From positions 2,448,001 through 2,512,000 of the forward strand of contig NZ_CP013355.1 of assembly GCF_001543325.1 (NCBI RefSeq): DNA of 64,000 bases, given 5' to 3'. Below are positions 1 to 64,000 of the stretch, piece by piece; the stretch's first letter is position 1; every line of letters starts with the position of its first letter. The notes under the pieces are model-generated. The model searched no databases. It saw only the letters and a program-made list of their open reading frames with translations, and was not told the DNA's origin. The DNA comes from Lutibacter profundi (GTDB lineage Bacteria; Bacteroidota; Bacteroidia; Flavobacteriales; Flavobacteriaceae). The position numbers and the translations under genes are program-made.

Positions 1-41
1 CAGATGATTTACCTTTTTAAGTAAATCTATTACAATTTTAT

Positions 42-75
42 AAAAGAGAAAAGTGTATGCTTTTCTCTTTTTTTG
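42..75 (+). terminator. Intrinsic terminator of a gene lying upstream of the window
   Basis: Perfect 11-bp stem (AAAGAGAAAAG at 43-53, CTTTTCTCTTT at 60-70) with loop TGTATG, followed by a run of T. It lies just upstream of the aat promoter, so it probably ends a transcript entering from the left edge. Confidence 0.75.
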
Positions 76-81
76 TTTAGT

Positions 82-89
82 TATATTTG
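82..89 (+). promoter_or_regulatory. Bacteroidota-type -7 promoter element before aat
   Basis: TATATTTG matches the TAnnTTTG consensus of Bacteroidota housekeeping promoters. No good -33 TTTG is seen at the usual distance. The element overlaps a possible TTG start at 87, which argues for the ATG at 105 as the true start of aat. Confidence 0.5.
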
Positions 90-104
90 TTGAAATTATT
101 TAAG

Positions 105-767
105 ATGTATTTACTTTCAAAAGAATTGATATTTCCTCCAGTGCATTTAGCAAATGAAGATGGTTTGTTAGCTGTTGGCGGAGATTTATCTGCTGAAAGA
201 TTATTGTTAGCTTATAAAAGTGGGATTTTTCCTTGGTACAATCAAGGAGAACCAATTATATGGTATAGTCCAAACCCTAGAATGGTGTTATTTCCAAGGG
301 ATTTAAAAATTTCAAAAAGCATGAAACAAGTTATCCGTAGGGGTGATTTTACGGTTACTTTTAATCAAAATTTTTCAGAAGTAATTTCTAATTGTAAACA
401 AGTTTATAGACCTTCAGATCAAGGTAAAACTTGGATAACTGATGAAATGGAACAAGCATATATAAAATTACATAAGGAAGGAGTTGCAAAATCTGTTGAA
501 GTTTGGCAACATTTTGACTCTGCTCAATATAACAAAGAATTGGTTGGCGGATTGTATGGCGTAGATTTAGGAACTGTATTTTGTGGTGAAAGTATGTTTA
601 GTAAAGTAAGTAATGCTTCAAAATTGGCCTTTATATATTTGACTCAAAAATTAGAAAAAGAAAACTATAAATTAATTGATTGCCAAGTGTACAATTCTCA
701 TTTAGCTAGTTTAGGAGCCAAAGAAATAGGTAGAGATGAGTTTTTAACGTATCTAAATTTTGATTAG
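105..767 (+). CDS. aat: Leucyl/phenylalanyl-tRNA--protein transferase
   Basis: Transfers Leu or Phe from aminoacyl-tRNA to proteins with N-terminal Lys or Arg, making them N-degron substrates in the cytoplasm. Family motifs seen: the N-terminal GDLSAERLLLAYKSGIFPWY block, then WYSPNPRMVL, and near residue 160 the GGLYGVDLG...FCGESMFS block. The 220-residue length is normal for Aat. I start it at the ATG at 105 (MYLLSKELIFPP). An in-frame TTG at 87 would add six residues but lies inside the -7 promoter element. It is a single gene, probably transcribed alone, with the MazG-like gene 90 bases downstream behind its own promoter. Confidence 0.93.
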   Translation: MYLLSKELIFPPVHLANEDGLLAVGGDLSAERLLLAYKSGIFPWYNQGEPIIWYSPNPRMVLFPRDLKISKSMKQVIRRGDFTVTFNQNFSEVISNCKQVYRPSDQGKTWITDEMEQAYIKLHKEGVAKSVEVWQHFDSAQYNKELVGGLYGVDLGTVFCGESMFSKVSNASKLAFIYLTQKLEKENYKLIDCQVYNSHLASLGAKEIGRDEFLTYLNFD

Positions 768-828
768 AAAAAATAGGATTAAAGTGTTCTTAAAAAGAAG
801 AGTATACAAAATATTATTAGAAGTTCAC

Positions 829-836
829 TATCTTTG
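829..836 (+). promoter_or_regulatory. -7 promoter element before the MazG-like gene
   Basis: TATCTTTG fits TAnnTTTG. It covers an in-frame TTG at 834 that could be mistaken for a start, so the ATG at 858 is preferred. The -33 element is unclear. Confidence 0.5.
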
Positions 837-857
837 ATTTTTAGTAAAAATAATAAA

Positions 858-1184
858 ATGGATATTAAAAACGCTCAAATAATTGTTGATAATTGGATAA
901 AAGAACATGGAGTTCGTTATTTTAATGAGCTTACAAATATGGCTCAATTAACCGAGGAAGTTGGAGAAGTAGCTCGTATTATCGCTAGACGCTATGGAGA
1001 ACAAAGTGAAAAAGAGAGTGATAAAGGAAAAGATTTGGGAGAAGAATTGGCTGATGTAGTTTTTGTGGTGTTGTGTTTGGCAAACCAAACAGGAATTGAT
1101 TTACAAGAAGCTTTTGATAAAAAAATGGATGTTAAAACCAAACGTGATCACAATCGCCATCATAACAACACAAAATTAAAATAG
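858..1184 (+). CDS. MazG-like nucleotide pyrophosphohydrolase
   Basis: Small all-alpha NTP pyrophosphatase, probably clearing non-canonical or excess nucleoside triphosphates in the cytoplasm. The translation from ATG 858 has 108 residues. It carries the MazG metal-binding pattern: LTEEVGEVARII in the first half (ExxE) and GEELADVVFVVLCLANQ later (ExxD). It is a single-domain protein, much shorter than E. coli MazG, which has two MazG domains. The next gene begins two bases after its stop, so the two are probably cotranscribed. The substrate cannot be told from sequence. Confidence 0.85.
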   Translation: MDIKNAQIIVDNWIKEHGVRYFNELTNMAQLTEEVGEVARIIARRYGEQSEKESDKGKDLGEELADVVFVVLCLANQTGIDLQEAFDKKMDVKTKRDHNRHHNNTKLK

Positions 1185-1186
1185 AT

Positions 1187-1426
1187 ATGAATACGTATAA
1201 AAATCAGTCGTTTTTAAAATTAACAATTCGTTTTGGATTGGTGTTTTTAGTAATTGTTAGTGCTATAAAAATTATTATTTCTATTTTTAACCATAGCGGA
1301 ATTGACGGAATGATGGATGAGTATTTTTCACCAAATGGGTTTGAACAATTTGCAAAAACACAAGTTTTAATGTCGGCACTTTACGGTGCATTTATGGCAG
1401 GATATTACAGGTTTATAAAAAAATAA
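1187..1426 (+). CDS. Small membrane protein of unknown function
   Basis: Seventy-nine residues. I do not recognise the family. A hydrophobic segment at about residues 13-34 (FGLVFLVIVSAIKIIISIF) is a clear transmembrane helix. A second, weaker one near the C-terminus (VLMSALYGAFMAGYYRF) could make a hairpin, with a Lys-rich end. It follows the MazG-like gene by two bases, so it is probably its operon partner. A function in nucleotide clean-up is only suggested by position. Small proteins of this shape often follow housekeeping genes in Flavobacteriaceae. Confidence 0.6.
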   Translation: MNTYKNQSFLKLTIRFGLVFLVIVSAIKIIISIFNHSGIDGMMDEYFSPNGFEQFAKTQVLMSALYGAFMAGYYRFIKK

Positions 1427-1510
1427 CACCATAACTAGAAACAACGTAATTTTTTCGAAAGAAGCAAATTGTTTCATTGCATTCGAAATAATTAATTTCA
1501 GATTTCTAAT

Positions 1511-1585
1511 TATCACTTTGAGCGAAGTTGAAATGTTTTAATGAAATAATTTCACATAGATTTCTCGACTCCGCTCAAAATGACA
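1511..1585. repeat. REP-like inverted repeat (TGAGCG-AGT-GAA family)
   Basis: Two imperfectly complementary arms, CACTTTGAGCGAAGTTGAAA at 1514-1533 and TTTCTCGACTCCGCTCAAAA at 1561-1580, are separated by an AT-rich loop. It sits between the convergent ends of two genes and could also act as a terminator. Degenerate single arms of the same sequence occur three times in the arginine operon. Confidence 0.6.
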
Positions 1586-1600
1586 TTTAGGCATTTTTTA

Positions 1601-4600
1601 TCAATCTAAATTAATCAAGTCAATATCGCTTTGCTTTACTTTTTTATTGAGCTTTTTAACATCATTATCAAATACTGAATAAATTTTTGATAGCTCAGCA
1701 TCAATCAATTTTACAATTTCATTTTTAAATTCAATTGATTGATCTGTAGGTTTAAAATCACCTATTGAACTTAAAGAATTTAAATGTGCTAATTTGTTGT
1801 TTAGGCGAATTGGGAAATTTAAAGGATCTTGATTGCTTTTACTTTTTGTTTGATATAACACATTTTCATAGTTGGTTAATTCTTCTACAATTTTATCAGC
1901 CAAACCAATAATTTCTTTATTTTTTTCTTTATCTGAAATAGATGCTTTTAGCTGTTTTACTTGTTTTTTAACTTTTGTAATGTTTTTTAATGTTTTATGA
2001 ATTTCAGTTAATTTTTCTTGAATTTCAAGTATAAAATTAAATTGAGCTAATAAATCTTCTTCAGAAGCCGTGCTCCTTGGGTCTTTCAACAATGTGAAAT
2101 TTTGCTCAGAAACTACTTTCCCATTTTTAGTTAGTTTAATTGAATAATTACCAGGCAATGCTTTAGGCCCACTTAAAGATGCCCACCACAATATCATTCC
2201 TTTTATTTTTTCAGCATCAGGATATTGCATATTCCAATTAAATTGATTTGCTCCTTTTTTAACTTTTAGTTTTTCTTCTTGCTGTTTGGTATCTGGATTT
2301 GTTGAGAATGTTTTAATATGTTTCCCTAAATTATCAAAAAAAGATAGACTTAAGGTGTCTTTTTCATCAATATCTTTTACGTAATAATTAATAAGTACTC
2401 CTCCAGGGTGATTTTGACCAGCAGTTTTAGATTTTCGCTTACTTCCTCCCATACGATAAGTATCCATAGGTTTAAACATAAATAAATCATTTGAAATGAG
2501 CGTTTTATTAATTTGGTGTAAAGGAGTTAAATCATCAATAATCCAAAAAGAACGACCTTGAGTAGCTGCTATTAAATTATTATTCTTAACTGTCAAATCG
2601 GTAATAGGAACAATGGGTAAATTTAGTTGGAAAGGATTCCAATTTTTACCATCATCAAAACTTATATACATTCCTTTTTCTGTACCAGCATATAATAGCC
2701 CTTTTCTTTTTGGATCTGTACGTAATACTCTGGTGAAGTGTTCAGCATCAATTCCGTTGGTTAATAATTTCCAATTTTTACCATAATCTTCAGTTTTATA
2801 AATGTACGGTGCATAATCTCCTAATTTATAGCGAGTACCTACAATATAAGCTCCTCCAGCAGTAAATGGATCTACTTCAATAGCATTAATTAGCATCCAT
2901 TCAGGCATTTTTTTAGGAGTAACATTTTTCCAATTTTTACCACCGTCGGTTGTAAGATAAACCAAACCATCATCAGATCCTGTCCAAATTAAACCTTCTT
3001 CAAAAGGAGATTCTACTGCCGCAAAAATAGTTCCATAGTATTCTACACCAGTATTATCTTTGGTTATTGGACCTCCAGAAGCTTTAAGTGTTTTTGGATC
3101 ATTTCTTGTTAAATCTGGGCTAATAACTTCAAAAGATTGCCCTTCATTATACGTTACGTGTACAAAGTTAGAAGTTGTGTACATTTTCTTTTTATTGTGA
3201 GGGGAAAAGAAAATAGGGTAATTCCATTGAAAACGATATTTCATATCTTCAACTCCGTGACCCATTGGGTCATCGGGCCAAACATTAATTACTCGGCGTT
3301 CACCTGTTTTGTGATTTATTCTTGTTAATAAACCACCATAACTTCCGCCATAAACAATATCGTTATTTAATGGGTCTACTGCAATATGAGCGCTTTCTCC
3401 TCCAGCGGTACTTTCCCAATCACTTTCGCCAATATTTCCACCATTTGTTCGGTGAGCAATTCTAAATGTAGAATTATCTTGTTGGGCTCCATAAATTCGA
3501 TAAGGAAAATGATTATCTGTCACAACTCTGTATATTTGAGCTGTTGGTTGATTCATGTAGGTACTCCAATTTTCTCCTGCATCAAAACTAACTTGCGCTC
3601 CACCATCATCACCAATTATCATTCGTTGATTGTCTTCAGGTGCTATCCATAAATCATGATGATCTCCGTGAGGTGCATTAAATGTTTTAAATGTTTTCCC
3701 TCCATCTTTAGATTGGTGGTATCGAACATTTAAAACGTAAACGATATTCTCATCTTGTGTATCGGCATAAATACGTGTGTAATACCAAGCGCGTTGACGT
3801 AATTTACGTTCTTTATTAATTAATTTCCAAGTTTTTCCTGCATCGGTAGATTTGTAAATACCGCCATCTTTATTTTCTATTAGTGCCCATACAATATCAG
3901 AATTTACTGGAGAAACAGTAATTCCACTAATTCCCCAAATTCCTTTTGGAAGACCTTCATTTTTAGAAATATTTGTCCATGTTTCACCCTCATCAGTACT
4001 TTTCCAAAGGGCAGAGCCACTACCTCCACTAGATAAGCTATAAGGAGTTCTTCTTACATTCCAAGTTGTAGCATATAAAATTCTATAATTATTTGGGTCA
4101 ATTATTAAATCTACAGCACCTGCATTTGCATTTGAAAATAATACCTTTTTCCAAGATTTCCCACCATTAATAGACTTGTAAACACCTCTTTCTTCAGAAG
4201 GTTTATACAAATCTCCTAAAACTGCAGCAAATACAATATTAGAATTTTTAGGGTGGATGCGTACTCTTGGAATATGGCGCGATTTTTCTAAACCAATGTG
4301 TTGCCAAGTTTTTCCTGCATCTAAAGATTTCCACATACCATCTCCAGAAGATACATTACCACGAATGGTAACTTCACCATTACCAACATAAATTACATTA
4401 TTATCCGATTCGCTAACAGCTATAGCTCCAACTGAACCTCCAAAAAAACCATCAGAAATATTACTCCACGTATTACCAGCGTCGGTAGTTTTCCATATTC
4501 CACCGCCAGTTGCACCAAAATAAAACAGATTTGCTTTATTAGCAACACCAGTAACAGCGGCACTTCTTCCACCTCTAAAAGGGCCAATATTTCGCCATTC

Positions 4601-4708
4601 TATAGATTTATAAAACTCTTCATTAAATTTGGATACTGTTTTTTGAGCATTAACTTTGTACGCTAATATTAAGAATAGGCAACTTGCTAATAAAAAGTAT
4701 TTTTTCAT
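1601..4708 (-). CDS. Secreted VPS10/BNR-repeat (sortilin-like beta-propeller) protein
   Basis: A 1035-residue exported protein. Residues 1-21 form a Sec signal peptide ending VNA-Q. The following 700 or so residues are rich in BNR/Asp-box repeats of the type S-x-D-x-G-x-T-W (for example STDAGKTWKLI, SFDAGENWSTY, TTDGGKNWKNV), which build one or two large beta-propellers like those of VPS10/sortilin and sialidase-like proteins. The last 180 residues are Lys/Glu-rich and probably helical. Homologues are often labelled glycosyl hydrolase, but I see no catalytic residues to support a specific reaction. There is no obvious type IX sorting domain at the C-terminus. A role in periplasmic or surface binding or proteolysis-related processing is possible but unproven. 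Confidence 0.8.
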   Translation of the reverse strand: MKKYFLLASCLFLILAYKVNAQKTVSKFNEEFYKSIEWRNIGPFRGGRSAAVTGVANKANLFYFGATGGGIWKTTDAGNTWSNISDGFFGGSVGAIAVSESDNNVIYVGNGEVTIRGNVSSGDGMWKSLDAGKTWQHIGLEKSRHIPRVRIHPKNSNIVFAAVLGDLYKPSEERGVYKSINGGKSWKKVLFSNANAGAVDLIIDPNNYRILYATTWNVRRTPYSLSSGGSGSALWKSTDEGETWTNISKNEGLPKGIWGISGITVSPVNSDIVWALIENKDGGIYKSTDAGKTWKLINKERKLRQRAWYYTRIYADTQDENIVYVLNVRYHQSKDGGKTFKTFNAPHGDHHDLWIAPEDNQRMIIGDDGGAQVSFDAGENWSTYMNQPTAQIYRVVTDNHFPYRIYGAQQDNSTFRIAHRTNGGNIGESDWESTAGGESAHIAVDPLNNDIVYGGSYGGLLTRINHKTGERRVINVWPDDPMGHGVEDMKYRFQWNYPIFFSPHNKKKMYTTSNFVHVTYNEGQSFEVISPDLTRNDPKTLKASGGPITKDNTGVEYYGTIFAAVESPFEEGLIWTGSDDGLVYLTTDGGKNWKNVTPKKMPEWMLINAIEVDPFTAGGAYIVGTRYKLGDYAPYIYKTEDYGKNWKLLTNGIDAEHFTRVLRTDPKRKGLLYAGTEKGMYISFDDGKNWNPFQLNLPIVPITDLTVKNNNLIAATQGRSFWIIDDLTPLHQINKTLISNDLFMFKPMDTYRMGGSKRKSKTAGQNHPGGVLINYYVKDIDEKDTLSLSFFDNLGKHIKTFSTNPDTKQQEEKLKVKKGANQFNWNMQYPDAEKIKGMILWWASLSGPKALPGNYSIKLTKNGKVVSEQNFTLLKDPRSTASEEDLLAQFNFILEIQEKLTEIHKTLKNITKVKKQVKQLKASISDKEKNKEIIGLADKIVEELTNYENVLYQTKSKSNQDPLNFPIRLNNKLAHLNSLSSIGDFKPTDQSIEFKNEIVKLIDAELSKIYSVFDNDVKKLNKKVKQSDIDLINLD

Positions 4709-4794
4709 ATTGATTAGTTGATTTAAATTGAAAAAAAAATTAAAGAGTAAAGCTATTAAAAATTATTTTATTTTAAGTTATTAATTTAATAGGA

Positions 4795-6006
4795 ATGAAT
4801 TTATTGAAAATCAATAAAATAAATAAAAAAGTTAAAGGGAGTATTCAAATTACAGGCTCAAAAAGTGAAACAAATAGGTTGTTAATTTTGCAGCAATTTT
4901 ATCAAAATTTAAAAATTGAAAATAGTTCAAATTCTGATGATTCAAGGTTGATGCAAAAAGCATTAGCAACTACTTCAAATGAAATAAATATTGGTCATGC
5001 AGGTACGGCTATGCGCTTTTTAACGGCTTATTTTTCAGTAAAAGAAAATGCTGAAATTATTTTAACAGGTTCTCATAGAATGAAAAATAGGCCTATTAAA
5101 ATTTTAGTTGATGCACTAGTAACATTGGGTGCTAATATTCAATATTTAGAAAAAGAAGGGTATCCTCCTTTAAAAATTTTAGGTGAAAAATTAGTGAAAT
5201 ATTTTGTTGAAATTAATGGGAATGTTAGTAGTCAATATATTTCGGCATTGTTATTAATAGCTCCAACATTAAAAAAAGGATTGCAGTTAAAATTTAAGGG
5301 AGAAGTAACCTCAGTACCTTATATTAAAATGACGTTACAATTATTAGCTGAATTAGGTGTTGAATATTCTTGGGAAAACAATATTATTTCAATTCAGCCA
5401 AAACCAAAAATTAAGGATAAAACAATTACGGTTGAATCTGATTGGAGTTCTGCTTCTTATTTTTACAGCCTGTGTGCATTAAGTCCTAATTCTGAAATAA
5501 AATTAGCTTCTTATACTAAAAACAGTTTACAAGGCGATTCGGTTTTAGCAGTTATCTATAAAGATTTAGGTGTTGGAACAAGGTTTGAAGAGAACTCACT
5601 TGTACTTAGAAATAACAACACGTTAACTTTGAAGTCATTAAATGTCAACTTAATTAGCGCTCCAGATATTGCTCAAACAATTGCAGTTACTTGCTTTGGC
5701 TTGGGAATTGAATGTTTTTTATCAGGACTTCACACATTAAAAATAAAAGAAACGGATAGATTAGTTGCACTTAAAAATGAAATTGAAAAATTAGGTGGTG
5801 AAGTAGTTATTACGGATGAAACTTTACATTTAAAAGCTTCAACAAAAATTAAAGAGGATATATCTATTGCAACCTATGATGATCATAGAATGGCTATGGC
5901 ATTTGCACCTTTAGCCACAAGGGTATCAATTCAAATTGAAAATGCAAATGTAGTCTCAAAATCGTATCCAACTTTTTGGGAAGATTTTAAAAAAATGACC
6001 TGTTAA
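4795..6006 (+). CDS. aroA: 3-phosphoshikimate 1-carboxyvinyltransferase (EPSP synthase)
   Basis: Joins shikimate 3-phosphate and phosphoenolpyruvate in the sixth step of chorismate synthesis. Motifs seen: GSKSETNRLLIL near residue 21 (usually GSKSxxxR), GHAGTAMRFLTAYF near residue 76 (the PEP-binding GNxGT loop with Gly-His-Ala-Gly-Thr), SQYISALLLIAPTL, and KETDRLVALKNEIEKLGG. The 403 residues are slightly shorter than E. coli AroA (427). It is transcribed divergently from the BNR-repeat gene across an 86-base spacer. No other aro gene lies nearby. Confidence 0.92.
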   Translation: MNLLKINKINKKVKGSIQITGSKSETNRLLILQQFYQNLKIENSSNSDDSRLMQKALATTSNEINIGHAGTAMRFLTAYFSVKENAEIILTGSHRMKNRPIKILVDALVTLGANIQYLEKEGYPPLKILGEKLVKYFVEINGNVSSQYISALLLIAPTLKKGLQLKFKGEVTSVPYIKMTLQLLAELGVEYSWENNIISIQPKPKIKDKTITVESDWSSASYFYSLCALSPNSEIKLASYTKNSLQGDSVLAVIYKDLGVGTRFEENSLVLRNNNTLTLKSLNVNLISAPDIAQTIAVTCFGLGIECFLSGLHTLKIKETDRLVALKNEIEKLGGEVVITDETLHLKASTKIKEDISIATYDDHRMAMAFAPLATRVSIQIENANVVSKSYPTFWEDFKKMTC

Positions 6007-6038
6007 AACACACCAATACAAAGTTTTATTGCAAATCA

Positions 6039-6071
6039 CTTGACAACGCCTATGCCGATGTTGTATATTTG
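6039..6071 (+). promoter_or_regulatory. Promoter of queA
   Basis: CTTG at 6039-6042 and TATATTTG at 6064-6071 are 21 bases apart, close to the Bacteroidota TTTG-N19-TAnnTTTG promoter. It gives a leader of about 100 bases before the queA ATG. No structure of note was seen in that leader. Confidence 0.55.
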
Positions 6072-6182
6072 CGCTCATTCTATAAAAACACTTAAAATAA
6101 ACCTTTTAGAAGTTTCGCTTTACAAAGATTGAAAATAGCAAATAACCTATTTTAGGTAACCACTAAAAAAAATAATAAATAC

Positions 6183-7232
6183 ATGAAATTATCAAAGTTT
6201 AAATTTGAATTACCTGAAGGATTGTTAGCAGAATATCCTGCAGAACACAGAGATGAATCTCGCTTAATGGTTTTAGACAGAAAAAAACAAACTATTGAAC
6301 ATCATACATTTAAAGATTTAATTAATTATTTTGATGAAGGTGATTTAATGATTTTAAACAACACCAAAGTTTTTCCTGCTCGTATGTACGGTGAAAAAGA
6401 AAAAACAGGTGCAAGAATTGAAGTTTTTTTATTAAGAGAGCTAAATGCAGAAAGTAGATTATGGGATGTATTAGTTGATCCTGCTAGAAAAATTAGAATT
6501 GGAAACAAATTATTTTTTGGTGATGATGAGAGTTTGGTGGCAGAAGTTATTGACAATACAACTTCTAGAGGTAGAACATTGCGTTTCTTGTATGATGGTT
6601 CTTATGAGGAATTTAGAAAAAAATTACAAGAACTAGGCGAAACACCACTTCCAAAATATATTCAAAGAAAAGTTGAACCTAGTGATGCAGAACGTTACCA
6701 AACAATTTATGCAAAACATGAAGGAGCTGTTGCAGCACCAACTGCAGGATTACATTTTTCTAAACATTTAATGAAACGTTTAGAAATTAAAGGTATAGAT
6801 TTTTCAGAGGTTACATTGCATGTTGGTTTAGGAACTTTTAGCCCAGTAGAAGTTGAAGATTTATCAAAACATAAAATGGATTCAGAGAAGGCTATTGTTA
6901 CATCTGAAACTATAAAAATTGTAAATAATGCAATTGATAATAAAAAACGTATTTGCGCCGTTGGAACAACAGTTATGAGAGCACTAGAAAGTGCAGTTTC
7001 TTCAAATGGACATTTAAATACTTTTGATAGATGGACAAACAAATTTATTTTCCCTCCATACGATTTTAGTATTGCAAATAGTATGATTACAAATTTCCAT
7101 ACCCCAAAATCTACCTTAATGATGATGGCTGCGGCTTTTGCAGGGTACGATTTTTTAATGGAAGCTTATGAAGAAGCAGTTAAAGAAAAATATAAATTTT
7201 ACTCCTATGGAGATGCAATGCTAATTATTTAG
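6183..7232 (+). CDS. queA: S-adenosylmethionine:tRNA ribosyltransferase-isomerase
   Basis: Builds epoxyqueuosine in the anticodon of GUN-decoding tRNAs by moving the ribosyl part of SAM onto 7-aminomethyl-7-deazaguanine. The 349-residue protein matches QueA from end to end: the N-terminal [21 protein letters not shown], the [15 protein letters not shown] block, then [13 protein letters not shown] and [12 protein letters not shown] in the centre, and the C-terminal [14 protein letters not shown] 22-bp palindromic terminator follows the stop. No other queuosine gene is adjacent. Confidence 0.95.
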
Positions 7233-7257
7233 AAAAAATATAATTTATTAGTCATTT

Positions 7258-7285
7258 GATTCCCGCATATGCGGGAATCTTTTTA
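7258..7285 (+). terminator. Palindromic terminator after queA
   Basis: A perfect 22-bp palindrome (GATTCCCGCAT at 7258-7268 and its complement ATGCGGGAATC at 7269-7279) followed by TTTTT. It contains an in-frame ATG that would lengthen rlmN by 11 residues, which I discount. Confidence 0.75.
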
Positions 7286-7301
7286 TAAAGTTAATATTAA
7301 A

Positions 7302-8339
7302 ATGAACTCAAAAAAAGACATACGAGCTTTAACAAAAGATCAATTACGTAATTTTTTTGTAGAAAATGGCGATAAGGCATTTAGAGGCAATCAAGTGTAT
7401 GAATGGCTATGGAGTAAAAGCGCTCACACTTTTGAGGATATGACTAATATTTCAAAAGAAACACGCCATATGTTACAAAACAATTTTGTAATTAATCATA
7501 TTGAAGTTGATACAATGCAGCGTAGTAAAGATGGTACAGTTAAAAATGCCGTACGTTTATATGATGGATTAATTGTTGAATCGGTTCTAATTCCAACAGG
7601 AACTAGAACAACAGCTTGTGTATCTAGCCAGGTTGGCTGTAGTTTAGATTGTTTGTTTTGTGCTACAGCACGTTTAAAGAAAATGCGAAATTTAAACCCC
7701 GATGAAATTTACGATCAGGTAGCAGCAATTAACAAAGAAAGTTTATTATACTACAATCACAAATTATCAAATATCGTTTTTATGGGAATGGGAGAGCCCT
7801 TAATGAATTATAATAACGTGTTAAAAGCTATTGATAAAATAACTTCGCCAGAAGGTTTAGGAATGTCGCCAAAACGTATTACAGTTTCAACTTCGGGAGT
7901 GCCAAAAATGATTCGAAAATTAGCAGATGATGATGTGAAATTTAATTTAGCAGTGTCTTTACATTCAGCAATAGATGAAGTAAGAACAAAAATAATGCCT
8001 TTTAACCAAAACTTCCCACTTAAAGATTTAAAAGAAGCCTTAGAATATTGGTACGCAAAAACGGGTAGTAGAATTACGTATGAATATGTAGTTTGGAATG
8101 AAATTAATGATAATAAAGAAGCTATAATGGCATTGGTGCAATTTTGTAAATATGTACCTTGTAAGGTAAATTTAATAGAATACAATCCAATTGATGATGG
8201 AGATTTTAAACAGGCAAAACCACAGGCTATAGAAGATTATATTAGTATTTTAGAAATGAATGATATTATTGTAAATGTTCGCAGAAGCAGAGGAAAAGAT
8301 ATTGATGCTGCTTGTGGTCAATTAGCAAACAAAAGTTAA
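7302..8339 (+). CDS. rlmN: Dual-specificity rRNA/tRNA adenine-C2 methyltransferase
   Basis: Radical SAM enzyme that methylates C2 of adenosine 2503 in 23S rRNA and of adenosine 37 in some tRNAs. From ATG 7302 it has 345 residues. The radical-SAM cluster motif CX3CX2C is visible as CSLDCLFC inside CVSSQVGCSLDCLFCATA. The glycine-rich NIVFMGMGEPLMNY block and the C-terminal conserved DIDAACGQL, whose Cys forms the transient methyl adduct, are present. The ATG at 7269 lies inside the preceding terminator hairpin, so the start at 7302 (MNSKKDIRAL) is preferred. Confidence 0.94.
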   Translation: MNSKKDIRALTKDQLRNFFVENGDKAFRGNQVYEWLWSKSAHTFEDMTNISKETRHMLQNNFVINHIEVDTMQRSKDGTVKNAVRLYDGLIVESVLIPTGTRTTACVSSQVGCSLDCLFCATARLKKMRNLNPDEIYDQVAAINKESLLYYNHKLSNIVFMGMGEPLMNYNNVLKAIDKITSPEGLGMSPKRITVSTSGVPKMIRKLADDDVKFNLAVSLHSAIDEVRTKIMPFNQNFPLKDLKEALEYWYAKTGSRITYEYVVWNEINDNKEAIMALVQFCKYVPCKVNLIEYNPIDDGDFKQAKPQAIEDYISILEMNDIIVNVRRSRGKDIDAACGQLANKS

Positions 8340-8366
8340 ACTATTTTTCTTACTTTTGATTTCTTA

Positions 8367-9344
8367 ATGAAGCTAGTAGAACAAATAAAACAGCCAATAC
8401 TTCAAGAAATGGAACTCTTTGAGAGCAAGTTCAGAGAAGCCATGGCTACAAGAGTCCCGTTACTCAATAGAATTACCCATTATATTGTTAGGCGTAAAGG
8501 AAAACAAATGAGACCTATGTTTGTTTTTTTAGTAGCTAAAATGGTTTCTAATGGCAATTTTAGTGAGAGAACTTATCGCGGAGCATCATTAATTGAGTTA
8601 ATCCATACCGGATCGTTGGTTCATGATGATGTGGTTGATGAAAGTAATAAGAGAAGAGGTTTTTTCTCTATCAATGCCTTGTGGAAAAACAAAATAGCTG
8701 TTTTGGTTGGAGATTATTTGTTTTCTAAAAGTTTATTGCTCTCCATTGATAATGATGATTTTGATTTGTTAAAATTAATATCAGTTTCATTGAAAGATAT
8801 GACTGAAGGAGAATTATTACAAATTGAAAAAGCTAGAAAATTAAATATAACTGAAGATGTGTATTTTGAAATTATTCGCCAAAAAACGGCAACGCTAATT
8901 GCTGCATGTTGTGGTATTGGAGCAGCTTCTGTTGGAAGTGATAAGGAAGAAATTGAAAAAATGCGTTTATTTGGAGAATTAATAGGAATTGCATTTCAAA
9001 TAAAAGATGATTTATTTGATTATACTGACGCAAAAATTGGTAAGCCAACAGGGATTGATATTAAGGAACAGAAAATGACACTTCCGTTAATTTACGTATT
9101 AAATAATTGTTCTGAAAAAGAAAAAAAATGGTTGATAAACTCAGTTAAAAATCATAATAAAGATAAAAAAAGGGTCCAAGAAGTTATTGCTTTTGTGAAA
9201 GAAAATGGAGGTATTGAGTATACAATAACTAAAATGCAAGAGTACCAATCTAAAGCTTTAGAAATACTGGAAAAATATCCGAAATCTATTTACAAAAATT
9301 CTTTGTTAATGATGGTTAATTACGTAATTGAACGAAAAATTTAG
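8367..9344 (+). CDS. Polyprenyl diphosphate synthase
   Basis: Trans-prenyltransferase that condenses isopentenyl units onto an allylic diphosphate. The 325-residue sequence has both aspartate-rich motifs: LVHDDVVDESNKRRG near residue 87 (DDxxD) and IKDDLFDYTD near residue 212. Residues before the first motif and the overall length fit long-chain synthases that make the menaquinone side chain. A hexaprenyl or octaprenyl product is inferred from the lineage, not from sequence. Its stop overlaps the end of the convergent GH3 gene by four bases. Confidence 0.88.
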   Translation: MKLVEQIKQPILQEMELFESKFREAMATRVPLLNRITHYIVRRKGKQMRPMFVFLVAKMVSNGNFSERTYRGASLIELIHTGSLVHDDVVDESNKRRGFFSINALWKNKIAVLVGDYLFSKSLLLSIDNDDFDLLKLISVSLKDMTEGELLQIEKARKLNITEDVYFEIIRQKTATLIAACCGIGAASVGSDKEEIEKMRLFGELIGIAFQIKDDLFDYTDAKIGKPTGIDIKEQKMTLPLIYVLNNCSEKEKKWLINSVKNHNKDKKRVQEVIAFVKENGGIEYTITKMQEYQSKALEILEKYPKSIYKNSLLMMVNYVIERKI

Positions 9345-10861
9345 GTTTCATCCATTAATGTCAATAATTCTTCTAAATATTTTCTTGAATTAGATAGTCT
9401 AGGTACTTTATGCTGCCCACCTAATTTGCCTTGTTGTTTTAGCCAATTATAAAAAAGCCCTTGTTTAGCAATATGAATCTTAGGCATAGAGAGTGTTAAA
9501 TTATTAGTACGCTTGGCTTCATAATCTGAATTGATTGCTTTTAAAGCATTGTCTAACATTTCAGTGAAAAAATTAATATTATTAGGATGTTTTCTAAATT
9601 CAATCATCCATTCATGTCCTCCACTTTTTTCATTATTCATAAATATAGGAGCAGCAGTATATTCAGAAATTTCAGCACCCGTTTTTAAACAGGCTTGATT
9701 TAGAGCAGTTTCTGCATTGTCAATAATTAATTCCTCACCAAAAACATTGATAAAGTGTTTGGTTCTTCCTGTAATTCGAATACGGTAAGGATTTAATGAA
9801 GTGAATTTTATGGTATCACCAATTAAATAACGCCATAATCCACCATTTGTAGTAATAACTAGCGCATAATTTGTATTTAATTTCACTTTAGAAAGAGGAA
9901 TTGCATCAGAGTTTTCGCCATCAAACTTATTCATTGGAATAAACTCGTAAAAAATACCATAATCAAGCATTAATAATAAATCCAATGAATTATTTAAATC
10001 TTGAATGGCAAAGAAACCTTCTGAAGCATTGTAAATTTCATAATATTTAAAATCTTTTTTTGGAATCAATTTTTGAAACTGTTTTCTATAAGGATTAAAG
10101 TTAACTCCTCCGTGGAAATATACTTCGAGATTTGGCCAAACTTCAATAATATTATTTTTACCTGTTTTTTCTAAAACTTTGTTTAAAAGTACCAACATCC
10201 ATGAAGGCACACCAACCAAGCTGGTTAGATCTTCATGAATAGTTTCTTCAATAATGGCCTCTATTTTACTTTCCCATTCACTCATTAATGCTGTTTCTTG
10301 CTTTGGAGAGCTGCTATAATCTGCCCAAAAAGGTAAATTTTCAATAATAATAGCCGATAAATCACCAAAATAAGAATTGTTATCTTCATAAATAGCGCTA
10401 CTTCCTCCTAAGCGTAAGCCTTTTCCAATAAAAAGTTGAGAATCTGGATTGTTATTAAAATAGAGGCAAAGCATATCTTTTCCAGCTTTAAAATGGCAAT
10501 CCTCTAAAGCTTCATCACTAACAGGAATAAATTTACTTTTTGCATTGGTTGTTCCACTAGATTTTGCGAACCATTTAATAGGAGTTGGCCAAAATACATT
10601 TTGCTCTCCCTTTCGGGTACGTTCAATTAACGGTTCAATAGATTCATACTGTTGAATAGGGACTTTTTCTTTAAACGCTTCATAAGTTTCAATGTTTGAA
10701 AAATTGTATTGTTTACCTATTTCAGTATATTCTGCTGTTTGAAGTAATTTAAAAAGAAGTTCATTTTGAACATCAATAGGATATTTTAAAAATAACGCTA
10801 CCTGATGCTTTCTTTTTTTTAAGAACCATGAAATTATTGAATTAACTATTTGATATGGCAT
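9341..10861 (-). CDS. GH3 auxin-responsive-promoter family protein (adenylate-forming)
   Basis: A 506-residue member of the GH3 family, whose plant members adenylate acyl acids such as jasmonate or indole-acetate and couple them to amino acids. Visible family features: WFAKSSGTTNAKSKFIPVS near residue 105, a Ser/Thr-rich ATP-binding loop; EIYNASEGFFAIQD in the middle; and GGLWRYLIGDTIKF near residue 340. Bacterial GH3 proteins of this kind are widespread in Bacteroidota, and their substrates are unknown to me. It runs convergently into the polyprenyl synthase gene (4-base overlap) and divergently from the DUF2797 gene (47-base spacer). Confidence 0.85.
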   Translation of the reverse strand: MPYQIVNSIISWFLKKRKHQVALFLKYPIDVQNELLFKLLQTAEYTEIGKQYNFSNIETYEAFKEKVPIQQYESIEPLIERTRKGEQNVFWPTPIKWFAKSSGTTNAKSKFIPVSDEALEDCHFKAGKDMLCLYFNNNPDSQLFIGKGLRLGGSSAIYEDNNSYFGDLSAIIIENLPFWADYSSSPKQETALMSEWESKIEAIIEETIHEDLTSLVGVPSWMLVLLNKVLEKTGKNNIIEVWPNLEVYFHGGVNFNPYRKQFQKLIPKKDFKYYEIYNASEGFFAIQDLNNSLDLLLMLDYGIFYEFIPMNKFDGENSDAIPLSKVKLNTNYALVITTNGGLWRYLIGDTIKFTSLNPYRIRITGRTKHFINVFGEELIIDNAETALNQACLKTGAEISEYTAAPIFMNNEKSGGHEWMIEFRKHPNNINFFTEMLDNALKAINSDYEAKRTNNLTLSMPKIHIAKQGLFYNWLKQQGKLGGQHKVPRLSNSRKYLEELLTLMDET

Positions 10862-10908
10862 TTTTTTATTGAGTATCTTTATCGTGTTAAATTTACTAAA
10901 AACTTTCT

Positions 10909-11706
10909 ATGCAATACCAAGCTGTGTTAAAAAAAATGATGACCGAGTTAAATGATGTGGTACATTATTATTTAGATACTGAAAATGATTTTTTAAACTT
11001 AAATCAATTACTAAACAAAGAAATTGAAATTAGTTTTGAAGGTTACCAATGTTTAAGTTGTGGAAAAGAAAAAAAAATATTTAGACAAGGGCTTTGTTAT
11101 GACTGTTTTTATAAAAGTGCAGCTGTTGGTGATTGGGTAATGAAACCTGAATTAAGTACTGCGCATTTAGGAATTGAGGATCGTGATTTAGCTTACGAAA
11201 AGGAAGCTCAATTAAAGCCGCATATTGTTTATTTGGCTTTGTCAAGCAACGTAAAAGTTGGTGTAACTCGTAAAACTCAAATACCAACTCGTTGGATTGA
11301 CCAAGGGGCTACAAAAGCCATAGAAATTGTTGAGGTTCCAAACAGGTATTTAGCAGGGATAACAGAAGTAGCTTTAAAAGAACATGTTGCCGATAAAACG
11401 AATTGGCAAAAAATGTTAAAAAATGAAATATTAGACATTGATTTAATTGAAGAAAGAGAAAAATTGAAGGCGTTTATACCTAAAGAAGCTCAGCCCTATT
11501 TTTTAGCAAATAATGGGAAAATTACAGAGATTAACTATCCAGTTCTTCAATACCCTACAAAGGTTAAATCGTTAAACCTCGAAAAAACACCTAGTTACTT
11601 TGGGAAATTAATAGGAGTAAAGGGGCAATATTTATTGTTTGAAGATAATACCGTTTTTAATATTAGAAATAGTGAAGGTTATAAAGTGATAATAGAAGTG
11701 AAATAA
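10909..11706 (+). CDS. DUF2797 domain protein with zinc-ribbon-like cysteines
   Basis: 265 residues. The N-terminal third has two Cys pairs, CLSCGKEK and CYDCFYK (residues 46-68), which suggest a small zinc site. The centre (residues 104-130, including SSNVKVGVTRK and PTRWIDQGA) resembles the core of GIY-YIG-like folds, as described for DUF2797. The biochemical role is not known to me. Nucleic-acid binding is a guess based on the zinc site. It is separated by 43 bases from fabD, which has its own promoter. Confidence 0.75.
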   Translation: MQYQAVLKKMMTELNDVVHYYLDTENDFLNLNQLLNKEIEISFEGYQCLSCGKEKKIFRQGLCYDCFYKSAAVGDWVMKPELSTAHLGIEDRDLAYEKEAQLKPHIVYLALSSNVKVGVTRKTQIPTRWIDQGATKAIEIVEVPNRYLAGITEVALKEHVADKTNWQKMLKNEILDIDLIEEREKLKAFIPKEAQPYFLANNGKITEINYPVLQYPTKVKSLNLEKTPSYFGKLIGVKGQYLLFEDNTVFNIRNSEGYKVIIEVK

Positions 11707-11710
11707 TTCT

Positions 11711-11718
11711 TACTTTTG
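11711..11718 (+). promoter_or_regulatory. -7 promoter element before fabD
   Basis: TACTTTTG followed by CACCC is a strong match to the Bacteroidota TAnnTTTGC element, about 31 bases before the fabD ATG. It begins five bases after the DUF2797 stop. Confidence 0.6.
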
Positions 11719-11749
11719 CACCCTTTAAGTAAATTAAAATATAAAATAG

Positions 11750-12631
11750 ATGAAAGCGTATATTTTTCCGGGTCAAGGAGCTCAATTTTCAGGAATGGGA
11801 GTTGATTTATATGAAAAATTTTCTGAAGCACAAGAACTTTTTGAAAAAGCTAATAAAATTTTAGGGTTTTCAATTACAGATATTATGTTCGAGGGAACAT
11901 CAGAAGAATTAAAGCAAACAAAAGTTACTCAGCCGGCTATTTTTTTGCATTCTACCATATTGGCAAAAATATTAGGTGATAATTTTAAACCAGAAATGGT
12001 TGCAGGTCATTCTTTAGGTGAATTTTCAGCATTGGTAGCAAATGGTGTTTTAACATTTGAAGACGGATTGAAATTAGTTTCCCAAAGAGCATTGGCAATG
12101 CAAAAAGCTTGTGAGATACAAGAGTCTACAATGGCAGCGGTTTTAGGGTTAGATGATACCGTGGTAGAAGAAACTTGTGCAAGTATTGATGGAATAGTTG
12201 TGGCCGCAAATTATAATTGTCCTGGCCAATTAGTTATCTCTGGAGAAATTTCAGCAATAGATAAAGCATGCGAACTTTTAATGGAAAAAGGAGCTAGACG
12301 TGCTTTAAAATTACCAGTTGGAGGTGCTTTTCATTCGCCACTAATGGAGCCTGCAAGGGAAGAATTAGCAGAAGCTATTAAAAACACAACATTTAGTGAG
12401 CCAATATGCCCTGTGTATCAAAATGTAGTGGCAAAAGCCGTTACTAATCCCGAGGATATTAAACAGAATTTAATGAAACAACTAACATCACCAGTTCGTT
12501 GGACACAGTCTATTCAACAAATGATTGCAGATGGAGGAACAGAATTTATTGAAGTTGGACCAGGGAAAGTTTTACAGGGTTTAATGCGAAAAATAGATAG
12601 AAGTGTAACAGCAAGTGGTGCTTCTGTTTAG
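11750..12631 (+). CDS. fabD: Malonyl-CoA:acyl-carrier-protein transacylase
   Basis: Loads malonyl groups onto acyl carrier protein for fatty-acid synthesis. The 293-residue protein shows the N-terminal FPGQGAQFSGMG, the active-site nucleophile Ser in GHSLGEFSAL (near residue 90), the catalytic His in GGAFHSPLM (near residue 198), and the C-terminal EVGPGKVLQGL. Length and motifs are normal for FabD. No other fab gene is adjacent. A strong hairpin terminator follows. Confidence 0.95.
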   Translation: MKAYIFPGQGAQFSGMGVDLYEKFSEAQELFEKANKILGFSITDIMFEGTSEELKQTKVTQPAIFLHSTILAKILGDNFKPEMVAGHSLGEFSALVANGVLTFEDGLKLVSQRALAMQKACEIQESTMAAVLGLDDTVVEETCASIDGIVVAANYNCPGQLVISGEISAIDKACELLMEKGARRALKLPVGGAFHSPLMEPAREELAEAIKNTTFSEPICPVYQNVVAKAVTNPEDIKQNLMKQLTSPVRWTQSIQQMIADGGTEFIEVGPGKVLQGLMRKIDRSVTASGASV

Positions 12632-12644
12632 ACAACTTATAATT

Positions 12645-12685
12645 AACAAAAGTCATTTTAAGATCTCTTTAAAATGACTTTTGTT
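12645..12685. terminator. Bidirectional terminator between fabD and galE
   Basis: A perfect 17-bp stem (AACAAAAGTCATTTTAA at 12645-12661, complement at 12669-12685) with a 7-base loop. Its base is A-rich on the left and T-rich on the right, so it can end transcripts of both convergent genes. Confidence 0.85.
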
Positions 12686-12713
12686 GTTCTTAATAAATTT
12701 TTAAAGGTACTAT

Positions 12714-13724
12714 TTACTTTAATGTTTCTTGCCATTTCCAAGCAGAGAGTAAAGCTTCATCAAGTGTTAGTTTGGCTTTCCAACCTAGTTTGGTATTCGC
12801 AATAGTTGTATCTGCATAAGCAGCAGTAATGTCACCTTCTCTACGATCAACCAATTCGTAGTTTAACTTTTTGCCAGTAACTTTTTCAAAAGATTGAATA
12901 ACCTCTAGTACTGAATTTCCTTTACCGGTTCCAATATTAAAAACTTCAAAAGAAGATTTATTTTTGTTTTCAAGTAACCTTTTTAGTGCAATAATATGAG
13001 CTTTTGCCAAATCTATAACGTGAATGTAATCACGAATAGCTGTTCCATCAGGCGTATCATAATCGCTCCCAAAAACAGCTAATTTTTCGCGAATTCCCGC
13101 GGCTGTTTGAGTTATAAAAGGAATTAAATTTTGAGGAACACCAATTGGCAATTCTCCAATTTTTGCAGATTCATGGGCTCCAATTGGATTAAAATAACGT
13201 AAAGCAATCGCTTTTATAGCTGAAATTTTTGTAGTGTCTTTTATAATTTCTTCTCCAATTTGTTTAGTATTCCCGTAAGGAGATTCTGCAGGTTTAATAG
13301 GTGCATTTTCAGTAATTGGAAGTTCATTTGCTTGACCGTAGACAGTACAAGATGAGCTAAAAATAAAATTAATTACATTATTAGCTTTCATTTCTTGTAA
13401 TAAATAAATTAAAGAACCAATATTGTTTTCGTAATATTCTAATGGGTTTTCAACACTTTCTCCAACAGCTTTTGATGCTGCAAAATGAATAACCCCATCT
13501 ACCTCATTCTCTTTAAAAAATTGTTGAACAGCTTTTTTGTTTTTTAAGTCAATATTAAAATACCTTGGTTTTTTAGTTGTTATGGAAGTAATTTTATCAA
13601 GTACATCTATAGTTGAATTTGATAAGTTATCAATTATTACTACATTAAAGCCTTCATTTTGAAGTTCAACAACAGTATGTGAACCAATAAAACCTAAACC
13701 TCCTGTTACTAAAATTTCCTTCAT
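12714..13724 (-). CDS. galE: UDP-glucose 4-epimerase
   Basis: Interconverts UDP-glucose and UDP-galactose using bound NAD. The 336-residue extended SDR shows the nucleotide-binding TGGLGFIGSHT at the N-terminus, the FSSSCTVYG strand carrying the catalytic Ser/Thr, the YGNTK (YxxxK) catalytic pair, the RYFNPIGAH block and the GTAIRDYIHVIDLA motif typical of GalE. Its start codon overlaps the stop of the DegT-family gene by one base, so the two are translated as a unit. Together they suggest precursor supply for surface polysaccharide. Confidence 0.92.
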   Translation of the reverse strand: MKEILVTGGLGFIGSHTVVELQNEGFNVVIIDNLSNSTIDVLDKITSITTKKPRYFNIDLKNKKAVQQFFKENEVDGVIHFAASKAVGESVENPLEYYENNIGSLIYLLQEMKANNVINFIFSSSCTVYGQANELPITENAPIKPAESPYGNTKQIGEEIIKDTTKISAIKAIALRYFNPIGAHESAKIGELPIGVPQNLIPFITQTAAGIREKLAVFGSDYDTPDGTAIRDYIHVIDLAKAHIIALKRLLENKNKSSFEVFNIGTGKGNSVLEVIQSFEKVTGKKLNYELVDRREGDITAAYADTTIANTKLGWKAKLTLDEALLSAWKWQETLK

Positions 13725-14854
13725 TATTTATTTATGAAATTTAACACGGTTGATGTAATAAAATTTAACTGTTCACTATCTAATTCCGTATGCATTGGTA
13801 AAGATAAAACGGTGTTTATTAATTCATTTGTAACTTTAAAATCCTCTTCTTTGTAACGTACATCCATATATGCTTTTTGGCTGTGCAAAGGAACAGGGTA
13901 ATAAATTGCGTTTGGTATTCCGTTGTCTAACAAATGTTGATGCAGTGCATTTCTATCTACATTTTTTACTTGAATTGTATATTGATGAAAAACGTGTGTA
14001 GTAAAATTACTAATTACAGGTGTTGTAATATTTTTAGTTGTAGAGAATGCTTTTGTATAATACTCAGCAGCCTTGCTTCGAGCATCACAATAGCTATTTA
14101 AAAGAGGTAATTTAATACGTAAAATTGCTGCTTGAATACTATCCAAACGAGAATTTACTCCAACAACATCATGGTAGTATCGCTTGTACATTCCGTGATT
14201 TACAATTCCTCGAAGTGTGTGTGCTAAATCATCATTATTTGTAAAAATAGCACCTCCATCACCATAGCACCCTAAGTTTTTTGAAGGGAAAAAAGAAGTA
14301 GTCCCAACATTTCCAATGGTACCAGCTTTCTTTTTAGAACCGTTTTTAAAGGTGTAATCTGCTCCAATAGCTTGTGCAGTATCTTCAATTACAAATAAGT
14401 TATGTGTTTTGGCAACTTCTAAAACAGCTTCCATATTGGCACATTGACCAAATAAGTGAACAGGAACTATAGCTTTAGTTTTAGGAGTAATTGCTTTTTT
14501 TAGTGATTCAATATCAATATTAAATGTATCCTTTTCAACATCAACTAAAACAGGGGTTAAACCTAATAAGGCTATAACTTCAACGGTTGCTGCAAATGTA
14601 AAATCTGCCGTAATAACTTCATCTCCAGGTTTTAATCCTAAACCCATCATTGCTATTTGTAGCGCATCTGTACCATTTGCACACGGAATTACGTGTTTTA
14701 CATTTAAATAATTTTCTAATTCTTTTTGAAAACTATGAACTTCAGGTCCGTTTATATATGCTGCAGATTTTACAACTTCTAATATTTTTGAATCTATTTT
14801 TTTTTGAACTTTATCATATTGACCAAGTAGGTCAACCATTTGTATTTTTCTCAT
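13724..14854 (-). CDS. DegT/DnrJ/EryC1/StrS-family sugar aminotransferase
   Basis: PLP-dependent aminotransferase that acts on nucleotide-linked keto-sugars. Over 376 residues it shows ANGTDALQIAMMGLGLKPGD (near residue 60), the FTFAATVE region, HLFGQ, EDTAQAIGA and the PLP lysine in SFFPSKNLGCYGDGGAIF (near residue 190). The exact sugar cannot be told. Coupling to galE by a one-base stop/start overlap suggests a role in making an amino sugar for lipopolysaccharide, capsule or glycan. It has its own -7 element about 30 bases upstream. Confidence 0.88.
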   Translation of the reverse strand: MRKIQMVDLLGQYDKVQKKIDSKILEVVKSAAYINGPEVHSFQKELENYLNVKHVIPCANGTDALQIAMMGLGLKPGDEVITADFTFAATVEVIALLGLTPVLVDVEKDTFNIDIESLKKAITPKTKAIVPVHLFGQCANMEAVLEVAKTHNLFVIEDTAQAIGADYTFKNGSKKKAGTIGNVGTTSFFPSKNLGCYGDGGAIFTNNDDLAHTLRGIVNHGMYKRYYHDVVGVNSRLDSIQAAILRIKLPLLNSYCDARSKAAEYYTKAFSTTKNITTPVISNFTTHVFHQYTIQVKNVDRNALHQHLLDNGIPNAIYYPVPLHSQKAYMDVRYKEEDFKVTNELINTVLSLPMHTELDSEQLNFITSTVLNFINK

Positions 14855-14880
14855 GCGAAGTAATTAAATAATCTAGGGTG

Positions 14881-14888
14881 CAAAAATA
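14881..14888 (-). promoter_or_regulatory. -7 promoter element of the DegT-galE pair
   Basis: On the minus strand this reads TATTTTTG followed by CACCC, a strong TAnnTTTGC match, 26 bases before the ATG. The -33 element is not obvious. Confidence 0.6.
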
Positions 14889-14940
14889 CAATAAAAGCGA
14901 TTGCTATACAATCTTAAATATAGTTAACTATAGCACTATT

Positions 14941-15828
14941 TTACCCAAATAAACTAGAAGACAAATAACGATCACCTCTATCGGGTATAATAGTTACTAT
15001 AGTGCCTTTGGTTAATGTTTTTGCTAATTTTAATGAGGCCACAACAGCACCACCTCCACTCATTCCTGAAAAAACACCTTCTTCTTTTGCTAATGTTTTA
15101 GTCATTATTTTTGCTTCTTCCTCGCTAACTTCTATAATTGCATCTACTTTTTTAGGATTAAATATTTTTGGAAGAAATTCTTTAGACCATTTTCTAATAC
15201 CAGGAATTTTAGAATTATCTGTTGGTTGTGCACCTATAATTTGAATAGTTTCATTTTTTTCTTTTAAGTAAGTTGAAACTCCCATAATAGTACCTGTTGT
15301 ACCCATTGCAGAAATAAAATGTGTTATTTCGCCTAAAGTATCGTTCCAAATTTCAGGGCCGGTAGTTTTATAATGAGCTTTCCAATTGTCATCATTTGCA
15401 AATTGATCAAGCATGTAATATCCTTTTTCAAGTACTTGTTTTTCAGCATATTCTCTAGCGCCTTCAATTCCAATTTTAGCATTCGTTAATGTAACTTTTG
15501 CGCCATAAGCTAGCATTGTTTGTATGCGTTCTTTTGTTGAGTTTTTAGGCATAACAAGTTCTATGTTTATATCAAATTGTTGGGCAATCATTGCCAAAGC
15601 AATACCTGTATTTCCACTTGTTGCCTCAATTAAATAATCGCCTTTTTTTATTTCTTTTCGTTCAAAAGCAGCAGAAATCATATTAAATGCTGCTCTATCT
15701 TTCACACTTCCAGCAGGGTTATTTCCTTCTAGTTTAAGAAATAGTGAAACGTTTTCATTATTTAATAAATGTTGAACTTTTATTAATGGGGTGTTTCCTA
15801 TAAAATCAAAAATATACTTATTTTTCAT
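14941..15828 (-). CDS. cysM: Cysteine synthase B (O-acetylserine sulfhydrylase)
   Basis: PLP enzyme that makes cysteine from O-acetylserine and a sulfur donor. In its 295 residues I see the PLP-lysine motif [14 protein letters not shown] (near residue 40), the substrate-binding [11 protein letters not shown] (near residue 68) and the phosphate-binding GTTGTIMG (near residue 175). The end, [16 protein letters not shown], is typical of CysM. It overlaps the serine acetyltransferase gene by four bases (ATGA), so substrate and enzyme are made from one mRNA. Confidence 0.92.
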
Positions 15829-16619
15829 GGTTTAATTTTAGATTTCAGCTTAGTTTCAGTTGTATGATATACTAACGAGTTTTTTGGAACAGATTTTGTT
15901 AACCAAACATTACCTCCAATTGTAGTATTTTCACCTATGGTTGTTTCACCTCCCAAAATAGTTGCATTTGCATAAATGGTAACATTATCTTCTACCGTAG
16001 GATGCCGTTTTGTATTTTTCATGTTTTTTGCAACTTGCAAGGCTCCTAATGTAACACCTTGGTATATTTTCACATGATTTTTGATAATACAGGTTTCTCC
16101 AATTACGGTGCCTGTAGCGTGGTCAATAAAAAAGGACTTTCCAATTGTTGCTCCAGGATGAATATCTGTTCCTGTTTTTCCATGGGCATATTCACTCATT
16201 AACCTAGGAATAAGAGGAGTGTTTAATAATAACAATTCATGACTAAATCTGTAAATAGCTATTGCATAAAATCCCGGGTATGCAAGGTAAACTTCTTCTA
16301 TTGTTTTTGCAGCGGGATCATTATTAACCAATTCTTGAGCGTCTAAATGTAAATTTTCTAAAATTACAGGTAATTTAATTAAAAAATTATTCCAAATAGT
16401 TTTGCATGAACAATCATTATTTTGGCATGCAAGTTTGTAAATTTCTTTAAAATCATTTTCTAATTTCTCAATATTGCTTGTAGAGCAAGCATCAGCATCA
16501 AATAGTGTATAAAACAGGTTGTTTGTAAATTTTTCAGTTTTATATTTTAGACTAAAATTTAAGTGTGGTCTATTTTTGTTTGCTATAATTTTATTAATTA
16601 TTTCTTCTTTTGTTGTCAT
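15825..16619 (-). CDS. cysE: Serine O-acetyltransferase
   Basis: Acetylates serine to O-acetylserine, the substrate of the overlapping cysM product. The 264-residue protein has an N-terminal helical part with several Cys residues ([10 protein letters not shown] near residue 90). The C-terminal half is a left-handed beta-helix of hexapeptide repeats, including [22 protein letters not shown] and [13 protein letters not shown]. The catalytic His is expected in the DHATG segment. The four-base ATGA overlap with cysM supports translational coupling. Confidence 0.92.
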
Positions 16620-16651
16620 AATTTATTTTTGACGGATTATTTTGAAACGAA

Positions 16652-17386
16652 TTACCAACGTTTATAAATACTTTCAAAAGGAATTCTAAAGCGCTCCCCG
16701 TAAACTCCTTCAGGTTTGCGAATACCACATGATATAACCATATTAACTTCGCTTTTAGAAGGTAAATTCAATATCTTTTTTATACGAAGTGTGTCAGTTC
16801 CTTCCATAGGGCACGTATCATAATTTTCAGCAGCCATACTCAACATAAAAGTTTGAGCAGCTAAACCTGCACTTTTATGTGCAACAATTCTCATATCAGA
16901 TTTTCTTAATTGTCTATAAGTAGGTTTAAAAAGACCTGTTAACCATGAAATAAGATATTTAAAACAGCCAAATAGCCCAAAAAAATCACGATATACAAAA
17001 GGCATGATTCTTCTATAATAGTTTATTGCAAATTTTTCACGACCACTATATTCTTCATTAGATTTTTTTCCAAATAATTTTTCTAAATATGTAAGATTTT
17101 CTTTAGCTCTTTCTTTCCATAAGTCTTTACGAACTACAACCACCACCATTTCTGTTGCTGTTGTTGCGGCACTTTGACCTAAACAAGCTACAGCTAATTT
17201 ATCCAAAACATCTTTTGAAGTAATATGATGAAATTCCCATAATTGCATATTACTACTGTTAGGAGCCAATGTTGCTTGCTGAATACATTTTTTTACAATT
17301 TCTGAATCAATTTCTTTAGTTGCATCAAACACTCTAACTGAACGGCGATAGTTAATAGCATCTATAAGGCTAGTGTTATTTTTCAT
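16652..17386 (-). CDS. Nitroreductase-family flavoprotein
   Basis: FMN-dependent oxidoreductase of the nitroreductase fold, 244 residues from the start I prefer (MKNNTSLIDAI, 17386). The longer start at 17404 adds six residues. Visible features: the N-terminal RRSVRVFD block, an FMN-contacting motif typical of the family, APNSSNMQLWEFH (near residue 45), and a C-terminal CPMEGTD segment. An insertion rich in aromatics (residues 110-150) is longer than in E. coli NfsB. The physiological substrate is unknown. It lies between leuB and cysE on the same strand with short spacers, possibly a passenger of that transcript. Confidence 0.78.
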   Translation of the reverse strand: MKNNTSLIDAINYRRSVRVFDATKEIDSEIVKKCIQQATLAPNSSNMQLWEFHHITSKDVLDKLAVACLGQSAATTATEMVVVVVRKDLWKERAKENLTYLEKLFGKKSNEEYSGREKFAINYYRRIMPFVYRDFFGLFGCFKYLISWLTGLFKPTYRQLRKSDMRIVAHKSAGLAAQTFMLSMAAENYDTCPMEGTDTLRIKKILNLPSKSEVNMVISCGIRKPEGVYGERFRIPFESIYKRW

Positions 17387-17438
17387 AGCTGTAAAACTAA
17401 ACAAAAACTTTTGACTTTTGATTAAGGACTGTTAACTA

Positions 17439-18554
17439 TTAAATTATAGTTGATTGTCCTAAATCTATATTATTTTTATTGTAGAATGTGTTTTCTTCAT
17501 CTAAAATGAAGTCTCTTAAAAAATTCCCTACACTAGTTGTAGAGAAATGATTCGTAGTATTTAAATCAGGTGTTGAAATGTTTAAATCTATAGATTTTTC
17601 AACAGCATTTTTAATATCTTCAGCTTCATCAAATAAATCAAAATATTCTAAAAGCATGGCAGCCGATAATATGGCCGCTAGTGGATTGGCAATGTTTTTC
17701 TCTTTGGCTTGTGAGTATGAACCATGAACAGGTTCAAATAAAGCTGTATGCTCACCAATAGACGCAGAAGCGAGTAACCCAATTGACCCTGAGATTACAC
17801 TTGCTTCATCAGAAAGAATATCTCCAAACATATTTTCAGTTAAAATAACATCGAATTGTTTTGGATTTAAAATAAGTTGCATTGCGGCATTATCAACAAA
17901 TAAAAACTCTAATTTTACGGTAGGATATTCTTTTGCCATTTTTATAATTCTTTTCCTCCAAAGGCGAGAGGTCTCTAATACATTGGCTTTATCAACTAGG
18001 GTTAGCTTTTTTCTTCTTACAGATGCTGCTTTAAATGCTAAATGTGCAATTCTATCAATTTCATTAGCGGTATAGTTACAATTATCTGAGGCTGAATTTC
18101 CATCAGCACTCAATTTTTTTTCACCAAAATAGATACCACCAGTAAGTTCTCTATAAATAACAAAATCAGTTCCTTTAATTACGTCTTTTTTTAAATTTGA
18201 TTTGTGAATTAATGAATTATAAGTTGTTATAGGTCTAATGTTTGCAAAGAGACCTAATTTTTTTCGAAGTTTTAATAAGCCTTGTTCTGGGCGAATTTTA
18301 GCACTTGGATTGTTGTCGTATTTTGGGTCTCCAATGGCTCCAAATAATATGGCATCAGCATCAGAGCAAGTTTCTAACGTCTTATTTGGTAGTGGATTGC
18401 CTGTTTCTTCAATTGCAATAGCACCAACTAAAGCTGTTTTATACTCAAAAATATGGTTGTATTTTTTAGCAATTGCATCTAATATTTTTGTAGCCTGTTG
18501 AATTACTTCAGGTCCAATTCCGTCACCAGGTAATAAAGCAATTTTTAATTTCAT
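17439..18554 (-). CDS. leuB: 3-isopropylmalate dehydrogenase
   Basis: Oxidises and decarboxylates 3-isopropylmalate to 2-oxoisocaproate in leucine synthesis. The 371-residue protein matches the family: LLPGDGIGPEVIQQA at the N-terminus, LRKKLGLFANIRP (near residue 100), RELTGGIYFG, the VDNAAMQL segment, and the metal-binding NMFGDILSDEASVISGSIGLLASAS. It lies 55 bases downstream of leuA. The intervening step, isopropylmalate isomerase (leuC and leuD), is not encoded anywhere in this window. Confidence 0.94.
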   Translation of the reverse strand: MKLKIALLPGDGIGPEVIQQATKILDAIAKKYNHIFEYKTALVGAIAIEETGNPLPNKTLETCSDADAILFGAIGDPKYDNNPSAKIRPEQGLLKLRKKLGLFANIRPITTYNSLIHKSNLKKDVIKGTDFVIYRELTGGIYFGEKKLSADGNSASDNCNYTANEIDRIAHLAFKAASVRRKKLTLVDKANVLETSRLWRKRIIKMAKEYPTVKLEFLFVDNAAMQLILNPKQFDVILTENMFGDILSDEASVISGSIGLLASASIGEHTALFEPVHGSYSQAKEKNIANPLAAILSAAMLLEYFDLFDEAEDIKNAVEKSIDLNISTPDLNTTNHFSTTSVGNFLRDFILDEENTFYNKNNIDLGQSTII

Positions 18555-18609
18555 GTGTTTAAGTTATAACTTCAAAAATAACATAAAAACTTATAATGTG
18601 ATTTCTAAC

Positions 18610-19785
18610 TTAGAAATTAACAGCTGTTTTGTGAACATGGTTTAATTCCATTAAATGCTGAAGATCCTTATCATTTACTTCCTTACGGTGATCAGCATAG
18701 TTCAAAAATTGAGGGTATAAATCATCCAGTTCTATTTTTGTTAAGTTATAACCAACATTTTTTGCTCGGTAAGCTAAGGCAGCTCTGCCGCTTCTTGCCG
18801 TTAGTACAATAGAAGATTCATTTACACCAACTTCAGCAGGGTTAATTATTTCATAAGTTTCTCTATTTTTAATAACTCCATCTTGATGGATTCCAGAACT
18901 ATGAGCAAAAGCATTTTCTCCAATAATAGCTTTATTTGCTTGAACTCTCATACCCATACTTTCTTGCACAAGTTGACTTGTACTGTACAATAACTTGCTA
19001 TTTATGCCTGTTTCCAAATTTAAATAAGGATGTTGTTTTAAAATCATAACAACTTCTTCTAAGGCAGTATTTCCTGCACGTTCACCAATTCCATTTATGG
19101 TACATTCAATTTGACGAGCTCCGTTTTGAACACCAGCTATTGCATTGGCAGTAGCTAAACCCAAATCGTTATGGCAGTGGCAAGAAAGAATAACATTGTC
19201 AATCCCTTTTACATTTTCTTTGAGGTATTTTATTTTGGCGCCATATTCATCAGGTAAACAATAGCCAGTTGTGTCAGGTATATTTAACACAGTAGCACCA
19301 GCCTTAATTACTTGTTCCAAAACTCTTGCTAAAAATTCATTAGCTGTTCTACCTGCATCTTCAGCGTAAAATTCAACATCTTCAACAAATGATTTGGCGT
19401 AAGAAACAGCTTGTACAGCACGTTCTATTATTTTTTCTTGTGTTGAGTTGAATTTATAAATGATATGAGAATCAGATGTTCCTATTCCGGTATGAATTCT
19501 TGGTCGTTTTGCATATTTTAATGCGGCAGCTGCAACTTCAATATCTTTTTTGTTGGCTCTTGTTAGTCCACAAACAGTTGCATTTTTTACTAATTTTGAA
19601 ATTTTTTCCACAGAAGTAAAATCACCTGGACTTGAGACAGGAAACCCAGCTTCAATTACATCAACACCTAATATGTCTAAGCGTTCTGCAATCACTAATT
19701 TTTGTTCTGTATTTAACTTGCAACCAGGGACTTGTTCTCCATCTCTTAAGGTTGTATCAAAAATTTGGACTTTATTATTACTCAT
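18610..19785 (-). CDS. leuA: 2-isopropylmalate synthase, short form without regulatory domain
   Basis: Condenses acetyl-CoA with 2-oxoisovalerate, the first committed leucine step. It shows the DRE-TIM signature [15 protein letters not shown] at the N-terminus, the metal-binding [16 protein letters not shown] motif (near residue 200), the [16 protein letters not shown] segment and HSSGIHQDG. At 391 residues it stops where the C-terminal allosteric LeuA domain of enzymes of about 510-520 residues would begin, so feedback inhibition by leucine of the usual kind is not expected. A citramalate or homocitrate synthase is possible, but the leuB neighbour argues for leucine. Confidence 0.9.
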
Positions 19786-19816
19786 TATTAGTTTTTTTTT
19801 ATCACATTTGAATTAT

Positions 19817-19824
19817 CAAAAATA
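19817..19824 (-). promoter_or_regulatory. -7 promoter element of leuA-leuB
   Basis: On the minus strand this reads TATTTTTG (TAnnTTTG), about 31 bases before the leuA ATG. The short leader holds no leader peptide or hairpin, so leuA does not seem to be attenuated as the nearby ilv operon is. Confidence 0.5.
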
Positions 19825-19935
19825 ACGTTATACCTTTTCTATAAATTTTAATAAAAGCGGTGTTTACAATATTCAAATGATTGTTATTTTTTGTAAAGTG
19901 TTAAAAATCAATAAAATAAAAATAAATTTGTTACA

Positions 19936-21480
19936 ATGGCTATTGAACAAAAAGATGTGCTTTTTACGTTAATAAAGTCACTTTCAAAATCTGAAAAGAG
20001 ACAATTTAAGTTATATGTTGGTAGATTGGGTGGAAATACCGAAGCTAATTTTATTACGTTATTTAATTTGTTAGATAAAGTAAGTGAATTTAATGATGAT
20101 TTAATTTTAAAGAAAACAAATATAAAAAAGCAACAAATATCGAACACGAAAGCACATTTATACAAACAAATTTTGGTGAGTTTGCGTTTAAACCCTGTGC
20201 ATCAAAACGTGAGGTCTCAAATTAGAGAGCAATTTGATTTTGCTGCAATTTTATACAGCAAGGGTTTGTATAAACAAAGTTTAAAAATTTTAGAGAAAGC
20301 CAAAGAGATATCCTTAAATAATGAAGAGAATAATTTAGCCTTTGAAATAGTAGAGTTTGAGAAGGTTATTGAATCTCAGTACATTACAAGAAGTTTAAGT
20401 AACAGGGCTGAAGAGCTTTCTGCACAAGCAAAGGAGTTGAGTTTAAAAAATGCAAGAGCTAGTAAGCTCTCAAACTTATCACTTCAGCTATATAGTTTAA
20501 TGTTAAAAGAAGGATATGTAAAAGACGATATTGATGCTCAAAAAGTTAAAATTTATTTTGAAAAAAGACTACCTAAATATAAATTGTCAGAATTAGGGTT
20601 TAAAGAGAAATTATTTTTATACAAGGCTTATTTATGGCATAGTTTAATTATGCAAGATTTTGTTTTGAGTTATAAATATTCTCAAAAATGGGTTAATTTG
20701 TTTGAAGAAAATCCAAATATGAAAAAACAAAATTCTGTTTTCTATCTTAAAGGAGTTAATTATTTATTAGAGTCACTTTATTTGATTAAGCATAAAACAA
20801 AATTTAATAAAGTACTTGAAAATTTAAATGCTGATATAGAAAATAAAAATATTGCTATAAATGAAAACACCAATACTTTAACATTTTTATATTATTATCA
20901 AAACAAATTAAATCTTTATTTTTTAGAAGGGCGGTTTCATAAAGGACTTCATTTTGTATCTAAACTATTAAATGAAATTAAAAATTATGAGACCAAGATA
21001 GATGCACATCATATTATGGTTTTTTACTATAAAATTGCTTGTATGTATTTTGGTGCTGGTAAAAATGAAGAGTGCATTTTTTATTTAGAAAAAATAATAA
21101 ATAACAAAAATTTAAAAATGCGTGAAGATTTATTGTGTTTTTCACGAGTACTGAATTTAGTTGCACATTATGATGCCGGTTTAGATTACAATATTGATAA
21201 GTTAATAATATCAACCTATAAGTTTTTACTAAAGATGAATGATTTGCATGAAGTACAGCGTAAAATGATTTCATTTTTAAAAAACCTGAGTACAATTTAC
21301 CCTCAAGACTTACATAAAGCGTTTATAAAATTGCATAAAGAATTGAGTAAATTTGAAAATCATCCTTATGAAAAAAGATCTTTTTTATATTTAGATATTT
21401 TATCGTGGTTAGAAAGTAAAATACAAAATGTACCTGTTGAAGTGATAATTAAACAAAAAGCACAAAAAATGATAAAATAA
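19936..21480 (+). CDS. Conserved helical-repeat protein of unknown function
   Basis: A 514-residue cytoplasmic protein without signal peptide or membrane helix. It is almost wholly predicted helix, with repeated pairs of amphipathic helices (for example SKGLYKQSLKILEKAKEIS near residue 110 and FYYKIACMYFGAGKNEECIF near residue 360) resembling TPR-type solenoids. No catalytic motif is visible. It lies between leuA (divergent) and the ilv attenuator. A TAAATTTG promoter element ends only five bases before its ATG. A regulatory or scaffold role is a guess. The start is supported by the continuous N-terminal helix. Confidence 0.65.
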   Translation: MAIEQKDVLFTLIKSLSKSEKRQFKLYVGRLGGNTEANFITLFNLLDKVSEFNDDLILKKTNIKKQQISNTKAHLYKQILVSLRLNPVHQNVRSQIREQFDFAAILYSKGLYKQSLKILEKAKEISLNNEENNLAFEIVEFEKVIESQYITRSLSNRAEELSAQAKELSLKNARASKLSNLSLQLYSLMLKEGYVKDDIDAQKVKIYFEKRLPKYKLSELGFKEKLFLYKAYLWHSLIMQDFVLSYKYSQKWVNLFEENPNMKKQNSVFYLKGVNYLLESLYLIKHKTKFNKVLENLNADIENKNIAINENTNTLTFLYYYQNKLNLYFLEGRFHKGLHFVSKLLNEIKNYETKIDAHHIMVFYYKIACMYFGAGKNEECIFYLEKIINNKNLKMREDLLCFSRVLNLVAHYDAGLDYNIDKLIISTYKFLLKMNDLHEVQRKMISFLKNLSTIYPQDLHKAFIKLHKELSKFENHPYEKRSFLYLDILSWLESKIQNVPVEVIIKQKAQKMIK

Positions 21481-21517
21481 AAAAGAATAAAATATTTTTT
21501 TATTAAATAAATAATAG

Positions 21518-21525
21518 CATATTTG
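21518..21525 (+). promoter_or_regulatory. Probable -7 element of the ilv operon
   Basis: CATATTTG differs from TAnnTTTG only at its first base and ends 10 bases before the leader-peptide ATG. No TTTG is seen at -33. If right, the mRNA starts only a few bases before the first leader codon. Confidence 0.4.
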
Positions 21526-21535
21526 TTTCATCAAT

Positions 21536-21601
21536 ATGAAAACGTTAATTATTAATATTATTACTATCAATGTCTTTGTGATTATTTCACTAGTAGACTA
21601 G
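21536..21601 (+). CDS. ilv attenuator leader peptide 1 (21 aa, Ile/Leu/Val-rich)
   Basis: A 21-codon frame ATG...TAG whose residues 4-20 read LIINIITINVFVIISLV. Seven Ile, three Val and two Leu make 12 of 21 residues, and two Thr are also present. The bias matches the three end products of the ilv operon that follows. Its stop codon TAG (21599-21601) overlaps the segment AGGAATGTT (21600-21608), which can pair with the left arm of the hairpin beginning 26 bases downstream. This is the standard layout of ribosome-mediated attenuation: stalling on Ile/Val/Leu codons frees the pairing segment, while a ribosome at the stop codon covers it. Confidence 0.82.
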   Translation: MKTLIINIITINVFVIISLVD

Positions 21602-21627
21602 GAATGTTATTGTAATTTATAAAAATT

Positions 21628-21664
21628 AAAAACCTTCCTTGAAATTTTCAGGAAGGTTTTTTTT
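21628..21664 (+). terminator. ilv attenuator terminator 1
   Basis: Stem AAAAACCTTCCT (21628-21639) with AGGAAGGTTTTT (21650-21661) around a small loop, followed by T to 21664. The left arm AACCTTCCT (21631-21639) is complementary at 8 of 9 positions to AGGAATGTT at 21600-21608 over the leader-1 stop codon. Confidence 0.85.
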
Positions 21665-21675
21665 ATGAGGTGATT

Positions 21676-21741
21676 ATGCAAACAACAAATTTAAATAGTA
21701 TTATTTTAATTCAAGTCATTGGTATAAATCTGGTGATTTGA
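21676..21741 (+). CDS. ilv attenuator leader peptide 2 (21 aa, Ile/Leu/Val-rich)
   Basis: A second 21-codon frame, ATG...TGA, beginning 12 bases after the first terminator. Residues 9-21 read IILIQVIGINLVI. In total 11 of 21 residues are Ile, Leu or Val (6 Ile, 3 Leu, 2 Val). The stop TGA (21739-21741) is part of TGATGCA (21739-21745). That segment can pair over 7 bases, one of them G-U, with TGTATCA in the left arm of the second terminator. Same length, same composition and same stop-to-hairpin distance as leader 1 make a chance frame unlikely. Confidence 0.8.
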   Translation: MQTTNLNSIILIQVIGINLVI

Positions 21742-21766
21742 TGCAAGTTGATATTAAAAAATTAAG

Positions 21767-21797
21767 ACCTGTATCATTAAATGATACAGGTTTTTTT
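21767..21797 (+). terminator. ilv attenuator terminator 2
   Basis: Perfect 11-bp stem ACCTGTATCAT (21767-21777) with ATGATACAGGT (21781-21791), loop TAA, then seven T (21791-21797). It begins 25 bases after the stop of leader 2, against 26 bases for leader 1 and its terminator. Confidence 0.87.
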
Positions 21798-22006
21798 ATG
21801 GGATAATCATTGTAAAAAAACAAGATATAACTATCAGGAAAACAGAACTATAAGTAAAATAAAACGACAATGGATATTGTAAAATATAAAAACATAAAAA
21901 ACATAAAACGAATCCCTAATTTAAATTTGCTTTTTATTGAAAAAAACAAATAAAAAGTAGATTGTTTTAAAAATAATTTAAAATAATTTAAAAAGAACTA
22001 AAATAA
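21798..22006 (+). other. Rest of the ilvD 5' leader, no clear element
   Basis: About 209 very AT-rich bases between the second attenuator hairpin and the ilvD ATG. A 27-codon frame at 21870-21953 contains nine Ile/Leu/Val but is Lys/Asn-rich and has no U-tailed hairpin after it, so I do not call it a third leader. No other promoter or structure is convincing. Confidence 0.4.
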
Positions 22007-23689
22007 ATGCAATTAAACAAGTATAGTAAAAGAGTAACGCAAGACCCTACACAGCCAGCAGCACAAGCAATGTTGTATGGTGTGGGGCTTTCAGAACAAG
22101 ATATGAAAAAGCCTCAAGTGGGTATAGTAAGTACGGGTTTTGACGGGAACCCTTGTAATATGCACTTAAATAATTTAGCCTCTCAAATTAAAGAAGAGGT
22201 TAATAAAGAGAATCAAATAGGGCTAATATTTAATACCATTGGAGTAAGTGATGGTATTTCAATGGGAACTTCAGGAATGAATTACTCTTTGCCTTCTCGT
22301 GATATTATTGCCGATTCTATTGAAATAGTTATGAATGCTCAAAGTTATGATGGATTGGTAGCTGTTGTAGGATGTGATAAAAATATGCCAGGAGCAATTA
22401 TAGCAATGTTACGTTTAAATAGACCTTCGTTAATGGTGTATGGAGGTACTATTGCTTCAGGGCGTTATAAAGGTCGAAAATTAAATATTGTTTCTGCATT
22501 TGAAGCATTAGGTCAAAAATTAGCAGGAAATATTTCAGAAGAAGAATATAAAGAAATTATTAAAAATGCCATTCCGGGAGCAGGAGCCTGTGGAGGAATG
22601 TATACGGCAAATACTATGGCATCATCTATTGAGGCTATGGGATTTGCATTACCATATAATTCATCTATTCCTGCTGAAAACCCTCATAAAGAAGGTGAAA
22701 GCTCAAGAATAGCTTCAGCAATTAAAAACTTATTAGAACAAGATTTAAAACCGTTAGATATTATCACTAAAAAATCGTTAGAAAATGCGGTGGCTTTGGT
22801 TAATGCCTTAGGAGGTTCAACCAATGCAGTATTACATTATTTAGCTATTGCACATGCTGCCGAAATTGATTTTACATTGGAAGATTTTCAGTGTGTAAGT
22901 GATAGAACTCCCTTAATAGCCGACTTAAAACCAAGTGGTGAATATTTAATGGAAGATGTTCATGGAGTTGGTGGTACGCCGGCAGTGATGAAATATTTAC
23001 TAGAAAAAGGTTATTTACATGGAGACTGTATGACGGTTACTGGTAAGACATTAGCTGAAAATTTAGCACATGTTAAACCGTTAAGTTTTGAAGAAGATCA
23101 ACAGGTAATTCACCCAACTGAAAAAGCTTTAAAAGCATCTGGAAATCTTCAAATTCTTTATGGAAACTTGGCCACAGAAGGTGCAGTAGCAAAAATAAGT
23201 GGAAAAGAAGGAAATTTATTTGAAGGAAAAGCAGTGGTTTTTAATAGTGAAGAAGAAGCCAATAAAGGTATTGGAGAAGGAAAAGTATCAAAAGGAGATG
23301 TAATTGTAATTAGATATGTGGGGCCAAAAGGAGGTCCAGGAATGCCAGAAATGTTAAAACCAACATCTATGATTATGGGTGCAGGTTTGGGAAAAACAGT
23401 TGCTTTAATTACAGATGGTCGTTTTTCTGGTGGAACTCATGGTTTTGTAGTTGGACATATTACTCCAGAAGCACAGTCTGGAGGCACTATAGCCCTCGTA
23501 AAAGATGGAGACATTATTGTAATTGATGCTTCAGCTAAAACAATTGACGTGAAATTAACAGATGCAGAATTGGCAAAAAGAAAAGCAGAATGGAAAGCAC
23601 CTGCTTTAAAACATAAAAAAGGAATATTATATAAATATGCTAAAACCGTTTCTTCAGCTTCAGAAGGTTGTGTAACGGATAAATTTTAA
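22007..23689 (+). CDS. ilvD: Dihydroxy-acid dehydratase
   Basis: Iron-sulfur enzyme that dehydrates the dihydroxy acids in the third common step to Ile and Val. The 560-residue translation has the conserved blocks of Ilv[13 protein letters not shown] near residue 45, [10 protein letters not shown] near residue 122, [14 protein letters not shown] near residue 193, and [21 protein letters not shown] near the C-terminus. The cluster-ligand Cys residues in NPCN, GCDK and ACGG are all present. It is the first structural gene after the tandem attenuators and is followed by ilvB after four bases. Confidence 0.95.
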
Positions 23690-23693
23690 ATAT

Positions 23694-25427
23694 ATGGAGA
23701 CATTAAAAAAAGATATTCAAGAAGGGATAGCTGAAAAGATGATAAAAATAACAGGAGCAGAGGCAGTCATAAAATGTTTATTAGAAGAAGGTGTTAATTT
23801 AGCCTATGGTTATCCAGGTGGTGCAATTATGCCAGTATATGATGAAATATATAAATATCAAGATCAATTTCACCACGTATTAACACGTCATGAACAAGGA
23901 GCTATTCATGCCGCACAGGGGTTTGCACGCGTAACAGGAAAAGTAGGGATGGTTTTTGCAACTTCAGGCCCAGGCGCTACTAATTTGGTAACGGGTATTG
24001 CTGATGCTCAAATAGATTCTACTCCATTGGTTTGTATTACAGGTCAGGTTGGGTCACATTTATTAGGTTCAGATGCTTTTCAAGAAACAGATATTATTGG
24101 AATTTCAACACCGGTAACAAAATGGAATTATCAAATAACAAAGGCGAGTGAAATACCAGAAGTAATTGCAAAAGCATTTTACATTGCTAAATCTGGTCGT
24201 CCAGGACCCGTTTTAATTGATATTACGAAAGATGCTCAATTTGGAGAGTTAGATTTTTCCTATAAAAAATGTAAAAAAGTTAGAAGTTATAGGGCTATTC
24301 CAAAATTAAATATAGCACAAGTTAAAGAAGCTGCAGCGCTAATTAATAGCGCTAAAAAACCCTTCATAGTTTGGGGACAAGGTGTTATTATTGGTGGAGC
24401 AGAACAAGAGTTTAAAAATTTTATTGAAAAAACAGATATTCCATCAGCATCAACAGTTTTAGGACTTTCAGCTTTAGAGACGAAGCACCCTTTAAATGTT
24501 GGTATGGTTGGTATGCACGGTAATTATGCGCCAAATGTACTAACTAATTCTTGTGATGTTTTAATTGCCATTGGAATGCGTTTTGATGATCGGGTTACTG
24601 GAAATTTAGCAACCTATGCAAAACAAGCTAAAGTGATTCATTTTGATATTGACCCTGCAGAAATAGACAAAAACGTAAAAACGGATATTGCTGTTATAGC
24701 CGATGTTAAAGAATCGTTAGCCGAAATTATGCAGTATGTTAATAAAACCGAGCATAAAGAATGGATGCAAGAATTTAATAAATTATATAATATTGAACAT
24801 GAAGCTGTAATTAATAATCAGTTAAACCCTACTAAAAAGGGATTAACAATGGGTGAAGTTATTGGTGGAATTAATAAAGAAACTAAAGGAGATGCTGTTA
24901 TGGTTTCAGACGTTGGTCAGCATCAAATGTTTGCGTGTCGTTATGCGGATTTTATAAAAACAAGAAGTAATGTAACATCAGGTGGTTTAGGAACTATGGG
25001 ATTTGCGTTGCCAGCATCAATAGGTGCAAAAATGGGTGTTCCAAATCGTGAAGTTGTGGCAATTATTGGTGATGGAGGTTATCAAATGACCTGCAATGAA
25101 TTAGGTACAATTCTTCAAACAAAAGTACCTGTTAAAATTGTAGTATTAAATAATAGTTATTTAGGAATGGTTCGTCAATGGCAAGAATTATTTTTTGACA
25201 AGCGTTATGCTTCTACCGAAATGGTAAGTCCAGATTTTGTAAAGCTTGCAGAAGCTTATGATATTGAAGCTGTTAGAGTTTCGAAACGTGAAGATTTAGC
25301 AGACGCAATTAAAACAATGATTGCTTCAAAAGAAACATATTTTTTAGAAGTTGTGATAGAACAAGAAGATAATGTGTTTCCAATGATACCAACAGGAGCA
25401 AGTGTTTCAGATATAAGATTAAGTTAA
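23694..25427 (+). CDS. ilvB: Acetolactate synthase, large (catalytic) subunit
   Basis: Thiamine-diphosphate enzyme that makes acetolactate or acetohydroxybutyrate from pyruvate. The 577 residues show the TPP-activating Glu in LTRHEQGAIHAAQG (near residue 63), the FATSGPGATNLVTGIADA block, the FDDRVTG motif, and the TPP/Mg-binding GDGGYQMTCNELGTILQ motif near residue 460. It is paired with the small subunit gene two bases downstream. The N-terminus has about 15 extra residues compared with many homologues. A Met inside that stretch (MIKITGAEAV, residue 17) could be an alternative start. Confidence 0.95.
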   Translation: METLKKDIQEGIAEKMIKITGAEAVIKCLLEEGVNLAYGYPGGAIMPVYDEIYKYQDQFHHVLTRHEQGAIHAAQGFARVTGKVGMVFATSGPGATNLVTGIADAQIDSTPLVCITGQVGSHLLGSDAFQETDIIGISTPVTKWNYQITKASEIPEVIAKAFYIAKSGRPGPVLIDITKDAQFGELDFSYKKCKKVRSYRAIPKLNIAQVKEAAALINSAKKPFIVWGQGVIIGGAEQEFKNFIEKTDIPSASTVLGLSALETKHPLNVGMVGMHGNYAPNVLTNSCDVLIAIGMRFDDRVTGNLATYAKQAKVIHFDIDPAEIDKNVKTDIAVIADVKESLAEIMQYVNKTEHKEWMQEFNKLYNIEHEAVINNQLNPTKKGLTMGEVIGGINKETKGDAVMVSDVGQHQMFACRYADFIKTRSNVTSGGLGTMGFALPASIGAKMGVPNREVVAIIGDGGYQMTCNELGTILQTKVPVKIVVLNNSYLGMVRQWQELFFDKRYASTEMVSPDFVKLAEAYDIEAVRVSKREDLADAIKTMIASKETYFLEVVIEQEDNVFPMIPTGASVSDIRLS

Positions 25428-25429
25428 TT

Positions 25430-25951
25430 ATGGAAGAAAATAAAAATTTTACAGTTTCGGTATATACCGAAAATAATATAGGAATATTAAATCGTATTTC
25501 AGCAATATTTTTAAAACGCCATATCAATATTGAAAGTATGACCGTTTCAAAATCTGAGATTGAACACGTACATAGATTTACTTTTGTGGTTGAAGTACCA
25601 GAAACTTTAATAAGAAAAGTTGTTGGTCAGTTAGAAAAACAAATTGAAGTTATAAGAGCTTTTTATCATACTGAAGATGAAATTATATACCACGAAACAG
25701 CGTTGTTTAAAATTGCATCAACACATTTATACGATGAAAAAATTCAAGATAAATTAAAATTTAGAAGAGCACATATAATTGCAATAACTGAGCGTTATTT
25801 TGTAATTGAAGCTTCTGGTTTAAAAGAAGATATAAATAGAATGTATGAAAAACTAAAACCATTTGGTTTATTACAGTTTGTTCGTTCGGGGCGTATAGCA
25901 ATTACGCGACCTAAAATGGCGATTACAGAACTATTAGAAGAAATTAATTAG
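25430..25951 (+). CDS. ilvN: Acetolactate synthase, small (regulatory) subunit
   Basis: ACT-domain subunit that activates the catalytic subunit and confers feedback inhibition by valine. In 173 residues the ACT domain begins at once ([24 protein letters not shown]), with the [21 protein letters not shown] strand after it and a second alpha/beta half ([17 protein letters not shown]). The length matches IlvH/IlvN types with a C-terminal extension. Two bases separate it from ilvB, so the subunits are probably made in balance. Confidence 0.93.
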
Positions 25952-25971
25952 TAAGAATAAAAAATATAGAA

Positions 25972-27444
25972 ATGACAAATTATTTTAATACACTTTCATT
26001 AAGAGAAAAATTAGATCAACTAGGAAAATGTAGATTTATGGATTCTTCTGAATTTAAGGAAGGTGTTAAAGCTTTAAAAGATAAAAAAATAGTAATTGTT
26101 GGTTGTGGAGCTCAAGGCTTAAACCAAGGGCTAAATATGAGAGATTCGGGTTTAGATGTTTCTTATACATTAAGACCAGCTGCAATTTCTGAAAAAAGAC
26201 AATCTTTTTTAAATGCTTCTGAAAATAAATTTAAAGTTGGAACCTATGAAGAAATGATTCCTTCGGCAGATTTATTAATCAACTTAACACCTGATAAACA
26301 GCATACCTCAGTAGTTTCTGCAGTAATGCCCTTAATGAAAAAAGGAGCAACGTTATCGTATTCTCATGGGTTTAATATTGTGGAAGAAGGAATGCAAATA
26401 CGGAAAGATATCACCGTAATTATGGTTGCACCAAAGTCACCAGGTTCAGAGGTTAGAGAAGAATTTAAAAGAGGGTTTGGTGTACCAACATTAATAGCTG
26501 TACATCCTGAAAATGATCCAGAAGGTAAAGGTTGGGATTATGCCAAAGCTTATGCTGTTGCTACGGGAGGACATACTGCAGGAGTTTTAGAATCTTCATT
26601 TGTTGCTGAAGTAAAATCAGATTTAATGGGAGAGCAAACAATTCTTTGCGGACTGTTACAAACGGGTTCTATTTTATGTTTTGATAAAATGATAGATGAA
26701 GGTGTAGAGGCTGGTTATGCTTCAAAATTAGTTCAATACGGATGGGAAACAGTAACAGAAGCTTTAAAACATGGTGGAATTACCAATATGATGGATAGAT
26801 TATCCAATCCTGCGAAAGTAGCTGCATTTAAAGTTTCAGAAGAATTAAAAGAAATTATGCGTCCACTTTTTCAAAAACATATGGATGATATTATGTCAGG
26901 TCATTTTTCAAAAACAATGATGGAAGATTGGGCAAATGATGATGTGAATTTGTTAACTTGGAGAGCTGCAACTGGTGAAACTGCTTTTGAAAAAACACCA
27001 GCAAGTGCGGTTGAAATTTCAGAACAAGAATATTTTGATAAAGGGACATTAATGGTTGCTATGGTTAAAGCAGGTGTAGAACTAGCTTTTGAATCAATGA
27101 CTGAATCTGGAATTATTGAAGAATCAGCCTATTATGAATCTTTGCATGAAACGCCATTAATAGCAAATACTATTGCACGTAAAAAATTATTTGAAATGAA
27201 TAGAGTGATTTCTGATACAGCAGAGTATGGATGTTACTTATTTGACCATGCGTGTAAACCTTTAATAGCTGATTATGTAAGTAATTTACCTAGCAATTTA
27301 GTAGGAAGACCTTTTAATAACTGTGATAATGGAGTAGATAATAAAGAATTAATTGAAGTAAATACAGCAATAAGAAATCACCCCGTTGAAGATATTGGAG
27401 AATATCTTCGTGATTCTATGACAGCAATGACAAAAATTGTTTAA
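25972..27444 (+). CDS. ilvC: Ketol-acid reductoisomerase, class II
   Basis: Isomerises and reduces acetolactate in the second common step of Ile/Val synthesis. The N-terminal Rossmann motif is [18 protein letters not shown] (near residue 43). The long C-terminal part carries [12 protein letters not shown] (Mg-binding) and [16 protein letters not shown]. At 490 residues it is the class II form known from E. coli and plants, with a duplicated C-terminal helical domain, rather than the class I form of about 330 residues. Spacing of 20 bases from ilvN fits one operon. Confidence 0.95.
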
Positions 27445-27558
27445 TTAAAAATGAGCTGACATTTCTGTTTGTTACTGAATGGATTAGAAGTAAGGCAAGA
27501 ACCTCATGATTTTTAAAACTACATTCAAAAACTAGTTAATATAGATTGACAATATTTG

Positions 27559-28821
27559 ATGAAAATTACGACTAAAAACAGCATTTCTTTAGAGAAAATA
27601 TATAAAGCTCAGCAAAACATCAAAGGAGTTGTAGAACAAACTCCTTTGGTTTTTATGAAAAATTTCTCTGAACGATACCAAGCAAAAATTTACTTCAAAA
27701 GAGAAGATTTACAAGTAGTTAGATCGTATAAAATAAGAGGTGCTTATAATAAAATTCAGAGTTTAACAAAAGAAGATTTAAAGAATGGAATTGTATGTGC
27801 AAGTGCAGGAAATCATGCACAAGGAGTTGCTTATGCTTGTCAGAAATTAAAAGTTTACGGTACTATTTTTATGCCTGTAACAACACCACATCAAAAAATT
27901 GATCAGGTTAAAATGTTTGGTGGTACATTTATAGAAATTCAACTTTTTGGTGATAGTTTCGACGATAGTCAAAAAGCTGCTATTGAGTTTTGTACTACGA
28001 ATAAAAAAGCTTTTGTACACCCATTTGATGATTTAGAAGTAATAGCAGGACAGGGAACAGTTGGGCTAGAAATTTTGAATGAAAGCTCTAGTTCTATTGA
28101 TTATTTATTTCTCCCTGTTGGCGGAGGTGGTTTAGCATCTGGTATGTCAACTGTATTTAATGTATTAAGTCCAAAAACTAAAATAGTTGGTGTAGAACCA
28201 AAAGGAGCGCCATCATTAACTACGTCATTAAAAAACAAAAAAAATACAACACTTTTAGAAATTGATAATTTTGTTGATGGAGCTGCCGTAAAGCGAATGG
28301 GAGAATTAACTTTTGAATTTTGTAAAGAGTTGTTGGATGATACCAATACCATTTGCGAAGGGCTTATTTGTTCAACCATTTTAAAAGTATATAACGAAAA
28401 TGCGATGGTAGTTGAGCCAGCAGGAGCATTATCTATAGCAGCTCTTGAAGACTACAAAGAGGAGATAAAAGGGAAAACAGTAGTTTGTGTGGTAAGTGGA
28501 GGTAATAACGATATTACCCGAATGGAGGAAATAAAAGAGCGCGCCTTATTTTATGAGGGTTTAAAACATTATTTTATCATAAAATTCCCTCAACGTGCAG
28601 GCGCTTTAAAGGAATTTGTGGTAGATGTATTGGGACCAAATGATGATATTGCTTATTTTGAATATACCAAAAAGCACAATAGAGATAAAGGGCCAGCAGT
28701 TGTTGGAATTGAATTAGATTCAAAAGATGATTTTGAACCTTTAGTAGAAAGAATGAAGCAAAAAGGATTTTTAGGTGAATATTTAAATGAAAAGCCTGAA
28801 TTATTTCAATTTATGATTTGA
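27559..28821 (+). CDS. ilvA: Threonine ammonia-lyase (threonine dehydratase, biosynthetic)
   Basis: PLP enzyme that makes 2-oxobutyrate for isoleucine. The PLP-lysine motif is seen as REDLQVVRSYKIRGAYNK near residue 55, the CASAGNHAQGVAYAC phosphate-side block near residue 82, and the glycine loop PVGGGGLASG near residue 185. One ACT-like regulatory domain follows (HYFIIKFPQRAGALKEFV), shorter than the double domain of E. coli IlvA. I use ATG 27559; a TTG directly before it is also in frame. A 114-base gap after ilvC holds no clear terminator, so it probably belongs to the ilv transcript. Confidence 0.93.
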   Translation: MKITTKNSISLEKIYKAQQNIKGVVEQTPLVFMKNFSERYQAKIYFKREDLQVVRSYKIRGAYNKIQSLTKEDLKNGIVCASAGNHAQGVAYACQKLKVYGTIFMPVTTPHQKIDQVKMFGGTFIEIQLFGDSFDDSQKAAIEFCTTNKKAFVHPFDDLEVIAGQGTVGLEILNESSSSIDYLFLPVGGGGLASGMSTVFNVLSPKTKIVGVEPKGAPSLTTSLKNKKNTTLLEIDNFVDGAAVKRMGELTFEFCKELLDDTNTICEGLICSTILKVYNENAMVVEPAGALSIAALEDYKEEIKGKTVVCVVSGGNNDITRMEEIKERALFYEGLKHYFIIKFPQRAGALKEFVVDVLGPNDDIAYFEYTKKHNRDKGPAVVGIELDSKDDFEPLVERMKQKGFLGEYLNEKPELFQFMI

Positions 28822-28900
28822 CAAAATAATAATTAGGTAAGTAATATGTGTTAATATTTAATACTATTTACCAGAAGATTGTTAAATATAATATAAAAGT

Positions 28901-28931
28901 ATTGTTGTATTAATATTTTTACGTAACATTG
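28901..28931 (+). promoter_or_regulatory. Probable promoter of the arginine operon
   Basis: ATTG at 28901-28904, a 19-base spacer, then TAACATTG at 28924-28931 fits the Bacteroidota TTTG-N19-TAnnTTTG pattern with one mismatch in each half. The Arg-rich leader ATG follows after only five bases. Confidence 0.5.
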
Positions 28932-28936
28932 CACCA

Positions 28937-29011
28937 ATGAAAATAATCAATTTAAATACAACTGTAAAATATCCCCGTCGCTCTTTCGACGTTTATCGCT
29001 GCGTGCGCTAA
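28937..29011 (+). CDS. Possible arginine-operon leader peptide (24 aa, four CGN Arg codons)
   Basis: A 24-codon frame ATG...TAA starting five bases after the promoter element. Its second half (residues 13-24) reads PRRSFDVYRCVR, with arginine codons CGT, CGC, CGC and CGC. In this AT-rich genome the arginines of nearby genes are largely AGA, so a run of CGN codons just before the arginine genes is notable. The coding segment also forms a small hairpin (CGTCG at 28976-28980 with CGACG at 28987-28991). The long distance (about 130 bases) to the downstream hairpins is unlike the compact ilv attenuators, so I am less sure of it. Confidence 0.55.
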   Translation: MKIINLNTTVKYPRRSFDVYRCVR

Positions 29012-29140
29012 TTCACCTAAAAAAAAACAGTTTATTAATTTTTCATTATTACCAATTATTTTGCAACTATCTTTTAATATTATATTTCTTTTAAGTTTGA
29101 TTCTAAATACTTCAAACAAAATAACTAGGCATTTCAGTTC

Positions 29141-29195
29141 ACGTCACCGTCCCTTGTGGGCGTCTTTATTCTAAGAAAACGGTGCGTCCGTTTTC
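29141..29195 (+). promoter_or_regulatory. Candidate RNA switch before the arginine operon (two exclusive pairings)
   Basis: ACGTCACCGT (29141-29150) can pair with ACGGTGCGT (29179-29187) with one bulged T. Alternatively GAAAACGG (29175-29182) pairs with CCGTTTTC (29188-29195) around loop TGCGT. The second hairpin is terminator-like, with A- and T-runs at its base, though no clean U-tail follows. ACGTC (29141-29145) could in turn pair with GACGT (28988-28992) in the leader-peptide codons. This is the geometry of attenuation, read by eye only. Confidence 0.45.
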
Positions 29196-29243
29196 CATTT
29201 CATAAAACATCAAAATTTAAATTTTAAAATAAAAAAGTAAACA

Positions 29244-29891
29244 ATGAAAATTGTTATAGCTAACAAAACACATATAAAATATGCAGAGATAATTTGTGAT
29301 ACTATCAAAGAATCTGCTAAAATTAGAGGTACTGGTATTGCTGAAAGAACTCCTGAGTATATTATTAAAAGAATTAAAAATAGCAATGCTGTAATAGCAA
29401 TTGATAAAGACAATTTTGCTGGATTTTGCTATATCGAAACGTGGGATAACAAAGAGTTTGTGGTAAACTCAGGACTTATTGTGCACCCTAATTTTAGAAA
29501 TCAAGGGTTAGCTAAAAAAATTAAAAAGAAAATTTTAGAATACTCAAAACAAAAATACCCAGATGCTAAAATATTTGGGATTACAACAGGTTTGGCAGTT
29601 TTAAAAATTAATTATGAATTGGGATATCAGCCAGTAACTTTTTCTGAATTAACTAGAGATGAAGCTTTTTGGAATGGCTGTAAAACATGCGGTAATTATG
29701 ATGTTTTAATGAGAACAGATAAAAAAATGTGTTTATGTACAGGAATGCTGTACAATCCAATTCATAAAAAAAATGAAAAGAAGCATCCTTATAATTCAAA
29801 AGTATTAAGCAGATTAAAAAAAATTAAACAAGCATTATTTCTAAAAAAGAATAAAAAACAATATCATGGAAAAAGTAGTAGTAGCATATAG
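29244..29891 (+). CDS. GNAT-family acyltransferase, probable N-acylglutamate synthase
   Basis: A 215-residue GNAT protein at the head of the arginine operon. The acyl-CoA-binding motif is VVNSGLIVHPNFRNQGLAKKIKKK (Q/RxxGxG/A type). After it come a Cys cluster, CKTC near residue 150 and CLC near residue 168, and a Lys-rich tail. The operon otherwise has every arginine gene but no argA or argJ, so this protein is the natural candidate for acylating glutamate. From memory, a GNAT protein of Bacteroides thetaiotaomicron does this with succinyl-CoA. Whether acetyl or succinyl is used here is open. The end overlaps argG by 26 bases. Confidence 0.72.
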   Translation: MKIVIANKTHIKYAEIICDTIKESAKIRGTGIAERTPEYIIKRIKNSNAVIAIDKDNFAGFCYIETWDNKEFVVNSGLIVHPNFRNQGLAKKIKKKILEYSKQKYPDAKIFGITTGLAVLKINYELGYQPVTFSELTRDEAFWNGCKTCGNYDVLMRTDKKMCLCTGMLYNPIHKKNEKKHPYNSKVLSRLKKIKQALFLKKNKKQYHGKSSSSI

Positions 29892-31053
29892 CGGAGGTTT
29901 GGATACTTCCTATTGCGTTAAATATTTACAACACGAATTAAACCTTGAAGTTCATAGTGTTTTGGTAAATACTGGGGGTTTTTCAGAAGAAGAACTTAAA
30001 GTTGTTGAAGCAAAAGCGTACAATATGGGAGTTGCTTCACATACAAATAAAAATATTTTAGATATTTATTATGAAAAAGCTATAAAATTTATGGTGTATG
30101 GAAATGTATTAAAAAATAATACCTATCCACTTTCTGTAAGTGCTGAACGGGTTTTTCAAGCTATTGAAGTGGTAGAATATGCAAAAAAAATTGATGCAAA
30201 ATATATTGCACACGGTAGCACAGGTGCAGGAAATGACCAAGTACGATTTGATATGATTTTTCAAACATTGGCTCCAGAAATTGAAATTATAACCCCAATT
30301 AGAGATTTAAAACTTTCCCGACAAGAAGAAATTCACTATTTACAAAAACATGGTGTAGATTATCCATGGTCTAAAGCAAAATACTCTATTAATAAAGGAA
30401 TTTGGGGAACAAGTATTGGAGGTGTAGAGACATTGACCTCTCATCAGGCTTTGCCTGAAGAAGCTTATCCAAGTCAATTAGAAAAAACAACACCTACTGA
30501 TGTGAAACTTCATTTTAAAAATGGAGAATTAATTGGATTAAACGATGAATTTGACTCGCCGGTAAATACTATTTTAAAGCTAGAAGCTATTGCATCAAAA
30601 TATGCAATTGGTAGAGATATTCATGTTGGGGATACCATTGTTGGTATTAAAGGAAGAGTAGGTTTTGAAGCGGCTGCAGCAACAGTAATTATTAAAGCTC
30701 ATCATTTATTAGAAAAACACGTACTATCTAAATGGCAACAAAATTTAAAGGAAAATATGGGTAGTACTTATGGTATGTTACTACATGATGGTCAATATTT
30801 TGAACCTGCAATGAGAGATTTGGAAGCCTTTTTAGTAAATTCACAGAAAACAGTTACAGGAACAGTATTTGTAACCTTAAAACCGTATCATTTTACTTTA
30901 AACGGAATTGAATCTAAACACGATTTAATGAAATCTAAATTTGGAGAATATGGAGAAACGAATAAAGCGTGGACTGCAGATGATGCAAAAGGCTTTATTA
31001 AAATTTTAGGAACTCCAAATAAAATTTATCACAGCGTAAATTCAGAATTATGA
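29866..31053 (+). CDS. argG: Argininosuccinate synthase
   Basis: Joins citrulline and aspartate with ATP. The N-terminal PP-loop is VVVAYSGGLDTSYCVKYL. Further conserved blocks are AHGSTGAGNDQVRFD (near residue 115), which contacts ATP and citrulline, and SINKGIWGTSIGG. The 395-residue length is usual. It starts inside the last codons of the GNAT gene (26-base overlap) and shares four bases with argC, so these three are tightly coupled in translation. Confidence 0.95.
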   Translation: MEKVVVAYSGGLDTSYCVKYLQHELNLEVHSVLVNTGGFSEEELKVVEAKAYNMGVASHTNKNILDIYYEKAIKFMVYGNVLKNNTYPLSVSAERVFQAIEVVEYAKKIDAKYIAHGSTGAGNDQVRFDMIFQTLAPEIEIITPIRDLKLSRQEEIHYLQKHGVDYPWSKAKYSINKGIWGTSIGGVETLTSHQALPEEAYPSQLEKTTPTDVKLHFKNGELIGLNDEFDSPVNTILKLEAIASKYAIGRDIHVGDTIVGIKGRVGFEAAAATVIIKAHHLLEKHVLSKWQQNLKENMGSTYGMLLHDGQYFEPAMRDLEAFLVNSQKTVTGTVFVTLKPYHFTLNGIESKHDLMKSKFGEYGETNKAWTADDAKGFIKILGTPNKIYHSVNSEL

Positions 31054-32027
31054 TTAAAGTAGGAATAGTTGGTGGCGCAGGTTATACTGCTGGAGAGTTA
31101 ATAAGATTGTTGGTGCACCATTCAAAAGTTGAATTAGATTTTGTGTACAGTACTTCAAATGCAGGGAATTATATTTACAATGTACATCAGGATTTACTAG
31201 GTTCGTTAGATTTGAAATTCACAGATATTATAAATTCAGAAATTGATGTATTGTTTTTGTGTTTGGGACACGGAAATTCTAAAAAGTTTTTAGAACAGCA
31301 TCAATTTTCTTCAACTACTAAAATTATAGATTTAAGTAACGACTTTAGATTAGAAGACGATGCCGTTTTTCAAGAAAAAGAATTTGTATATGGTTTGCCT
31401 GAATTAAAAAAAGAAGCAATAAAATCAGCTAAAAACATTGCAAACCCAGGTTGTTTTGCTACTGCAATTCAATTGGCTTTATTACCATTGGTTCAGCATA
31501 ATCTAATAAAAAGTTCGGTACATATTAATGCAACAACAGGTTCAACAGGAGCAGGAGTTTCACCAAGTGCAACTACTCATTTTAGTTGGAGAGATAATAA
31601 TTTTTCAGTGTATAAAGCATTTACGCATCAACATTTAGATGAAATTAATGAGAGTTTGTCAATGTTACAAAAAGGTTTCTCTGAAGAACTATTTTTTATT
31701 CCAAATAGAGGGAATTTTAGTAGAGGAATTTTTGCTTCTATTTACTTAAATTTTGATAAAAATATTGATATTGCTTTTCAAATATATGAAGACTTTTATA
31801 AAGAATCTCCATTTACGCATATTACAAAAATACCAGTACATTTAAAGCAAGTTGTAAATACAAATAACTGCTTTATTCATTTAGAAAAACACAACAATAC
31901 ATTATTAATTACTTCGGTACTAGATAATTTGTTAAAAGGAGCTTCAGGGCAGGCAATTCAAAACATGAATTTATTGTATGGCTTTAATGAAACTGAAGGG
32001 CTACAATTAAAAGCAACATCATTTTAA
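31050..32027 (+). CDS. argC: N-acyl-gamma-glutamyl-phosphate reductase
   Basis: NADPH-dependent reduction of N-acyl-glutamyl phosphate to the semialdehyde. The 325 residues show the Rossmann motif VGIVGGAGYTAGELIRLL, the FLCLGHG segment, and the catalytic Cys in NPGCFATAIQLAL (near residue 135). TGSTGAGVSPS follows. It overlaps argG by four bases (ATGA) and is followed after ten bases by proC. Confidence 0.94.
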   Translation: MIKVGIVGGAGYTAGELIRLLVHHSKVELDFVYSTSNAGNYIYNVHQDLLGSLDLKFTDIINSEIDVLFLCLGHGNSKKFLEQHQFSSTTKIIDLSNDFRLEDDAVFQEKEFVYGLPELKKEAIKSAKNIANPGCFATAIQLALLPLVQHNLIKSSVHINATTGSTGAGVSPSATTHFSWRDNNFSVYKAFTHQHLDEINESLSMLQKGFSEELFFIPNRGNFSRGIFASIYLNFDKNIDIAFQIYEDFYKESPFTHITKIPVHLKQVVNTNNCFIHLEKHNNTLLITSVLDNLLKGASGQAIQNMNLLYGFNETEGLQLKATSF

Positions 32028-32037
32028 AATAAAAAAC

Positions 32038-32832
32038 ATGAAAATAGCAATTATAGGAACAGGAAATTTGGGATATTCAATCGCAATAGGTGTTTTAGCT
32101 CAAAAAAGTTTTAAAGTTAGGAATTTGTATTTAACAAAAAGAAATATAATAGCATTAAACTCTTTAGGGAAATTGCCAAATGTTAAAATTTCTACTGACA
32201 ATAAAAAAGCTGTAAAAAATTCTGATGTAATTATTTTGGCAGTTCAACCAAATCAATTACAAAGTATTTTGGAAGAAGTTAAAGGAGTAATAAATGCACA
32301 AACACATACTATTATATCAGTAGCAACAGGAAGAAAAATTAATGAAATTGAATCGATTTTAGGAAGTGAAACTGCGATTATTAGGAGTATGCCCAATACA
32401 GCAATTTCAGTAGGACAATCTATGACATGTCTAAGTTCAAATAAAAGAGGAGGAGAAAATATTGAATTGGCTAAAATTATTTTTAACTCATTAGGTACAA
32501 CAATGTGTATTGAAGAAAGATTAATGCAGTCTGCTACTGTAATTTGCGCAAGTGGTATTGCTTTTTGGATGCGTTTAATTCGTGCTACAGCCCAGGGCGC
32601 GGTTCAACTAGGGTTTCATGCAAATGAAGCACAAGAGTTAGCTATGCAAACCTGTTTAGGAGCGGCAAGTTTATTATCACAGTCTGGAAATCATCCAGAG
32701 CAGGAAATTGATAAAGTAACTACGCCAAGTGGTTGTACAATTGAAGGTTTAAACGAGATGGAACATCAAGGGTTAAGCTCTTCAATAATTAAGGGGTTGG
32801 TAACTTCTTTTGAAAAAATTAATCAGATTTAA
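32038..32832 (+). CDS. proC: Pyrroline-5-carboxylate reductase
   Basis: Last step of proline synthesis. A 264-residue protein with the N-terminal dinucleotide-binding IIGTGNLGYSIAIG, the ILAVQPNQL strand, RSMPNTAISVGQSMT (near residue 120), and the C-terminal dimer-forming motif VTTPSGCTIEGLNEME. It sits between argC and argD, so proline and arginine genes, which share glutamate as precursor, are transcribed together. Confidence 0.93.
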   Translation: MKIAIIGTGNLGYSIAIGVLAQKSFKVRNLYLTKRNIIALNSLGKLPNVKISTDNKKAVKNSDVIILAVQPNQLQSILEEVKGVINAQTHTIISVATGRKINEIESILGSETAIIRSMPNTAISVGQSMTCLSSNKRGGENIELAKIIFNSLGTTMCIEERLMQSATVICASGIAFWMRLIRATAQGAVQLGFHANEAQELAMQTCLGAASLLSQSGNHPEQEIDKVTTPSGCTIEGLNEMEHQGLSSSIIKGLVTSFEKINQI

Positions 32833-32842
32833 AAAATAATGT

Positions 32843-33973
32843 ATGGAATTATTTGATGTTTATCCGTTGTATAGTGTTACTCCTGTAAAAGCTGAGGGTG
32901 CTTATGTTTGGGATGAAAATAATACAAAATATTTAGATTTATATGGAGGCCATGGCGTAATTTCTATTGGGCATACACATCCTAAATATGTGAAGGCATT
33001 GTCTGATCAATTAAGTAAAATTGGGTTTTATTCCAATTCAATTCAAAACCCGTTACAAGTTGAGTTGGCTCAAAAATTAGGGAAATTATCAGGTTGCGAA
33101 GATTATCAATTGTTTTTATGTAATTCTGGTGCTGAAGCCAATGAAAATGCGTTGAAATTAGCTTCGTTTATAACTGGGAAAAGTAGAATTATTTCTTTTA
33201 CAAATTCTTTTCACGGAAGAACCTCAGCAGCAGTTGCAGTTACAGATAATATGAAAATTAATGCGCCTATAAATTTACAGCAAGAAGTTACTTTTTTACC
33301 TTTAAACAATATTGAATTGCTAATTCAAGAGCTTATGAAAGGAGATGTAGCAGCAGTAATTATTGAAGGGATTCAAGGGGTTGGTGGTTTAGATGAAGGA
33401 ACAACAGAATTCTTTCAACAACTTCAAGAAATTTGTCAGGAAAAAGAGGCATTGTTAATTTTAGATGAAATTCAATCTGGTTACGGAAGAAGTGGACAAT
33501 TTTTTGCGTTTCAACACCATCATATTCAGCCTGATATTATCACCACAGCAAAAGGAATGGCTAACGGATTTCCAATTGGAGCTGTGTTAATTTCTAATAA
33601 ATACAAAGCTAAACATGGAATGTTGGGAACTACTTTTGGCGGAAATCACTTAGCTTGTGCAGCTGCAATTTCAGTGTTAAATAGTATTGAAGAAGAAAAC
33701 TTAATTGCTAATGTAAATGAAGTTTACAAATACTTTTTAGAAGAAATTAAATTGGTTTCAAAAGTTAAAAAAGTGAAAGGAAAAGGCTTAATGTTGGGCA
33801 TTGAATTTGATTTTGAAGTTGGAGACTTACGGAAAAAATTAATTTTTGATAAACATATTTTTACTGGAGGCTCTAACAATAAAAATTTACTGAGAATTTT
33901 ACCACCATTAAACATAAAAAAAGAGCAAATAGCTTCTTTTATAAATGCATTAAAAGAATTAATAGCATCATGA
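32843..33973 (+). CDS. argD: N-acylornithine aminotransferase
   Basis: PLP enzyme of class III aminotransferases that converts the N-acyl-glutamate semialdehyde to N-acylornithine. In 376 residues: YLDLYGGHGVISIGHTHP, NSGAEANENALKLA (near residue 95), LILDEIQSGYGRSG (Asp contacting PLP), and the PLP lysine in TTAKGMANGFPIGA (near residue 235). It overlaps proA by four bases. The start at 32843 lies ten bases after proC. Confidence 0.93.
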   Translation: MELFDVYPLYSVTPVKAEGAYVWDENNTKYLDLYGGHGVISIGHTHPKYVKALSDQLSKIGFYSNSIQNPLQVELAQKLGKLSGCEDYQLFLCNSGAEANENALKLASFITGKSRIISFTNSFHGRTSAAVAVTDNMKINAPINLQQEVTFLPLNNIELLIQELMKGDVAAVIIEGIQGVGGLDEGTTEFFQQLQEICQEKEALLILDEIQSGYGRSGQFFAFQHHHIQPDIITTAKGMANGFPIGAVLISNKYKAKHGMLGTTFGGNHLACAAAISVLNSIEEENLIANVNEVYKYFLEEIKLVSKVKKVKGKGLMLGIEFDFEVGDLRKKLIFDKHIFTGGSNNKNLLRILPPLNIKKEQIASFINALKELIAS

Positions 33974-35166
33974 ATAAAACCTTAACCATACAACAGCGAA
34001 ATGATGTTTTACGTTCAATGGTAAAATTAATTGCCGCTGAAAAAGTAGAAATATTGAATGCAAACAAATTGGACGTAAACAATTACAATGGTGCAGATTT
34101 GGCCATGTACGACCGTTTAAAAGTGGATGATGATAAAATTGAAGGAATGATGTTATCATTGCAACAATTAATAGCTGATGTTGATCCGGTAGGGAAAGAA
34201 TTATACCATTTCATACATGAAAACGGATTGAAAATTACCAATAAATCAGCACCGTTTGGTACCGTTTTAATCATTTATGAATCTAGACCCGACGTTACTG
34301 TTGAAGCAACAGGAATTGCTTTTAAATCGGGAAATAAAATTTTGTTAAAAGGAGGGAAAGAGTCTATAAATTCAAATTTAAAAATTGTTGAGTTGTGGCA
34401 TAAAGCATTGAAGAAAAATAATATTTCAACTGAATGGGTTGAGTATTTAAATTACAATAGAACGGAAACACAGGCTTTTTTAGAAAATCCAACTCAAAAA
34501 GTAGATTTAATAGTACCACGTGGCGGTGAAAAACTAATTGCTTTTGTAAAGCAAAACGCTACTTGCCCTGTAATTGTAAGTGGGCGCGGAAATAATTTTA
34601 TTTATGTTGATACTGAAGCAGATTTAGAGCTTGCTTTAAAAGTGATAATTAATGGTAAAACATCAAAAATATCAGCTTGTAATGCAGTAGATAAAGTATT
34701 AATAAATTCAAACTTACCAAATAACGCATTGTTTATTAAAAAATTAATTAAAAAATTAATTGAATTTAAAGTTGAAATTTTTGGTGATGCTAAATTGTCA
34801 AATTTTGATAATGTATCTCCTTATAAAAATGAAGATATTTGGAATGAAGAATTTTTAGATTATAAAATTGTAATTGGAAGTGTAAATTCTTCAGAAGAAG
34901 CTATTGCTAAAATCAACAAATATGGAGGTGGACATTCCGCCGTTATTATCACTAAAAATAACGAAACAGCAAATTTATTTATGGAATCAACAGATTGTGC
35001 TGCTGTATATCAAAATGCTTCAACTCGTTTTACAGATGGCGGTGAGTTTGGTTTAGGTGGAGAGTTAGCAATAAGTACCGATAAATTGCACCATAGAGGC
35101 CCAATGGGATTACAACATTTAGTAACTAATAAATGGTTTATATACGGAGATGGACAAATCAGATAA
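33970..35166 (+). CDS. proA: Glutamate-5-semialdehyde dehydrogenase (gamma-glutamyl phosphate reductase)
   Basis: Reduces gamma-glutamyl phosphate in the second proline step. The 398-residue protein shows GTVLIIYESRPDVTVEATGIAFKSGN (near residue 97), KGGKES, and the region with the catalytic Cys, KTSKISACNAVDKVLI (near residue 235), and the C-terminal RFTDGGEFGLGGE. It overlaps argD by four bases and proB by 17 bases, so the order argD-proA-proB is translationally linked. Confidence 0.93.
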   Translation: MNKTLTIQQRNDVLRSMVKLIAAEKVEILNANKLDVNNYNGADLAMYDRLKVDDDKIEGMMLSLQQLIADVDPVGKELYHFIHENGLKITNKSAPFGTVLIIYESRPDVTVEATGIAFKSGNKILLKGGKESINSNLKIVELWHKALKKNNISTEWVEYLNYNRTETQAFLENPTQKVDLIVPRGGEKLIAFVKQNATCPVIVSGRGNNFIYVDTEADLELALKVIINGKTSKISACNAVDKVLINSNLPNNALFIKKLIKKLIEFKVEIFGDAKLSNFDNVSPYKNEDIWNEEFLDYKIVIGSVNSSEEAIAKINKYGGGHSAVIITKNNETANLFMESTDCAAVYQNASTRFTDGGEFGLGGELAISTDKLHHRGPMGLQHLVTNKWFIYGDGQIR

Positions 35167-35926
35167 AAAAAGAATAGTATTAAAAATTGGCACCAATGTG
35201 CTTACTAAAGGAACAAATAATATCTCTAGAGGTAAAATTGAAGATATTGCACAGCAAATAGCATTTTTAAAAGACGATTATGAGTTTGTAATTGTTAGTT
35301 CGGGTGCAATAGCTGCGGCTAAACAGTTTGTAAATTTAGAGAGTAACGGGAAAGAAATTAACGTTAAACAAGCTTTAGCATCTATTGGTCAACCACATTT
35401 AATGAGAATTTTTCAGGAAAATTTTAGAGAATTAGGATTGTTAACATCACAATGTTTATTGTCGTATTCAGATTTTGAAAAAGAACAATCTAAAAAGAAC
35501 ATAGTAAACACCATTAACGTGTTAGTTAAAAACAGTTATATTCCAATTATCAACGAAAATGATACCGTAGCAACTGATGAAATAAAATTTGGTGATAATG
35601 ATAAATTGGCAGCCTTAACAGCGGTATTATTAGGTGCCGATTTATTTATTATAGCTACAAACACCAATGGTGTTTACACCAAAAAATCTATAGCAGAAAA
35701 TAAGGTAGAAACAATAAACAATTCAACAAATATTAATTCACTTAAAAAAGAAGTTGAAAAATCTATTTCTTCGCACGGAACTGGAGGAATGTTTTCAAAA
35801 ATTAATGCTGCAGAAATTGCTCAAGAAGCAATGATTGAAACGTGGATTGTGAATGGTTTAAACGATAATTTTATATTAGATGCTATTAAAAACAACGCAA
35901 ACTTTACAAAAATAACAATACAATAA
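35150..35926 (+). CDS. proB: Glutamate 5-kinase without PUA domain
   Basis: Phosphorylates glutamate in the first proline step. The 258 residues make up the amino-acid-kinase fold only: IVLKIGTNVLTKG at the N-terminus, VSSGAIAAAKQ, PIINENDTVATDEIKFGDNDKLAALTA in the centre, and HGTGGMFSKINAAEIA near the end. E. coli ProB (367 residues) has an added C-terminal PUA domain, which is absent here. It starts inside proA (17-base overlap), and the argF' gene follows after one base. Confidence 0.92.
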   Translation: MDKSDKKRIVLKIGTNVLTKGTNNISRGKIEDIAQQIAFLKDDYEFVIVSSGAIAAAKQFVNLESNGKEINVKQALASIGQPHLMRIFQENFRELGLLTSQCLLSYSDFEKEQSKKNIVNTINVLVKNSYIPIINENDTVATDEIKFGDNDKLAALTAVLLGADLFIIATNTNGVYTKKSIAENKVETINNSTNINSLKKEVEKSISSHGTGGMFSKINAAEIAQEAMIETWIVNGLNDNFILDAIKNNANFTKITIQ

Positions 35927-35927
35927 A

Positions 35928-36881
35928 ATGAAGAATTACGTAAATATTAGCGACTTAAATAATTTGCAGAATACGGTGCAAGATGCTATTGACTTAAAGA
36001 AAAATGAATTACAGTCTAAAACACTTGGAGAAGGAAAAACAATTTGTTTATTATTTTTTAACAATAGTTTGCGTACACGATTAAGCACACAAAAAGCCGC
36101 TCAAAATTTGGGAATGCACACTATTGTAATGAATTTTGGAAATGAAGGTTGGCAGTTAGAGTTTGAAGATGGGGTTGTAATGAATGAAAATAAATCTGAG
36201 CACATTAAAGAAGCGGCTAAAGTTATTGCACAATATTGTGATATTGTAGCGATTAGGGCTTTTGCATCGCTAACAGATAAAGAAAAGGACAATGCTGAAA
36301 TGGTGATTAATAGTTTTATAAAATATGCAGGGATTCCAGTTGTAAATATGGAAAGCGCAACAAAACACCCGTTACAAGCGTTGGCTGATGCTATTACTAT
36401 GGAAGAATTTAAAACAACAAAAAAACCTAAAGTGGTGTTGTCTTGGGCTCCACATCCAAAAGCATTGCCCCATGCAGTTGCAAATTCATTTGTAGAAATG
36501 ATGCAATTGCAAGAAGCCGATTTTGTAATTACGCATCCTGAAGGCTATGAATTAAATTCAGAAATAACGAAGAATTCAAGGGTAGAATATAATCAGGAAA
36601 AAGCATTTGAGAATGCAGATTTTGTATATGTAAAAAATTGGAGTTCCTACAAAGATTATGGTCAGGTTATAAAAAAAGATGCTGATTGGATGATTACAGA
36701 GGCTAAAATGAAACTAACAAACAATGGCAAATTTATGCATTGTTTGCCTGTAAGAAGAAATGTGGTAGTTACTGATGAGGTGATAGATTCAGAAAACTCA
36801 TTGGTGATTGAACAGGCCAATAATAGAACGTATGCAGCACAAATTGTGTTGAAGAAAATATTGGAGAAAATAGGTTGCTGA
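35928..36881 (+). CDS. argF': N-acylornithine (acetyl- or succinyl-) carbamoyltransferase
   Basis: Carbamoylates N-acylornithine rather than free ornithine, as described for Bacteroides and Xanthomonas enzymes. The 317-residue protein has the carbamoyl-phosphate site NNSLRTRLSTQKAA (near residue 46), ATKHPLQALADAIT (HPxQ, near residue 155), and MHCLPVRRNVVV (near residue 270), characteristic of the N-acyl-specific branch. Residue 90, which as I recall is Pro in the succinyl-specific Bacteroides fragilis enzyme and Glu in the acetyl-specific Xanthomonas enzyme, is Ser here (ENKSEH). Its stop codon TGA is part of a repeat-like TGAGCGCAGTCGAAG. Confidence 0.9.
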   Translation: MKNYVNISDLNNLQNTVQDAIDLKKNELQSKTLGEGKTICLLFFNNSLRTRLSTQKAAQNLGMHTIVMNFGNEGWQLEFEDGVVMNENKSEHIKEAAKVIAQYCDIVAIRAFASLTDKEKDNAEMVINSFIKYAGIPVVNMESATKHPLQALADAITMEEFKTTKKPKVVLSWAPHPKALPHAVANSFVEMMQLQEADFVITHPEGYELNSEITKNSRVEYNQEKAFENADFVYVKNWSSYKDYGQVIKKDADWMITEAKMKLTNNGKFMHCLPVRRNVVVTDEVIDSENSLVIEQANNRTYAAQIVLKKILEKIGC

Positions 36882-36893
36882 GCGCAGTCGAAG
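36878..36893 (+). repeat. REP-like repeat arm overlapping the argF' stop codon
   Basis: CTGAGCGCAGTCGAAG, a single arm of the family seen complete at 1511-1585. Its TGA supplies the argF' stop. Confidence 0.5.
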
Positions 36894-36945
36894 AGTAAGT
36901 TGAAGAAAATTTTATTCTAAATAAGGTTATTTAAAAAAGGTGATA

Positions 36946-37725
36946 ATGAAAAGTAAACTAAATATCGTTAAAATTGGAGGCAATATCATTAATGACGAGG
37001 GTGCATTAACGTCTTTTTTAAAAGATTTTTCAGCACTTAAAGGTTATAAAATATTAGTTCACGGAGGAGGGAAGAAAGCTACTGAATTGGCATCACTAAT
37101 GGGTTTAAAACCTAAAATGATAAATGGGAGAAGAATTACCGATGCCGCTAATTTAGATGTTGTAACTATGGTATATGCAGGTTTGTTGAATAAAAAAATA
37201 ACAGCACAACTTCAAAAAAATAATTGTAATGCAATGGGATTATCGGGTGTTGATGCTAATTGTATTTTAGCGCACAAAAGAACTGTAAAAGACATTGATT
37301 ATGGTTTTGCGGGTGATGTTGATGAAGTGAATTCAGAATTTATAAATGTGTTATTACAAAATAATGTAACGCCGGTGTTTTGCGCTATTACCCATGATAA
37401 AAACGGACAATTATTAAATACAAATGCCGATACTATTGCTTCAGAAATTGCTGTGGCAATGAGTAAACTATTTAATGTGCGTTTAAATTATATTTTTGAA
37501 TTGAAAGGTGTTTTAGAAAGTATTGAGGATAAAAATTCAGTAATAAAACATATTAATTTAGAAAAATATAAGCAATTAATTAAAGAAGGTGTTATCTCAG
37601 AAGGAATGCTTCCAAAGCTCCATAACTGTTTTAATGCTTTAGAAAAAGGGGTTCAGAAAGTAAAAATGGGAGATGCTTCATTGGTAAAAAACGAATCAAA
37701 TTTATATACAACATTAAGTTTGTAA
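36946..37725 (+). CDS. argB: N-acylglutamate kinase
   Basis: Phosphorylates N-acylglutamate, the second step of the pathway. From ATG 36946 (MKSKLNIVKIGG) it has 259 residues. Seen: the N-terminal IVKIGGNIINDEGAL, ILVHGGGKKATELASLMG (near residue 37), GLSGVDAN, NTNADTIASEIAVAM (near residue 165), and the C-terminal KMGDAS. A GTG at 36940 would add two residues and is less likely. The gaps to argF' (64 bases) and argE hold REP-like fragments, so spacing here is looser than in the first half of the operon. Confidence 0.93.
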   Translation: MKSKLNIVKIGGNIINDEGALTSFLKDFSALKGYKILVHGGGKKATELASLMGLKPKMINGRRITDAANLDVVTMVYAGLLNKKITAQLQKNNCNAMGLSGVDANCILAHKRTVKDIDYGFAGDVDEVNSEFINVLLQNNVTPVFCAITHDKNGQLLNTNADTIASEIAVAMSKLFNVRLNYIFELKGVLESIEDKNSVIKHINLEKYKQLIKEGVISEGMLPKLHNCFNALEKGVQKVKMGDASLVKNESNLYTTLSL

Positions 37726-37743
37726 AGAGTTGTTATGCCGTAA

Positions 37744-37771
37744 GTGTCATACTAATCGCAGTCGGAGTATT
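37744..37771 (+). repeat. Degenerate REP-like repeat arm after argB
   Basis: The segment GTCATACTAATCGCAGTCGG resembles GTCATACTGAGCGCAGTCGA with three changes, so it looks like a decayed copy of the TGAGCG family. Confidence 0.4.
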
Positions 37772-37860
37772 GTTTTAGCATCGAATACAATGAAGAAATA
37801 ATTTAATTGTGTCTTAAAAATTGGGAAATAGTACTGATAACGTTTTTAATATGGTGAAAC

Positions 37861-37877
37861 CCTGAACCAAGTTCAGG
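37861..37877. repeat. Small inverted repeat CCTGAAC-CAA-GTTCAGG
   Basis: Perfect 7-bp stem with a 3-base loop in the argB-argE gap. It is like the intergenic CCTGAA...TTCAGG repeats common in Flavobacteriaceae. No T-run follows, so it is unlikely to be a terminator. Confidence 0.5.
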
Positions 37878-37924
37878 AAGACGAGAGTTAATATTTTAAT
37901 TAGAAGGTAATTAATAAACAAATA

Positions 37925-38983
37925 ATGATAAATCAACTAACAAAAGAAGCCATTGAATTGTTGAAGAATTTAATTTCAAAGCAGTCATTTTCAGGAGAAG
38001 AAAATGAAACAGCATTGTTAATAATGCAATGGTTTTCTAGTCATAATATAAAGTTTGAAAGTAACAAACACAATGTTTGGGCAAAAAACAAGTATTTTGA
38101 TACTTCAAAAAAAACCATTTTATTAAACTCACATCATGATACGGTAAAACCAAATAAAAACTACACGAAAAACCCATTAAATCCAGAAGTGACGGATGGG
38201 AAATTGTATGGCTTAGGAAGCAATGATGCTGGTGGAAGTTTGGTGTCGTTATTGGCAACTTTCACCTATTATTATGAGAGAGATGATTTGAGTTATAATT
38301 TTGTTATTGTGGCTTCAGCTGAAGAAGAAAATTCGGGTTCGAATGGTTTAAATAGTATGTTGTCAATAATTCCTGAAATAGATTTTGCAATTATTGGCGA
38401 ACCTACATTAATGAATTTAGCCATTGCCGAAAAAGGGTTGTTAGTATTAGATTGCGAGGCTAAAGGAACTTCAGGTCATGCGGCGCATGGAATTGGAGAT
38501 AATGCAATTTACAATGCGATTGAAGATATACATTGGGTTCAAAATTTTAATTTTCCAAAGGTTTCTGAAACATTAGGAAAGGTTAAAATGACGGTTACAC
38601 AAATTGAAGCTGGACATCAACACAATGTAATTCCAGCTAATTGTAACTATGTGGTTGATGTTAGAGTAACGGATATGTACAGTAATAAAGAAGTGTTAGA
38701 GATTATACAATCAAATGTAAAATCTAAAGTTACTGCAAGATCTTTACGGTTAAATTCTTCTTCAATACCAAAAAATCATCCAATTGTTGAAGCCGGAATT
38801 AAATTAGGAAGAGAAACGTATGGCTCACCTACACTTTCAGATCAAGCGGTGTTAAGTTGTCCATCTTTAAAATTAGGACCAGGGCAAAGTTTACGTTCTC
38901 ATACGGCTGATGAATTTATATATTTATATGAAATTGAAGAAGGAATAGACTTGTATATTAAAATATTAAATGAAATTGTGTAA
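37925..38983 (+). CDS. argE: M20-family N-acylcitrulline/N-acylornithine deacylase
   Basis: Removes the N-acyl group. Because the carbamoyltransferase here is N-acyl specific, the true substrate is probably N-acylcitrulline. The 352-residue M20 metallopeptidase shows LLNSHHDTVKPNK (metal-binding His and Asp near residues 76-78), GLGSNDAGGSLVSLLA (second metal Asp), ASAEEENSGSNGL (catalytic Glu) and IIGEPTLM. The final metal His is in LRSHTADEFIYL. A 199-base gap with repeat fragments separates it from argB. Confidence 0.92.
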   Translation: MINQLTKEAIELLKNLISKQSFSGEENETALLIMQWFSSHNIKFESNKHNVWAKNKYFDTSKKTILLNSHHDTVKPNKNYTKNPLNPEVTDGKLYGLGSNDAGGSLVSLLATFTYYYERDDLSYNFVIVASAEEENSGSNGLNSMLSIIPEIDFAIIGEPTLMNLAIAEKGLLVLDCEAKGTSGHAAHGIGDNAIYNAIEDIHWVQNFNFPKVSETLGKVKMTVTQIEAGHQHNVIPANCNYVVDVRVTDMYSNKEVLEIIQSNVKSKVTARSLRLNSSSIPKNHPIVEAGIKLGRETYGSPTLSDQAVLSCPSLKLGPGQSLRSHTADEFIYLYEIEEGIDLYIKILNEIV

Positions 38984-38992
38984 AAATTACGG

Positions 38993-39016
38993 TTACTGAG
39001 CGGAGTAGAAGTGACA
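38993..39016 (+). repeat. REP-like repeat arm between argE and argH
   Basis: The core ACTGAGCGGAGTAGAAGTGA matches the TGAGCG-AGT-GAA family. It lies about 75 bases before the preferred argH start. Confidence 0.5.
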
Positions 39017-39090
39017 ATCAAATGAGTAAAGTGGTTTCAATTCCGCATAACCACCAACTCTTAAAAACTAATAATTTAAAAATTAATAAA

Positions 39091-40368
39091 ATGAAACTTT
39101 GGGATAAAGGATTTTCAACCGATAAAAAAATAGATTTATTTACAGTTGGAAACGATAGAGAATTAGATTTAGTTTTAGCAAAATATGATATTATTGGAAA
39201 TATAGCTCATGCTAAAATGTTACATAAAATTGGATTACTTACTGCTACGGAAATTAGAGATTTAGAAATTGAATTAAATACAATTTTAAAAACTATTGAA
39301 AATGGAGAATTTATTATTGAAGATTCTTTTGAAGATGTACATTCTAAAGTAGAGTTTTTACTAACAGAGAAGTTAGGAGATACAGGTAAGAAAATTCATA
39401 CTGCACGTTCAAGAAATGATCAGGTTTTAGTAGATGTGCATTTGTATGTAAAAGATGCTTTAAATGAAATAAATGAAGGTGTTGATGATTTATTTGATTT
39501 ATTAATAACGTTAGCTAAAAAATATAAAGAAGTATTGTTACCAGGATATACACATTTACAAGTGGCAATGCCTTCATCATTTGGCCTGTGGTTTTCAGCC
39601 TATGCAGAAACGTTAATTGATGATATTTATTTTTTAAAAGCAGCGTATAAAGTAGCAGATCAAAATCCGTTAGGTTCGGCTGCTGGTTATGGAAGTTCAT
39701 TTCCAATTGACAGAGACTTTACAACTAAAGCATTAAATTTTGAAACCTTAAAATATAATTCTGTGGCAGCTCAAATGGGAAGAGGAAAATTAGAAAAATC
39801 AGTATCTTTTGCGTTAAGCTCAATAGCGAGTACTTTATCAAAAATGAGTATGGATATTTGTTTGTATATGAGTCAGAATTTTAGTTTTATTTCTTTTCCT
39901 GATGAATTAACAACAGGTTCTAGTATAATGCCTCATAAGAAAAACCCTGATGTTTTTGAATTAATTAGAGGGAAATGTAACAAATTACAAGCATTACCTT
40001 ATGAGTTTACACTAATAACAAACAATCTTCCAAGTGGATATCACAGAGATTTACAATTGTTAAAAGAAGGGTTAATCCCTTCATTTTCAACATTGAAATC
40101 ATGTTTGGAAATGTTAACGTATTCATTAAAAAATATTCAAGTAAAAACCAATATTGTTGAAGATGAAAAATATTTGTATTTATTTAGTGTTGAAGAGGTT
40201 AATAAATTAGTTCAAAGTGGTGTTCCATTTAGAGATGCATATAAAATTGTTGGAAAAAACATTGATGAAGGTAATTTTAAACCTAATAAAAATGTAGTTC
40301 ATACACACAAAGGAAGTTTAGGAAATTTATGTTTGGATGAAATAGTTGCTAAAAAGGAGGCTATTTAA
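39091..40368 (+). CDS. argH: Argininosuccinate lyase
   Basis: Splits argininosuccinate to arginine and fumarate, the last step. I begin at ATG 39091 (MKLWDKGFS), giving 425 residues; the frame is open 23 codons further up to 39022, but this part is unlike the family. Motifs: HTARSRNDQVLVD (near residue 105), the GYTHLQVAMPSSFG block with the catalytic-site His and Thr, and the signature GSSIMPHKKNPDVFELIRGK (near residue 275). The stop codon lies within the terminator hairpin that ends the operon. Confidence 0.93.
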   Translation: MKLWDKGFSTDKKIDLFTVGNDRELDLVLAKYDIIGNIAHAKMLHKIGLLTATEIRDLEIELNTILKTIENGEFIIEDSFEDVHSKVEFLLTEKLGDTGKKIHTARSRNDQVLVDVHLYVKDALNEINEGVDDLFDLLITLAKKYKEVLLPGYTHLQVAMPSSFGLWFSAYAETLIDDIYFLKAAYKVADQNPLGSAAGYGSSFPIDRDFTTKALNFETLKYNSVAAQMGRGKLEKSVSFALSSIASTLSKMSMDICLYMSQNFSFISFPDELTTGSSIMPHKKNPDVFELIRGKCNKLQALPYEFTLITNNLPSGYHRDLQLLKEGLIPSFSTLKSCLEMLTYSLKNIQVKTNIVEDEKYLYLFSVEEVNKLVQSGVPFRDAYKIVGKNIDEGNFKPNKNVVHTHKGSLGNLCLDEIVAKKEAI

Positions 40369-40388
40369 ACTTTTAAATAGCCTCTTTA
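40357..40388. terminator. Terminator of the arginine operon, overlapping the argH stop
   Basis: Perfect 13-bp stem GAGGCTATTTAAA (40357-40369) with its complement (40372-40384), then TTTAAAT. The TAA stop of argH is in the left arm. It can also serve the convergent DUF3570 gene. Confidence 0.8.
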
Positions 40389-40406
40389 AATATACATTGT
40401 ATATGT

Positions 40407-41855
40407 TTAATCCATTATAAATTTAAATCCAAGAGAAACTATTCCAGCAGTTAATCCAGTATTTCTTCTATAGTTACTATATTTAAAATCTACACTTTTC
40501 AGTCCGAATTTCCATATTTTACGCTCGGTAAAAATATCGGTATAAGACACCCCAAAACCTATTTGACTTGAATTAAATTTGGATAAATCATAATCAGAAG
40601 TATAAAATTCAGAAGTAGATACATTTTGTTCATAGGGTGCAAAATAATCTGCTGCGGTTTGTGTATAGTATCTGTATGAAGGATACAGCGTAAACTTGTC
40701 AGAAATTTTAACGGGTAATTCAATTTCTGCCGTTTGAGAGGTTATACCCCAATCATCATAATAGTAACGATAATAGGTTCTTAATACCACAAATTCATTT
40801 ATATAATAGTTGAATCGAGCTCCAATAGGTGTTTTAAGTCTAGAATCGGGTAATCGTTCTATATCATCTGCTAATTGAAAGACATCAGTATTAATAGATG
40901 AGGTATAATTTTTAATATTAGAAGCATTTCCAACGTAGTAATTTACCCTGTCTCCAAAATATACTCGTTGCATGGGGTTTGCTAGCCAACCTTGTTGTTG
41001 TACAACATCTAAAAATAGAGAGATTTGAGCTCTTTTACTTAATATTTGTGAAAATCCAATGGATAATGAATAGGTATTTCTTTTTGTATTGTTTACTAAA
41101 GTTGTATTGTATGGGCTCCATACGTTTGTACCATTTTTATCAATAATATTTCCATTTTCATCTAAAATATCAATGGTAGAGAAAAAACCGCGATTAAGAT
41201 TTTGGTTAGCTTCAAGATAAGAATCTAATTCTGTTGGATAAACAGGCTTCCAAGTATCAAGGTATATATTTGCCCTTAGGTTTATTTCAGTATTTTTTTC
41301 ATTGAAAAGTTTTGTAAAATTTCCACCAAAACCAAATGAGATATAGTCAAATTCAGAAGCAAAATTAATATTGGCTCCAACAATTGTATTTCTGTTATTA
41401 GATGAGTGGCTGTAACCAAAATTCCCATTTACCCAAACATCACTTTTTGAGGCTCCTGTAGAAGCAACCCAAGGGCTCCCCGTAATGTTAGATGCACTTG
41501 ATTTATCATCATCGTCATCATCACCATTTCGTGAGGCACCAGATAAATCAAAAGGATCTAAATTACTTGATGAGGCCGATGAATAGGCTGAAACTGTAGC
41601 ATTAATTGTAAAAACATCATCATCATTTAAAGGAATAGAAATAACAATATCTGTAGCTACATCAGTCAATTTTTCAGTCCCAATTCCTCCTGTAACAGCT
41701 GCATTATCCCCATTTTGTGAATAATAACTTGAGATAATATCAATTTCAGCACTTTCTAATACTCGCTTTTTATAGGTGTTGTTAGGATTACTTATTGTTT
41801 GTGAGTATCCTCCAAAGGATAAAAACAATGTAAATAGTATTATAATTTTTTTCAT
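40407..41855 (-). CDS. DUF3570 outer-membrane beta-barrel protein
   Basis: From ATG 41855 (MKKIIILFTLFLSFGGYSQ) the protein has 482 residues with a Sec signal peptide ending YSQ. The rest is a chain of alternating amphipathic strands rich in Tyr, Ser and Asn, ending in an aromatic-containing strand (GIVSLGFKFIMD), as expected for an outer-membrane barrel. A Ser/Asp-rich loop with a run of six Asp (residues 107-112) lies before the barrel. The DUF3570 family usually sits next to DUF4266 and ApbE, as here. Its transport or electron-transfer role is not established. The longer frame start at 41891 would overlap the DUF4266 gene and is rejected. Confidence 0.8.
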   Translation of the reverse strand: MKKIIILFTLFLSFGGYSQTISNPNNTYKKRVLESAEIDIISSYYSQNGDNAAVTGGIGTEKLTDVATDIVISIPLNDDDVFTINATVSAYSSASSSNLDPFDLSGASRNGDDDDDDKSSASNITGSPWVASTGASKSDVWVNGNFGYSHSSNNRNTIVGANINFASEFDYISFGFGGNFTKLFNEKNTEINLRANIYLDTWKPVYPTELDSYLEANQNLNRGFFSTIDILDENGNIIDKNGTNVWSPYNTTLVNNTKRNTYSLSIGFSQILSKRAQISLFLDVVQQQGWLANPMQRVYFGDRVNYYVGNASNIKNYTSSINTDVFQLADDIERLPDSRLKTPIGARFNYYINEFVVLRTYYRYYYDDWGITSQTAEIELPVKISDKFTLYPSYRYYTQTAADYFAPYEQNVSTSEFYTSDYDLSKFNSSQIGFGVSYTDIFTERKIWKFGLKSVDFKYSNYRRNTGLTAGIVSLGFKFIMD

Positions 41856-41868
41856 TTTGTTTTTAGAA

Positions 41869-42081
41869 TTAATTACAACCACAACCACCACCTACTTTTC
41901 CTCCATTTGCACCTGAGGCAGCCTCTCTATATACTTGGAAAGTTGTTTCGAATTTTGCAGCTTTTTTTGCTGCTAAAACCATATCGGGGTCATTTAAATA
42001 TACTTTTTCATAATTTTTTACAGCTACACAAGAAGTTAAAGAACCTATAGCTAAAAGGAGTAAACTAATTTTTTTAATCAT
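41869..42081 (-). CDS. DUF4266 small lipoprotein with C-terminal GGGCGCN
   Basis: Only 70 residues. A lipoprotein signal (lipobox LTSC at residues 15-18) means a mature chain of about 53 residues anchored in a membrane. It ends REAASGANGGKVGGGCGCN. The C-terminal Gly-rich CGC motif is the hallmark of DUF4266 and is very strongly kept from Bacteroidota to Proteobacteria as far as I recall. Two Cys separated by one Gly suggest metal or thiol chemistry. It overlaps apbE by four bases and is followed by DUF3570. It may be the working cofactor carrier of this cassette. Confidence 0.82.
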   Translation of the reverse strand: MIKKISLLLLAIGSLTSCVAVKNYEKVYLNDPDMVLAAKKAAKFETTFQVYREAASGANGGKVGGGCGCN

Positions 42082-43058
42082 AATTTATTAATATTTATAT
42101 GTTTTGATGTGTGAATTTCACCTTTATCGTCAATAATAATGCACTCAATATTTGGTAATTGGTTAATTCTATTTAAACCAACCTTTGTACCCATAACAAA
42201 TACAGATGTTGCTAGTGCATCAGCCAATTCAGCTTTGGGAGCAAAAACGGTAACACTTGTAATTCCTGTTGAAGGGTAGCCTGTTCTAGGGTCAATAATA
42301 TGTGTATAGCGTTTACCATTAAAAATTACGTATTTTTCATAATTTCCAGATGTTACAACTGCACCATTTTTAATTGGTAAAAGAGCAAAAGCATTGTTTT
42401 TATTTAAAGGATTTGTAATTGCAACTTTCCAATAATCACCATTAGGTTGTTTTCCCCAAGTATTCATATCTCCAGAGGCATTAATAATGCCTGCTTTTAC
42501 ACCTTTTGATATTAATAATTGTTTGGCTTTATCGGCAGCATATCCTTTTCCGATAGCTCCAAATCCAATTTTCATTCCTTTTAATTTTAGAAAAACGGTT
42601 AACTTTTCTTTGTCAAGAATAATATTCTTGTATCCAACTTTAGAAACAGAATTTTTAATGGCTTCTTTTGAAGGCATTGTTTTTAAACTTCCATCAAATT
42701 TCCAAATGTTATCCATGGATGCGTAACTTATGTCGAAGGCACCATCAGTAAGTTTTGATAGCACTAAAGAACGTTTAATTAATTCAAATAATTCCGGACT
42801 AACTTTTGTTGGTTTTATCCCAGCATTTTTAATAATGATGGAAGTTTGCGAATTAGAATCCCACGAGGATATTAATTTTTCAATTCTTGAGATTTCATTT
42901 ACTGCAATATTTATAAATGAGTTACCTTCAACAGTATTATTTGCTACAACAGAAATATCAAACCGACTTCCCATAAGCTTTAAAGTTCTTTTATAAACTT
43001 CTTGAGCATTTAATGAATATGAAATTAGAATTGCAATATATAAGATGTGTTTTCTCAT
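42078..43058 (-). CDS. apbE: ApbE-type FAD:protein FMN transferase (exported)
   Basis: Transfers FMN from FAD to Thr/Ser of exported proteins. The 326 residues start with a signal peptide (ending LNAQ); I see no lipobox Cys. Conserved ApbE features: LMGSRFDIS, SSWDSNSQTS, GAFDISYASM, GFGAIGKGYAADKAKQLL (near residue 165), INASGDMNTWGKQP, and TSGNYEKYVIFNGKRYTHIIDPRTGYPSTG. No protein nearby has a clear flavinylation motif of the SGAT type. The closest string is SGAN in the overlapping DUF4266 gene. The start is nine bases after the thioredoxin-like gene. Confidence 0.9.
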   Translation of the reverse strand: MRKHILYIAILISYSLNAQEVYKRTLKLMGSRFDISVVANNTVEGNSFINIAVNEISRIEKLISSWDSNSQTSIIIKNAGIKPTKVSPELFELIKRSLVLSKLTDGAFDISYASMDNIWKFDGSLKTMPSKEAIKNSVSKVGYKNIILDKEKLTVFLKLKGMKIGFGAIGKGYAADKAKQLLISKGVKAGIINASGDMNTWGKQPNGDYWKVAITNPLNKNNAFALLPIKNGAVVTSGNYEKYVIFNGKRYTHIIDPRTGYPSTGITSVTVFAPKAELADALATSVFVMGTKVGLNRINQLPNIECIIIDDKGEIHTSKHININKL

Positions 43059-43066
43059 TGGTTAAT

Positions 43067-43501
43067 TTAAAAAGAAGCTAAAAGTTTAATGTACTCAGCA
43101 GGCTTCATTTTTTTATAGCCTGTACTTCCTAAAACATTTCCATTTTTATCAAGAACAGCTACGTAGGGAAAAAAACCATTTTTATCGTATTTTTCCATAA
43201 GACTATTGTTCTTTTTTTGTTGAATAGGATCTAATTTGTTTTTGTTTTTTCTAGGAAAATCAACTTTTAGCAGTACAAAATTTGCTGCAGCATAATTCTT
43301 GAACTCTTTTGTGCTCCATATTTCTTTATCAAGTTTAATGCAAGGCGCACACCAATCTGACCCTTGAAATACCAATACAATATTTTTATTTTTAGCAGTA
43401 GCTATTTCTTTTGCGGTTTCAAAATCACTTAACCATTCTTGTGCATTTATAGTGGTTATAGTTAATAAAAATACGAGAATTATAATTATATTTTTTGTCA
43501 T
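43067..43501 (-). CDS. Periplasmic thioredoxin-like protein (WCAPC)
   Basis: A 144-residue exported thioredoxin-fold protein. A signal peptide covers residues 1-20 (ends INAQ). The redox motif is QGSDWCAPCIKLDKEIW (CAPC near residue 50), and the cis-Pro loop is FFPYVAVLD. It resembles the thioredoxin_7 group rather than classic TrxA. It leads the operon trx-apbE-DUF4266-DUF3570. A likely job is to keep the Cys pair of the DUF4266 lipoprotein in the right redox state, but this is inferred from position only. Confidence 0.82.
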   Translation of the reverse strand: MTKNIIIILVFLLTITTINAQEWLSDFETAKEIATAKNKNIVLVFQGSDWCAPCIKLDKEIWSTKEFKNYAAANFVLLKVDFPRKNKNKLDPIQQKKNNSLMEKYDKNGFFPYVAVLDKNGNVLGSTGYKKMKPAEYIKLLASF

Positions 43502-43560
43502 TTCTTTTTTCGAGGTTTAAAATTAATATATTTTATTTTAAAATTCTTTTTTTGTTATAA

Positions 43561-43593
43561 AAAGACCCTCTAAAATTATTTAGAGAGATCTTT
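43561..43593 (-). terminator. Terminator downstream of the calcium-repeat lipoprotein gene
   Basis: Stem CTCTAAA (43568-43574) with TTTAGAG (43579-43585), extended after an internal loop by AAAGA (43561-43565) with TCTTT (43589-43593). On the minus strand a TCTTTTTAT tail follows. It separates the lipoprotein from the thioredoxin-led operon. Confidence 0.65.
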
Positions 43594-43628
43594 TCGTAAA
43601 AAGGGGTATAATTTAAGAAGATTCGTTT

Positions 43629-44936
43629 TTAATTTCCACTTCCGTTGTTGTCATTTCCTCCATTGTCATTGTTGTCTCCATTGTCATTGTTCCCGCTGTC
43701 ATCATTTCCTCCGTTGTCATTGTTCCCATTGTCATTGTTCCCTCCGTTGTCATTGTTCCCTCCGTTGTCATTGTTCCCGTTATCATTATTGTCTCCATTG
43801 TCGTCATTTCCTCCGTTGTCATTGTTCCCGTTGTCATCATTTCCTCCGTTATCATTATTGTCTCCATTATCATTGTTCCCGTTGTCATTGTTCCCGTTGT
43901 CATCATTTCCTCCATTGTCATTGTTCCCGCTGTCATTGTTCCCGTTATCATTGTTGTCTCCATTGTCATTGTTTCCATTGTCATTGTTGTCTCCATTGTC
44001 ATTGTTCCCGTTGTCATCATTTCCTCCGTTATCATTATTGTCTCCATTATCATTGTTCCCGTTATCATTGTTCCCGTTGTCATTGTTGTCTCCATTATTA
44101 TCAGAATCTTCACCATCTGGAGTTCCATCATTATCAGAATCAGTATCTAAATAATTAGGAATTCCATCGTTGTCAGAATCATCATTTGAAGCATCACCAT
44201 CACCATTTGCATCTTCATTACTATCTAATACACCATCATTATCAGAATCAGTATCTAAATAATTAGGAATTCCGTCATTATCAGCATCATCATTTGTAGC
44301 ATCACCATCACCGTTAGCGTCTTCACTTGCATCAGACATACCATCATTATCAGAGTCAGTATCTGCATAATTTGGGATACCATCATTATCTGTATCATCA
44401 TTTGTAGGGTTTCCATCACCATCAATATCTTCATTAGTATCCAAAATTCCATCACCGTCATCATCATTGTCTATGTAATTGGGTGTGCCATCATTATCAG
44501 TATCATAACTATTCACTAACGTTGCAAATTCAGTTTCATTATTTATGGTTTGTGTACTTTCATTTTTTGAGACTTCAAAAGGAAAAGAAATACCATTTAT
44601 ATATAAGCTTGTTGTAGTTGCCGCAATTACACTTGTTAAATCACTTATATTTGATACGAATACTTCACTTCCGTTATTATATAATAGTGTAATAGGGTAG
44701 GTAAATCGAAAACCAAAGTCAAACTCCATTGCTTTGTCTATATTAGAAGAATTAATTTCGTTAGAGCTTTGTTGATTTATTCTAGATTTTAAAGATTCGG
44801 TAACATTTTTTGCAATATCACTAGTTTTTGATTGTTCTTGGTATAGTTGTTCATCTTCAATTCCTTGATTATTTGTGCAAGATGCTATTGTTAAGGTTAA
44901 TAGCATAATAAATAGCGTAAATTTGGCGTTTTTCAT
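43629..44936 (-). CDS. Lipoprotein with thrombospondin-type-3-like calcium repeats and Asn/Asp/Gly tail
   Basis: From ATG 44936 (MKNAKFTLFIM) the protein has 435 residues. The lipobox is IASC (Cys 20). Residues 21-140 are a unique N-terminal domain. Residues 145-280 hold repeated acidic units such as DTDNDGIPNYLDTDSDNDG, the DxDxDG pattern of thrombospondin type 3 calcium-binding repeats. Residues 281-435 are about 27 units of five or six residues of the form NNDNG or GNDDNG. It is probably a surface-exposed, calcium-stiffened stalk. A motif before it on the same strand matches the one before fecR, so I infer control by the adjacent ECF sigma factor. Frame starts upstream of 44936 lie before the expected transcript start. 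Confidence 0.85.
   Translation of the reverse strand: MKNAKFTLFIMLLTLTIASCTNNQGIEDEQLYQEQSKTSDIAKNVTESLKSRINQQSSNEINSSNIDKAMEFDFGFRFTYPITLLYNNGSEVFVSNISDLTSVIAATTTSLYINGISFPFEVSKNESTQTINNETEFATLVNSYDTDNDGTPNYIDNDDDGDGILDTNEDIDGDGNPTNDDTDNDGIPNYADTDSDNDGMSDASEDANGDGDATNDDADNDGIPNYLDTDSDNDGVLDSNEDANGDGDASNDDSDNDGIPNYLDTDSDNDGTPDGEDSDNNGDNNDNGNNDNGNNDNGDNNDNGGNDDNGNNDNGDNNDNGNNDNGDNNDNGNNDSGNNDNGGNDDNGNNDNGNNDNGDNNDNGGNDDNGNNDNGGNDDNGDNNDNGNNDNGGNNDNGGNNDNGNNDNGGNDDSGNNDNGDNNDNGGNDNNGSGN
43640..44095 (-). repeat. 15/18-bp coding minisatellite
   Basis: The DNA for the lipoprotein tail consists of 15- and 18-base units (core AATGACAATGGxxx on the minus strand) about 27 times. Because all units are multiples of three, length changes keep the frame. 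Nearly all six frames stay open here, which creates long false ORFs. Confidence 0.85.
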
Positions 44937-44987
44937 CTTTTTATATTTTGTTGTATTTTTAATTGAGATATTTCGATTAATCATACA

Positions 44988-45016
44988 TAAAACAACTGAA
45001 ACATAATAAACCCTAC
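44988..45016 (-). promoter_or_regulatory. Candidate ECF-sigma promoter of the lipoprotein gene
   Basis: Reading the minus strand: GTAGGGTTT, 9-base spacer ATTATGTTT, CAGTTGT, one base, TTA. The copy before fecR has the same parts at the same spacing, with 24 of 29 bases identical. The predicted transcript start leaves a leader of about 45 bases. Confidence 0.65.
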
Positions 45017-45025
45017 TTTTTTTAT

Positions 45026-45033
45026 TATTTTTG
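45026..45033 (+). promoter_or_regulatory. -7 element of the ECF sigma gene (housekeeping type)
   Basis: TATTTTTG (TAnnTTTG), 23 bases before the sigma ATG. Its -33 zone would fall on the lipoprotein ECF promoter, so the two promoters overlap back to back. Confidence 0.55.
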
Positions 45034-45056
45034 ATGACTTCAATTGAAATATAAGT

Positions 45057-45569
45057 ATGATTAGAGACATAAATAATATTTGCAACCCTGTAATTTTTGA
45101 AAAGGTTTTTAGAACTTATTCAAAAGATTTAAAAAGGTTTTTATACTTTAAGTTTGGTGATATGGAGTCTTGTGAAGATATTTTGCAAGATACTTTTGTG
45201 AAACTTTGGGATAACTGTTCAAGTGTTAATTATAATAAGGTTAAGAGTTATTTATTTACGATAGGAAATAATTTATTTTTAAATATTAAGAAACATGAAA
45301 AAATAGTTCGTGAACATCAACAAATAAAAGTTAACGAAAGTACTCATGAATCTCCTGAATTTTTATTGTTAGAGCAAGAGTTTCAACTTAAATTAGAAAA
45401 AGCAATTAATGCATTATCAGAAAAACAACGAGAAGTTTTTTTATTAAATAAAATTGAAAAGAAAAAATACAAGGAAATTGCAGAAATGTTAGGGTTATCA
45501 GTTAAAGCAGTTGAAAAAAGAATGCATGGAGCATTAAAAGCATTGAGAGATAAAATAGGAAACATTTAA
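45057..45569 (+). CDS. ECF-type RNA polymerase sigma factor (FecI-like)
   Basis: A 170-residue sigma-70 family member with only regions 2 and 4. Region 2 is seen at residues 13-80 (KDLKRFLYFKFGD, CEDILQDTFVKLWDN). Region 4 is at about 110-165 (LSEKQREVFLLNKIEKKKYK and EMLGLSVKAVEKRM, the helix-turn-helix). The following genes for a FecR-type anti-sigma factor and an STN-carrying TonB receptor make a cell-surface signalling trio. It probably recognises the GTAGGGTTT...CAGTTGT motif found upstream of fecR and of the lipoprotein gene. Confidence 0.9.
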   Translation: MIRDINNICNPVIFEKVFRTYSKDLKRFLYFKFGDMESCEDILQDTFVKLWDNCSSVNYNKVKSYLFTIGNNLFLNIKKHEKIVREHQQIKVNESTHESPEFLLLEQEFQLKLEKAINALSEKQREVFLLNKIEKKKYKEIAEMLGLSVKAVEKRMHGALKALRDKIGNI

Positions 45570-45584
45570 TTTATTAAAAAAAAA

Positions 45585-45613
45585 GTAGGGTTTTTTACTT
45601 TACAGTTGTCTTA
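45585..45613 (+). promoter_or_regulatory. Candidate ECF-sigma promoter of fecR
   Basis: GTAGGGTTT, spacer TTTACTTTA, CAGTTGT, C, TTA, lying between the sigma and fecR genes. It shares 24 of 29 bases and exact spacing with the copy before the lipoprotein. It ends 12 bases before the fecR ATG. Confidence 0.65.
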
Positions 45614-45625
45614 ATAACAGAAAAG

Positions 45626-46552
45626 ATGAATAAAAACAAAGTACATAATGAGAGTGAATATTTTTTAGCTGCTTGGAGTGAAGGAAAAATCTCAGCTGAA
45701 GAACTTAAGAAATATGTTTCTGAAGAAGATTTTAATGCCTATATGGAACTTGAAAAAGGAATTCATCTTTATGAAAAGTTAGAAGCACCTTTAGATCATT
45801 CATTCAAGAAAATTCAAGAGAAAATTAAAAACAAATCCAAATCCAAAGTTCGAAAATTATATATAGGTTGGTTTACATCTATTGCAGCTTCTGTTGTTTT
45901 ATTTATAGGTTTATATAGTTTACTTGGGAATAACACAGTTTTATTCAATACTGATATAGGTGAACATAAAAATGTTGCATTATTAGATGGTTCTGAAGTA
46001 ATATTAAATTCAAAATCAGAAATTAGCTATAACAAAAAAACTTGGAGAAAAGAAAGGGAAGTTACATTAAAGGGAGAAGCCTATTTTAAAGTTCAAAAAG
46101 GAAGTACTTTTACGGTAAAAACATTAAATGGTTTTGTAACAGTATTAGGAACTCAATTTAATGTTATAGCACGAGATGATTTTTTTGAAGTAGTTTGTTA
46201 TGAAGGAAAAGTGAGCGTAAAAAATGATAGTAGTAGTACAATCCTTTTACCGGGGAACTCAGTAAGAGTATTAAATGGTAAAATTATGGAAGATTACCAG
46301 GTAAAACAACAATCTCCTAGTTGGATTTTGGGAGAAAGCACCTTTAAAAGTATTCCTCTTAAATATGTTATAAACGCCTTAGAAAATCAATACAATGTTA
46401 GTTTTGACAGAAGTTCAATTGATGAATCAATTATTTATACAGGAAGTTTTGATAATAACAACCTAGAAATAGCCTTAGCAACTGTTTTTAAACCAACAGG
46501 CATAAAATATAACAAAACAGCGGGTAAAAGAATTTTACTAAGTAAAAATTAA
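45626..46552 (+). CDS. FecR-family anti-sigma factor
   Basis: Membrane-spanning regulator that holds the ECF sigma factor until the outer-membrane receptor signals. In 308 residues: a cytoplasmic N-terminal part of about 80 residues, one transmembrane helix (WFTSIAASVVLFIGLYSLL, near residue 80), the periplasmic FecR domain (LLDGSEVILNSKSEISY; VLGTQFNVIARDD; YEGKVSVKN), and a C-terminal DUF4974/STN-like domain (STFKSIPLKYVINALENQY) that is expected to touch the receptor. The stop overlaps the receptor start by one base (TAATG), so they are coupled. Confidence 0.9.
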   Translation: MNKNKVHNESEYFLAAWSEGKISAEELKKYVSEEDFNAYMELEKGIHLYEKLEAPLDHSFKKIQEKIKNKSKSKVRKLYIGWFTSIAASVVLFIGLYSLLGNNTVLFNTDIGEHKNVALLDGSEVILNSKSEISYNKKTWRKEREVTLKGEAYFKVQKGSTFTVKTLNGFVTVLGTQFNVIARDDFFEVVCYEGKVSVKNDSSSTILLPGNSVRVLNGKIMEDYQVKQQSPSWILGESTFKSIPLKYVINALENQYNVSFDRSSIDESIIYTGSFDNNNLEIALATVFKPTGIKYNKTAGKRILLSKN

Positions 46553-48852
46553 TGAAGTTATTTCTTCTATTTTTTTTGATATGGTTAATACCTTTCACAA
46601 TTTTTTCTCAGCAAGAAAAAGTTTTTTCTGTTGAGTTTAACAATACCCAAATGTTTGAGGTATTAAATTTTTTAGAAAAAAGATACCACGTCAAATTTTC
46701 TTATCAAGATAATTTAATTAAAGACCAAGAAATTAGCTTAAAAGCACAAAAAAGAACGCTTGAAGAGGTGCTAAATGAAATATCAATATTAATTAACGTT
46801 GATTTTGAGTGGCTTGATAATCGTTACATATTTCTTAAAAAGAGATTCGTAGCTGAAGAGGGGTTGCATTTAAAAGAGGTTGTTATAAAAGGTTATTTAA
46901 CAAAAGGTATTACTAAAAATAAAAATGCAACTTTTGAAATACATCCTAAAAAGTTAGAAATTTTACCAGGTCTTACAGAACCAGATATTTTTGAAAGTAT
47001 TCAGCAATTTCCAGGTGTTGTTAGTCCAAACGAAACAGCTACAGGTTTAATTGTTAGAGGAGGATCTTCAGATCAAAATAGGATTATTTGGGATGGGATA
47101 AACATGTATCATAACGGTCACTTATTTGGGATGATTTCAGCGTTTAATCCTAACATTACAGAAAAAGTAATATTTCACAATAAAGGAACAAACCCAAAGT
47201 TTGGAGAGCGTATATCCAGCGTAATAGATATTTCAACCAAAACTAAATTGTCTAATAAAGTTGAGGCAGAGTTTGGTGTTAATGCCATTAATTTTGATGC
47301 TTATTTGTCAATTCCAATTGTAAAAAATAAATTAAGTGTGCAACTTTCATACAGAAGATCTTATGAAGATAAATATGAAACCTCAACGTTTAAGAATTTA
47401 GAAAAAAAAGTTTTTCAGCACACTGCAATAAACGAAACCACAAGTTCAGATGAGAAATTTAAATTTAAAGATTACAATTTGAAATTAAACTTTAAACCAA
47501 ATAAAAAAAACACGTTTGCCTTAAGTGTTATTCATATTGATAACGATTTGGAACATGTATTTGAAGATTTAGCTATTAATAATTTAAATAAAAACATTTT
47601 AGATACCGAAAATGAAGGATACAGTGTGAGTTGGGAAAAGAAATGGAGTCCTAAAGTAAGTCAACAAACTCAAGCTTTTCTGTCTAAATACCGTTTAAAC
47701 TATAATTTTATTACAATTGAAAATTTAATACAAATTTCTGATTTTGATAAGCGAAATAATATTTATGATTCAGGGTTGTCTACAGAAGTGCAAATAAATA
47801 TAAATGAAAAAGGTAACTTATCTTCAGGTTATCAGTATACATTGAAAGATGTAAGCTATGAAATTAAAGAGACAGCCAATTTATTGTATATTTTAGATAG
47901 AGATAAAACAATTGTCAACACACATTCATTTTATTCAAATTATACATATAGAAATTCTAAAAAGATAGATATAGATGGAGGAATTCGCTTAAATTATTAC
48001 AAAGAATTAAATGCATTTAGAGTTGAACCTAGACTTGTTATTAATAAAGATTTATTTAGAAATCTAAAACTTCAAATTACAGGAGAAATAAAAAACCAAA
48101 TAATTAGTCAAATAGAAGAGACTGTATTAAGTAATTTATCATTAGAAAATAAATTATGGCGTTTAGCTGATGGTAATAAGTTTCCAATAATTAACAGTAA
48201 GCAAGTTTCAGCAGGGTTTTTATATAGTAACAATGGTTGGAGTATTGATATTGATCATTATTATAAAAAAATTAAAGGAATTACAACTCTTTCAATAGGT
48301 TATTTAAATCCAGAAGATAGTAGGTTTCATGTGGGGAATCAAAAAGTTTTTGGCTCAGATTTTTATTTAGAGAAAGAATTTAAGAAAATAAAAACTTGGA
48401 TAAGTTACTCGTATACAAATGTTAAAAATAAATTTGAAGGTTTAAATAATAATAAATACTTTACTTCAAGTATAGAAATTAAACATGCTATTTCAGCTTC
48501 ACTAAGTTATAAAGTAAACAAATTACAATTAGCTTTGGGTTGGAAGTGGCAATCAGGAAGGCCTTACACAGAATCTTTAAGTGATTTTGAGGATAATGAT
48601 TTTGAAGGAATAAATACTGAAAAACTAAGTAATTATCATCGGCTAGATTTTTCTTCAACCTATAAATTTAATTTTTCAAAAGAAGGTGCAACTCGAGGTA
48701 AAATAGGTTTTTCTATTAGGAATATATACAATAGAAAGAGTTATTTAAGTAGAGAATACACAGGAAATAATGCAATTAACGACCCAATTGTTGCCATAGA
48801 TAAGTTTTCATTAGGAATAACTCCAAATTTTCTTTTTAGAGTTTATTGGTAA
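46552..48852 (+). CDS. TonB-dependent receptor with N-terminal STN signalling domain
   Basis: Outer-membrane receptor of 766 residues. After a signal peptide (residues 1-20) comes an STN domain (VEFNNTQMFEVLNFLEKRYHV to about residue 95), which in Fec-type systems passes ligand binding to FecR. The plug follows (TEPDIFESIQQFPGVVSPNE; GLIVRGGSSDQNRIIWDGI; FGERISSVIDIST). The last 500 residues form the barrel, ending in a C-terminal Trp. No SusD-like partner gene is next to it, so a polysaccharide-utilisation role is not indicated. The ligand is unknown; siderophore, metal chelate or peptide are possible. Confidence 0.9.
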   Translation: MKLFLLFFLIWLIPFTIFSQQEKVFSVEFNNTQMFEVLNFLEKRYHVKFSYQDNLIKDQEISLKAQKRTLEEVLNEISILINVDFEWLDNRYIFLKKRFVAEEGLHLKEVVIKGYLTKGITKNKNATFEIHPKKLEILPGLTEPDIFESIQQFPGVVSPNETATGLIVRGGSSDQNRIIWDGINMYHNGHLFGMISAFNPNITEKVIFHNKGTNPKFGERISSVIDISTKTKLSNKVEAEFGVNAINFDAYLSIPIVKNKLSVQLSYRRSYEDKYETSTFKNLEKKVFQHTAINETTSSDEKFKFKDYNLKLNFKPNKKNTFALSVIHIDNDLEHVFEDLAINNLNKNILDTENEGYSVSWEKKWSPKVSQQTQAFLSKYRLNYNFITIENLIQISDFDKRNNIYDSGLSTEVQININEKGNLSSGYQYTLKDVSYEIKETANLLYILDRDKTIVNTHSFYSNYTYRNSKKIDIDGGIRLNYYKELNAFRVEPRLVINKDLFRNLKLQITGEIKNQIISQIEETVLSNLSLENKLWRLADGNKFPIINSKQVSAGFLYSNNGWSIDIDHYYKKIKGITTLSIGYLNPEDSRFHVGNQKVFGSDFYLEKEFKKIKTWISYSYTNVKNKFEGLNNNKYFTSSIEIKHAISASLSYKVNKLQLALGWKWQSGRPYTESLSDFEDNDFEGINTEKLSNYHRLDFSSTYKFNFSKEGATRGKIGFSIRNIYNRKSYLSREYTGNNAINDPIVAIDKFSLGITPNFLFRVYW

Positions 48853-48896
48853 TTATAAGTTAAGAAACTATTGTTGTTATATAAGGAGCAACTACA

Positions 48897-49583
48897 TTAG
48901 TTACAAGCATCCCAAATAGTTTCTTTTGGTGTTGGAGCAATAATAGAAATATTTTCTTTAGTTACGGGATGAACAAACTCAATTTTTCGAGCATGTAAAT
49001 GAATACTTGCATCTTTGTTGCTTCTGTTAAAGCCATATTTTAAATCGCCTTTAATTGGGCTACCAATTGCAGCTAATTGGCATCTAATTTGGTGGTGTCT
49101 ACCAGTTTCTAAATCTACTTCTAATAAGTGATAATTAGTTAAAGGTTTTAATATTTTATAATGAAGAATTGCTTTTTTACTTCCTTCAATTTCAGAAGAA
49201 TAAGACGTTGATTTGTTATTTTTAGGATTCTTTTTTAAAAAACCAATAAGGGTATCGCTGTCTTTTTTAGGCTTATTTTTAACAACTGCCCAATAGGTCT
49301 TATTTACGGTTTTATCTCGTAACATTTTGTTAAAACGCTCCAAAGCTTTTGATGTTTTTGCAAAAACAACTACGCCAGTTGTTGGCCTGTCAAGTCGATG
49401 AACAACACCTAAAAAAACGTTTCCAGGTTTATTAAATTTAACTTTGATGTACTCTTTTACAATTTCACTCAAAGGTTTATCGCCGGTTTTATCTCCTTGA
49501 ATAATATCGCCTGATTGTTTATTGATAACTATGAGGTGATTGTCTTCAAATAAAATTTCCAAATTATTTTTAGTTGAAGCCAT
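48897..49583 (-). CDS. RluA-family pseudouridine synthase
   Basis: Converts a uridine of rRNA or tRNA to pseudouridine. The 228-residue protein consists of the catalytic domain only, without the N-terminal S4 domain of RluD. Motifs: VVHRLDRPTTGVVVFAKT (catalytic Asp in HRLDRPTTG, near residue 68), KTYWAVVK, and the C-terminal LETGRHHQIRCQLAAIG. The RNA target cannot be read from sequence. It converges with the TonB receptor gene over 44 bases and stands one base after the YihA gene, so both are probably read together. Confidence 0.9.
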   Translation of the reverse strand: MASTKNNLEILFEDNHLIVINKQSGDIIQGDKTGDKPLSEIVKEYIKVKFNKPGNVFLGVVHRLDRPTTGVVVFAKTSKALERFNKMLRDKTVNKTYWAVVKNKPKKDSDTLIGFLKKNPKNNKSTSYSSEIEGSKKAILHYKILKPLTNYHLLEVDLETGRHHQIRCQLAAIGSPIKGDLKYGFNRSNKDASIHLHARKIEFVHPVTKENISIIAPTPKETIWDACN

Positions 49584-49584
49584 T

Positions 49585-50196
49585 TTAGGGTTTTTTTACC
49601 AACTGCTTATTTATTTCGTCAATATAGTTTAAAACCTCGTCTTTTCCAGTTGAATTTGTGGCGGAGGTAATAAAATAAGGAGGCATTTCTTCCCAAACGG
49701 CACTAGTCATTTTCTTTTTATAAAACTGAATATTCTTATTTAATTCGTTCAATTTTAATTTGTCACTTTTAGTAAAAACAATTACAAAAGGGATTTCTTT
49801 TTCACCTAAGAACTCCATAAATTCTAAGTCTATTTTTTGAGGTTCTAAGCGAGAATCAATCAAAACAAAAGTACAAATTAATTGTTCGCGTTGTAAAAAA
49901 TAATTTTTTATAAAACTTTGAAATGTTCTTTTTATAGATTTAGAAACTTTAGCGTAACCATAACCCGGTAAATCAACTAAAAACCAATTATTATTTATTT
50001 TAAAATGGTTTATAAGTTGTGTTTTTCCTGGTCTCCCTGATGTTTTAGCAAGTTTATTTCGGCCAGTTAACATATTTATTAACGAAGACTTTCCTACATT
50101 AGAACGACCAATAAAAGCGTATTCGGGTAATTGTTCTTTTGGGCATTTAGATACATCGGTATTGCTAATTATAAAATCAGCGCTTTTAATTTTCAT
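49585..50196 (-). CDS. engB: Ribosome-assembly GTPase YihA/EngB
   Basis: Essential GTPase needed for large-subunit assembly. In 203 residues I see the P-loop AFIGRSNVGKSSLINMLTGR (G1), KTSGRPGKTQLIN with the G2 Thr, the G3 LVDLPGYGYAK and the G4 TKSDKL, all typical of the YihA/YsxC group. It lies between the alpha/beta hydrolase gene (three bases upstream) and the pseudouridine synthase gene, on the same strand. Confidence 0.93.
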   Translation of the reverse strand: MKIKSADFIISNTDVSKCPKEQLPEYAFIGRSNVGKSSLINMLTGRNKLAKTSGRPGKTQLINHFKINNNWFLVDLPGYGYAKVSKSIKRTFQSFIKNYFLQREQLICTFVLIDSRLEPQKIDLEFMEFLGEKEIPFVIVFTKSDKLKLNELNKNIQFYKKKMTSAVWEEMPPYFITSATNSTGKDEVLNYIDEINKQLVKKP

Positions 50197-50199
50197 TAT

Positions 50200-50964
50200 T
50201 TATAGGTTACGTTCTTTTAGCCAACCTTCCAAAATTTTATTAAATTCATCTGGGCGTTCCATCATAGGAGCATGTCCGCATTTATCAATCCAATAAAGGT
50301 CTGCATCAGGTAATAATTTCTTAAAATCTTTAGCAACTTCAGGAGGCGTTACACTATCATTTTTACCCCAAATTAAGCAAACAGGGATATTCATATTTGG
50401 TAAATCTTTGGCCATATTATGACGAATAGCACTTTTGGCAATAGCCAATGTTTTTATAACTCTGCTTCTATCATTTACAGAAGAAAAAACTTCATCAACA
50501 ACTTCTTTAGAAGCTATTTTAGGGTCGTAAAACACTTCTTCAGTCTTCTTTTTTATGTATTCGTAGTTTCCTCTTTTAGGGTAAGTATCTCCCATCGATT
50601 TTTCGTAAAGACCGGAACTTCCGGCAAGTACAAGGCCTGAAACGTTTTTTGAGTTTAATTTGGTGAAATACAACGCAATATGCCCACCCAATGAATTGCC
50701 AAGTAAAATAGCCTTATCAATATTTTTATAAATCATAAATTCTTTTAAGAACTTAGAAATATTTTTAACATTGGTTTTTAAAAGGGGTAATTTATAAATT
50801 GGTAATTCAGGTATGATAACTTTGTATCCATTATTTGAAAAATAATTCAATACACCATCAAAATTACTTAGAGCCCCCATAAGCCCGTGAAGTACAATTA
50901 TGGGTTTTCCTTCACCAGCCTCCACATAACTATATTTTCCTTCTTTTATAATATTGTTACTCAT
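50200..50964 (-). CDS. Alpha/beta hydrolase
   Basis: A 254-residue alpha/beta-hydrolase fold protein. The oxyanion segment is VLHGLMGALSNFDG, the nucleophile elbow is LLGNSLGGHIAL (Ser near residue 97), the acid is in WGKNDSVTPP, and the catalytic His is in CGHAPMMERPDEF. There is no signal peptide. The substrate is unknown. It is the first gene of the hydrolase-engB-rluA transcript. Its start is 210 bases from mraZ, and the two are transcribed divergently. Confidence 0.88.
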   Translation of the reverse strand: MSNNIIKEGKYSYVEAGEGKPIIVLHGLMGALSNFDGVLNYFSNNGYKVIIPELPIYKLPLLKTNVKNISKFLKEFMIYKNIDKAILLGNSLGGHIALYFTKLNSKNVSGLVLAGSSGLYEKSMGDTYPKRGNYEYIKKKTEEVFYDPKIASKEVVDEVFSSVNDRSRVIKTLAIAKSAIRHNMAKDLPNMNIPVCLIWGKNDSVTPPEVAKDFKKLLPDADLYWIDKCGHAPMMERPDEFNKILEGWLKERNL

Positions 50965-51113
50965 TAAAAACGAACTTTATAAACTAACTACAAAGGTAAC
51001 TTTTTTTTCTGTAATAAATATTTTTTTAAAGTACCGGAAATTTAAAAATTAACTAGCTGAATGCCAAAAAAATAAAGAAAAAAAGGATTGTTTAAATAAA
51101 AGTTATCAACAAA

Positions 51114-51138
51114 GTGGGTTAAAGTGGGATTTTGTGGG
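51114..51138 (+). promoter_or_regulatory. MraZ operator: three GTGGG boxes at 10-base spacing
   Basis: GTGGG at 51114-51118, 51124-51128 and 51134-51138, each separated by five A/T bases. Direct TGGG repeats with this spacing upstream of mraZ are the known binding sites of MraZ in several bacteria. They lie just before the -7 element, where binding would block RNA polymerase. Confidence 0.8.
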
Positions 51139-51148
51139 AAAAAATTTA

Positions 51149-51156
51149 TATTTTTG
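51149..51156 (+). promoter_or_regulatory. -7 promoter element of the dcw cluster
   Basis: TATTTTTG (TAnnTTTG), 18 bases before the mraZ ATG and 10 bases after the last GTGGG box. A TTTG at 51131-51134 is only 14 bases upstream, which is closer than usual. Confidence 0.55.
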
Positions 51157-51174
51157 AATACACACAAATACACA

Positions 51175-51648
51175 ATGGTAAATTTAATTGGAACATACGA
51201 GTGTAAAGCTGATGCAAAGGGAAGGTTAGTACTTTCTGCTGCGTTAAAAAAACAGCTAGCTCCAATATTACAAGATGGTTTTGTGTTGAAGCGATCCGTT
51301 TTTCAGCCGTGCTTGGAGCTGTACCCAATGTATGAATGGAATATATTAATGAAAAAAGTAAATAAGCTAAACAGATTTATCAAAAAAAATAATGATTTCA
51401 TTCGTCGCTTTACAGCTGGTGTAAAAATTATTGAGTTGGATGGTTCGGGTAGATTGTTAATCCCAAAAGATTTACAAATTTTTGCTGGAATTACAAAAAA
51501 TGTTGTGCTTTCTTCAGCAGTTAATATTATTGAAGTTTGGGATAAAGATAACTATGAAAAAGCGATTGATGATGCAACAGTTGATTTCGCTGATTTGGCA
51601 GAAGAAGTAATGGGAAATGTAGCAGATATAGAAGATGATGTATCATAA
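51175..51648 (+). CDS. mraZ: Transcriptional regulator MraZ
   Basis: DNA-binding protein with two AbrB-like swapped hairpins that represses the dcw cluster. From ATG 51175 (MVNLIGTYECKADAKGRLVL) it has 157 residues. The two repeats are seen as ADAKGRLVLSAALKKQL (N-terminal half) and LDGSGRLLIPKDLQIFAGI (C-terminal half), each with the Dxx-GR-xxxP/A core. The frame is open upstream to 51124, but that part overlaps the operator and promoter. Its end overlaps rsmH by 14 bases. Confidence 0.93.
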   Translation: MVNLIGTYECKADAKGRLVLSAALKKQLAPILQDGFVLKRSVFQPCLELYPMYEWNILMKKVNKLNRFIKKNNDFIRRFTAGVKIIELDGSGRLLIPKDLQIFAGITKNVVLSSAVNIIEVWDKDNYEKAIDDATVDFADLAEEVMGNVADIEDDVS

Positions 51649-52531
51649 TCCAGTTTTATTAAAAGAGAGTATTGATGGTTTAAACATAAAACCAGATGGT
51701 ATTTATGTTGATGTAACTTTTGGAGGAGGAGGTCATTCAAAAGAAATATTAAGCAGATTAAATACCTATGGTAAACTTTTTGCCTTTGATCAAGATGAAG
51801 ATGCAAAACAGAACAGTATTGATGATGAACGATTTACATTAATACCACAAAATTTTAGATATATAAAAAGATATTTAAGGTTTTATGGAGTTAGAAAAGT
51901 AGATGGTGTTTTGGCTGATTTAGGTGTTTCTTCACATCAATTTGACAAAGCTGAACGAGGGTTCTCAACGCGGTTTGATGCTGATTTAGATATGAGAATG
52001 AACCAATCAGGAAAATTATCGGCTTTTGAAGTTGTTAATTTTTACGATGAACAAAAACTAAGTGATGTTTTATTTCAGTACGGAGAATTGCGAAACGCAA
52101 GAGCAATTGCAAAAAAAATAGTAGAGACTCGTACAGAGCAAAAAATTAAAACAAGTTTTGAGTTAAAACAAATTTTAAGTGAGTTTGTGCCTAAAGCGGT
52201 TGAACACAAAATATTTGCCCAAATATTTCAAGGAATTAGAATAGAAGTGAATCAAGAAATTGAAGCATTGAAAGAATTTTTATTACAAATACCAGAAATA
52301 TTGAATGAAGAAGGAAGATTAAGTGTAATAGCATACCATTCTCTGGAAGATAGGTTGGTAAAACGCTTTATTAGAAATGGATTATTTGAAGGGGAACAGG
52401 AGAAAGATTTTTTTGGAAATATTACTGTTCCAATGAAAAAAGTTGGCAAAATGATTATTCCTACTCTTCAAGAAATTAAAGAGAATAACAGAGCTAGAAG
52501 TGCAAAACTAAGAATAGCAACACTGAAATAA
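51635..52531 (+). CDS. rsmH: 16S rRNA (cytosine-1402-N4) methyltransferase
   Basis: Methylates N4 of C1402 in 16S rRNA. The 298-residue protein shows the SAM-binding VDVTFGGGGHSKEIL (near residue 26), the DQDEDA acid loop, GVLADLGVSSHQFD (near residue 93), RGFSTRFDADLDMRM and IAYHSLEDRLVKRF near the C-terminus. Start and second ATG are adjacent (MMYHNP). It overlaps mraZ and is followed directly by ftsL. Confidence 0.94.
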   Translation: MMYHNPVLLKESIDGLNIKPDGIYVDVTFGGGGHSKEILSRLNTYGKLFAFDQDEDAKQNSIDDERFTLIPQNFRYIKRYLRFYGVRKVDGVLADLGVSSHQFDKAERGFSTRFDADLDMRMNQSGKLSAFEVVNFYDEQKLSDVLFQYGELRNARAIAKKIVETRTEQKIKTSFELKQILSEFVPKAVEHKIFAQIFQGIRIEVNQEIEALKEFLLQIPEILNEEGRLSVIAYHSLEDRLVKRFIRNGLFEGEQEKDFFGNITVPMKKVGKMIIPTLQEIKENNRARSAKLRIATLK

Positions 52532-52858
52532 ATGTCAATAATCAAAGAAAAAATATACAGTGTGTTAAAAGGGGGGTTTTTAATAAATGAAGATTCTTTT
52601 AAAAACTGGCGTTTTATGTTGTTTATAGTTGTGTTGATGTTATTGATGATTGCGAGTTCACATAGTTCAGATAAAAAAGTAATGGAAATAGCAAAATTAA
52701 ATAAAGAAATAAAAGAATTAAGAGCTGAATTTGTTGATACTCGTTCTATTTCAATGGAGCTAAAATTAGAATCAACAATACGAAAAAAAGTATTAGATAT
52801 GGGGTTGAAACCAAGTGAAAATCCGCCTCAAGTTATAAGAGTAGTCTCAAAAAAATAA
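52532..52858 (+). CDS. ftsL: FtsL-like divisome protein
   Basis: A 108-residue bitopic membrane protein in the ftsL position of the cluster. A single transmembrane helix (FMLFIVVLMLLMIASS, near residues 28-43) is followed by a short coiled coil with heptads (MEIAKLNKEIKELRAEFVDT) and a KVLDMGLKPSENPPQVI tail. This is the FtsL shape, in which the coiled coil binds FtsQ/DivIC-type partners. Sequence identity to E. coli FtsL is low, as usual, so the call rests on topology and position. The ATG follows the rsmH stop without a gap. Confidence 0.85.
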   Translation: MSIIKEKIYSVLKGGFLINEDSFKNWRFMLFIVVLMLLMIASSHSSDKKVMEIAKLNKEIKELRAEFVDTRSISMELKLESTIRKKVLDMGLKPSENPPQVIRVVSKK

Positions 52859-52866
52859 ATTTAAAG

Positions 52867-54855
52867 TTGACAACCATTAAAAAAAACATATTAAAAAAGT
52901 TGTATTTCATTTTTGTGTTTATCACACTCTTTTTGGTATTGATTGTTGTTAAGTTAACAAATATTCAATATGCAGAAGGCGATAAATATAGAAGTTTATC
53001 TGAGCAGTTAACTTTAAGAAATGATACAATTTTTGCAAATAGAGGTAATGTTTTTTCAGATGATGGTAGTTTACTAGCTACTTCAATGTCTCAGTATGAA
53101 ATTAGAATGGATGCCTATACGGTTGATGCCAATGTGTTTAAAAAAAATATAAGAAGTTTATCTGTAGAATTGTCAAAAATGCTTGGTAATACAGCTTCAT
53201 ATTGGGAACGAAAAATTAAAAAAGCACGAAACACAAAAAATAGATATCTTTTTATCACTCGAAAGTTAGGATACAATGATTATATAAAGATTAAAAAATT
53301 CCCAATTTTTAATTTAGGAATGTATAAAGGGGGTTTTATTGCAGAGCAAACAACTGTAAGAGCTCATCCTTTAGGTAAAGTAGCTGAAAGAACAATTGGT
53401 TATGATGATTATAGAGGAGCTCCAGGAATTGAAGGAGCATACAGAGGCTATTTAAAAGGGAAACACGGATGGAGAATGAAGCAAAAAATAGCGAAAGGGC
53501 AATGGAAACCAATTAATGATAATAATGAACGAGAACCAGTTGATGGTAAAGATATTGTAACAACTATTGATATTAATATTCAAGATATTGCCCATCATTC
53601 TTTATTAAGACAGTTAGAATATTACAACGCTGAACATGGTTGTGTAGTAGTTATGGAAACTAAAACGGGAGAAATTAAAGCAATCTCTAACTTAGGTATA
53701 AATTCAGTAGGTAAGTATTATGAAAAAAGAAATTATGCTATATATGAATCCCATGAGCCTGGCTCAGCATTCAAACTAATGTCTATGGTTGCAGCACTAG
53801 AGAGTGGTGCAATTGATACAAGTATAATTGTTGATACAGGAAAAGGGAGATACAAAATGCATGGAAGGTATATCCATGATTCTAAGCGAGGAGGTTATGG
53901 TAAAATTTCTGCAGCAAGAGCTTTGGAAGTGTCTTCAAATATTGGTTTTGCAAGATTGATTGATGAAAATTTTGAAAAAACTCCTGAAAAATTTATCAAT
54001 ATTTTAAAAAGAATGCATTTGAATGAGCCGTTGGGATTGCCAATAAAAGGAGAAGGGAATCCTGAAATTCCATCACCAGGAGATAAAAAATGGAGTAAAA
54101 ATGCTTTGCCTTCTATTGCTTATGGATATAATTTGAGATTAACACCGCTACAAACATTAACATTTTATAATGCCATTGCAAATAATGGTGAAATGGTAAA
54201 ACCAAAATTTGTAAAAGAAATTCGCTCTAGGAATAAATATGTGAAACGTTTTGATAAAGAAATAATAGACTCACAAATTTGTTCAAAAGAAACGATTGAT
54301 AAGGTGCAAGAAATTTTAAAAAATGTAGTTATTCGAGGAACAGGAATAAAATTATATGATAAAAATTTTTCAATGGCAGGTAAAACAGGTACAGCACGTA
54401 CTGAATATTGGATGCCTGATTGGGAATTAAATAAGCGATACATCTCTTCATTTACAGGGTATTTTCCAGCTGAAAACCCTAAGTATTCTTGTATTGTAGT
54501 TATTCATAAACCAGATTTAAAAAAAGGTTATTACGGTGCCGATGTTTCAGGTCCCGTTTTTAAAGATATTGCTCATAAGATTTATACATCAAACCATATT
54601 ATTAATAAGATAGGTGTTGATATGCCAAATTTTGCGAGTGTTCAAAATAATTTTAATTCTTACTATACCAAATCTAACAAGGAATTTAATTCAATCCCAA
54701 ATGTAATGGGAATGGCGGCTATGGACGCCATTCCTTTACTTGAAAATATTGGATTGAAAGTGAGTTCAAAAGGAGAAGGTAAAGTTAAAGAGCAGTCAAT
54801 TAACGCAGGAGAAAAACTAATTAAAGGAGTTACTATAGTCTTAAAAACAATTTAG
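52867..54855 (+). CDS. ftsI: Division-specific peptidoglycan transpeptidase (PBP3) with PASTA domain
   Basis: Cross-links septal peptidoglycan. A transmembrane helix at residues 12-30 is followed by the PBP dimer domain (LTLRNDTIFANRGNVFSDDG) and the transpeptidase. The active-site motifs are SAFK in PGSAFKLMSM (SxxK, near residue 303), SSN in EVSSNIGFA (SxN) and KTG in MAGKTGTARTE (KTG). A C-terminal PASTA domain ends the chain (IPNVMGMAAMDAIPLLENIG). The start is a TTG at 52867. The next in-frame Met is far inside the dimer domain, so the TTG must be used or another non-ATG codon close to it. Confidence 0.92.
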   Translation: MTTIKKNILKKLYFIFVFITLFLVLIVVKLTNIQYAEGDKYRSLSEQLTLRNDTIFANRGNVFSDDGSLLATSMSQYEIRMDAYTVDANVFKKNIRSLSVELSKMLGNTASYWERKIKKARNTKNRYLFITRKLGYNDYIKIKKFPIFNLGMYKGGFIAEQTTVRAHPLGKVAERTIGYDDYRGAPGIEGAYRGYLKGKHGWRMKQKIAKGQWKPINDNNEREPVDGKDIVTTIDINIQDIAHHSLLRQLEYYNAEHGCVVVMETKTGEIKAISNLGINSVGKYYEKRNYAIYESHEPGSAFKLMSMVAALESGAIDTSIIVDTGKGRYKMHGRYIHDSKRGGYGKISAARALEVSSNIGFARLIDENFEKTPEKFINILKRMHLNEPLGLPIKGEGNPEIPSPGDKKWSKNALPSIAYGYNLRLTPLQTLTFYNAIANNGEMVKPKFVKEIRSRNKYVKRFDKEIIDSQICSKETIDKVQEILKNVVIRGTGIKLYDKNFSMAGKTGTARTEYWMPDWELNKRYISSFTGYFPAENPKYSCIVVIHKPDLKKGYYGADVSGPVFKDIAHKIYTSNHIINKIGVDMPNFASVQNNFNSYYTKSNKEFNSIPNVMGMAAMDAIPLLENIGLKVSSKGEGKVKEQSINAGEKLIKGVTIVLKTI

Positions 54856-56319
54856 TTGAAGTTATTAAATGACATATTAGATAAAGTAAATATAATTACC
54901 ATGTATGGAAGTGTCCAAAAAATGGTAAATACTATTGTGTTTGATTCAAGAGAAGTAGAGCCAGGCAGCTTGTTTGTAGCACAAAAAGGATTGATTTTTA
55001 ATGGACATCAATTTATTAGCAAGGCAGTTGAATTAGGAGCAACAGTTGTTGTTTGTGAAGAATTTCCAGAAAAAATACTTCAAGATATTACTTATATAAG
55101 AGTTGAAAATTCAAATAGCGCTTTGGCAATTATTGCTTCAAATTTCTATGACAACCCTTCTAGAAAATTAAAATTAATAGGAATTACAGGAACAAATGGA
55201 AAAACAACTATTGCAACATTACTATACAATTTATTTCAAAAACTTGGCTATAAATCGGGATTGCTATCTACGGTAAAAATTATGGTAGATACAGTTCAAT
55301 ATGAGGCAACACATACCACACCAAATTCTATTTTAATAAATAAATATTTAAATGAAATGGTGAATAAAGGTGTTGATTATTGTTTTATGGAAGTGAGTTC
55401 TCATGGAATTCATCAGAAAAGAACTGAAGGGTTGCAATTTGCAGGTGGAGTATTTACCAATTTAACTCACGACCATTTAGATTATCATAAAACTTTTTTG
55501 GCATATAGAGATGTAAAAAAAATATTTTTTGATTCATTACCTGAATCAGCTTTTGCTTTGGTAAATATTGATGACAAAAATGGGGCTATAATGCTTCAAA
55601 ATACAAAAGCAAAAAAATATTCATATGCATTAAAAACAATGGGCGATTTTAAAGCTAAAATTTTAGAAAATGGATTTTCGGGATTGTTATTAAATATTGA
55701 TGGAAATGAGGTTTGGACAAAATTAACGGGAAGTTTCAATGCGTATAATATAGTAGCAATTTATGGTGTTGCAAATTTATTGGGTATAGACTCTGTTCGA
55801 ACTCTTACAAGCATAAGTGAACTAGAGAGTGTAAGTGGAAGATTTCAGCATTTTATTTCAAATGAAGGAATAACAGCTGTAATTGATTATGCACATACGC
55901 CAGATGCATTAAAAAATGTATTGGAAACTATTAATAATATTAAGATAGGAAATGAACAAGTAATTACCGTTGTGGGATGCGGTGGCGATAGAGATAAAGC
56001 TAAACGCCCTGTTATGGGGCGTATAGCATCTCAATTAAGCTCGCAAGTTATTTTCACTTCAGACAATCCAAGAAATGAAAATCCCCAAACCATTTTAGCA
56101 GAAATAGAAAGCGGTGTTGAAACTCAAAATATTAAAAAAACAATATCAATTGTAGATAGAGAGCAAGCAATTAAAACGGCCATAAAATTGGCTAATAAAG
56201 GTGATATTATTTTAATTGCTGGAAAAGGTCATGAAACGTATCAAGAAGTTAATGGAAAACGTTCGCATTTCGATGATTTTGAGAAAGTTACATATTTGTT
56301 AGAAGTTATAGAAAAGTAA
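54856..56319 (+). CDS. murE: UDP-MurNAc-tripeptide synthetase (meso-DAP-adding)
   Basis: Adds the third residue to UDP-MurNAc-L-Ala-D-Glu. The 487 residues have the N-terminal [17 protein letters not shown], the ATP-binding [14 protein letters not shown] (near residue 110), and [11 protein letters not shown] near residue 400. The DNPR motif marks meso-diaminopimelate as the added amino acid. The start is TTG, directly after the ftsI stop. The next Met (residue 16) would remove part of the first strand. murF, which usually follows, is absent from the cluster. Confidence 0.93.
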
Positions 56320-56323
56320 AAAA

Positions 56324-57550
56324 ATGTTATATTATTTATTCGAATATTTAGACAAACATTACAATTTAGCAGGAGCGGGATTATTCCAATATATTTCGTT
56401 TAGATCTGCTATGAGTTTTATTGTTTCTTTACTTTTTTCAACAATTTATGGAAAACAAATAATTGATTATTTACAATTAAAACAGGTTGGAGAGTCCGTA
56501 AGAGATCTAGGACTGGAAGGACAAGTTGAAAAAGCGGGAACTCCTACAATGGGAGGTATCATAATTATTTTAGCAACTCTTATTCCTGTGCTTTTATTCG
56601 CTCAAATAGATAATGTTTATATCGTAATTTTAATAATAACCACTTTGTGGATGGGTACCATTGGTTTTATTGATGATTATATAAAAATATTTAAAAAAAA
56701 TAAAGAAGGGTTAAAAGGAAAGTTTAAAATTTTAGGACAGGTTACTTTGGGAATTTTTGTTGGAGCAATGTTGTATTTCCACCCAAGTGTAACAATGAAA
56801 GAAAAGCTACCAGTAAAGTATCAATATACTACTGAACAAGGGTCACCGGTTTTATTTGGAAAGGCTAAAAAATCTACTAAAACTACCATTCCATTTTTAA
56901 AAAACAACGAATTAGAATATGCCGATGTCCTAAATGTTTTTGGGGAAGGGCTTAAGGATTATGCTTGGATAATATTTATACCAATAGTAATTTTTATTAT
57001 CACGGCAGTTTCAAATGGTGCAAATTTAACTGATGGAATTGATGGTTTAGCAGCGGGTTCTTCAGCCATAATTGTGCTAACACTAGGTATTTTTGCTTGG
57101 GTTTCAGGAAACATCATTTTCGCTAATTATTTAGATGTAATGTACATACCAAATTCTGGTGAAATGACTGTTTTTATTGCTGCTTTTGTAGGTGCTTTAA
57201 TAGGGTTTTTGTGGTATAATACCTATCCAGCTCAAGTTTTTATGGGAGACACAGGTAGCTTAACTATTGGTGGAATTATTGCTGTTTTAGCTATTGCTGT
57301 ACGTAAAGAATTGTTAATCCCAATTTTAGCTGGGGTCTTTTTTGTTGAAACATTATCAGTGATATTTCAAGTTAGTTATTTTAAATACACGAAGAAAAAA
57401 TTTGGAGAAGGAAAACGCATATTTAAAATGTCGCCATTACATCATCATTATCAAAAATTAGGCTATCATGAAAGTAAAATTGTAACACGATTTTGGATTA
57501 TTGGAATTATGTTGGCAGTGCTTACAATTGTAACACTAAAATTGAGATAA
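56324..57550 (+). CDS. mraY: Phospho-N-acetylmuramoyl-pentapeptide transferase
   Basis: Multi-pass enzyme that makes lipid I. In 408 residues I see [15 protein letters not shown] (near residue 73), [21 protein letters not shown] (DD motif near residue 122), [15 protein letters not shown] (near residue 237), and the HHHYQKLG loop near residue 377. The protein is longer than E. coli MraY (360). The added part lies near residues 165-215, between two transmembrane segments. About ten hydrophobic helices are visible. Confidence 0.94.
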
Positions 57551-58882
57551 ATGAAATTAGTTGTGCTAGGAGCTGGAGAAAGTGGAGTAGGAACAGCTAT
57601 TCTAGGAAAGCAACAAGGGTATAATGTGTTTGTTTCAGATAAAGGAATTATTGCAAATAAATACAAACAAGTTCTTTTAAATAATAATATTTCTTTTGAA
57701 GAAGAAAAGCATACAGAATCTATAATTTTTGATGCTGATGTGGTAATGAAAAGTCCGGGAATACCAGATGCCATACCATTAATAAAAGCATTAAAACAAA
57801 AGAGTATTTCTATTATTTCTGAAATTGAATTTGCGTCAAAATATACGAACGGAATTATTGTTGGAATTACGGGTTCAAATGGTAAAACAACTACAACAAT
57901 GTTAGTTAACCATATTTTGAAAAAAGCAAATTTAAATGTTGGAATGGGTGGGAATATTGGAGATAGTTTTGCAAAACAAGTTGCAATGCATAATTATGAT
58001 TTTCATGTATTGGAGTTGAGTAGTTTTCAACTAGATGGAATAGAGCGTTTTAAACCTCATATTGCAGTAATTACAAATATTACTCCAGACCATTTAGATA
58101 GGTATAATTTTAAGTTTGAAAACTATGTGAATTCAAAATTTAGAATTACAAAAAATCAAACTGAAACTGATTTTTTAATTTATGATTTTGAGGATGAAGT
58201 AATTGCAAATTGGTTTAAAAATAATAAGGTAAAAGCAACCTTATTACCATTTTCAATTAAAAATAAACTCGAACAGGGAGTGTATTTAGAGGATAATAAA
58301 ATAATAATAAAATATAAAAAAGAAGAAAAAATAATGAGTATATCATCTTTAGCATTAAAAGGTAAACACAACACAAAAAATGCAATGGCAGCAGCTATGA
58401 CAGCATCATTGCTAAAAGTTAGAAAAGAAACTATTAGAGAAAGTTTAGAAGATTTTGAAGGTGCAGAACACCGGCTTGAAAATGTGTTAAAAATTAATGG
58501 TGTACAATATATTAATGATTCAAAAGCAACCAATGTAAACGCCGCATTTTATGCTTTAGATAGTATGAAATCTCCAACAGTGTGGATTGTTGGGGGAGTT
58601 GATAAAGGGAATGATTATTTAGACTTGATGCCTCTAGTAAGAGAAAAGGTGAAAGCAATCATTTGTTTGGGTGTTGATAATCAAAAAATAGTTCAAACTT
58701 TTTTTAATGTAGTGGATTTAGTTGTTGAGACTATGGGAGCAGAAGAGGCAGTAAAAGTAGCATATAAAATTGCTGAAAAAGGAGATACGGTGTTGTTATC
58801 TCCAGCTTGTGCAAGTTTTGATTTGTTTGAAAATTATGAAGATAGAGGAAATAAATTTAAAAAAGCAGTTAGAGAATTGTAA
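57551..58882 (+). CDS. murD: UDP-MurNAc-L-alanine:D-glutamate ligase
   Basis: Adds D-glutamate to UDP-MurNAc-L-Ala. The 443 residues begin with VVLGAGESGVGTAIL, the N-terminal UDP-binding Rossmann motif. The ATP loop is VGITGSNGKTTTTMLV (near residue 108), followed by ELSSFQLDGIERF and ITNITPDHLDRY (near residue 178). The C-terminal domain holds NDSKATNVNAAFYAL and LLSPACASFDLFENYEDRGN. It follows mraY without a gap, and ftsW begins at its next base. Confidence 0.94.
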   Translation: MKLVVLGAGESGVGTAILGKQQGYNVFVSDKGIIANKYKQVLLNNNISFEEEKHTESIIFDADVVMKSPGIPDAIPLIKALKQKSISIISEIEFASKYTNGIIVGITGSNGKTTTTMLVNHILKKANLNVGMGGNIGDSFAKQVAMHNYDFHVLELSSFQLDGIERFKPHIAVITNITPDHLDRYNFKFENYVNSKFRITKNQTETDFLIYDFEDEVIANWFKNNKVKATLLPFSIKNKLEQGVYLEDNKIIIKYKKEEKIMSISSLALKGKHNTKNAMAAAMTASLLKVRKETIRESLEDFEGAEHRLENVLKINGVQYINDSKATNVNAAFYALDSMKSPTVWIVGGVDKGNDYLDLMPLVREKVKAIICLGVDNQKIVQTFFNVVDLVVETMGAEEAVKVAYKIAEKGDTVLLSPACASFDLFENYEDRGNKFKKAVREL

Positions 58883-60073
58883 ATGAAAAATATTCTTAGA
58901 AATATTGAAGGAGATCGTGCAATATGGGCTATAGTTGGAATTTTAGCAATATTGTCGTTTTTACCTGTTTATAGTGCAAGTACTAATTTGGTATATGTGG
59001 TTAATAATGGGACTCCTACTTTTCATTTATTGAAGCATGCTTTCTTATTGGCTTGTGGATTTTTAATTATTTATGCCGTTCATAAAATTCCATATAGATA
59101 TTTTAGTGGTGGTTCGGTTATCATGATTCCATTAGTAATAATATTGCTTATTTATACACTAACACAAGGAACTACAATTGGAGGAGCCAACGCTAGTCGT
59201 TGGATTCGAATTCCATTTATAGGTGTTGGTTTTCAAACATCAACGTTGGCAGGCTTGGTGTTAATGATTTATGTATCTCGTTACTTAGCACGTAACAAGG
59301 ATAAAAAAATTATGTTTAGGGAAACTATTTTACAATTATGGTTGCCAGTTGCTATAATTTTAGCACTAATTTTACCAGCAAACTTTTCAACCACTGCCAT
59401 TGTTTTTTTTATGATATTATTGTTAGCCTTTATAGGAGGCTATCCACTAAAATATATTTTATCTGTTGTGGGAACAGGTGGTCTAATATTAGCTCTATTT
59501 GTGCTTACCGCTAAAGCATTTCCTAATGCTATGCCAAATAGAGTTGATACTTGGATAAGTAGAATTGAAAATTTTACAAATAAAAATGCTGAGGAAGGCT
59601 ATCAAGTTCAAAAAGCTAAAATTGCTATAGCAAGTGGAGGTTTAAAAGGTAGAGGCCCTGGTAAAAGTATTCAAAAAAACTTTTTACCACAATCATCATC
59701 CGATTTTATATTTGCAATTATTGTTGAAGAATATGGGCTGCTTGGAGCTTTAGTTATAATTCTTCTGTACTTTATGTTACTTTTTAGAATAGTTATGGCA
59801 GCTAAAAAAGCAACCAGTATTTTTGCAACGCTTCTTATAATAGGAGTTGGTTTACCAATAATTTTTCAAGCAATAATTAATATGGCAGTAGCCATTAATC
59901 TATTTCCTGTAACAGGACAAACATTGCCACTTATTAGTAGTGGAGGTACATCTATTTGGATGACTTGTATTGCAATAGGAATTATTTTAAGCGTTACTGC
60001 AAATAAAGAAAAAGAAGAATTAACAGAGAGTGAAGAAAACCCTTTAGCTATTTTACATGAAACAATTGGTTAA
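58883..60073 (+). CDS. ftsW: SEDS-family septal peptidoglycan glycosyltransferase FtsW
   Basis: Polymerises glycan strands at the septum with FtsI. The 396-residue protein is multi-pass. SEDS features: [20 protein letters not shown] (near residue 103), [20 protein letters not shown] and [15 protein letters not shown] in the large periplasmic loop (near residues 255-290), and [13 protein letters not shown] near residue 352. The acidic C-terminal tail is cytoplasmic. It overlaps murG by 17 bases. Confidence 0.93.
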
Positions 60074-61151
60074 TATTATATTAAGTGGTGGTGGAACAGG
60101 CGGACATATTTATCCTGCAGTTTCAATAGCAAATGAGCTGAAGGAAAAATATCCTAATGCAAACTTTTTGTTTGTGGGAGCAAAAAATAAAATGGAAATG
60201 GAAAAAATCCCTCAGTTTGGTTATGATATTAAGGGTTTGTGGATTTCTGGAATTCAAAGAAAGCTAACCATTAAAAACCTGTTATTTCCATTTAAATTAA
60301 TAAACAGTTTGTGGAATGCTTATAAAATTATAAAAAATTTTAAACCTTCTATTGTTATCGGTACAGGCGGGTTTGCAAGTGGGCCAACGTTGTATGTAGC
60401 AAGTATTAAAGGAATAAAAACTATTATTCAAGAGCAAAATTCATATCCAGGAATTACCAATAAATTATTGTCGAAAAAAGCTAATAAAATATGTGTTGCT
60501 TATGATGGGTTAGATCGTTTTTTTCCTTCCAAAAAAATAATTAAAACAGGAAACCCTGTTCGTCAAGATTTAATTAATGTCACAGGAAAACGAAAAGAAG
60601 CTCAACGTTATTTTAATTTAAAAGCTGATAAAATAACATTGGTTGTTATTGGAGGTAGCTTGGGAGCAAGAGCTGTTAATAATTTAATTGAAAAACATAT
60701 TCATTGGATTGTGTCAAATAATGTTCAGGTTATTTGGCAGACGGGGAAGTTGTATTACGATGAATTTAAAAAATATGATGAATTGGAAAATGTACAAACG
60801 CATGCTTTTTTAAACAGCATGGATTTAACGTATGCTTCAGCAGATATTTTAATAAGTAGAGCAGGAGCAAGTTCAATTTCAGAATTGTGTATTGTTGGAA
60901 AACCAGTAATATTTATACCCTCTCCAAATGTTGCTGAAGATCATCAAACCAAAAATGCATTGGCAGTTGTAAATAAAAAAGCAGCATTGCTGTTAAAAGA
61001 ATCTGAGTTAGAAACATTTCAGATGCTATTTGAAGGATTGTTGAATGATGAAAAATTACAACAAAATTTAAGTGAAAATATAAAAAAATTGGCATTACCA
61101 AATGCTACAAAAGATATAGTTCAGGAAATAGAAAAATTACTAATTAATTAA
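60057..61151 (+). CDS. murG: UDP-GlcNAc:lipid I N-acetylglucosaminyltransferase
   Basis: Makes lipid II on the inner face of the membrane. In 364 residues: [21 protein letters not shown] at the N-terminus (glycine-rich loop 1), the [13 protein letters not shown] loop 2 (near residue 102), [13 protein letters not shown] (near residue 198), and the UDP-binding [17 protein letters not shown] (near residue 267). It begins within ftsW. murC begins one base after its stop, on a TTG codon. Confidence 0.94.
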
Positions 61152-61152
61152 T

Positions 61153-62499
61153 TTGAATTTAGAGAGTATACATAGTGTTTATTTCATAGGTATCGGAGGT
61201 GTCGGTATGAGTGCTGTTGCAAATTATTTTAAAAGCAATGGTAAAAATGTAGCGGGTTATGATAAAGTTTCTACGGATATAACAAAGTCTCTTCAAGAAA
61301 TAGGAGTTCATCTTCATTTTGAAGATTCAATAGATTTAATTCCTTCTGAATTTAAACAAAAGGAAAATATGATTGTGGTTTATACGCCAGCTATTCCAAA
61401 AAATAATTCCGAATTATGTTACTTTTTAGAGAATGATTTTAACGTTTTAAAACGTTCTGAGATATTAGGAGAAATCACAAAAAACACCATTTGCTTAGCA
61501 GTTGCAGGAACACATGGAAAAACAACTACTTCAACAATATTAGGGCATATTTTAAAAGAAGCAGGCGTTAATGCAACATCATTTTTAGGAGGTATTTCAG
61601 AAAACTACAATTCAAATTTAATTTTAGGAGGAAATGAAATTTCGGTAGTAGAAGCAGATGAATTTGATAGATCATTTTTAAAATTATCACCAAATATTGG
61701 CTGTATAACCTCTATAGATGCAGATCATTTAGATATTTATGGCAATCATTTTGAACTAGAAAAGTCATTCAAAAAATTTGCTACAAAAATTTCAGACACA
61801 ATAATTGTTAGAAATGGATTGCCAATTAACGGATTAACGTATGGAATAAATGAAAATTCTGATTTTGACGCTAAAAATTTAAAAATAATAGACGGTACTT
61901 ACATTTTTGATATTCAAACTCCAACAGAATACTTTAAAGACATAAAAATAAATTTACCGGGAAAACATAATGTGCTAAATACTGTGGCAGCTTTAGCAAT
62001 GGCAAATAGTTTTGGAGTTCCACTCCCTGTCATTGCTAAAGCTTTACTAACATTTAGAGGTATTAAGAGGCGTTTTTCATATAAAATAAAAACAGATAAT
62101 TTAGTATTGATTGATGATTATGCACATCATCCAACTGAAATTAATGCAGTTGTAGATTCGGTGAAAGAAATGTACCCTTCAAAAAAAATATTGGGTGTTT
62201 TTCAACCGCATTTATATAGTAGAACAAAAGATTTTATAACTAATTTTGCTGTAAGTTTATCTCAATTTGATGAACTCATTTTATTAGATATTTACCCTGC
62301 AAGAGAATTGCCAATTGAAGGGGTAAGTTCAGCATGGTTATTAAGTAAAATTACTATTGAAAAGAAGCAAATTTCTAGCAAAAAAAAATTAGCGGAAAAC
62401 ATATTACAATCTAAAGCTAAAATAATTGTTATGATTGGAGCTGGAGATATAGGTGAATTGGTAGATGAAATTAAAAATAATTTAAGCGTTGAAAGTTAA
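61153..62499 (+). CDS. murC: UDP-MurNAc:L-alanine ligase
   Basis: First amino-acid addition to UDP-MurNAc. The 448 residues start with SVYFIGIGGVGMSAVANYF, the N-terminal glycine-rich loop, so the start must lie close by: TTG at 61153. The ATP loop is AVAGTHGKTTTSTIL (near residue 117), followed by VVEADEFDRSFL, SIDADHLDIYGN and the C-terminal LIDDYAHHPTEINAV. It ends with a 11-base overlap into ftsQ. Confidence 0.94.
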   Translation: MNLESIHSVYFIGIGGVGMSAVANYFKSNGKNVAGYDKVSTDITKSLQEIGVHLHFEDSIDLIPSEFKQKENMIVVYTPAIPKNNSELCYFLENDFNVLKRSEILGEITKNTICLAVAGTHGKTTTSTILGHILKEAGVNATSFLGGISENYNSNLILGGNEISVVEADEFDRSFLKLSPNIGCITSIDADHLDIYGNHFELEKSFKKFATKISDTIIVRNGLPINGLTYGINENSDFDAKNLKIIDGTYIFDIQTPTEYFKDIKINLPGKHNVLNTVAALAMANSFGVPLPVIAKALLTFRGIKRRFSYKIKTDNLVLIDDYAHHPTEINAVVDSVKEMYPSKKILGVFQPHLYSRTKDFITNFAVSLSQFDELILLDIYPARELPIEGVSSAWLLSKITIEKKQISSKKKLAENILQSKAKIIVMIGAGDIGELVDEIKNNLSVES

Positions 62500-63211
62500 T
62501 AGGAATTACATAAAAGGCGTTATTTTATTACTATTAGTAGTGTTTTTATTGGGTTTTTCAAATAAGAAAAACAATCGTAAAAAAGTACGAGATGTTACTA
62601 TTGAATTTGAGGGAGGAAACAACCTATTTATGAGTTATCAAATGGTTAATAAATTGTTAATACAAAATGGAGCAACAGTTAAAAACCAAGCAAAATCTGT
62701 CATAGATTTACATTTGTTAGAAACAAACGTGCTGTCACACCCCATGGTAGAAGATGCAGCTATTTTTTTAACGATTGATGGTTTGTTGAAAGCGAAAGTG
62801 AAACAACGCACACCTATTGCAAGAGTTTTAACAAATTCAAAGAGTTATTATATTGATAAACAGGCTGAAATAATGCCTTTATCAGAGAATTACTCTGCAA
62901 GAGTATTGTTAATTTCAGGTGATATAAAAAAGAAAGATATTCCTAAGTTACATTTTTTGGTAACAACTATTTTGAAAGATGAGTTTCTAAAAAAACAACT
63001 AATAGGAGTTCAAAAAATATCAAATGAAGAGTTTATTTTAACAATGAGAGTAGGGAATCAAAAAATATTTTTAGGAAAAATTCAAAATTTGAACCAAAAG
63101 TTCAAGAATTTAAAATCCTTTTTAAGTGAAACAATGACTGATAAAACAATAGATAACTACACATCAATAAATTTAAAATACAACGGTCAAGTTGTGTGTG
63201 CAAAAAAGTAA
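62489..63211 (+). CDS. ftsQ: FtsQ-like cell-division protein
   Basis: A 240-residue bitopic protein in the ftsQ position. The short cytoplasmic N-terminus is followed by a transmembrane helix (GVILLLLVVFLLGFS, residues 10-24). A POTRA-like segment follows (VRDVTIEFEGGNNLFMSYQMV) and then the FtsQ beta domain (LLKAKVKQRTPIARVL, YIDKQAEIMPLS). It is shorter than E. coli FtsQ (276). The start is TTG 62489 inside the end of murC. The first internal Met is past the helix. Confidence 0.88.
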   Translation: MKVNRNYIKGVILLLLVVFLLGFSNKKNNRKKVRDVTIEFEGGNNLFMSYQMVNKLLIQNGATVKNQAKSVIDLHLLETNVLSHPMVEDAAIFLTIDGLLKAKVKQRTPIARVLTNSKSYYIDKQAEIMPLSENYSARVLLISGDIKKKDIPKLHFLVTTILKDEFLKKQLIGVQKISNEEFILTMRVGNQKIFLGKIQNLNQKFKNLKSFLSETMTDKTIDNYTSINLKYNGQVVCAKK

Positions 63212-63214
63212 ATT

Positions 63215-64000
63215 ATGGAACACGATGATATTTCAGTAGGACTTGATATAGGAACAACTAAAATTGTTGCTATGATTGGACGTAGAAATGAATATGGGAA
63301 AATTGAGTTACTTGGAACAGGAAAAGCCAAAAGTTTAGGAGTGCATAGAGGTGTTGTTAATAATATAACTCAAACTATTCAATCGATACAAATGGCTGTT
63401 GATGAAGCTATTGCTGTTTCTGGAATTAAAATTACTGAAGCAGTAGTAGGTATTGCAGGCCAACATATTAGAAGCTTACAACACAGTGATTACATTACAC
63501 GTCCAAACGCTGAAGAAGTTATAAATGAAGAAGATTTAGAAAAACTCGAAAAACAAGTTTACAAATTGGTAATGCTTCCTGGAGAAGAAATTATTCATGT
63601 GCTTCCACAAGAATTTAAAGTTGATGGGCAGGCTGAAATTACTGAACCTGTTGGAATGTATGGAGGAAGGTTGGAAGCTAACTTTCATGTAGTAGTTGGG
63701 CAAGTATCATCTATACGAAATATAGGACGTTGTATTAAAAGTGCAGGCTTAAATTTAGCAGGGATTACTTTAGAACCATTGGCATCTGCAGAAGCAGTTT
63801 TAAGTACTGAAGAAAAAGAAGCAGGTGTAGCATTAATTGATATAGGTGGAGGCACTACTGATTTAGCCATTTTTAAAAATGGAATTATACGCCATACTGC
63901 TGTAGTTCCTTTTGGAGGAAACGTAATTACTGAAGACATAAAAGAAGGTTGTTCCATTATTGAAAAACAGGCAGAATTATTAAAAACCAAATTTGGTTCA
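63215..64000 (+). CDS. ftsA: Cell-division protein FtsA (partial, cut by window end)
   Basis: Actin-like protein that tethers FtsZ to the membrane. 262 codons are present from ATG 63215, about three fifths of the family length. Visible: the N-terminal phosphate-1 motif SVGLDIGTTKIVAMIG, the 1C-domain region including VVGIAGQHIRSLQ, LPGEEIIHVLPQEFKVDG, and the phosphate-2 motif LIDIGGGTTDLAIF (near residue 210). The frame is still open at base 64000. It follows ftsQ by three bases. ftsZ would be expected next. Confidence 0.93.
   Translation, partial: MEHDDISVGLDIGTTKIVAMIGRRNEYGKIELLGTGKAKSLGVHRGVVNNITQTIQSIQMAVDEAIAVSGIKITEAVVGIAGQHIRSLQHSDYITRPNAEEVINEEDLEKLEKQVYKLVMLPGEEIIHVLPQEFKVDGQAEITEPVGMYGGRLEANFHVVVGQVSSIRNIGRCIKSAGLNLAGITLEPLASAEAVLSTEEKEAGVALIDIGGGTTDLAIFKNGIIRHTAVVPFGGNVITEDIKEGCSIIEKQAELLKTKFGS

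Follow-up and report, generated by a model that had tools for sequence, protein, structure and literature searches.

Why should a single operon for the synthesis of branched-chain amino acids be preceded by two short leader frames, each followed by a terminator of its own? The question is raised by the ilv operon of Lutibacter profundi, which lies in the window analyzed here, a stretch of 64,000 nucleotides from a genome that consists of a single contig of 2,966,978 bases. Between a gene for a TPR-like protein (19936–21480) and ilvD (start at 22007), the modules A (21536–21664) and B (21676–21797) follow one another, and each consists of an Ile/Val/Leu-rich frame, an antiterminator strand at the leader stop codon and a U-tailed hairpin. 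The two are very probably complete transcription attenuators of the ribosome-mediated kind, placed one after the other between a single promoter and ilvD-ilvB-ilvN-ilvC-ilvA, genes whose profile matches identify enzymes with isoleucine and valine as their products.

Anatomy of the ilv leader

The features of the locus are as follows.

21518–21525, plus strand: promoter-like CATATTTG just before leader A, with one mismatch to TAnnTTTG
21536–21601, plus strand: leader A, MKTLIINIITINVFVIISLVD, 12 of 21 residues Ile, Leu or Val, stop codon TAG; a reading frame with homologs in 28 of 28 Lutibacter loci
21578–21590, plus strand: small hairpin GTGA-TTATT-TCAC in the last codons of leader A, from the alignment
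21599–21609, plus strand: antiterminator strand A, beginning at the stop codon, from the alternative fold and the exchange test
21629–21664, plus strand: terminator A, CCTTCC hairpin and a run of eight Ts, from the fold
21676–21741, plus strand: leader B, MQTTNLNSIILIQVIGINLVI, 11 of 21 residues Ile, Leu or Val, stop codon TGA; a reading frame whose module occurs in 11 of 28 Lutibacter loci
21712–21740, plus strand: 1:2-type hairpin of leader B codons and the stop-codon region, a predicted fold
21738–21749, plus strand: antiterminator strand B, TTGATGCAAGTT, overlapping the stop codon and nearly identical to the 3' arm of terminator B
21767–21797, plus strand: terminator B, CCTGTATC hairpin and a run of seven Ts, from the fold
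21922–21929, plus strand: TAAATTTG, conserved in Lutibacter loci, a possible internal promoter downstream of both terminators
22007–23689, plus strand: ilvD, first gene of the operon (TIGR00110, 736.6 bits)
23694–25427, plus strand: ilvB (TIGR00118)
25430–25951, plus strand: ilvN (TIGR00119)
25972–27444, plus strand: ilvC (NF003557)
27556–28821, plus strand: ilvA, threonine ammonia-lyase (NF006390)

The two consecutive modules that the initial annotation placed ahead of ilvD are present, its counts of branched-chain residues in the 21-codon frames come out the same on rechecking, and the strong T-run stem-loops that it described after each leader fold at −14.2 kcal/mol (hairpin A, 21629–21660, with eight Ts from 21657) and −13.6 kcal/mol (hairpin B, 21767–21791, with seven Ts from 21791). 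Its distances from stop codon to hairpin, 26 and 25 bases, need one correction: the 25 bases of module B, counted from the TGA at 21739–21741, stand, and the value for module A, with the TAG at 21599–21601, is 27 by the hairpin ends used here. Leader B starts 11 bases past the T-run of terminator A. The strand TAGGAATGTT, which runs from the stop codon of leader A, can pair with the 5' arm of terminator A, AACCTTCCT. The antiterminator strands of both modules, which go beyond what the initial annotation described, occupy the position expected in a classic attenuator, where a ribosome halted at the stop codon would cover them. The locus also has two further features of a leader-peptide attenuator, a short frame rich in branched-chain amino acid codons in front of its own operon and an intrinsic terminator before ilvD.

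No Rfam family accounts for this leader at its gathering score. The window contains no family that reaches it, and the T-box covariance model has no match at that score; the 11 matches at E ≤ 10 within 21450–22010 do not include it either. RF01692, which presumably contains a Trp leader, has no match in the same interval up to E = 10. The amino-acid leaders of Rfam (Leu, Thr, Phe, His, Trp and Bacteroid-trp) were rejected as candidates, with only Phe_leader (22.2 bits) and Thr_leader (15.8 bits) giving matches, each against a cut-off of 55.

Two further observations concern the surroundings of the modules. The sequence ATTGTAAAA occurs twice between terminator B and ilvD (21809–21817 and 21876–21884, 67 bases apart), and both copies are retained, slightly altered, in most of 11 aligned Lutibacter loci. 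On the minus strand, LeuA (18610–19785) has 391 amino acids and its best model match spans only positions 3–385 of 516, so that, to judge from this match, the C-terminal part of the protein, which in LeuA is regulatory, seems to be absent; no leader was seen ahead of leuA (minus strand, upstream of 19785).

Chance, alternative folds and co-change of pairing partners

Modules of this kind are not a common product of AT-rich sequence. A fixed detector (an ATG frame of 12–35 codons with at least 35% Ile, Leu and Val, separated by 14–50 bases from a downstream hairpin of −9 kcal/mol or lower with a U tail) gives two modules in the window itself and none in 138 reverse complements, and in 1,380 shuffles that preserve dinucleotides (10 for each of 138 upstream regions) it finds one single module and no double one, which bears out the claim of the initial annotation that coincidence is improbable. 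A relaxed version of the detector reported single modules 16 times in 690 shuffles, as well as a false tandem in L203, and its output was excluded from the counts. On both strands of the 64-kb window, no other ATG frame of 10–40 codons before such a terminator exceeds 30% Ile, Leu and Val. The terminator folds of A and B were equaled in 0 of 200 shuffles of their own stretch, either one.

The antiterminators present a more uneven picture. Antiterminator A in the window (−6.8 kcal/mol) is no better than shuffles, 61 of 200 being as good, and over the 28 Lutibacter loci the A antiterminators have a mean z of 1.5, with 8 of 28 reaching the 5% level. For antiterminator B, the fold in the window (−8.2 kcal/mol, z −3.2) is matched by 3 of 200 shuffles, and the mean z over 10 Lutibacter loci is 3.1, with 7 of 10 reaching 5%.

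The stronger evidence comes from an exchange test on 75 modules (8 Lutibacter loci contributed 12, the family 45 and named loci 18; two pairs are identical in sequence and one module, that of L106, is doubtful). The stop-codon strand pairs with the terminator arm of its own module at a mean of −8.6 kcal/mol, compared with −6.4 ± 0.25 kcal/mol for exchanged partners, and no permutation was as good overall (0 of 2,000) or for type A (0 of 2,000), with 16 of 2,000 for type B. The stop-codon strand and the terminator arm thus change together across modules: where the hairpin is GCCATTC, for example, GAATGG is found close to the stop codon, and a CCTGTATC hairpin is accompanied by GATAC.

A masking model of the ribosome in the window places the antiterminator pairing at 0.00 in both modules when a ribosome sits at the stop codon, at 0.98 or more when it is stalled at codons 1–18 of leader A, and at 0.55–1.00 for codons 4–21 of leader B. 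By this computation, the antiterminator and the terminator would exclude each other, and a ribosome resting at the end of the leader would hide the antiterminator. Extended to modules of the genus, the family and the named loci, the model is in accord with the mechanism. It is not leaned on because shuffled spacers do nearly as well, still pairing at 0.84 (A) and 0.74 (B), so that it discriminates poorly; in Lutibacter, moreover, 6 of the 28 A modules and 2 of the 10 B modules retain pairing above 0.5 even with a ribosome placed on the stop codon. With no translation, the default state that it gives for the window is 0.92 in module A and 0.05 in module B, and this state varied between species.

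Each module also has a hairpin within its leader. The GTGA-TTATT-TCAC hairpin of leader A, a putative pause or protector hairpin, has 4 of 7 pairs changed on both sides, with 78.6% of the cells paired; it was chosen by eye on the same alignment that was later used for covariation scoring, and RNAalifold on the module A alignment predicts the terminator only and not this hairpin. Taken together, terminator A and the GTGA hairpin comprise 18 pairs, of which 8 have changes on both sides; the corresponding value in shuffles is 3.2, and none of 500 was as good. The predicted pairing of codons with the stop-codon region in leader B resembles the 1:2 hairpin of classic attenuators and has 92% of the cells paired in 10 sequences, with little covariation; the signal for the whole module B structure is weak, with 3 covarying pairs against 1.5 in shuffles and 59 of 500 shuffles as good.

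Distribution in Lutibacter and the Flavobacteriaceae

Within the genus, 38 genomes were searched (the source genome included), of which 33 have IlvD, giving 30 loci; L011 (491 bases upstream, in which nothing was found) and L023 (195 bases) were dropped, leaving 28. Module A is present in all 28, the source locus included, and module B in 11, ten of them found by script and one (L006) with a GTG start. The automatic count had been 11 two-module loci out of 30; it missed L006, its second module in L025 was a false call, and in L014 and L026 it saw no module, module A being found there by a hairpin-led script. The leader A frames are 19–21 codons long, apart from L015, which reads on to 26. Remnants of the B terminator region are visible in L008 and L014, and on a tree of ilvD plus the start of ilvB, the presence of B requires six state changes (28 loci, with L006 scored as lacking B).

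The family search covered 149 genomes from 148 genera, 118 of them with IlvD at E ≤ 1e-150; after removal of two Lutibacter and omission of the eight lowest-scoring IlvD loci, 108 genera remained. The strict detector finds modules in 40 of these (35 single, 5 double). Two covariance models, built from Lutibacter alone (R1 for module A and R2 for module B), with each place assigned to the better-scoring one, find A in 41 and B in 19 of the 108 at 48 bits or more, a cut fixed after antisense matches had been seen up to 45.4 bits. By detector and models combined, at least one module is present in 58 of the 108 non-Lutibacter genera, and both are present in 8 (L157, L160, L181, L184, L187, L189, L201 and L211), with A preceding B in 8 of 8. 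The gap from A to B, measured between the ends of the model matches, is 5–16 bases in seven of these tandem genera and 44 bases in L187; in most of them, therefore, there is little room for a separate promoter of B. Neither the detector nor the covariance models found a module in the other 50 genera. In L188, rejected as a tandem with a module B of 32.4 bits and a hairpin without a T-run, positions 583–712 hold a second leader and a CCTGTATC-like hairpin without a T-run, perhaps a decayed module B.

The initial annotation had made its reading depend on conservation of the two short frames, with synonymous-type substitution. Conservation is borne out by the counts above for Lutibacter and the family, and the pattern of substitution is mixed. 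Codon position 2 is the most conserved in type A leaders (entropy 0.53, against 0.78 and 0.80 at the other positions), and it is the least variable, by pairwise differences, in the A and B leaders of the family; in the B leaders of Lutibacter, it is the most variable position and coding constraint is not evident.

Outside the two modules, the best R1 match in the source genome scores 41.1 bits (150 of 7,506 candidates scored) and the best R2 match 37.9 bits (150 of 10,487 candidates scored), the high scores of the window's own modules being a matter of construction; 13 places inspected as possible further copies turned out to be ordinary-looking terminators or nothing. When applied to 21 whole genomes of the family, R2 gives 23 matches at E ≤ 0.01 in 14 genomes, and besides the window's two, only one of these, in G038 (59.3 bits), lies just before ilvD. 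The specificity of R2 is limited. Matches away from ilvD, such as G038:C12:499272-499386 (49.6 bits) and G049:C18:297670-297778 (52.5 bits), are possibly attenuators of other genes.

Beyond these sets, 14 of 77 named loci (L034 to L110) have one module, of which that of L106 looks false, and 2 have two. The two-module leaders, from Aquimarina (L061) and an Ignavibacteriae bin (L054), are not of the A-B types, which suggests that tandems arose more than once. A phylum sample of 43 non-duplicate loci (8 places left out) contains 5 single modules and no tandems. Four loci of this sample, all from one other Bacteroidota family (L255, L259, L263 and L264), have a recurrent leader MLS.IISLVIIQIIGIPYR before ilvD, approximately MLSxIISLVIIQIIGIPYR, with a hairpin like CCTTCCC; one of the four begins with MRT.

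Proposed operation of the tandem leader and its alternatives

The mechanism proposed for the pair is that of a classic attenuator applied twice. The promoter-like CATATTTG would start the transcript: it was compared with TAnnTTTG, which we take to be the −7 box of Bacteroidota, and ATATTTG lies 14–20 bases before the start of leader A in 24 of 28 Lutibacter loci (by eye), with variants in two more. When charged tRNA-Ile and tRNA-Val (for module B, perhaps also tRNA-Leu) are ample, the translating ribosome would run to the leader stop codon and cover the antiterminator strand, and the terminator would form; when charged tRNA is short, the ribosome would stall upstream, the strand would pair with the 5' arm of the terminator, and the polymerase would pass. 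Because the 11-base gap between A and B leaves little room for a promoter, passage through A and then B would be obligatory, and read-through would multiply, from p for each switch to p squared, so that the basal level would drop and the response to starvation for isoleucine or valine would steepen.

What the two switches sense bears on whether they perform logic. The 28 A leaders of Lutibacter contain 29.8% Ile, 15.6% Val and 4.2% Leu, and the 10 B leaders contain 35.0% Ile, 10.2% Val and 12.2% Leu; in other genera, the share of Leu differs little (8.5% in B, 5.4% in A). Since the leaders read largely the same amino acids, one signal would be sensed twice, and a deeper off state and a steeper response are to be expected rather than two-signal logic. 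The AND gate suggested by the initial annotation is thus retained as two switches in series and given up as logic on two inputs.

With its order retained, the pair is found again in related genomes and hence looks like a two-stage gate shaped by selection, not like a chance arrangement, and the phyletic pattern is read as that of an old two-cassette device with repeated loss. On balance, it seems probable, if only slightly so, that the Flavobacteriaceae possess a two-stage gate of distinct cassettes A and B, in fixed order and mostly abutting, which senses the same starvation twice, gives a near-digital response of the ilv genes, and is old and repeatedly reduced to A or B alone.

Three alternatives, each unlikely, address different parts of this reading. 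It is improbable that only one module is active and the second a relic in the course of being lost, such that the tandem has no special regulatory effect. Module B is dispensable, given that 17 of 28 Lutibacter loci lack an intact copy, and the six changes of state on the tree, with the remnants in L008 and L014, speak for this alternative; but both modules of the window retain the frame, the antiterminator strand and the U-tailed hairpin, eight other genera keep both modules in unchanged order, and in type B modules the terminator arm changes along with the stop-codon strand. There is likewise only a small chance that the gate has different inputs, with A reading isoleucine and valine, B adding leucine, and the pair telling these starvations apart: the higher share of Leu in the B leaders of Lutibacter and an Ile-Leu codon pair, ATTTTA, invariant in the 10 aligned B leaders, are consistent with this, but the difference is small in other genera and Ile and Val dominate both leaders. 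A Leu-specific role for B, hinted at in Lutibacter only, was accordingly set aside.

The third alternative shifts the weight from the attenuators to a downstream promoter, with TAAATTTG at 21922–21929 as the main promoter of ilvD and the attenuators in charge of a minor transcript. This element, an exact match to TAnnTTTG, is a promoter or operator candidate by its sequence, and transcripts from it may skip both modules and weaken the control. Of the 28 Lutibacter loci, 26 have TAnnTTTG at 72–86 bases upstream of ilvD, 25 of them in the form TAAATTTG, compared with 6% of shuffles; however, a TTG-like −33 partner was not seen by eye at the usual distance, and the longer message seems to be of importance, given that the modules are maintained. 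That the leader is largely bypassed in this way is doubtful. In many Lutibacter loci, CAAAT precedes TAAATTTG (by eye). Finally, it is extremely improbable that the frames are AT-rich accidents and the hairpins ordinary terminators, one of which would serve the TPR-like gene upstream: no other terminator was found from 21480 to leader A, so that hairpin A may end upstream transcription as well, and AT-rich sequence favors Ile, Leu and Val codons, but same-dinucleotide shuffles contained a module only once in 1,380, frames of 19–21 codons recur in 28 of 28 Lutibacter loci, and 58 of 108 genera have modules.

A serial attenuator has partial counterparts among known systems. The attenuators of ilvGMEDA and ilvB in Escherichia coli are of the same branched-chain amino acid leader kind. 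The ilvBNC attenuator of Corynebacterium glutamicum, with its leader IlvL, likewise combines, in the portion of the source cited, a leader of branched-chain amino acid codons with an antiterminator that competes with a terminator ahead of ilv genes (PMC11857589). Unlike the Lutibacter leader, the attenuators of these two bacteria have one module and belong to other phyla, and no sequence likeness is claimed. Closer to home, the cited passage on Flavobacterium psychrophilum, from the same family as Lutibacter, reports clues for leader-peptide attenuation before amino-acid operons and names neither ilvD nor a tandem (PMC9723704). RF01692, the Bacteroid-trp motif, is included among the cis-regulatory motifs of Bacteroidetes (PMC2864571).

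Two short frames that act as attenuators in one leader are shared with mgtCBR of Salmonella, where, as described in the cited excerpt, the attenuators respond to different signals (ATP and proline) with additive effects, and two intrinsic terminators are lacking, unlike in the tandem metE leader (PMC3641672). In Lutibacter, by contrast, each module has its own terminator and both would read the same pathway, with Ile and Val codons dominant in each. A functional parallel is offered by the tandem T-box riboswitches that precede ilv, leu and trp operons in Bacillota, for which the cited part of the source proposes a digital, pseudo-cooperative response (PMC12452182). Like the Lutibacter leader as read here, they place two full switches that respond to tRNA charging one behind the other ahead of an operon of this type. 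The sensors differ: T-boxes bind uncharged tRNA directly, whereas the sensor in Lutibacter would be the translating ribosome. Serial classic leader-peptide attenuators for one amino-acid pathway were not found among the matches listed from the open-licence literature.

Serial sensing of one signal is already known from tandem T-boxes and riboswitches. Genomes with A only, B only and A-B occur naturally within one family, which makes the gain from a second attenuator directly testable. That terminators read by ribosomes are maintained also points to a coupling of transcription with translation over such leaders in Bacteroidota.
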